From: a virus
Strand: one strand, 5' to 3'
IMG/VR virus record: IMGVR_UViG_3300047476_000395
Location: 1 to 22,359 of that record
Length of the DNA stretch: 22,359 nt
Shown here piece by piece: positions 1-22,359 of this stretch. The notes under the pieces were generated by a model. It did no database searches. It had not been told where the DNA came from and was given only the letters and a program-made list of their open reading frames with translations. How positions within the stretch are numbered: position 1 is the stretch's first letter; the number at the start of each line of letters is the position of its first letter. The translations under genes and the position numbers were made by a program.

Positions 1-1193
1 ACTGTAGAATATGTAGGTGCTTGATCTGAAATAGTTTGTTTTACGCCATTGTAAATTTCATTTAAAGCTGTTCTTGCAGTTTTTTGCTCAAAAGGTACAG
101 ATTCTAAAATGCCGCCAATCTTTTGTTTTAAAGCATCCATGCCTTCAGGAGTATGAAATTCAGCAGGGTCTAATTTTTTCCATTGCTTAACAGCATCAGC
201 AGCTTCTTGTACTTTTTTTGCTGTAAACTCATCTTTAATTTGACCTTTATAAGTACCTTTTTCTGAAGCAGATTTAAGTGCGTTATTAATGTCATCAAAT
301 GCAAGTGCTGTTTTGTCGTTAGAAATGTCAACCATGCCAGAACGGTATTCAGCGTTTTTAACTTTACGCATTTCATCTAAACCTGACTTGGCAATATCAA
401 CCGCACCTTCAACGTCAGAAGCGCCACGCAAGTTTTTAGTAAATGCTTGACTAACTTTACCGCCAGGAACTTCAATTGAAGCTTCACCAGCTTTAACAGC
501 TTGAGTAATTGGTTCTGAACCTGCACCTGTAGTTACACCTAAAGTACCTTTTGTCATGCTGCCAATACCACTAGCAGTAGCACCTATAGCCTTTTCTACT
601 GGCAATAATGGGTTAGTATATTTACTTGCAGTAGTTAATGCGCCAGCCAATTTACTTGCTTTAGGAGCTAATGCAGCACCGCCAGTAAGCACTGTAGAAA
701 CGTCAGCTAATATGTTTGCAGGATCTTCAGCAAGCGCACGTTTAAAGCCTTCAGCAGAGCCATAACGCTCTTTATATTGTTGATTTACAGTATTAGCTAA
801 AAGTTTTTGTCTAGCATTAATTTCTTGTGCTTTTTCTTTGCCTAAAAATGCCTCATCAGCAAGAGTAAGTGCGTTTGAAACAGATTGTGGTAATAATTTG
901 TCAAGTTCACCAGCAGCTAAATTTAAAGCACCTTTTGTTGTTTCAATAGGGTGCATCAAAGCGCCTACAGTATCTCCTGCAAATTTAAGTGCGCTACTAG
1001 GAAGATTGGTTAATCCTGTTGTGACTGCTTCGCCTGCTGTGTAGCTTTTAGGAGCTTTAGGCATGGCTAGCTTTTGAGTTTCTAATTTACTAACATCATA
1101 GCCATTGCGAGCCAACTTTGCAGTTAGCTCTGCTTTGGATATTCCGTCAGGTACATTATTAATTATGGTACCGTCTGGTAATCTAACATCCAT
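1..1193 (-). CDS. Large internal virion (ejection-like) protein, C-terminus beyond the window
   Basis: The frame is open from the ATG at 1193 to the window edge (at least 397 residues), so the C-terminus is missing. The protein starts MDVRLPDGTIINNVPDG and continues with a SKAELTAKLARNGYD segment, an N-terminal module I know from large internal or ejection proteins of short-tailed phages. After it comes an Ala/Gly/Leu/Lys-rich stretch of likely amphipathic helices (about residues 60-220) and a charged helical part. Start choice: GGGAG lies 9 bases upstream, and the ATG overlaps the stop of the preceding gene (TAATG). No enzyme motif is visible in the part present; such proteins often carry a peptidase or lytic transglycosylase further on, which cannot be judged here. 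The position at the end of a three-gene Gln/Ala-rich group supports a role in DNA delivery. That the gene is real is sure; the role is inferred. Confidence 0.85.
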   Translation of the reverse strand, partial: MDVRLPDGTIINNVPDGISKAELTAKLARNGYDVSKLETQKLAMPKAPKSYTAGEAVTTGLTNLPSSALKFAGDTVGALMHPIETTKGALNLAAGELDKLLPQSVSNALTLADEAFLGKEKAQEINARQKLLANTVNQQYKERYGSAEGFKRALAEDPANILADVSTVLTGGAALAPKASKLAGALTTASKYTNPLLPVEKAIGATASGIGSMTKGTLGVTTGAGSEPITQAVKAGEASIEVPGGKVSQAFTKNLRGASDVEGAVDIAKSGLDEMRKVKNAEYRSGMVDISNDKTALAFDDINNALKSASEKGTYKGQIKDEFTAKKVQEAADAVKQWKKLDPAEFHTPEGMDALKQKIGGILESVPFEQKTARTALNEIYNGVKQTISDQAPTYST

Positions 1194-2482
1194 TATTTAA
1201 GACTCCCAAAATCTACTGCTTGAGGTTGATTTGGAACTACGCCGCCCGAATAGCCTGCAGCAGCAATACCTGAAATAGCTGTTTCACGATTTGCACGTTT
1301 TTGAGCTAACACAGCAGGTTTGTCACCAACTTGTGGAAAGTATTGTTTCATTGCGTTATCAAATTCTGGAGGTGTAATTGTTGCGCCAGATTCTCTACGT
1401 AACGTAGCGTTAATAAAGTTACGCATTGCTTGAGCTGCGCTTTGCGTTTCTTCACTTGCGTTGTAATTAGTTAATTCTGAAATAGCGCTAGGCATAGTCA
1501 AAATTGTTTTAATTGCTATTGGGTTATATGAAGGTTTATCACCTTGTTCAAGTCCACTTAAAATTTTATGTGATTCACTCATTCTAGTGCTGTATAAACG
1601 AGCATTAGCTTGATCTTGAGTTAATGGCTTATTGCTAGGATCAGCAGGACCACCAGGGATAAACGTCAAGCTACCATCAGCATTCTTTTTATAACCGCTA
1701 GGAGCAGCGCTTTGAGATGCGTTGTGCAATTGAATTTGATTAGCACGATTTTTAGCATTTTCACCAGCTTGAAAGCCTTGATTAGATTTTTGCAATGCCA
1801 TTTGATTAGCAAATTGTTTTTCGCCTTGAGTAAGCTCAAAACCTTGACGATCTTTTTGCATAATGCGATTAAACTCTTGCTCGTTTTTAGTTTGTTGCTC
1901 ACGCCATGTGCGTTCACCAGCAGTTTCTTCAGCTTTGTTAGCTTGATTAATGCGACCCATAATAGCTTCTTGAACCATACGTGGGTCGTTAATAGCAAAG
2001 CCATATTTCATAATAGCTGCGTAACGCTCACCAGATGTAGGCGCGCGAGTAGTAGTTGTAGCCATTGGCACATCAATATTTTTCATGCCTGTTTCAATTG
2101 GTTGCATACCCCCAAGATTTTCAGTTTGTGGAGCATTACCGTTAGGAACTTGAATTTGATATGAACTTTGATTAACTTGCTTTGTGCCTTCCAAATCACC
2201 AGTTAATGCTTTTAATGCTTCAGCTTGTTTTTGAGCTTTAGTCTTTTGATATTCGCCATATTGTTTAATAGCGCCACGTTCTTCTTGACTGCCTTGGATT
2301 TTACCTAAAACATTAGCTAAATATTGAGTCCATGAAGGTGCTACAAAACGATTGCCAACCATTTGGCCTTCAGGCATAGCTTGATTTCGTAAGGCTTCAG
2401 CGCGAGCAAGCCTGCGTTTCATTTCAAGCTGCATTACTGAATCATCAGCAGGAAGTCCACTTACATCTTGTGTATAGTCCAT
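1193..2482 (-). CDS. Putative internal virion / ejection protein (429 aa)
   Basis: A 429-residue, strongly helical, Gln/Ala/Asn-rich hydrophilic protein without signal peptide or membrane segment. Residues about 25-90 and 170-260 look coiled-coil prone. The C-terminal part (about 359-400) contains NATLRRESGATITPPEF followed by QYFPQVGDKPAVLAQKRANR, a pattern I recognise from structural or ejection proteins of many podoviruses. It probably travels inside the capsid and leaves with the DNA; this role is inferred from family resemblance and position. The start has AGGA seven bases upstream and lies one base after the stop of the preceding gene; its own stop overlaps the next start (TAATG), so the three genes are probably translated as a coupled set. 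Confidence 0.88.
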   Translation of the reverse strand: MDYTQDVSGLPADDSVMQLEMKRRLARAEALRNQAMPEGQMVGNRFVAPSWTQYLANVLGKIQGSQEERGAIKQYGEYQKTKAQKQAEALKALTGDLEGTKQVNQSSYQIQVPNGNAPQTENLGGMQPIETGMKNIDVPMATTTTRAPTSGERYAAIMKYGFAINDPRMVQEAIMGRINQANKAEETAGERTWREQQTKNEQEFNRIMQKDRQGFELTQGEKQFANQMALQKSNQGFQAGENAKNRANQIQLHNASQSAAPSGYKKNADGSLTFIPGGPADPSNKPLTQDQANARLYSTRMSESHKILSGLEQGDKPSYNPIAIKTILTMPSAISELTNYNASEETQSAAQAMRNFINATLRRESGATITPPEFDNAMKQYFPQVGDKPAVLAQKRANRETAISGIAAAGYSGGVVPNQPQAVDFGSLK

Positions 2483-2483
2483 A

Positions 2484-3428
2484 TTATAATCCTAAAAATC
2501 CGCCAACTTTAGAACCAATGCCGCCAAATAATGTACCTGGACTTGCACCACCGATAGCACCACCTAATCCCATTAAGCCACCCATAAAGTTTGCATTAGC
2601 TTGCTGCCCTGCGTTATAACTACCCATTGCAGAATTAAAACCAGCTTGACCTGCACCCATTAAATCAGGTGCTGAATAATTTTGTTGTTGAACAGGATTT
2701 ACATAACTAGGATTTTGAACTTGATTGCCAGTACGCAATGAATTAATAATGTTCATTGGTGATGTTAAGTTATAAGCAGCTTGGTTAAATCCTTGTTGAT
2801 TAGCTTGCAACCCTGTGTTCATGCCACCAACAATAGCGCTAGTCATTTTATCATTTTGTGCTTGGTCAAATGATCGTCTAGCGTTCATGTAAGCTTCACT
2901 ACCTGGAGCAATACCTTGATTAGCCAATTTGTTTTCAAAAGAAGCTGTTTCTTGGGCAATTTGAGGTTGTAATCTACGCATAATAGCGTCAGAATAAACT
3001 TCACCAGGATTAATGCCTGTTTGAGCTAATTGAGATTGGTCAACAGTAGGATTAGCCATTACATTAGTGTAATTAGCCAAACCTGATTGAGCGCCTGTAA
3101 GCATGTCTGATGACAATGCTGTGTTTTGATTTAAAAGTTTTTGTTGCTCTGGGCTTAATACTTGAGTTGCAGTGTAAGTAGGATTGCCGTATTGGTCAGT
3201 GCCTGATTGCGTGTAATTTAAATTACCATAAGGTGTAACTTGATTAACACGGTTAGCTGCAAGCGTTTCACGGTTAATATCTCTTTGCATTTGACTTTGT
3301 TCTCGAGCCAAAGCAGAGTAGTCAGGAGTATCAGGTTCATCACCTTTACCACCACCGCCACCATTAGCCATAGACTTAAATGGGTCACGTACGCCTTGCA
3401 TACGCAATTGAACAAATTTACCTAGCAT
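2484..3428 (-). CDS. Gln/Asn/Gly-rich virion protein, probable internal or tail-tip component (314 aa)
   Basis: 314 residues. A GGGGGKGDEPDTPDYSALAREQ segment near the N-terminus is followed by a long Gln/Asn/Ala-rich region with NQVTPYGNLNYTQSGTDQYG, and a Gly-rich hydrophobic C-terminus (GGLMGLGGAIGG, then GTLFGGIGSKVGGFLGL) that could insert in or lie along a membrane. Similar proteins occur next to ejection proteins in short-tailed phages, usually annotated as hypothetical. The start at 3428 is chosen because GGAG lies about 6-7 bases upstream; it overlaps the end of the acetyltransferase gene by 11 bases. The Met at residue 20 (MANGGGGGKG) is an alternative without a better ribosome site. 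The function is inferred only from position and composition. Confidence 0.85.
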   Translation of the reverse strand: MLGKFVQLRMQGVRDPFKSMANGGGGGKGDEPDTPDYSALAREQSQMQRDINRETLAANRVNQVTPYGNLNYTQSGTDQYGNPTYTATQVLSPEQQKLLNQNTALSSDMLTGAQSGLANYTNVMANPTVDQSQLAQTGINPGEVYSDAIMRRLQPQIAQETASFENKLANQGIAPGSEAYMNARRSFDQAQNDKMTSAIVGGMNTGLQANQQGFNQAAYNLTSPMNIINSLRTGNQVQNPSYVNPVQQQNYSAPDLMGAGQAGFNSAMGSYNAGQQANANFMGGLMGLGGAIGGASPGTLFGGIGSKVGGFLGL

Positions 3429-3834
3429 ATCTCTCTCCGAGCTTTAAAAAGCGACAATCTTCAGGTCGCATAACATAAACAATACCATCTCCGTTAGGGA
3501 AATAATCTTTTAACCTTGCTTCTTCTTTAAAACCCAAATGTAGATTTAGGCGTTGTGCGTTTGAATTAGCTGTTGAAACTAAACCTCTTAAAACTTTAAC
3601 TTTAAGCTTGTTAAATGGATAATCAAAGGCAGCCCAATAAAACTTTCTTGAAACTTTTCTAGGATTATCTATTCTTGAATGAATACTAATTGATGATCCT
3701 GTATAACCGTCATACATAACACCAGCAATTATTTCATCATCTTTCATTTGCCCTATAGCTTGGCTAATATGGGTCCAAGTTCCACCAGCCTTTTCGCACA
3801 CCCAGTGGCCAATAGGTTCACCTTGATAAATCAT
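3418..3834 (-). CDS. GNAT-family N-acetyltransferase
   Basis: A 138-residue protein of the usual size for a single GNAT domain. The C-terminal half shows the family signature: a beta strand (KVKVLRGLVSTAN), then NSNAQRLNLHLGFKEEARL (residues 90-108), then GDGIVYVMRPEDCRF. This is the classic arrangement of the acetyl-CoA-binding helix, the GF turn and the final strands. The family moves an acetyl group from acetyl-CoA to an amine; the acceptor here is unknown. The gene lies between the beta-propeller-like tail gene (TAATG overlap at 3834-3836) and a virion gene (11-base overlap), so it is made with late structural proteins. It may modify a virion or host protein late in infection, or act as a virion component that has lost catalysis. 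The family call is strong; the role is open. Confidence 0.85.
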   Translation of the reverse strand: MIYQGEPIGHWVCEKAGGTWTHISQAIGQMKDDEIIAGVMYDGYTGSSISIHSRIDNPRKVSRKFYWAAFDYPFNKLKVKVLRGLVSTANSNAQRLNLHLGFKEEARLKDYFPNGDGIVYVMRPEDCRFLKLGERYAR

Positions 3835-5354
3835 TACAAGATACCACCTGATTCAATAACAATGTCTGTAGAAACCCAACGCACGTCTAACAAGTTACTT
3901 ACCGCTTTAACTACAGGAGCGCCAAAATAACCAACGCCATTTAAGCCTTGCCAATATTGGAAGGTATTAACACCACCGCCCCACGTTGCATTGTCCCATA
4001 CACCTGTATCCCATTTAGAATACTGAATAGGTGTGTATGTTAAAGGTGTTGTAGTGTCAGTTAATGTAAAGTCAATGTTAATACCAGCATACACAGCAGG
4101 CGCACCGTCAGCTCTAAAGATAGGGCGTGACATAGTAAAGCGTTTTAATTGACCACCACGTTGGAAGTTGTTAAATGCTTGAATTGCAAAAGCTGTAATG
4201 TTTAAACCGTTATCAGCTTGACTGTTCCATGCTCTAGCGACATAACCATCGCCACCAAAGTAAGGCTCATCATTAAACATCTCAAAGCAGTTAGCGTTCC
4301 AACCTGTGTAGTTACACCATGAACCTGTAATTGTGTTCATTGCATATTGATTTTGCTCGGAACCTTCTTTTGTAGGTACATTTAACCATAACTGGTTGAT
4401 TGTAGGTACATACATTAACTGCCAGCCAAAATTACCTGCATAATTGGTTACTGCTTGACTAATTGCATATTGAATTTTGTCAGTTAAAGCAACTCTAGGT
4501 TGTACACGTGATGATTGCAAAGCACCTGATAATGGCACAACACCATCTTGCGTAATAAGTAAAATATCACCAGCATATTTGTACATGCTTCTAGCACCTA
4601 CTGGCGCACCAATGTCCCACACGCCTACCATGGCCCATGTAGCAGCAGTAGCAGGGTCTGTACCTTGGAATACAATTACCTGGCCTTGGTCAGTAATAAT
4701 TACATAATGATCGTTTACGCCATTACCTGCATCAATGGTCCAAGTGCCGTGAGCAACAATCTCACCGCCTTTGGTCATGTAAGCAGATACGTCAATTGCG
4801 TTAGCAGCACCACCAATAGATTGTGTTGGCAAATACCAAGTTTTTAATGAATTATCTTGAATAAAAAACAAGCGATTCATGTAAAGCACAGGGCTATTAA
4901 GACTTGTTGCAGTTACACCTGTTACAGAAATATTAGCCCATGTAGAACCATTGTAAACTTGAGGTGTGTCAACAGCATTAGCCATAACTAAATAATTGCC
5001 ACCAGCAGTAGCAATGTTAGCGTATTGCCAACGTGAATTAGTCAAACCTGTTTTAACAGCAGAACCTACTGGACCTGTTGCTGATACGTCATAAACGCTG
5101 CCACTTGCAATAGCAAACAACTTATTGACGTTACCACCAGAGTAAGCCATTAAAGTTTCTACTTGCCCTGTAATGCCTGTTGCTTGATTTGTATAGCCAC
5201 TTCTTAAAACACACTCTGTTGTAGCAGGAAACCAATTGGTCAACACTACTGCATCTAAAGGTGACATTGCAGAAAGTGAATCTCTAGCGTTCCAACCACC
5301 TGTAGGACACGGCAATGATATTGGCTGTGCTACATTTCTTTTAGCTCTTGCCAT
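3834..5354 (-). CDS. Beta-propeller-like tail / DNA-stabilisation protein (P22 gp10-like position)
   Basis: 506 residues, rich in beta strands, Gly, Asn, Thr and Trp, with no membrane segment. The N-terminus carries PCPTGGWNARDSLSAMSP, then DAVVLTNWFPATTECVLRSGY. This start (GGWN-R, P-DAV-L-NWFP, LR-GY) is well known in podovirus proteins of about 500-700 residues annotated as structural or packaged-DNA stabilisation proteins. The rest reads as repeated strands (LFAIASGSVYDVS, WQYANIATAGGNYLVMAN, LYMNRLFFIQDNSLKTWYL), fitting a propeller. It probably sits below the adaptor in the tail stub and helps to hold DNA in the head. GGAG lies 7 bases before the ATG, inside the end of the adaptor gene; the stop overlaps the acetyltransferase start. 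The structural role is fairly sure; equivalence to gp10 is inferred. Confidence 0.88.
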   Translation of the reverse strand: MARAKRNVAQPISLPCPTGGWNARDSLSAMSPLDAVVLTNWFPATTECVLRSGYTNQATGITGQVETLMAYSGGNVNKLFAIASGSVYDVSATGPVGSAVKTGLTNSRWQYANIATAGGNYLVMANAVDTPQVYNGSTWANISVTGVTATSLNSPVLYMNRLFFIQDNSLKTWYLPTQSIGGAANAIDVSAYMTKGGEIVAHGTWTIDAGNGVNDHYVIITDQGQVIVFQGTDPATAATWAMVGVWDIGAPVGARSMYKYAGDILLITQDGVVPLSGALQSSRVQPRVALTDKIQYAISQAVTNYAGNFGWQLMYVPTINQLWLNVPTKEGSEQNQYAMNTITGSWCNYTGWNANCFEMFNDEPYFGGDGYVARAWNSQADNGLNITAFAIQAFNNFQRGGQLKRFTMSRPIFRADGAPAVYAGINIDFTLTDTTTPLTYTPIQYSKWDTGVWDNATWGGGVNTFQYWQGLNGVGYFGAPVVKAVSNLLDVRWVSTDIVIESGGIL

Positions 5355-5356
5355 TA

Positions 5357-6274
5357 TTAAGCTCCGTAGTTAGCGTCTGGAATATTCTCCCAACCAATCA
5401 ACACGTTGGCTGTTCTTGGTGCTAGTGATAATGTAGGTGAACCTGCATCGTTAGCTTTAGCAATGTTAAGTTGCATGTCATAATCACGTTGGAAGGCTGA
5501 AGTGTCAAAGCCTTTAACTTCAAAGTATTTCTTTTTCAATCCTAATACGATTAAACGATCAGGGAAAATACAAGTATCAGTATCTTGTAAGAATTGAGTT
5601 TGACCAGCACCTGATGCAGATTGCGCCCAGTTTGCTGATATGTATTCAAAACTTAAATATTCATTTGTAGATGTTAATGGCCAAATTTGAAACTTTTGAC
5701 CCATAATGCGCCAGCGAATACGAGGACCAGTTGAAATATAGCTAGACTTAAGCCATTGCCATTGTTGGGGAGTTTCAGGTCCTAACATTTCCCAGCGTTT
5801 AGATTTATCGTATTGTGTACGGTCTGTAATACGGTCAAAGCCTGAAGGCAATGTGTACATTACTTGACCAAAGGTGTATTGACCTGATCCGTCACCTGTA
5901 GCAGCGCTGTTAATTGTTACTGTGTTACCTAATGCAGATACAACTTGTGTGCTTTGAATAACGCCTTCACCTTGCACTTGAAAGTTTGTTGCACCAGCTG
6001 CGTTGATAAAGTTTACTGTTGCAGAATCGACACCTGTGATTGTGTAGGTGCCTTCAATAATAGCACCGTCAGATTGTGAATATTGTGAGTACCAATCGTA
6101 TTCTACGTTAAGAGCTTCCCATGGGTACTCTCTCGCAAGTTCGTTACCTGCTGCATTAATTAAATAATACATTTGTGTAACATCAGCTGCTTGGTTACCA
6201 GCTACCGAATTAGGGATAGCCAAGCCCATTTCAGCCGATGCTTGTTGCACTAATTGCAAGAGAGTTGATGCCAT
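5357..6274 (-). CDS. Head-tail adaptor-type protein (P22 gp4-like position)
   Basis: 305 residues. The N-terminal part is helical (MASTLLQLVQQASAEMGL, then MYYLINAAGNELAREYPWEAL, about residues 35-56), as in phage adaptor proteins that plug onto the portal ring. The remainder is beta-rich with many aromatic residues (IRWRIMGQKFQIWPLT, EYLSFEYISANWAQ). The likely role is to join the portal to the tail; this rests on the N-terminal pattern and on its place just before the propeller-like tail protein, the same order as gp4-gp10 in P22. The start at 6274 has AGAGGA five bases upstream, formed in the end of the previous gene, with one base between the genes. It could also be called a tail tubular protein; the sequence alone does not decide. 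Confidence 0.85.
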   Translation of the reverse strand: MASTLLQLVQQASAEMGLAIPNSVAGNQAADVTQMYYLINAAGNELAREYPWEALNVEYDWYSQYSQSDGAIIEGTYTITGVDSATVNFINAAGATNFQVQGEGVIQSTQVVSALGNTVTINSAATGDGSGQYTFGQVMYTLPSGFDRITDRTQYDKSKRWEMLGPETPQQWQWLKSSYISTGPRIRWRIMGQKFQIWPLTSTNEYLSFEYISANWAQSASGAGQTQFLQDTDTCIFPDRLIVLGLKKKYFEVKGFDTSAFQRDYDMQLNIAKANDAGSPTLSLAPRTANVLIGWENIPDANYGA

Positions 6275-6275
6275 A

Positions 6276-6881
6276 TTATTCCTCTACAGTTTCCATAGCT
6301 TTCGCTTTAGGCTTTGCCTTCGGCTCTGCCTTTGGTTGATTCATTTTATATGCTAACTCTGCTAACTGTGCTTTAACTGCTGATAGTTCATCATCACGCT
6401 TACGAAGTTCGTCTGCTTGTTGTTGTACTAAAGCTGTATCTTTTGCACTAGCCAAGAAAGCTTTTGCTTTATCACGTAGAGAAAGTGGTGACATGCCTGC
6501 TGCCATACCCAATGTATTTAATTGAGCGTCAGAAGCGCCTGCAATTTGCTCTACGGTATAGAATTTAAAGTGTTTTAGTTCTGCTGCAACAGCTGAATTT
6601 AAAACTGGCCAATCGTGAAGTAATGTGCCTTCAATATCGCCATCTGTTTTTTCGTTTTGGTATCTAGCCCATTGAATAGGGAAGCGTGACTTATCAGTTT
6701 CAGACACAAAAGTGTCAATCGTTAAGTTACTGTTACCAGGGATTTCAATAAGAATAAAGTCTGCCATCTCCATAATAGGACGGCCTTCTAAAGCTGTTTT
6801 GAAATTGTTTTGAACTGCTTTTTGGTAAAACTTGACACTCAAACGTGAGTCTGGGTTGTTCATATCAATATTTTGTTGCAT
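6276..6881 (-). CDS. Virion-associated protein with HhH-like segment, coiled coil and Lys/Pro/Ala tail (201 aa)
   Basis: 201 residues, not recognised by name, but of a kind often found between capsid and connector genes. The N-terminal 100 residues look folded (strand FILIEIPGN, then WARYQNEKTDGDIEGTLLHDWP). Residues about 108-145 (YTVEQIAGASDAQLNTLG, then MAAGMSPLSLRDKAKAF) resemble a helix-hairpin-helix-like unit. Residues 145-180 are coiled-coil prone, and the end is a short KAEPKAKPKAKA repeat. The clear ribosome site GGAG stands 6-7 bases before the ATG. It is the first gene after the tandem hairpin at 6903-6960, so it is probably made in smaller amounts than the capsid genes. A completion or connector role is possible but not shown. 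Confidence 0.82.
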   Translation of the reverse strand: MQQNIDMNNPDSRLSVKFYQKAVQNNFKTALEGRPIMEMADFILIEIPGNSNLTIDTFVSETDKSRFPIQWARYQNEKTDGDIEGTLLHDWPVLNSAVAAELKHFKFYTVEQIAGASDAQLNTLGMAAGMSPLSLRDKAKAFLASAKDTALVQQQADELRKRDDELSAVKAQLAELAYKMNQPKAEPKAKPKAKAMETVEE

Positions 6882-6902
6882 TTAAATCTCCAAAGTGGTT
6901 TG

Positions 6903-6945
6903 GGGTTTGTAGTTAATTCTCGGGATGAAAACTAACTATAAACCC
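6903..6945 (-). terminator. Long-stem hairpin between decoration and connector genes
   Basis: Two 16-base arms (6903-6918 and 6930-6945) face each other around an 11-base loop. On the minus-strand RNA the arms are gggtttatagttagtt and aattaactacaaaccc, pairing at all but one A-C position, with one G-T wobble. The hairpin directly follows the UUCG hairpin at 6945-6960. It has no clean U-run behind it, so it is more likely an attenuator, processing site or RNA-stability element than a full terminator. Confidence 0.55.
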
Positions 6946-6960
6946 TCCCCCGAAGGGGAG
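6945..6960 (-). terminator. UUCG-tetraloop hairpin after the decoration-like gene
   Basis: On the minus strand the sequence is ctccccTTCGggggag: a perfect 6-bp GC-rich stem closed by the very stable C(UUCG)G tetraloop. It lies about 12 bases after the stop of the 99-residue gene. What follows is GGTTTATAGTTAGTTTTC, with T-rich bits but no continuous T-run. Probable partial terminator or 3'-end stabiliser that raises capsid and decoration mRNA over downstream genes. Confidence 0.65.
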
Positions 6961-6972
6961 AGATTATTCAGA

Positions 6973-7272
6973 TTAAACTGAAGCTTTACCGAACCAACCG
7001 TACTCACCTGAAGCCAAAGCTACAGCAGGAGCGATATAAGCGCCACCTGTTGAAGTTGCTTCAAATGTAGTTGTGTTGATTGAGCAAGATGTTTCACCAG
7101 CAGTGAAAGCATTACCTGCTTTTGCAAAAACATAACGTAAGCCGTCTGAACCGAATACTTCGTTACCTAACGGACCCATGTTAGGAATTAAAGTAGAGCC
7201 GTCAGAAGCTACTTGTGTTTGTGCAGCTGAAGTAAGGTTTACGCCAGAGATAGGGGTTACTGAATATGCCAT
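6973..7272 (-). CDS. Small decoration-like (capsid cement) protein (99 aa)
   Basis: 99 residues, beta-rich, with no charged stretches and many Thr, Ser, Gly and Ala. It ends GEYGWFGKASV; a YGW motif before the end is common in small proteins encoded just after major capsid genes. Its place (11 bases after the capsid stop), size and very strong ribosome site (AAGGAG, 7 bases from the ATG) fit a protein made in high copy, as a head-decoration protein would be. A hairpin pair follows immediately. The family is not recognised beyond this; the decoration role is an inference. Confidence 0.82.
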   Translation of the reverse strand: MAYSVTPISGVNLTSAAQTQVASDGSTLIPNMGPLGNEVFGSDGLRYVFAKAGNAFTAGETSCSINTTTFEATSTGGAYIAPAVALASGEYGWFGKASV

Positions 7273-7283
7273 GTTATATCTCC

Positions 7284-8279
7284 TTAAGCCTTAAGAACGC
7301 CACAGAATTGTGGACCAGAGCTAGTTAAGTTACCAGCCCAACCAATTAATTTCACTACAGCGTCTTGGTTTACAGATTGACGTTCGCCGCCGATAGGAGC
7401 AAAGTTACGATCTGTGTGAGGACGGAAGTATAGGTAGTTAGTGTTCAAGAACCACATGTGATTTGCAGTTGCTTGGTTACCAATACCACCACCAAGTACC
7501 ACGTCAGCAGAAGTACCGCCACCGTAGAATTTCAATGAAGCGAAACCAGCAGCGCCTTCTTCTACAGAAGTTACACGTTGGATAGCTTGCAATGAGTTTA
7601 CATATAGTGAGTAGTAGTTGTTATCAGCAACAATCATGTCAGCCTTGTCATTACCACGAACTAGCTTGATAGCCAATTGTGTCATGTAAGATTGAATGTT
7701 AGCAGCAGAAACAGCAGCACCACCATCAGTAACGCCAGAGAATGATTGGTTACGCCAGAAGTCCCAAGTAGCACGATTAATACCACCGTAAACGCCTGTT
7801 GAAGGACTATCTGCAACAGCAGCAGCCAAACCAGTCAAGTTTTTACCGCCATTGCCTGTACCGTTACCATAGATGTCTGTTTGGATACGGTTTAGCAATT
7901 GACCTTCAGCAACTTGTACACGACCTTCTAACAAGTCGATGATTGCTTCTTTAGAACTATTTTGCAACATCTCTAAACCAGAGATTGTTACAGCACTAGC
8001 GTATTGAGCGATAGAGAATTGAGCTGCTGAAATTGGGCTGTTAGGCGCAATGTTCAGAGTTTCGTAACCGCTGTATGAGTTAGTGTTGTTAGTGTTGCTG
8101 TCGTTGTACATGATTTCTTCAAGAATCACGTTACCGCCAGAGAATGGACGTACGTTACCACGTTTGCGTAAACGATCAAGAACAGCGTTGTTTAGTGTTA
8201 CGTTGTCAGCCAATTTGCCACTACGACTTTGAATGGTAGTTGCAATAATGTCTGACACGGTTGAATTGGCAAATGCCAT
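7284..8279 (-). CDS. Major capsid protein
   Basis: 331 residues, typical for an HK97-fold major capsid protein without a delta domain. Recognisable parts are an N-terminal arm (SDIIATTIQSRSGKLADNVT, then DRLRKRGNVRPFSGG), a long spine-helix region (SSKEAIIDLLEGRVQVAEGQ, about 108-127), the GVYGGINRATWDFWRN segment (162-177) that I know from major capsid proteins of many podo- and siphophages, and a C-terminal strand part (MWFLNTNYLYFRPHTDRNF). It builds the icosahedral shell. The ribosome site AAGGAG seven bases before the ATG suits very high expression. It lies between the scaffold gene and a decoration-like gene, the usual order. This is one of the surest calls in the window. Confidence 0.95.
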   Translation of the reverse strand: MAFANSTVSDIIATTIQSRSGKLADNVTLNNAVLDRLRKRGNVRPFSGGNVILEEIMYNDSNTNNTNSYSGYETLNIAPNSPISAAQFSIAQYASAVTISGLEMLQNSSKEAIIDLLEGRVQVAEGQLLNRIQTDIYGNGTGNGGKNLTGLAAAVADSPSTGVYGGINRATWDFWRNQSFSGVTDGGAAVSAANIQSYMTQLAIKLVRGNDKADMIVADNNYYSLYVNSLQAIQRVTSVEEGAAGFASLKFYGGGTSADVVLGGGIGNQATANHMWFLNTNYLYFRPHTDRNFAPIGGERQSVNQDAVVKLIGWAGNLTSSGPQFCGVLKA

Positions 8280-8300
8280 AATGTCACTCCTTATTTATTG

Positions 8301-9323
8301 TCAGATTAAACCGCTAGAATGTTGCTCCATGGCTTGCATGATAGCTTCTCTAGCAGAGCTTGCGGACTTACCACCATTTGTCGCTGACGCTGTAGGCGTT
8401 GTTGATTTAGGTGAAAGTACCTTTGCTTTGGCCGCTGCTACCTTTTCTCGTTGAGCCGCTTCAGATTTCTGTGCATGTTCTGCATTTACTCTTTGAAATA
8501 CGTCATCGTTTAATCGGATAGCTTTGTCATAAGCTGATTGAAGATCGTCTGCCATACCGCTTTGGAGTAATCCAGCCATGGTTTCACGAACTTCGTCAAA
8601 ATAAGGTTTGTCATTAGAAAATGACTCAATCTCATTTTGCAATTGGACTTGCTCTTGCTGCTCTTGAGCAGACTGAAAGCTTGACCATTGATTCTTTATT
8701 TGATTTAACTCTTGTGCTAATTGTGAGAATTGAGGGTCGTAACCAGTTTGACCTGTCAATGCGCCTAAATTAACACCATAATCGTTAGCTAATTGAGCAA
8801 ACATTTGAAGTTTTTGCTCGGGTGAGCCTTTTACCAATTGAGCATGAGCATTACCTAACTGTGTTACCCACTGTTGAGGTGCTACACCATATTCTCTTAA
8901 TAAAGGTTCAAAAGGTTTGATAGCTTCAACAATTGGAGCTGCCATATCCCATTGGTTTTTGTAAGTTGACACGCCTTTAGCATAATCAGCTTCTCTTTGT
9001 TGGATATAATCCTGCAAAGTTGGGTCTAATTTGCCCCAATGCTCCTCATAATCCTTTTTCCATGAACTAGGACGAGGTTTTGTTTCAACTTTTACTTCTT
9101 CTTGCTCGTAATTATCAACAGATGCTTCAGAAGGCTCTTTTTGAGCTGTTTCTGACGTTTTTGCAAATTTCCCTGACTCATCCCTTACTCGCTCTGTTTT
9201 AGGGCTTTCTGTGGCTTCGTATGAGGTCGATTCTTCTGTTACTGCTGTGTCTGTTGATTCAATAGCATTTTCGATTGTATCTCGAAGGCTAATTGGTTCA
9301 TCCAGAGTAGTCTGGTTCTCCAT
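8301..9323 (-). CDS. Capsid scaffolding protein
   Basis: 340 residues directly upstream of the major capsid gene. The N-terminal 85 residues are acidic and disordered-looking (many E, T and S). Residues 88-117 hold WKKDYEEHWGKLDPTLQDYI and the following QQREADYAKG, a pattern common in phage scaffold proteins. The middle and C-terminal parts are helical and Gln-rich, with a coiled-coil-like section around QIKNQWSSFQSAQEQQEQVQ, and the end is a basic Lys/Ala segment followed by a short helix, as needed to bind capsid subunits. It guides shell assembly and then leaves. No protease is visible in the neighbourhood, so scaffold exit may be intact, as in P22. The start has AAGGA seven bases upstream. 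Confidence 0.88.
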   Translation of the reverse strand: MENQTTLDEPISLRDTIENAIESTDTAVTEESTSYEATESPKTERVRDESGKFAKTSETAQKEPSEASVDNYEQEEVKVETKPRPSSWKKDYEEHWGKLDPTLQDYIQQREADYAKGVSTYKNQWDMAAPIVEAIKPFEPLLREYGVAPQQWVTQLGNAHAQLVKGSPEQKLQMFAQLANDYGVNLGALTGQTGYDPQFSQLAQELNQIKNQWSSFQSAQEQQEQVQLQNEIESFSNDKPYFDEVRETMAGLLQSGMADDLQSAYDKAIRLNDDVFQRVNAEHAQKSEAAQREKVAAAKAKVLSPKSTTPTASATNGGKSASSAREAIMQAMEQHSSGLI

Positions 9324-9343
9324 TTTGCTTTCCTTATGTTAAA

Positions 9344-9700
9344 TTATAGTGTTACCCAGTTGCCGTTACCTAAAGAAACGTATTGTTTTGTTACTAATGT
9401 AGCTTGTGTTGCAGCTGCATCAGCAGTACCGCCATCAATTGACTTACCTGATGCTGGCCATACTTTGATTGTGTTAGCTGAACCATTAACGATAGTTACT
9501 GTATCGCCAGGTGCTGCATTAGCTGATAAAGTTGGACCATAGTTAGAAGTTGATGATGTGTATTGAACAATATCATTTACTGCTGTTTGTGCGCCTTGTG
9601 TTGCGCCAGATGCTGTTTGTGCTAGAGATACACGACCTACGATAGATTGTGCAGCGCCGCCAGCAATACCAGAACCTGTTAAGTTTGCTACTTTTGCCAT
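9344..9700 (-). CDS. Small beta-rich virion protein (118 aa)
   Basis: 118 residues, low in charged residues, rich in Ala, Gly, Thr and Ser, with strand patterns DTVTIVNGSANTIKVWPASG (about 66-85) and KQYVSLGNGNWVTL at the end. This last half resembles a beta unit often seen in phage head or fibre proteins (strand, IKVWP-like strand, final GNWV strand). It is probably a minor head or decoration component, because it stands next to the scaffold and has the same strong ribosome site (AAGGAG, 6 bases before the ATG) as the capsid genes. The family is not recognised and the role is an inference. Confidence 0.8.
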   Translation of the reverse strand: MAKVANLTGSGIAGGAAQSIVGRVSLAQTASGATQGAQTAVNDIVQYTSSTSNYGPTLSANAAPGDTVTIVNGSANTIKVWPASGKSIDGGTADAAATQATLVTKQYVSLGNGNWVTL

Positions 9701-9718
9701 TTGTTGCTCCTTGTTAAA

Positions 9719-10174
9719 TTATTTCCACTGACCTCTGTGGCGTTCCATTACTTCGTAAATCAATCGCTCTTTCAAGCTATTATCCTTCGGACGTTCAGGA
9801 TTCTTTATGGGCATATCAGCTGCTTCTATGCAGTTGTTACGCTTTAAATGCTCTCTATGGGCTTTCTTGCCTTCAATCATGCGACCATCAATCATTGATT
9901 GGTATGGTTTTACATCATCTCTTACATAAGGCACAGAGATAGAACCTTGTCTTTGCATAAAAGCTAATTTAGCTTCCCACTCTTTCTCGCCTTTTTCGCC
10001 CTCATATCCCCAATGTTCTAGGAATCGAGCTTTCATTTCTTCTAAATCTGTTTCTTTACGTTCTTCTTCAACTAATCTGACTGTTTTATCAATCTTGTCA
10101 AAGTTACTGTCGTAAGTCTTACCTTTTGTACGAGTCTGTATTGAATCGCCTGTAATATCATTAATTGCTGCCAT
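9719..10174 (-). CDS. Conserved phage protein with KAHREHLKR motif (151 aa)
   Basis: 151 residues, highly charged and helical, with no membrane part. The core is SMIDGRMIEGKKAHREHLKR (92-111), followed by NNCIEAADM. A similar stretch (IDG then R-HREHLKR-G-IEV) occurs in many phage structural-module proteins of unknown function. The C-terminus (LKERLIYEVMERHRGQ) is a further helix. It starts two bases after the preceding stop without a strong ribosome site of its own, so translation is probably coupled. It could help scaffold or head assembly; no catalytic pattern is visible. Confidence 0.8.
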   Translation of the reverse strand: MAAINDITGDSIQTRTKGKTYDSNFDKIDKTVRLVEEERKETDLEEMKARFLEHWGYEGEKGEKEWEAKLAFMQRQGSISVPYVRDDVKPYQSMIDGRMIEGKKAHREHLKRNNCIEAADMPIKNPERPKDNSLKERLIYEVMERHRGQWK

Positions 10175-10176
10175 GG

Positions 10177-10539
10177 TTACATGAGCGTTAGTAGTAACGC
10201 TTCATCCTCCTGTTCATTTTGTATTTCTTGAATTTGCTGCATGATACGTTGGACCAACTCTACGTTTTGAGCTAATTTGCCGTAGTCAATAGAATTAACT
10301 GATAAACCTTGTGACGGTTTGACGTACTCTGCTACTTCCTCTTTTAAATCTTCAGCAACAGGATCTGCAAATACACTTGCAAGATATTCTTTAATTTCAG
10401 CACGACCAGATAGCTTGACGTGTTCTTTCTTTTTCTTGCCTAAACCACCCTTTGATCCCCATACATCAGGATTAGGGGCAATTACTTTCTTTAAAAGGGA
10501 GTTGAAGGCTGCACTAGCAAAGCTATGAAAGCCAAACAT
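10177..10539 (-). CDS. Hypothetical phage protein (120 aa)
   Basis: Not recognised. 120 residues: an N-terminal hydrophobic or aromatic start (MFGFHSFASAAFNSLLKKVI), a Lys-rich spot (GLGKKKKEHVKL), then an acidic helical second half (LVQRIMQQIQEIQNEQEDEA) that may form a coiled coil, ending in LLLTLM. The ribosome site AAGGAG is 6 bases before the ATG, so it is clearly translated. It lies in the late block between fibre accessory genes and scaffold-side genes. It may be a small virion or assembly protein; nothing more can be said. Confidence 0.75.
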   Translation of the reverse strand: MFGFHSFASAAFNSLLKKVIAPNPDVWGSKGGLGKKKKEHVKLSGRAEIKEYLASVFADPVAEDLKEEVAEYVKPSQGLSVNSIDYGKLAQNVELVQRIMQQIQEIQNEQEDEALLLTLM

Positions 10540-10554
10540 TTACTACTCCTTAAT

Positions 10555-10881
10555 TTAAATTAAATTTTCAATTTGAGTTTGAATATCTTTTAATTGTAAA
10601 AGCAAATCTTCTTTGGTTATTTCAACAACTTCAGCAGGTACTTCTTCTTGAATTGGCAAATTAGCTTCTTTCATTTCCCAAGCAGCAAGAGCATTTAAAG
10701 CCCAATCAGGAAGCTGTGTAATTGTTTCATTTAAAAATTCATTAGAATATTCTATCCATCCTAAATCATTTTCCCATTGAAGTGCATGAACATTTTCAGG
10801 CGTTCCATCCCACAAAAGGTCTTTATTAAATTTTAAATTTTTATAAACAGCATTATCAGAAGGAATAATAGTAAGCTTCAT
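10555..10881 (-). CDS. Small protein after the tail fibre, possible fibre-assembly partner (108 aa)
   Basis: 108 residues from the ATG at 10881. I prefer this start over the GTG at 10884 because GAGG lies seven bases before it and it forms a TGATG stop/start overlap with the preceding gene. The N-terminal part (KLTIIPSDNAVYKNLKFNKD, then LLWDGTPENVHALQWENDLG) recurs in small genes near fibre genes; the end is an acidic helix (EEVPAEVVEITKEDLLLQLK). The Trp-rich first half and helical tail resemble small chaperones of tail fibres, but I do not recognise a defined family. The assembly role is an inference from position only. Confidence 0.75.
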   Translation of the reverse strand: MKLTIIPSDNAVYKNLKFNKDLLWDGTPENVHALQWENDLGWIEYSNEFLNETITQLPDWALNALAAWEMKEANLPIQEEVPAEVVEITKEDLLLQLKDIQTQIENLI

Positions 10882-11198
10882 CACTTAACCTCAATATAAT
10901 TTTGTTGCGTTGCAGCTAGTAAAACTTGAGCATTAGTTTCGTTGGCTTTAACCATTTCATTTCTAAATGATTCTACTGCCGCTCCAGTTTCACGATTTAC
11001 TTTACTATTTTCAATCATAAGAATAGGAGTCCAAGCCATAGCGCAATCACCATTATTTATTTGCTCACCTGTTTGGGGATGAACGCCTTGAACTGTTACC
11101 CAAAAACGACAAGCAACTAACTCACCGTCTTTAATAGAACCATCCTCAATACATTCACCACCCATTAAAGGGCAAAGTATTTTTGCATCTTTAGCCAT
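10881..11198 (-). CDS. Four-cysteine small protein after the tail fibre (105 aa)
   Basis: 105 residues, directly coupled to the fibre gene (TAATG at 11196-11200). Cysteines stand at 9, 16, 30 and 52 (CPLMGGEC, then CRFWVTVQG and GDCAMAW), with His40 between them, all in the first half; this may bind zinc or an iron-sulphur cluster. The second half is a predicted helix (VESFRNEMVKANETNAQVLL). I have a sense of similar unnamed proteins in other phages but cannot name a family. No membrane segment and no signal peptide. Function unknown; possibly a fibre-assembly or head-related protein. Confidence 0.78.
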   Translation of the reverse strand: MAKDAKILCPLMGGECIEDGSIKDGELVACRFWVTVQGVHPQTGEQINNGDCAMAWTPILMIENSKVNRETGAAVESFRNEMVKANETNAQVLLAATQQNYIEVK

Positions 11199-14011
11199 TA
11201 ATCTTTGCTCGCAATAATAAAATCATAATATTTAATAGAAGTTGTAATAGAGTGGTTATGAGAACCGCCACCGCCACCAAGACTAAAATTATAATAAGCA
11301 GGAACACCTGATGTACTGCCTACAGCAGCATAACCTGTATTACCGACACTAGTAAATACACCATTAGACGCACTCATACCAGCTCTATTACCTTGTTGAA
11401 ATAATTGACCAGTGGCATTAGGAATTTGACTTAATGATAATGTTGTTGCACCTACTGTTGTCTGACCATTAAATGTACTAAATGCCGTACTACCACCGCT
11501 AGACGCAGTGCCAGTTACAATACGCATAATAGAGTCATCAAGGCCTGCTGTTGTATCTTTAGTCCATCCTGTAGGCGCAGAAGTTTGTTGAAAAGACATT
11601 CTAGTGCCACTTGGAAAACCAGAGCTAGAACCACTAGAAGCAGCGGTAATACGACCTTGAGCATCGACTGTGATGTTTGCAGTAGTATAAGAGCCAGCAG
11701 TTACAGCCGTGTCAGCCAAGTTAAGTGTACGCGCAGCAGAACCGTCAAAGGTTGTACCTGATGTGTAGCTTAAACCTGTGCCTGCACTCAATGCGTTAGG
11801 AGTTGCAGCAGTAATTGTACCGCTTGCACCTAATGCAATAGTTGTACCATTTACAGTGACAGAACTGTTAGTTAATTGACTATTGCCAATACCTGATAAT
11901 GTACCACCAAGTGTTAAGTTACCTGATGTAGTTACAGTGCCTGTTAAAGTAATGCCATTAACTGATCCAGTACCGCCTACGCTTGTCACAGTGCCTACAT
12001 ACGCATCGTTTGATGTAATAGTGAAACTTGGGTATGTCCCAGTAACTGTTGTCGTGCCAGCGCCTGTTAAACTTACTATTTGGTCAGGTGCAGAGTTTGT
12101 AATTGTAAAGTTAGGATAAGTTCCACTTACATTAATTGCTGTACCTGCTGTAATGCTTACTATTTGATCAGGTGCAGTGTTGGTGATAGTTACACTACCA
12201 GTTGAACCTGAAAGGCTAATGCCTGTGCTTGCTGTTAGTGATGTTACGCCACTGTTTGCAATAGTAATTGAGCCTGCGCCTTCAGTAATGCTAATGCCTG
12301 TACCGTCAGTAAGGTTTGCATTTTTCCATACGCCTGTAGGTGTTGTACTAGCATCATAGATTAAAACATTACCACTTTGAGGTGAGTTAATCTGTACGTC
12401 ATGCAACTCATCTAACTCATATCCATTGTCAACCTTGACGTAAATAGAACCAACATTGTTGTCAACTCGCTCTACCCATCCAATAACAACTAATTGGTCA
12501 GGAGCTTGTGGTTTTGTTGTAGTTACAGCGCCTGCTGTTGTTGGTGACAAGTAAACTGTTGCACCAGCAGTTAAACCTAGTGTGTTTAGCTTGTATAACG
12601 CACCTGAAACAAGAATAAAGCCTTCAGCACCGTTAGTAATAGTTTCAGAAACTAAACCAATTGTGCCAAAAGATGTAGCTTCTACGTCAGCTTTAGCTAA
12701 TTTAACCGCAACACGATTGCCTTGTGCGCCTGAAATATAAACAGCTTGACCTTTTGTTAAGGTTGCACCGCTATCGTTAAACACACGTGCATATTCTTGT
12801 GTGCCAACTTGTAAAGTTGAAACGCCGCCTTTTAATAAGACGCTAGGAACGCCATCACCGTCATCCCATGACATTGTGCCTACTGTTGCAGGTACAGTGC
12901 CAGGTGTTGTATCAAATTCAATAGCATTTACTTGACTAATGTTACCTGTATCGTCAAGCGTTACAGTGGAGTTTTGTAACAACTTGCCTGTCGTTGAATC
13001 AAAGCGAGCAATAGCGTTATCTGTAGAGCTTGCAGGACCAACTACATCACCGCCTAAACCTGTTGCAGACAAAGTGCCACCAGCAAAAGACACGCCTGTG
13101 CCGATTGTGACGTTGCTTGTACCGCCTGTGCCATTACCATAAAGGATAGATGTGCCTGACGTTGCAGGTGCAGCACCTACATCACTAGCAGTTAGTACAA
13201 CAGTGCCAGTAAATCCGTTTACGCTTGTTACAAGATCAGTGTTGTCTATTTTTTGCCAAATAGATCCATTAAACACAGCCCAATCCCCAACAGCCCAATC
13301 AGTAATGCCATTGAGGTTTGTACTACCAGCCACGCTAACAACATAATAGAACCCCTTTGTGCCAGAGCTAGATGTCAATGTAGGTGTGTTGGTAGAAGCG
13401 TTCCATGTGCCTTGGTAGTTTAAGTCACCCATTTGTGGGATTTGACTTGTAGGAACCTTGCCACCTGCATCAAGAGTAGCTACGCCATTAGGTTGACCTG
13501 CATCCAAATAAGCAGCAGTGCCTAAATCACCAGGTTGCACAGCAGTATCAGCCAAAGCACCTTGAGCAGCAGTAGCAAAAGAAGCAGAGTTAAATCCACT
13601 GTCTTTAATTAACTTGCCTGTAGTCATGTTAAACGCAGCAAAATTATTGTTTACAGCGCTAGACGGACCAAATACATCCCCTGGAGTTAAATCTAAAACT
13701 TCTGAAGGCAAGTCCAAGAAGATTTGTTTTGTGCCAGTAGGGAAGTAAACTAAAGCACCACCGTTAGATGATGACAACACAGTATCACGGCTAATCTTAT
13801 TGCCTGTTAAGACATAAGTGCCAATACCAACTTCCCAGTCACCTGTAGGCGTACCATTAGCGTCAATAGCAACAATTGTGTAGTAAGTTGTGTTGCCACT
13901 ACCAACAACGCTAAACGGTTGATAACCTACAACAGCACCAGCTAACGCTGCATCACCTGTACCAGTGACAACAGTCGTTTCTAATACTCTATCTGCTAGG
14001 ACTAATGCCAT
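11198..14011 (-). CDS. Tail fibre protein, probable receptor-binding (937 aa)
   Basis: 937 residues, almost all Gly/Thr/Ser/Asn/Val with beta-strand rhythm. Visible parts: an N-terminal domain (1-110) probably for virion attachment; two copies of a phage-fibre unit (GPSSAVNNNFAAFNMTTGKL at 115-134 and GPASSTDNAIARFDSTTGKL at 325-344); a barrel-like part (about 407-530) with SGATLTKGQAVYISG; two near-identical units at 612-667 (each with APDQIVS, then GTYPNFTIT or GTYPSFTIT); and a C-terminal collar-type tip (805-937) with APTGWTKDTT, a Gly run, HNH at 918-920 and YYDFIIASKD at the end. Such tips bind a metal ion through HxH and end trimeric fibres. It is the only clear fibre here, so it is the best candidate for host recognition. 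GGAG lies seven bases before the ATG; the gene is coupled to the portal (TAATG). Confidence 0.93.
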   Translation of the reverse strand: MALVLADRVLETTVVTGTGDAALAGAVVGYQPFSVVGSGNTTYYTIVAIDANGTPTGDWEVGIGTYVLTGNKISRDTVLSSSNGGALVYFPTGTKQIFLDLPSEVLDLTPGDVFGPSSAVNNNFAAFNMTTGKLIKDSGFNSASFATAAQGALADTAVQPGDLGTAAYLDAGQPNGVATLDAGGKVPTSQIPQMGDLNYQGTWNASTNTPTLTSSSGTKGFYYVVSVAGSTNLNGITDWAVGDWAVFNGSIWQKIDNTDLVTSVNGFTGTVVLTASDVGAAPATSGTSILYGNGTGGTSNVTIGTGVSFAGGTLSATGLGGDVVGPASSTDNAIARFDSTTGKLLQNSTVTLDDTGNISQVNAIEFDTTPGTVPATVGTMSWDDGDGVPSVLLKGGVSTLQVGTQEYARVFNDSGATLTKGQAVYISGAQGNRVAVKLAKADVEATSFGTIGLVSETITNGAEGFILVSGALYKLNTLGLTAGATVYLSPTTAGAVTTTKPQAPDQLVVIGWVERVDNNVGSIYVKVDNGYELDELHDVQINSPQSGNVLIYDASTTPTGVWKNANLTDGTGISITEGAGSITIANSGVTSLTASTGISLSGSTGSVTITNTAPDQIVSITAGTAINVSGTYPNFTITNSAPDQIVSLTGAGTTTVTGTYPSFTITSNDAYVGTVTSVGGTGSVNGITLTGTVTTSGNLTLGGTLSGIGNSQLTNSSVTVNGTTIALGASGTITAATPNALSAGTGLSYTSGTTFDGSAARTLNLADTAVTAGSYTTANITVDAQGRITAASSGSSSGFPSGTRMSFQQTSAPTGWTKDTTAGLDDSIMRIVTGTASSGGSTAFSTFNGQTTVGATTLSLSQIPNATGQLFQQGNRAGMSASNGVFTSVGNTGYAAVGSTSGVPAYYNFSLGGGGGSHNHSITTSIKYYDFIIASKD
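12072..12190 (-). repeat. Tandem duplicated segment inside the fibre gene
   Basis: The block cttactatttggtcaggtg (from about 12072) returns as cttactatttgatcaggtg (from about 12148), about 76 bases apart, each followed by a similar GTTTGTAATTGT- or GTTGGTGATAGT-type stretch. It encodes the APDQIVS...GTYPxFTIT units at fibre residues 612-667. It could allow unit gain or loss by recombination, changing shaft length. Confidence 0.6.
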
Positions 14012-16176
14012 TATTGGACTCCGATTATTTTACCGTCTGCGCCACGCACCACTTGTTTAGGTTTAGTTAATTGAGCTACCAAGTTTTGGTGCGCCATTTG
14101 TTGTTGCATCAGGATGTCTTGATTATGCTGTGCTTGAGCAGCAGTCATAGTTGCCATATTGTTGTTAATTGCTTCAACCAATCCTGCTAATGCAGAAGTA
14201 GGTTGTTCTATGCCGCCAGGTGATATATCTGTAAGGCCTTCTTGCTCTCTAGACGCATTAATATCAAGTGACTTGAGGTGCAGGTCAGTTTTAGCTGCAA
14301 TTTCCGCAACAACAACCTTGGTTTGATTATCCAAGTCAGCTTTGTATTTCTCAAACTCAAGCTTCTGATTCTCAATTTGCATACGCATTTGCTCAAGTTG
14401 AGCTTCCATTTGCATTTTTTGAGCTTCAGCCTGCGCTTTAATCATTTCAGGCGTAGGTTGTGGTGGTTGTGGGTTAGCAGCCAATTGTGCTTGCTTCTCT
14501 TTCTCTTGGTCAGCAAACGTATCAAACTCACCTTCAAGTGTACGACCAACACGGAAGCCTTGAACACCAAACTTCAATAAGTCCATCAACAACGGAGTCA
14601 TTTCAGGTACTTGTTGAGCGCCTTGGATAGCTTTTTCAATGAATTGGCTAGTTGCAGACAAGAACTCTACACGGTCAGCTTTCTCTTGTTGCTCATCAGC
14701 GTAAAGCATAGAGTCAGAAGAAACTTCTACACGGAAAGTACGCATAGGATTGTCTTTTAACAATGCAATAGCTTGTGGAATTAATTGTTTGTCTGTATCA
14801 CTCAATAACTCACCACCACCAATCTTAATGATTGTTTCAGGTTGGAAGTGTTGACAGATAATTTGAGCTTTAATACGCATGATTTGTGAAGCAAAGCGAG
14901 CTACTTCATCTTGGTAAGTCTTTAAACGCAATGTAGCGTACTGACCTTTAATCTGTTGAGCAGTAGCTGTTTCAGAAGCTACAGAAGCGCCACGGATAAT
15001 GTCAGAGATACCTGTGATGTCATAGATTTGTTGCTTAACTTGACCCATCGCTTGATAAGCCATGTTCAATGCGTTAGCAATAGGTGCTAGGTCCACGAAC
15101 TGTACCGAACCACCAATGCCACCCTTTTCAGCAAAAGCAGCGTAGTTCTTAACAGGGATAAGCGTATTGTTATCACCTTCAGTAAATAGACGGCCTAAAT
15201 CAGCGTTTGCAGCGTCATAGAAGCCGCGAACCTTCATTGCATCTACTAAACCCTTAATACGGTCAGCAAGCGTGTCTAATTCGTTAGCTTGATCTTGATA
15301 CAGAGTAAAGTCAGGTACAGGAACCAATGACTCGTTAGTCAATGTAGAGTAAATAGGCTCTGGGCATGGAAAGAATTCTTCCAACTCCAATGGATCTTTA
15401 CGTTTGTCAAGGATTTTACCCATTGACTTGCTAATCCAATAAACGCACTTTTCTTCTTTGTCCCATACTTCATAAATAAGAGCTTGCTTTGTGATTCCCT
15501 CTGTCATTTTTTGACGTGGTTCTTCAGGTGAAGCGTCAAGAGGGATTTTCGTCCATAACATGTCGAACTTATCTTCAGGGAAGCGTTCTTTAAGCATCTT
15601 ACGGTTCATGTAAACTCTGCGCCATACGCAGGTTACTTCGTCCCATGTACGAGCAATTTGGTGACCAAAGTCACGCCAATGCACGTAGTCAACAGGACAT
15701 TGCTCAATGTCTAGGTATTCTGATACAGAGTCAGAATCAATTTCTTCTTCAGACACAAATATGTCATCAGTTTCAATGATAGGCTCGTAACGAATCCATG
15801 TAGTGCCACGACCACCCAAGAAGCGATCATATACGCAAGCAGTGAGTGAGTGTTGGAAGTCCTCTGTGTGAGTAATCTCAAACTCCAAAGCACGTTCCAA
15901 TAACATAGACGCAACTCTGGCTACAGGATCACTGTCTTTAAACCTACGTGATACGTCAGGTTTAGGCATACGTGAGAACGTAGCAGCTTTTAGTGTCTGT
16001 ACGTTAGCCCATAAGATGTTGTAATGAGATTGTGCAGTCGTTGTTGTACGATCATCACGGTACCGTTTAAGAATCTTCTCTACACGGCCTTCCCATTTAG
16101 CAAACTCTTTGTCGTATTGGCTAAACATGTCGAGATACGTTTGTATCTCTGATGTTACCTCTGATACTTTAGCCAT
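14011..16176 (-). CDS. Portal protein, P22 type
   Basis: 721 residues, close to the 725 of P22 portal. The N-terminal half has the family pattern: KWEGRVEKILKRYRDDRTTT, YNILWANVQTLKAATFSRMP (then KPDVSRRF), a VARVASMLLERALEFEI helix, and VDYVHWRDFGHQIARTWDEV. The middle has YDITGISDIIRGASVASETA followed by TAQQIKGQYATLRL. Residues about 575-640 are a long Gln/Glu/Lys coiled coil, comparable to the barrel helix of P22-type portals, and the end VVRGADGKIIGVQ is common for such phage portals. Twelve copies form the ring at one capsid corner through which terminase pumps DNA and to which the tail attaches. AAGGA stands seven bases before the ATG; the stop overlaps the fibre start. Confidence 0.95.
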   Translation of the reverse strand: MAKVSEVTSEIQTYLDMFSQYDKEFAKWEGRVEKILKRYRDDRTTTTAQSHYNILWANVQTLKAATFSRMPKPDVSRRFKDSDPVARVASMLLERALEFEITHTEDFQHSLTACVYDRFLGGRGTTWIRYEPIIETDDIFVSEEEIDSDSVSEYLDIEQCPVDYVHWRDFGHQIARTWDEVTCVWRRVYMNRKMLKERFPEDKFDMLWTKIPLDASPEEPRQKMTEGITKQALIYEVWDKEEKCVYWISKSMGKILDKRKDPLELEEFFPCPEPIYSTLTNESLVPVPDFTLYQDQANELDTLADRIKGLVDAMKVRGFYDAANADLGRLFTEGDNNTLIPVKNYAAFAEKGGIGGSVQFVDLAPIANALNMAYQAMGQVKQQIYDITGISDIIRGASVASETATAQQIKGQYATLRLKTYQDEVARFASQIMRIKAQIICQHFQPETIIKIGGGELLSDTDKQLIPQAIALLKDNPMRTFRVEVSSDSMLYADEQQEKADRVEFLSATSQFIEKAIQGAQQVPEMTPLLMDLLKFGVQGFRVGRTLEGEFDTFADQEKEKQAQLAANPQPPQPTPEMIKAQAEAQKMQMEAQLEQMRMQIENQKLEFEKYKADLDNQTKVVVAEIAAKTDLHLKSLDINASREQEGLTDISPGGIEQPTSALAGLVEAINNNMATMTAAQAQHNQDILMQQQMAHQNLVAQLTKPKQVVRGADGKIIGVQ

Positions 16177-16185
16177 GAGTTATCC

Positions 16186-16461
16186 TTATGCGTAAACGAT
16201 TGTAGCGCTTAATGTACCACCAACAACAACGTAGATGCCTGAAGCAAAGCCGATAGGCATTGGGTACCATGTACCAGCAGTCAAAGTTACAGTGTCAACT
16301 ACTTTAGTACCTGTGCCAGTTGTAGCAGAATCATAGATAGTAACTGTACCGCTTGTAGATGCAGAACAGAAAATACCTAATAGCTTTTTAGAAATAGGTG
16401 CTACGTTGCCTGTAGCTGAAATGAGTTTATATCCACCGACTTGAGATGCAATACCTGACAT
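16186..16461 (-). CDS. Small beta-rich virion-type protein (91 aa)
   Basis: The ATG at 16461 (MSGIASQVGGYKL) is chosen over an upstream in-frame ATG at 16503, because AAGGA stands 7 bases before it and the longer form would run 40 bases into the terminase gene. The product is a 91-residue beta-strand protein (GTVTIYDSATTGTGTKVVDT, WYPMPIGFASGIYVVVGGTL), with no charge clusters. Similar short beta sandwiches are often coded beside terminase and portal genes; the role is unknown, perhaps a minor head protein. Spacing is two bases after the terminase stop and nine bases before the portal ATG. Confidence 0.8.
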   Translation of the reverse strand: MSGIASQVGGYKLISATGNVAPISKKLLGIFCSASTSGTVTIYDSATTGTGTKVVDTVTLTAGTWYPMPIGFASGIYVVVGGTLSATIVYA

Positions 16462-16463
16462 GT

Positions 16464-17798
16464 TTAAATCCTTTTTTGTTGTTTGGAAGGCTGTGCCGAC
16501 CATAGTTCGTTGAGGGTAACATCAGTCTGACCGACCATGATTCCTCGAATTGGTTTATCTTCTAAATCTTCTGGCTTAACTTCTTCACGCCAGTTAATAG
16601 CTACATAACGGAAGGCATCAGAGGCATGAGATGTCCAATCGTGTCGAGGCTTGTCCCTAAACTGTTTCTTGTCCTCATCCCATTCACGTTGATATTGTTT
16701 CAACGCTTCAAGACCTTCAGAACAACGCTCTCTATCAAACCACACTCTTGGCATCATCTGACGAGCAGCTTGAATACCATCTTGCATAGAAAGACTAGGA
16801 GTAATCGCCATCTTTTTAATGTCTAGGTGTTCAGCTAACATCTCAATCACTGATTTGCCACCAGAGGCTAATGTTTTAGCTCTAGCGTCATGTGGTAAGT
16901 AATGTGTTTTGTATTTGTAAGGCTTGCTCAATACTTGAGCTGCATAATGATCAATAGACTTGCCACTAGCAGCATAGTAATCAATGAGATGAACTTCACC
17001 ATGTACGACTTGGTAGAACCAAATAGATGTATCATCAGAGTAGCCCAAGTCCCAAGCAGTAAATACATCGGTATATCTATCATATTCAACACCAGTAATT
17101 CTGCCTTCTTGTTCAGCTTGATATAGTTCACGACCCCAAATTGCCCCTGGTATGGCAGCATCAAAATCACATAGCATTTCTTGACGCCAGGCATCCTCTG
17201 ATAACTCGTCCATCATGGAGTTCATTTCATCTTGGTCTAATATGCCAGATGTGTCAGCAGATACCTTTAGCGTGAACCAAGTGTCATTGTTAAGAGCTTT
17301 GTTATACGCTTCCCAAAACTGGTTGCGACCCTTTGGAGTACCAATGATGATTGCTTTACCTTTTCGGTCAGCCAGTGCAGGACGAATAATGTATTTGAAC
17401 ACATTGCCTCGCCAATCACCGTACTCATCGCAAATAATAGAATCAAAAAAAAGCCCACGGAGAGCATCAGCATTATCAGCGCCATACAACTGTATTCTAG
17501 CGCCATTCGCAAAATCGATACGTAGTTCGCTTTCGTTTGCAACTGCACCATCAATCACCCTTGAGAAGTATTTAAAGTAATCCCAAGCAATAGATTTAGC
17601 TTGCTTGTAGAAAGGAGCAATGTAAGCGCCACGGAAGTTTGAGCGTTCAGATGTAATAGCATCTCTTATGAGATTGTTTACGCAAGCAACAGTTTTGCCT
17701 GCACGTCTATGCGCTACTACAACCTTCCAACGCTTATCACTATTATGCAATGGCATAAAAGCATCACGTGGCTTATATGGAATAGTTACTTTTCCCAT
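16464..17798 (-). CDS. terL: Terminase large subunit (ATPase and nuclease)
   Basis: 444 residues with all expected motifs. ATPase: Walker A AHRRAGKT (29-36), Walker B IICDE (121-125, acid Glu125) and coupling motif IIGTPKG (151-157). Nuclease (RNase H-like) half: TAWDLGYSDDTSIW (Asp250), LPHDARAK (Asp304) and SHASDAFRY (Asp394), the three acidic positions that bind metal. It cuts concatemeric DNA and drives it into the procapsid through the portal. The start overlaps the end of the small-subunit gene by 13 bases and lacks a strong ribosome site, so translation is probably coupled. Length and motif order are normal for the family; nothing appears truncated. Confidence 0.96.
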   Translation of the reverse strand: MGKVTIPYKPRDAFMPLHNSDKRWKVVVAHRRAGKTVACVNNLIRDAITSERSNFRGAYIAPFYKQAKSIAWDYFKYFSRVIDGAVANESELRIDFANGARIQLYGADNADALRGLFFDSIICDEYGDWRGNVFKYIIRPALADRKGKAIIIGTPKGRNQFWEAYNKALNNDTWFTLKVSADTSGILDQDEMNSMMDELSEDAWRQEMLCDFDAAIPGAIWGRELYQAEQEGRITGVEYDRYTDVFTAWDLGYSDDTSIWFYQVVHGEVHLIDYYAASGKSIDHYAAQVLSKPYKYKTHYLPHDARAKTLASGGKSVIEMLAEHLDIKKMAITPSLSMQDGIQAARQMMPRVWFDRERCSEGLEALKQYQREWDEDKKQFRDKPRHDWTSHASDAFRYVAINWREEVKPEDLEDKPIRGIMVGQTDVTLNELWSAQPSKQQKRI

Positions 17799-18055
17799 GT
17801 GTATATATTCACATCAGTAACCATGTCAGTCGTTTGCTCAATAGATTGCATAGGCTTGCCTTCTAATCTATCGCCTATCTCTTTTAAAGCAGACATGTCA
17901 CCTTCTAGTGCTTTTAGTATTAATGCTTGTACTAATTTAGACAAGTGTTCGCCCTGCACGATTTCTTTACGGAGAGCGTCAGACCACATCTTGCCTTTTA
18001 CAGCGTTCTGATTACCTTTAGGCGCTCCCCCAAGAGTGTTCTTGGTATTAGCCAT
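17786..18055 (-). CDS. Terminase small subunit-like protein (89 aa)
   Basis: 89 residues, immediately upstream of and overlapping the large subunit gene. The start (GGAPKGNQNAVKGKMW) is Gly/Lys/Asn-rich like the N-terminus of many short phage DNA-binding proteins annotated as small terminase or DUF5681-type. The second half has a helical pattern (LVQALILKALEGDMSALKEI, then GDRLEGKPMQSIEQ) often seen in that group. It would recognise the packaging site and recruit the large subunit. The call rests on position and these patterns; it is shorter than typical TerS proteins. The upstream AGG is weak. Confidence 0.78.
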   Translation of the reverse strand: MANTKNTLGGAPKGNQNAVKGKMWSDALRKEIVQGEHLSKLVQALILKALEGDMSALKEIGDRLEGKPMQSIEQTTDMVTDVNIYTWEK

Positions 18056-18071
18056 TTAAGTCAACCTATAT

Positions 18072-18482
18072 CTATTTGTTTTGGTTAAATAATTGTTGTA
18101 GGAATAACATAGGCTTAAGAGCCTCTTGTTGTTCCATTGTAGGGATGCCACCTGATTTATCACCTGACAATATTCTAGCTAGCATTGTAGCTTTTCTATA
18201 CATAGGGTCAGCATTAGCATAACTGCCTAACCCAGCAAGGTTTTGTTCTTGTTCTCTAGTCAAGCTTACATTAGGCACGCCATTCTTATTCATATACAAG
18301 CGAGAAGCTTCATTTACATGAACAGCAGACTTTTCTTGTGGCGATAGCTTTGAATAAGGGTTTAACACGACATAATCATCTTCAGCAGCCATACCACCTA
18401 CATGAGGATTAGCTTTAAAGTATTCATCCTCACCTTGATACAAATGTCTAGTACGCTTATAAAAGTCTAATGGATCTGCCAT
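18072..18482 (-). CDS. Conserved phage protein upstream of terminase (136 aa)
   Basis: 136 residues, hydrophilic and mostly helical. It contains DDYVVLNPYSKLSPQEKSAV followed by HVNEASRLYM (about residues 35-64); I recall similar proteins of unknown function just ahead of terminase genes. The end (EQQEALKPMLFLQQLFNQNK) is a further helix. No catalytic or metal motif is seen. The start lies one base after the stop of the 53-residue gene, with GGAG about 8 bases upstream. Probably a late-block protein, role unknown. Confidence 0.8.
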   Translation of the reverse strand: MADPLDFYKRTRHLYQGEDEYFKANPHVGGMAAEDDYVVLNPYSKLSPQEKSAVHVNEASRLYMNKNGVPNVSLTREQEQNLAGLGSYANADPMYRKATMLARILSGDKSGGIPTMEQQEALKPMLFLQQLFNQNK

Positions 18483-18483
18483 A

Positions 18484-18645
18484 TTATTTCTCCATCAAAG
18501 CCATTGCTAGCTTCTTTGGGTCTTTCTTTACACCCTCACTAGCCATTTGTTTAGCTTTATCTTGTGGAATACCTACACGCTTTGCTATAGACGGATCATG
18601 GGCAGCAGCTTGAAACAATCTGTGTTGAGCAGCAGTCCACGGCAT
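18484..18645 (-). CDS. 53-residue conserved phage protein, first gene of the late block
   Basis: An open frame of 53 residues: MPWTAAQHRLFQAAAHDPSI, then AKRVGIPQDKAKQMASEGVK and a Lys-rich end (KDPKKLAMALMEK). I know this type (PWTAAQHRLF followed by a GIPQ-KA-QMASEG segment) from short proteins near phage terminase genes. A good ribosome site (AAGGA, 6 bases before the ATG) and the one-base spacing to the next ATG support it. Function unknown; it looks like a small helical protein, perhaps DNA- or protein-binding. Confidence 0.8.
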   Translation of the reverse strand: MPWTAAQHRLFQAAAHDPSIAKRVGIPQDKAKQMASEGVKKDPKKLAMALMEK

Positions 18646-18677
18646 ATAGCATCCTTTAGTGTAAGTGTCGCATCATA

Positions 18678-18707
18678 ATTATCTACCCTTATCTTAAGTT
18701 AAGTGAA
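18678..18707 (-). promoter_or_regulatory. Weak sigma70-like promoter candidate before the first late gene
   Basis: Minus strand: TTCACT (18707-18702, four of six to the -35 consensus), 18 bases, GATAAT (18683-18678, five of six to the -10 consensus). A start near 18670 would leave a leader of about 25 bases before the ATG at 18645. In an AT-rich sequence such a match can occur by chance. Confidence 0.3.
18693..18703. promoter_or_regulatory. Dyad CTTAAGTTAAG inside the candidate late promoter
   Basis: CTTAA-G-TTAAG is a perfect inverted repeat with a one-base centre. It lies between the candidate -35 and -10 boxes, where a repressor or activator could bind. It is short, so this is only a suggestion. 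Confidence 0.25.
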
Positions 18708-18768
18708 ATGCTATGTGATTTCATTGTTTAGGTTAGAAGTTAATTCGTAGATGTATTATGAATAGACG

Positions 18769-18799
18769 AAAAAAAAGCCAAGACGTTTTAAGCCCTGGC
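18769..18799 (-). terminator. Rho-independent terminator between early and late blocks
   Basis: On the minus strand: GCCAGG, 11 bases, CTTGGC (six pairs with one G-T), then eight T (18776-18769). It would stop early transcription after the 108-residue gene and also stop a transcript started at the extended -10 box 50 bases earlier. There is no T-run in the plus direction, so it acts on the minus strand only. Confidence 0.8.
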
Positions 18800-18844
18800 C
18801 ATAATGCTACTTGGAGGTAAGCATACTGATATAATGAAACGTAT
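18769..18844 (-). ncRNA. Candidate short leader RNA (about 76 nt), lambda 6S RNA-like
   Basis: If the extended -10 box at 18852-18860 is used, the start would be near A18844 and the end at the T-run at 18769, giving about 76 nt. It has a first hairpin (18804-18824): ATGCT/AGCAT plus AC/GT with one bulged T, whose top exposes CCUCC, the complement of a GGAGG ribosome site. The second hairpin is the terminator. The layout, directly after a Q-like gene and before the late genes, matches the lambda pR'-6S RNA-tR' module. Without expression data this stays a prediction. Confidence 0.4.
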
Positions 18845-18851
18845 AGACGCA

Positions 18852-18860
18852 ATTATACCA
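18852..18860 (-). promoter_or_regulatory. Extended -10 promoter (TGGTATAAT), candidate pR'-type late promoter
   Basis: Minus strand TGGTATAAT is a perfect TATAAT with the TGn extension, which can work without a good -35; the hexamer at the right distance (TGTGGT) is indeed poor. A start at A18844 would be seven bases after the box. The CATTAT at +9 to +14 of the transcript resembles a second -10 and could give a sigma-dependent pause as in lambda pR'. Confidence 0.5.
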
Positions 18861-18918
18861 ACGATTAGGATATTACCACATTTTTTCTCTTTTGGGAACC
18901 CCCTTTTGCAAATATATT

Positions 18919-19245
18919 TTAATGTAAGTTTCTTTCAGGTAATCTTTTCTGTAACATAACTAATGCTGTATCATAAGATTGCTGCAATAACATATCATTT
19001 AACATAGATTTTTGACCAAGATAGATAATATATATAGCGTTTTTAGGTAACATAGGTAAGTCATCAATTACTTGATCTACAGTACGTGCTGCATCATAGT
19101 CCATATCATCTTCCATTTCTTCAAAAGAAGTTATGCCCCCTGTATTAAATCCTGACGATCTACCTTTAAAACCAAGTTTTTCTTTATCTTGCTTCATGTA
19201 ATCACGCCATAAATCTAAATAATATTGAACTTTGCCTATATCCAT
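18919..19245 (-). CDS. Putative late-gene regulator in Q position (108 aa)
   Basis: 108 residues. The first 30 are helical and basic (DLWRDYMKQDKEKLGFKGRS), then SSGFNTGGITSFEEMEDDMD, then a helical part from 52 on (ARTVDQVIDDLPMLPKNAIY, IIYLGQK, SYDTALVMLQKRLPE) with the spacing of a sigma-region-4-like helix-turn-helix, as in small antitermination or late-activator proteins (Q, ArpU, RinA types). It is the last early gene, directly after RusA (TAATG) and directly before an extended -10 promoter and terminator; in lambdoid phages this place belongs to Q. I do not recognise it as a named family with certainty, so Q-like is inferred from context and helix pattern. AGGA stands nine bases before the ATG. 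Confidence 0.85.
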   Translation of the reverse strand: MDIGKVQYYLDLWRDYMKQDKEKLGFKGRSSGFNTGGITSFEEMEDDMDYDAARTVDQVIDDLPMLPKNAIYIIYLGQKSMLNDMLLQQSYDTALVMLQKRLPERNLH

Positions 19246-19634
19246 TAAATATAATCCTGATAGTTTTCTAGCATTTGACCTACTTGAGTATGTTCTACAA
19301 TGACAACCTTTACCTGACCGCCTTTAACTTGAGGTCTACGTACTAACCAAATAAAGTCAATCTGTTCATCATCCTCAAATACTCCAGCTTCCATTAAAGC
19401 GTCAGTAGTCTGTTTTTCATAGTTGCCAATATCACGACGACGTTTATCAGGTGGATAAAAAGCATAAAAGATTGCAAGACGTACATCACCTTTAATTTTG
19501 GCATGTTTCTCAATAACAATCTCTTGCACTTTTTCCCTAAATTGCCTTGTTTGCTTAGACATAAACTTTCTACCACTACCATAGTGATGAGAATGGTTTG
19601 TGCTAGGAGCCCAAGGTAGTGTAAGACTTATCAT
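19245..19634 (-). CDS. rusA: RusA-family Holliday-junction resolvase
   Basis: 129 residues, the normal size. The family core is clear: N-terminal strand ISLTLPWAPSTNHSHHYGSG, then the catalytic block PPDKRRRDIGNYEKQTTDAL (61-80) and EAGVFEDDEQID (82-93), and the closing GGQVKVVIVE strand. By comparison with E. coli RusA, Asp68, Lys74 and Asp89 match D70, K76 and D91, but the place of D72 holds Gly70. The enzyme is a dimer that cuts four-way DNA junctions, clearing branched DNA before packaging. The 57-residue gene upstream overlaps its start by 32 bases. The ribosome site is weak, so it probably depends on coupling. Confidence 0.93.
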   Translation of the reverse strand: MISLTLPWAPSTNHSHHYGSGRKFMSKQTRQFREKVQEIVIEKHAKIKGDVRLAIFYAFYPPDKRRRDIGNYEKQTTDALMEAGVFEDDEQIDFIWLVRRPQVKGGQVKVVIVEHTQVGQMLENYQDYI

Positions 19635-19776
19635 GTAGCTTTGCTTTCAATAATCTAATTTCAGGATGGTCATACTCACGTATAGTTTTATTATACAGTG
19701 TACGCAATGATAACCATGATGCGTATTCTCTTTCGTATCTTTCTCGCCAAAAAATTACTTCTTGCTCTAGTGTCAT
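19603..19776 (-). CDS. 57-residue small protein between DUF1364 and rusA
   Basis: Not recognised. The frame starts with an ATGA overlap with the stop of the preceding gene (ATG 19776-19774, TGA 19775-19773) and ends inside rusA. The product (MTLEQEVIFWRERYEREYAS, then WLSLRTLYNKTIREY and HPEIRLLKAKL) is a charged amphipathic helix pair. The exact four-base coupling and the filling of an otherwise empty 138-base gap support a real gene. A small binding partner of a neighbouring nuclease is possible but unproven. Confidence 0.65.
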   Translation of the reverse strand: MTLEQEVIFWRERYEREYASWLSLRTLYNKTIREYDHPEIRLLKAKLHDKSYTTLGS

Positions 19777-20066
19777 ATCAAACCAATCATATCGTGATCA
19801 AATAGATACCCTATTGTTTGTCTATGAGCTGTTTCCCACATGTCTTGACGCTCTTCTCGGCTTAAATTATTACCGTTATCAATTTCAAAATGACATGCTG
19901 CACACATAGCAGCAATTCTGTAGTCATGCGCTTTAATCCCTGTGCCTTTGCCGTCCATTTGCCTATTTGAATGAGCAGCTGCTACAGTTCCGTCTGATCT
20001 GCCACATACTTGACATGGCAATAATCTAACTTTTTCTAAAAGTTTTTTGTTTCGGTAGTTTGCCAT
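19773..20066 (-). CDS. DUF1364-like HNH/treble-clef zinc protein, putative nuclease (97 aa)
   Basis: 97 residues from the ATG at 20066 (GGGA just upstream); an in-frame GTG at 20075 is a weaker choice. Zinc ligands are clear: Cys18-x2-Cys21, His32 in AAAHSNRQMDGKGTGIKAHD, and Cys55-x2-Cys58-His59 followed by EIDNG. This is the pattern of the DUF1364 family found in the nin regions of lambdoid phages, a treble-clef or HNH-like fold thought to act on DNA. It overlaps the end of the upstream nuclease-like gene by 31 bases and couples by ATGA to the 57-residue gene. The family is fairly sure; cleavage activity is inferred. Confidence 0.85.
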   Translation of the reverse strand: MANYRNKKLLEKVRLLPCQVCGRSDGTVAAAHSNRQMDGKGTGIKAHDYRIAAMCAACHFEIDNGNNLSREERQDMWETAHRQTIGYLFDHDMIGLI

Positions 20067-20407
20067 TGATCCCACTTTACTAAATAATCTTTAAAAGATT
20101 CTACACTACTTCCTAATGCTGTACATGGTCCTTCAAAATTAACTTTAAAAAATTTATCTACAACCATACCATTGTCTGTGTTGCCCCATGCAATTAATAC
20201 TGTAAAGCTAGGGTTTTTAGATAAAAATCTTAATAGTAACTCTTGGCCATACATTGGCTTTTCATTTGGCCCACGCTTCCATTCACATATTAAAAATCTA
20301 TTGCCTGATCGCAATATCATGTCAATATCACTAGGTGATTTAGTACCAAACAATCCTTTTAGTTCGGTAAAATCAATATGTGCTGCATTAAGATTACGCA
20401 TTGACAT
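20036..20407 (-). CDS. Putative PD-(D/E)XK nuclease (123 aa)
   Basis: 123 residues. The visible motif set is PSDIDM (Asp27, Asp29), then a strand RFLICEWKRG (Glu42, Lys44), then GQELLLRFL (Gln55) and a hydrophobic strand FTVLIAW. Asp, a spacer of about a dozen residues, E-x-K and a following Gln is the fingerprint of the PD-(D/E)XK nuclease fold (Holliday-junction resolvases and VRR-NUC-like proteins are members). Substrate unknown. It lies between NinB and the DUF1364 gene in the recombination block. AGGA is six bases before the ATG and the gene starts two bases after the ninB stop. The fold call is by eye, so moderate. Confidence 0.8.
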   Translation of the reverse strand: MSMRNLNAAHIDFTELKGLFGTKSPSDIDMILRSGNRFLICEWKRGPNEKPMYGQELLLRFLSKNPSFTVLIAWGNTDNGMVVDKFFKVNFEGPCTALGSSVESFKDYLVKWDQWQTTETKNF

Positions 20408-20409
20408 AA

Positions 20410-20733
20410 TTAATCCTGTAAATAAATACCACGTTCAGCAGCAAAGTGTTCTACCTTTTCCATAAATGCATTAAGTTCTTCTACGCTTAAATCTGCTGTG
20501 CCACGTAATGAGTAAATAATTGTACCGTCAGAGCGTGGTGTTTCATTATACCCTAACCAACGGTCTTTCATTACAACCTTCCACCATTGTGGGTGATGCA
20601 ATAACTTGTCAGCAGCTAGTACCTTTTCAGATATAGCTTGAAATAACAAGTGCAAACGATTATTTTGAGGTAATGATCGTCTTGGACTTTGACCGCACGT
20701 AGGACATTTTTTCTGTTGGTTTTGTTGGCACAT
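20410..20733 (-). CDS. ninB: NinB (Orf) family recombination protein
   Basis: 107 residues. The NinB/Orf pattern is seen: RSLPQNNRLHLLFQAISEKV, then HPQWWKVVMKDRWLGYNETP, then STADLS-type TADLSVEELNAFMEKVEHFA and a last GIYLQD. Lambda Orf (NinB) binds single-stranded DNA and SSB and helps to load recombinase; a similar role is likely here. The N-terminus carries an extra Cys knuckle (Cys2, Cys10, Cys13; CPTCGQ), whose bases are also read in another frame by the preceding gene. GAGG stands about nine bases before the ATG. It lies in the usual place ahead of the nuclease genes. Confidence 0.88.
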   Translation of the reverse strand: MCQQNQQKKCPTCGQSPRRSLPQNNRLHLLFQAISEKVLAADKLLHHPQWWKVVMKDRWLGYNETPRSDGTIIYSLRGTADLSVEELNAFMEKVEHFAAERGIYLQD

Positions 20734-20872
20734 GTGGTGTTACCTCTTTATACAATACATCTTCATTTTTTAATAACCATGCTTTAGATTTTTTAACAGA
20801 ACCATCAGTTAAAGTTACTTTCCAAGCACAGTCACCAAATTCTTTATAAAACTGTGTATCTTCAAATGCCAT
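20660..20872 (-). CDS. 70-residue hypothetical protein overlapping ninB
   Basis: Not recognised. The ATG at 20872 has AAGGA eight bases upstream, and the gene starts inside the end of the preceding one. The product begins MAFEDTQFYKEFGDCAWKVT and reads as a small beta protein (WKVTLTDGSVKKSKAWLL), with a Thr/Pro/Lys-rich second half. Its last 24 codons lie in a different frame over the start of ninB (74-base overlap), unusually long for this tightly packed block. Either both are real and overprinted, or ninB starts later. Confidence 0.65.
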   Translation of the reverse strand: MAFEDTQFYKEFGDCAWKVTLTDGSVKKSKAWLLKNEDVLYKEVTPHVPTKPTEKMSYVRSKSKTIITSK

Positions 20873-21248
20873 GGTTCTTTTCCTTTAATGCTTGTTCAAT
20901 ACAAATCCTATATTCATCATATGGAAAATCATTGCCCCATTCCCATATACTTTGAATAATTGCTTCATTTTCAGCATCTGACAATCCTTGCCATTGATGA
21001 GGGTGGGTGTAGAGTTCTAATGGAGGTGCTTCTTCTAACTTATGCTTTTCATGCCACCCAAATACTTCATCTTTATCATGCCAAATAGTTCCTGCGTATT
21101 CCCACGCTACAGGCTCTTGCGCTGATAGTTCTAGTGCTTCTTCACACGCATTGATTGCACCTTTTACCCAAGCAGTTTCATATACTCTGTCGTTGTTTAA
21201 ACAATTTAAAACCTTTAATGCCTTGTGTAATGCTTCGTCTTTAATCAT
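20862..21248 (-). CDS. Phage protein of the PVAW...LYTHP type (128 aa)
   Basis: 128 residues. The N-terminal half is helical (EALHKALKVLNCLNNDRVYE, then AINACEEALEL), followed by EPVAWEYAGTIWHDKDEVFG, then PLELYTHPHQWQGLSDAENE. The PVAW to LYTHP pattern is frequent in small unnamed proteins of proteobacterial phages and prophages. Function unknown. The ATG shares the ATGA overlap with the preceding 47-residue gene and has AGGAAG about eight bases upstream. It may serve the replication or recombination block only by location. Confidence 0.8.
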   Translation of the reverse strand: MIKDEALHKALKVLNCLNNDRVYETAWVKGAINACEEALELSAQEPVAWEYAGTIWHDKDEVFGWHEKHKLEEAPPLELYTHPHQWQGLSDAENEAIIQSIWEWGNDFPYDEYRICIEQALKEKNHGI

Positions 21249-21388
21249 AACAATGCTTCCTCATAATTATCCCAATCAACAACGTATTTAGGCTCAACAA
21301 GCTCAACTGTACCTTCAGCAGGATAGTCAAAGTATCTAATTACATTGCCTTCATCATCTAATAATGCATAAATTGTTTTTTTAATCAT
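21245..21388 (-). CDS. 47-residue acidic small protein
   Basis: Not recognised. The frame starts with a TAATG overlap with the helicase stop and ends with an ATGA overlap with the next ATG, so both junctions are exact. The product (MIKKTIYALLDDEGNVIRYF, then DYPAEGTVELVEPKYVVDWD) is a small acidic beta-like protein with several Asp, Glu and Tyr. No known motif. Such coupled 40-60 residue genes are common in phage early blocks. Confidence 0.75.
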   Translation of the reverse strand: MIKKTIYALLDDEGNVIRYFDYPAEGTVELVEPKYVVDWDNYEEALL

Positions 21389-22242
21389 TATAAACTTTTA
21401 TAAAATTCAGCTTCATGAATGTATGTAGCTTTTCTATAATCATATAACAATTGTGCCACGCCTGGAGCCCCTGTAGAATTAAATCTTACTTTTTGTACAT
21501 GTACTTGAGTTTGCTGCGGATTATTCATGACGTCTCTCCAGATCGCTATGCAGTTGTCTGCCTTATTATACCAATGCGCACTGCCGCTAATGTCATAAGG
21601 CCTAGGTACAGGGTAATTACCATCTTGACCTTTCTGCATTTTCATAGGATGAGCAACTAAAAACAAATGAGTTTTAAATTCTCTAGCTGCACGACGTAAT
21701 TCAGTTAATATACGTGATATATACTCAGTTTCACTTAATCCAGGTGGTCTATAGTGATCCATTTCATTCCAAGGATCTATAACTAATGCCCTAGGTTGCA
21801 TAATAGATTGATCTAACCATGGTAAAGCTTCATTAATAATGTGCATTGGTGTAAATGCTGTCTCTTCAGGTTTAATAAATGAAAAGTTTTTATTCATTTT
21901 TTCTAAAGCTTCATGCATTTCATCATTAGACATTCTTTGTTGACCAAAGAAAGGTTTTGCTGCATATTTTTCAATTATCTTTTTAGCATGCATTTCCAAA
22001 GGGTGATTTTCTGGACTAAACATAGCAATTCTATAATTATGATTTACAGCAAGATTAACACATAAAGCGTCAAGCCATTCTGATTTGCCATGGGATGGCA
22101 TGCCTGTAACCACCGTAAATTCGCCATGTTTAACCGTAAAAAATTCATCAACATTAGACCAACCTGTTGTATGACCTTTAGCGATACCAACGTCATAAAG
22201 GTTTTCAATCTGTAATAAAAGACTTTTAGGATTAACTATCAT
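21388..22242 (-). CDS. DnaB-type replicative helicase domain protein (284 aa)
   Basis: 284 residues forming one RecA-like ATPase domain of the DnaB/Twinkle group. Motifs: entry HTTGWSNVDEFF (24-35), Walker A GMPSHGKS (47-54), the SPENH element with Glu78 in the place of the DnaB catalytic Glu, Walker B ALVIDPWNE (152-160, Asp156), a LVAHPMK sensor with His198, and SAHWYNKADNCIAIWRD (221-237), a core typical of the family. It probably unwinds DNA at the fork as a ring. The DnaB N-terminal domain and a primase domain are both missing; the product starts at about the linker. It follows, by one base, a replication-initiator-like gene. It could also be a helicase loader-like ATPase, but the motifs favour a helicase. 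Confidence 0.88.
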   Translation of the reverse strand: MIVNPKSLLLQIENLYDVGIAKGHTTGWSNVDEFFTVKHGEFTVVTGMPSHGKSEWLDALCVNLAVNHNYRIAMFSPENHPLEMHAKKIIEKYAAKPFFGQQRMSNDEMHEALEKMNKNFSFIKPEETAFTPMHIINEALPWLDQSIMQPRALVIDPWNEMDHYRPPGLSETEYISRILTELRRAAREFKTHLFLVAHPMKMQKGQDGNYPVPRPYDISGSAHWYNKADNCIAIWRDVMNNPQQTQVHVQKVRFNSTGAPGVAQLLYDYRKATYIHEAEFYKSL

Positions 22243-22243
22243 A

Positions 22244-22359
22244 TCAATATGCCAGTTCTATTTTTTTAGCAGCAGGTTTTTCATCTTCCCACCTTCTTTG
22301 ATTAAGGTAAGTACTTGGATGAGGTATATAACCATCAACCCATTTTTTTGATTTTACTT
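22244..22359 (-). CDS. Replication initiator-like protein (O/DnaT type), N-terminus beyond the window
   Basis: Only the last 37 codons are present; the frame stays open to the edge. They read KWVDGYIPHPSTYLNQRRWE, then DEKPAAKKIELAY. The YIPHPSTYLNQRRWEDE pattern is the common C-terminus of phage replication proteins of the lambda O/DnaT/DnaD-like groups. It would bind the origin and recruit the helicase coded next. The stop is one base before the helicase start. The family call rests on a short but characteristic end. Confidence 0.75.
   Translation of the reverse strand, partial: VKSKKWVDGYIPHPSTYLNQRRWEDEKPAAKKIELAY

Follow-up and report, generated by a model that had tools for sequence, protein, structure and literature searches.

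Here we describe the junction between the early and late genes of a phage described as freshwater. The window, the whole stretch of DNA that was analyzed, is the 22,359-base IMG/VR virus record IMGVR_UViG_3300047476_000395, and its minus strand carries all recognized genes as well as the features described below. The early genes encode a helicase, NinB, an ORF, an HNH nuclease, a 57-aa ORF, RusA, and finally a 108-aa protein (18919–19245), whose reading frame is present as the initial annotation had it. The nin-like genes upstream of this last early gene, from RusA through the 57-aa ORF, the HNH nuclease and the ORF to NinB, occupy 19245–20733. The same strand then carries a promoter, a terminator and the late genes, so that the layout of a Q switch, with the Q gene closing the early operon, is present in the window. 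The first late gene past the terminator encodes 53 aa (18484–18645, PHROG 16759), and several relatives start similarly after their terminators. It is followed by a 136-aa ORF, the small (DUF5681-like) and large terminase subunits (16464–18055), which mark the start of the late operon, the portal, and the major head and tail proteins; the claim that late genes follow the terminator thus stands.

The order NinB, HNH, RusA, Q and then terminase parallels that of the E. coli prophage DLP12, in which ybcO-rusA-ylcG-quuD resembles the early order of the window. QuuD of DLP12 is a 21-type Q homologue, and a sequence search of the PDB with QuuD returns 21Q chains. Judged by eye, a RusA-like gene lies immediately upstream of Q in 6 of the 10 relatives checked. 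Further along the late operon, a 506-aa protein (3834–5354) matches a PHROG labelled "amidase" over almost its full length, though the label looks doubtful; an acyltransferase-like gene (3418–3834) adjoins it.

The 108-aa protein

By itself, the 108-aa protein matched nothing in Pfam or PHROG. A tblastn search with it returned Venkman gp37, annotated "antitermination-like protein", and a ctXG6705 protein annotated "phage antitermination protein Q". An IMG/VR profile scan then confirmed 105 relatives, 80 of which were retained, and two genome-contig scans for relatives returned no bacterial genome encoding the protein. Our literature search found no description of this Q family or its leader RNA. 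Within the family, weak matches to PF06530 were seen for 5/32 members (best E 0.0086) and to Sigma70_r4_2 for 6/32, and the G001 record matches PF06530 at E 9e-4 with 14.2 bits. The curated PF06530 cut-off of 26 bits is reached neither by the window protein nor by these relatives. When the family profile was run against 6,957 mostly unrelated ORFs together with eight 21Q-type proteins, the best non-family match was a 21Q-type protein, at a weak 9.0 bits (E 0.63), and hhalign of the family against 21Q-type proteins was likewise weak (probability 10%, E 0.003). The lambda Q family of Pfam was not matched by the window protein or 31 relatives, and a PDB sequence search with the family profile gave a single unrelated match.

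As modelled by AlphaFold2 (pLDDT 78), the window protein begins with an N-terminal helix, followed by a loop of poor prediction quality (residues 21–39) and a C-terminal helical domain. In VIA-align, all eight best rows for this model are sigma factors, mainly at region 4, and 21Q is not listed; Foldseek alone gave nothing with E below 2. For the relative L036, the two best PDB rows are chains of 21Q, 6p18_Q (Z 6.7, 88 residues aligned, model residues 1–108) and 6jnx_P (Z 6.4). All structure Z-scores are below 8, and values of 6–7 are modest; as far as a predicted model goes, the match of L036 to 21Q is modest in Z but specific. The initial annotation had suggested comparing the predicted structure with Q, ArpU and RinA. 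Here the L036 model best matches 21Q and the window model sigma region 4, and the protein family has no Pfam or PHROG match to the ArpU or RinA late regulators.

In 21Q, helix 1 packs on a sigma-region-4-like domain and the N-terminal part forms a ring (Shi et al., PMC6606751). Because the L036 model fits 21Q and its fold as described there, we call the 108-aa protein a distant 21Q-type protein, predicted to work like 21Q and lying outside PF06530 by Pfam's threshold. The sigma-region-4-like fold appears to be shared with 21Q, as is an aromatic pair in helix 1 (DLWRDYM in the window, ELWGAWV in 21Q), whereas 21Q is longer, at 162 aa, and the window protein is below the PF06530 cut-off. The protein was originally modelled on lambda; it instead resembles phage 21 Q (PF06530-like, with a sigma-region-4 fold).

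Predicted late promoter and pause element

Comparison with relatives places the late promoter of the window at 18898–18870. The -35 element reads TTCCCA (18893–18898), preceded by GGGGG, and the extended -10 consists of TGTGG and TAATAT (18870–18880, hexamer 18875–18870) after a 17-bp spacer. Relatives with the element have a promoter in this same place, usually with TTGACA, 17 bp and an extended -10, and the extended TG is found in 23 of 27 distinct elements. As TTCCCA-17-TAATAT sits at these positions, transcription is predicted to start near 18862, at a G (range about 18864–18861, from the distance to the -10 hexamer), giving by coordinates a terminated transcript of about 94 nt. In the window, GGGGGTTCCC (18894–18903) stands where the TTGACA -35 region is usual. 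As a wider motif in IMG/VR, its near-exact pattern is common only to the L006 group, and it may be the site of a regulator or simply a poor -35.

A pause element is predicted just downstream, at 18847–18861, where sequence conservation picks out a -10-like TATAAT (18857–18852) overlapping GG-N8-CG. This universal pause motif is perfect in the window and is overlapped by TGGTATAAT. Across the distinct elements, G-10, C-1 and G+1 are invariant (27/27) and G-11 is G in 22/27; the regex used for collection demanded GG and CG, so the 27/27 invariance is partly built in, with most elements first found by protein alone. The C-1 of the motif falls at about +13 to +18 among elements, with C18848 of the window at about +15, and the paused RNA 3' end is predicted at about +15 to +18. 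The overlapping hexamer has the consensus NATAGT; it is a perfect TATAAT in the window and is degenerate in a number of relatives (L012, for instance, has GACTTC). A -10-like pause within the initial transcribed region is a requirement of Q-type systems (PMC9371919), and PMC4604602 cites the G-10 Y-1 G+1 pause consensus. By its sequence, the window has such a -10-like element in its initial transcribed region, at which pausing of the Q type is predicted.

The same layout recurs after Q in relatives, running from TTGACA through 17 bp, an extended -10 (TGTGG-TAATAT or similar), 19–24 nt, GG-N8-CG-YC and a terminator into the late genes. Most relatives have a CUCC-containing segment between the GG-N8-CG-YC block and the terminator. 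An automated pattern scan of a redundant set found promoter, pause and terminator after 89/120 family Q genes, and EBPR podovirus 1 carries the same element just before TerS/TerL. In L009, L010 and L017, the element is kept further downstream, beyond extra sequence after Q. The added sequence includes ORFs in these three, and a methyltransferase-like ORF lies between Q and the late promoter element in L015. L004 has a different sequence downstream of Q, and its contig stops before any element. In the Venkman-like clade a Q-like protein is present and no recognizable promoter-pause-terminator element was found. The late genes of one phage, L314 (Methylophilales phage Venkman), are on the opposite strand.

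The window holds a single copy of the composite formed by an extended -10, the G-10/Y-1/G+1 pause motif and a terminator, and 0/100 first-order Markov shuffles hold one; the count describes rarity and is not an independent test, as the composite was defined after viewing relatives. On its own TGNTATAAT is not significant (3 in the window vs 1.7 expected). We also searched for 6-bp direct repeats, the Q-binding element of the 21 type. None above chance were found in 14/15 elements, and the same test finds them in the 21-type control SE10. Since only one molecule binds in the AlpA system (PMC9371919), the missing direct repeat in the window would fit a single Q-binding site as for AlpA, which is a possible arrangement here.

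Leader RNA and terminator

When the leader RNA is taken from the corrected start, its minimum free energy (MFE) fold has three hairpins, termed P1, P2 and P3. P1 (18826–18861) pairs the pause strand UUGGUAUAAU (5' arm, 18861–18852) with AUUAUAUCAG (3' arm, 18835–18826). Its stability exceeds that of dinucleotide shuffles in the window (z -3.3) and many of the relatives, but not in L045, L062, L029 or L035. P2 (18804–18824) exposes CUCC in its loop, and its stem covaries across 12 distinct hairpins, with a score of 0.50 vs 0.21 in shuffled sets and 0/500 shuffles reaching the observed value. P3 is the intrinsic terminator (18769–18800), tR'-like, with a stem at 18800–18776 and an 8-T tail. This is the hairpin and T8 terminator named in the initial annotation, recovered here by both terminator scan and folding; in the fold of an 82-nt stretch it has -18.8 kcal/mol (z -2.9), and UAAAA is conserved in the P3 loop region among relatives. 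When IMG/VR DNA was scanned with GGTATAGTTGCGTC, a few dozen elements came out complete, having P1, P2 and the terminator, and these stand clearly apart from chance matches in coding sequence.

Because P1 and P2 are missing from some relatives (L029, L032, EBPR), the core switch does not need them; both are additional features, conserved among some members of the family. Our guess is that P1 steadies the nascent 5' end or locks it in place, and that with P2 the terminated transcript can serve as a small RNA. A fuller version, which we consider rather unlikely, is that the terminated late leader is itself functional: P1 would lock nascent RNA in place behind the Q ring or else prevent backtracking, and the P2 CUCC loop would pair with Shine-Dalgarno sequences, making the leader a constitutive anti-Shine-Dalgarno small RNA until Q makes late mRNA. 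Rfam has no family for the leader RNA. The closest comparison is RF02278, a Betaproteobacteria toxic small RNA that also has a CUCC motif directly before a strong terminator. Membership was rejected, with 16.8 bits for the window and at most 20.8 for relatives against a gathering score of 50.

The leader might instead be mainly a phage small RNA (6S/isrK-like, its CUCC loop pairing with Shine-Dalgarno sequences), with read-through secondary or independent of the protein. The covariation of P2 around a conserved CUCC loop points this way, and IsrK (PMC4825925) provides a prophage precedent. Full-length RF02278 matches below threshold were found in 6/20 records, lying on the leader where checked (window, L012, L003, L011); however, all scores are 16–21 bits, and 13/14 control genomes also match. 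Several relatives also keep the rest of the element without P2, as noted above, and we regard this reading as improbable.

Two observations concern the relative L035. Just before the terminator, its leader contains UCACCUCCUUUA, a sequence resembling the anti-Shine-Dalgarno 3' end of 16S rRNA. At 146–227, the same phage contig, which carries the Q switch, matches the int-alpA RNA of Rfam with a score (40 bits) above gathering.

A probable 21Q-type late-gene switch

The locus is very likely a 21Q-type late-gene antitermination switch. The initial annotation had proposed a Q, late promoter and terminator switch with the 108-aa protein as antiterminator, and this is supported by annotated homologues, fold, synteny, and a cis element conserved beside the gene in dozens of divergent phage contigs. 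The sequence shows which components are present, how they are arranged and conserved, and that the fold is similar; from these we infer the pausing, loading, readthrough and ring mechanism. In the proposed sequence of events, the host sigma70-type promoter (18898–18870) would yield the RNA of roughly 94 nt, whose end is set by the terminator at 18769. While elongation is still at an early stage, RNA polymerase that has retained sigma would pause at the TATAAT-like element and universal pause motif (18861–18847). There the 108-aa protein, accumulated from the early operon, would load onto the polymerase, probably forming a ring at its RNA exit channel in the manner of 21Q. So modified, the enzyme would read through the terminator and go on to transcribe terS, terL and the structural genes.

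The position of the promoter was originally read differently, with TGGTATAAT (18860–18852) as an extended -10, a start near 18844, a 76-nt transcript and a sigma pause at CATTAT. The sequence is indeed present as a perfect extended -10 and could act alone as a promoter. In relatives, however, the aligned position, just downstream of the start, reads GTTGGACTTCG, GTAAGCAGAG, GGACAATT or GGATAGT, and the promoter about 18 bp upstream is retained; the start and length given above replace the earlier values. CATTAT (18836–18831) is not conserved and overlaps the 3' arm of P1, where it pairs with the pause strand. We therefore consider this placement quite improbable. Least probable of all is that the 108-aa protein binds DNA and activates the late promoter in the way of ArpU or RinA, with the terminator serving just as an insulator: proteins with a sigma-region-4-like HTH fold can activate promoters and the direct-repeat test found no Q-binding element, but a terminator-like T run lies directly after the promoter and before the late genes in all elements collected, near-consensus promoters should need no activator, L036 best matches 21Q over its whole chain, and ArpU and RinA have no Pfam match.

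The 21Q-type switch preferred here can be compared with three known systems. The closest is Q / pR' / tR' of phage 21 (6P18, 6JNX; PF06530), which shares a Q gene after RusA and nin-type genes, a late promoter, a pause element in the initial transcribed region, an intrinsic terminator and late genes. Unlike phage 21, the window is without a TGAGCA-type direct repeat and has a conserved universal pause motif and an extra CUCC hairpin in the leader. In the 21-type phages Pm34 and HK639, the pause strand also folds into a hairpin, analogous to P1, while in 21-type ST64T and SE10 it is the 5' arm of the terminator itself. The pause sequence is also the 5' arm of the terminator hairpin in L087, L091 and L092, phages with a 21-type Q whose leaders are very short (about 50 nt).

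Lambda Q / pR' / tR' / 6S RNA has circuit logic and predicted pause position in common with the window. The lambda pause lies near +16, and the lambda leader is longer than that of the window. The overall fold of lambda Q differs from that of 21Q (PMC6606751). The AlpA / PalpB / tB system of Pseudomonas aeruginosa resembles the proposed switch in that a Q-like antiterminator loads at a -10-like pause, followed by an intrinsic terminator (PMC9371919). AlpA controls a host cell-death operon, whereas the window switch would control phage late genes.

This reading extends 21-type late-gene antitermination, best known in enterobacterial phages, to a large group of phages from the environment, most of them unannotated. 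It further provides a strict signature for finding such switches from sequence, namely an extended -10, 19–24 nt, the GG-N8-CG pause motif and a terminator. The conserved structured leader is the part of the switch that merits experiments. Its covarying CUCC hairpin, together with a pause sequence that recurs as a hairpin arm, also in two 21-type phages, raises a testable question on the role of the late leader RNA.
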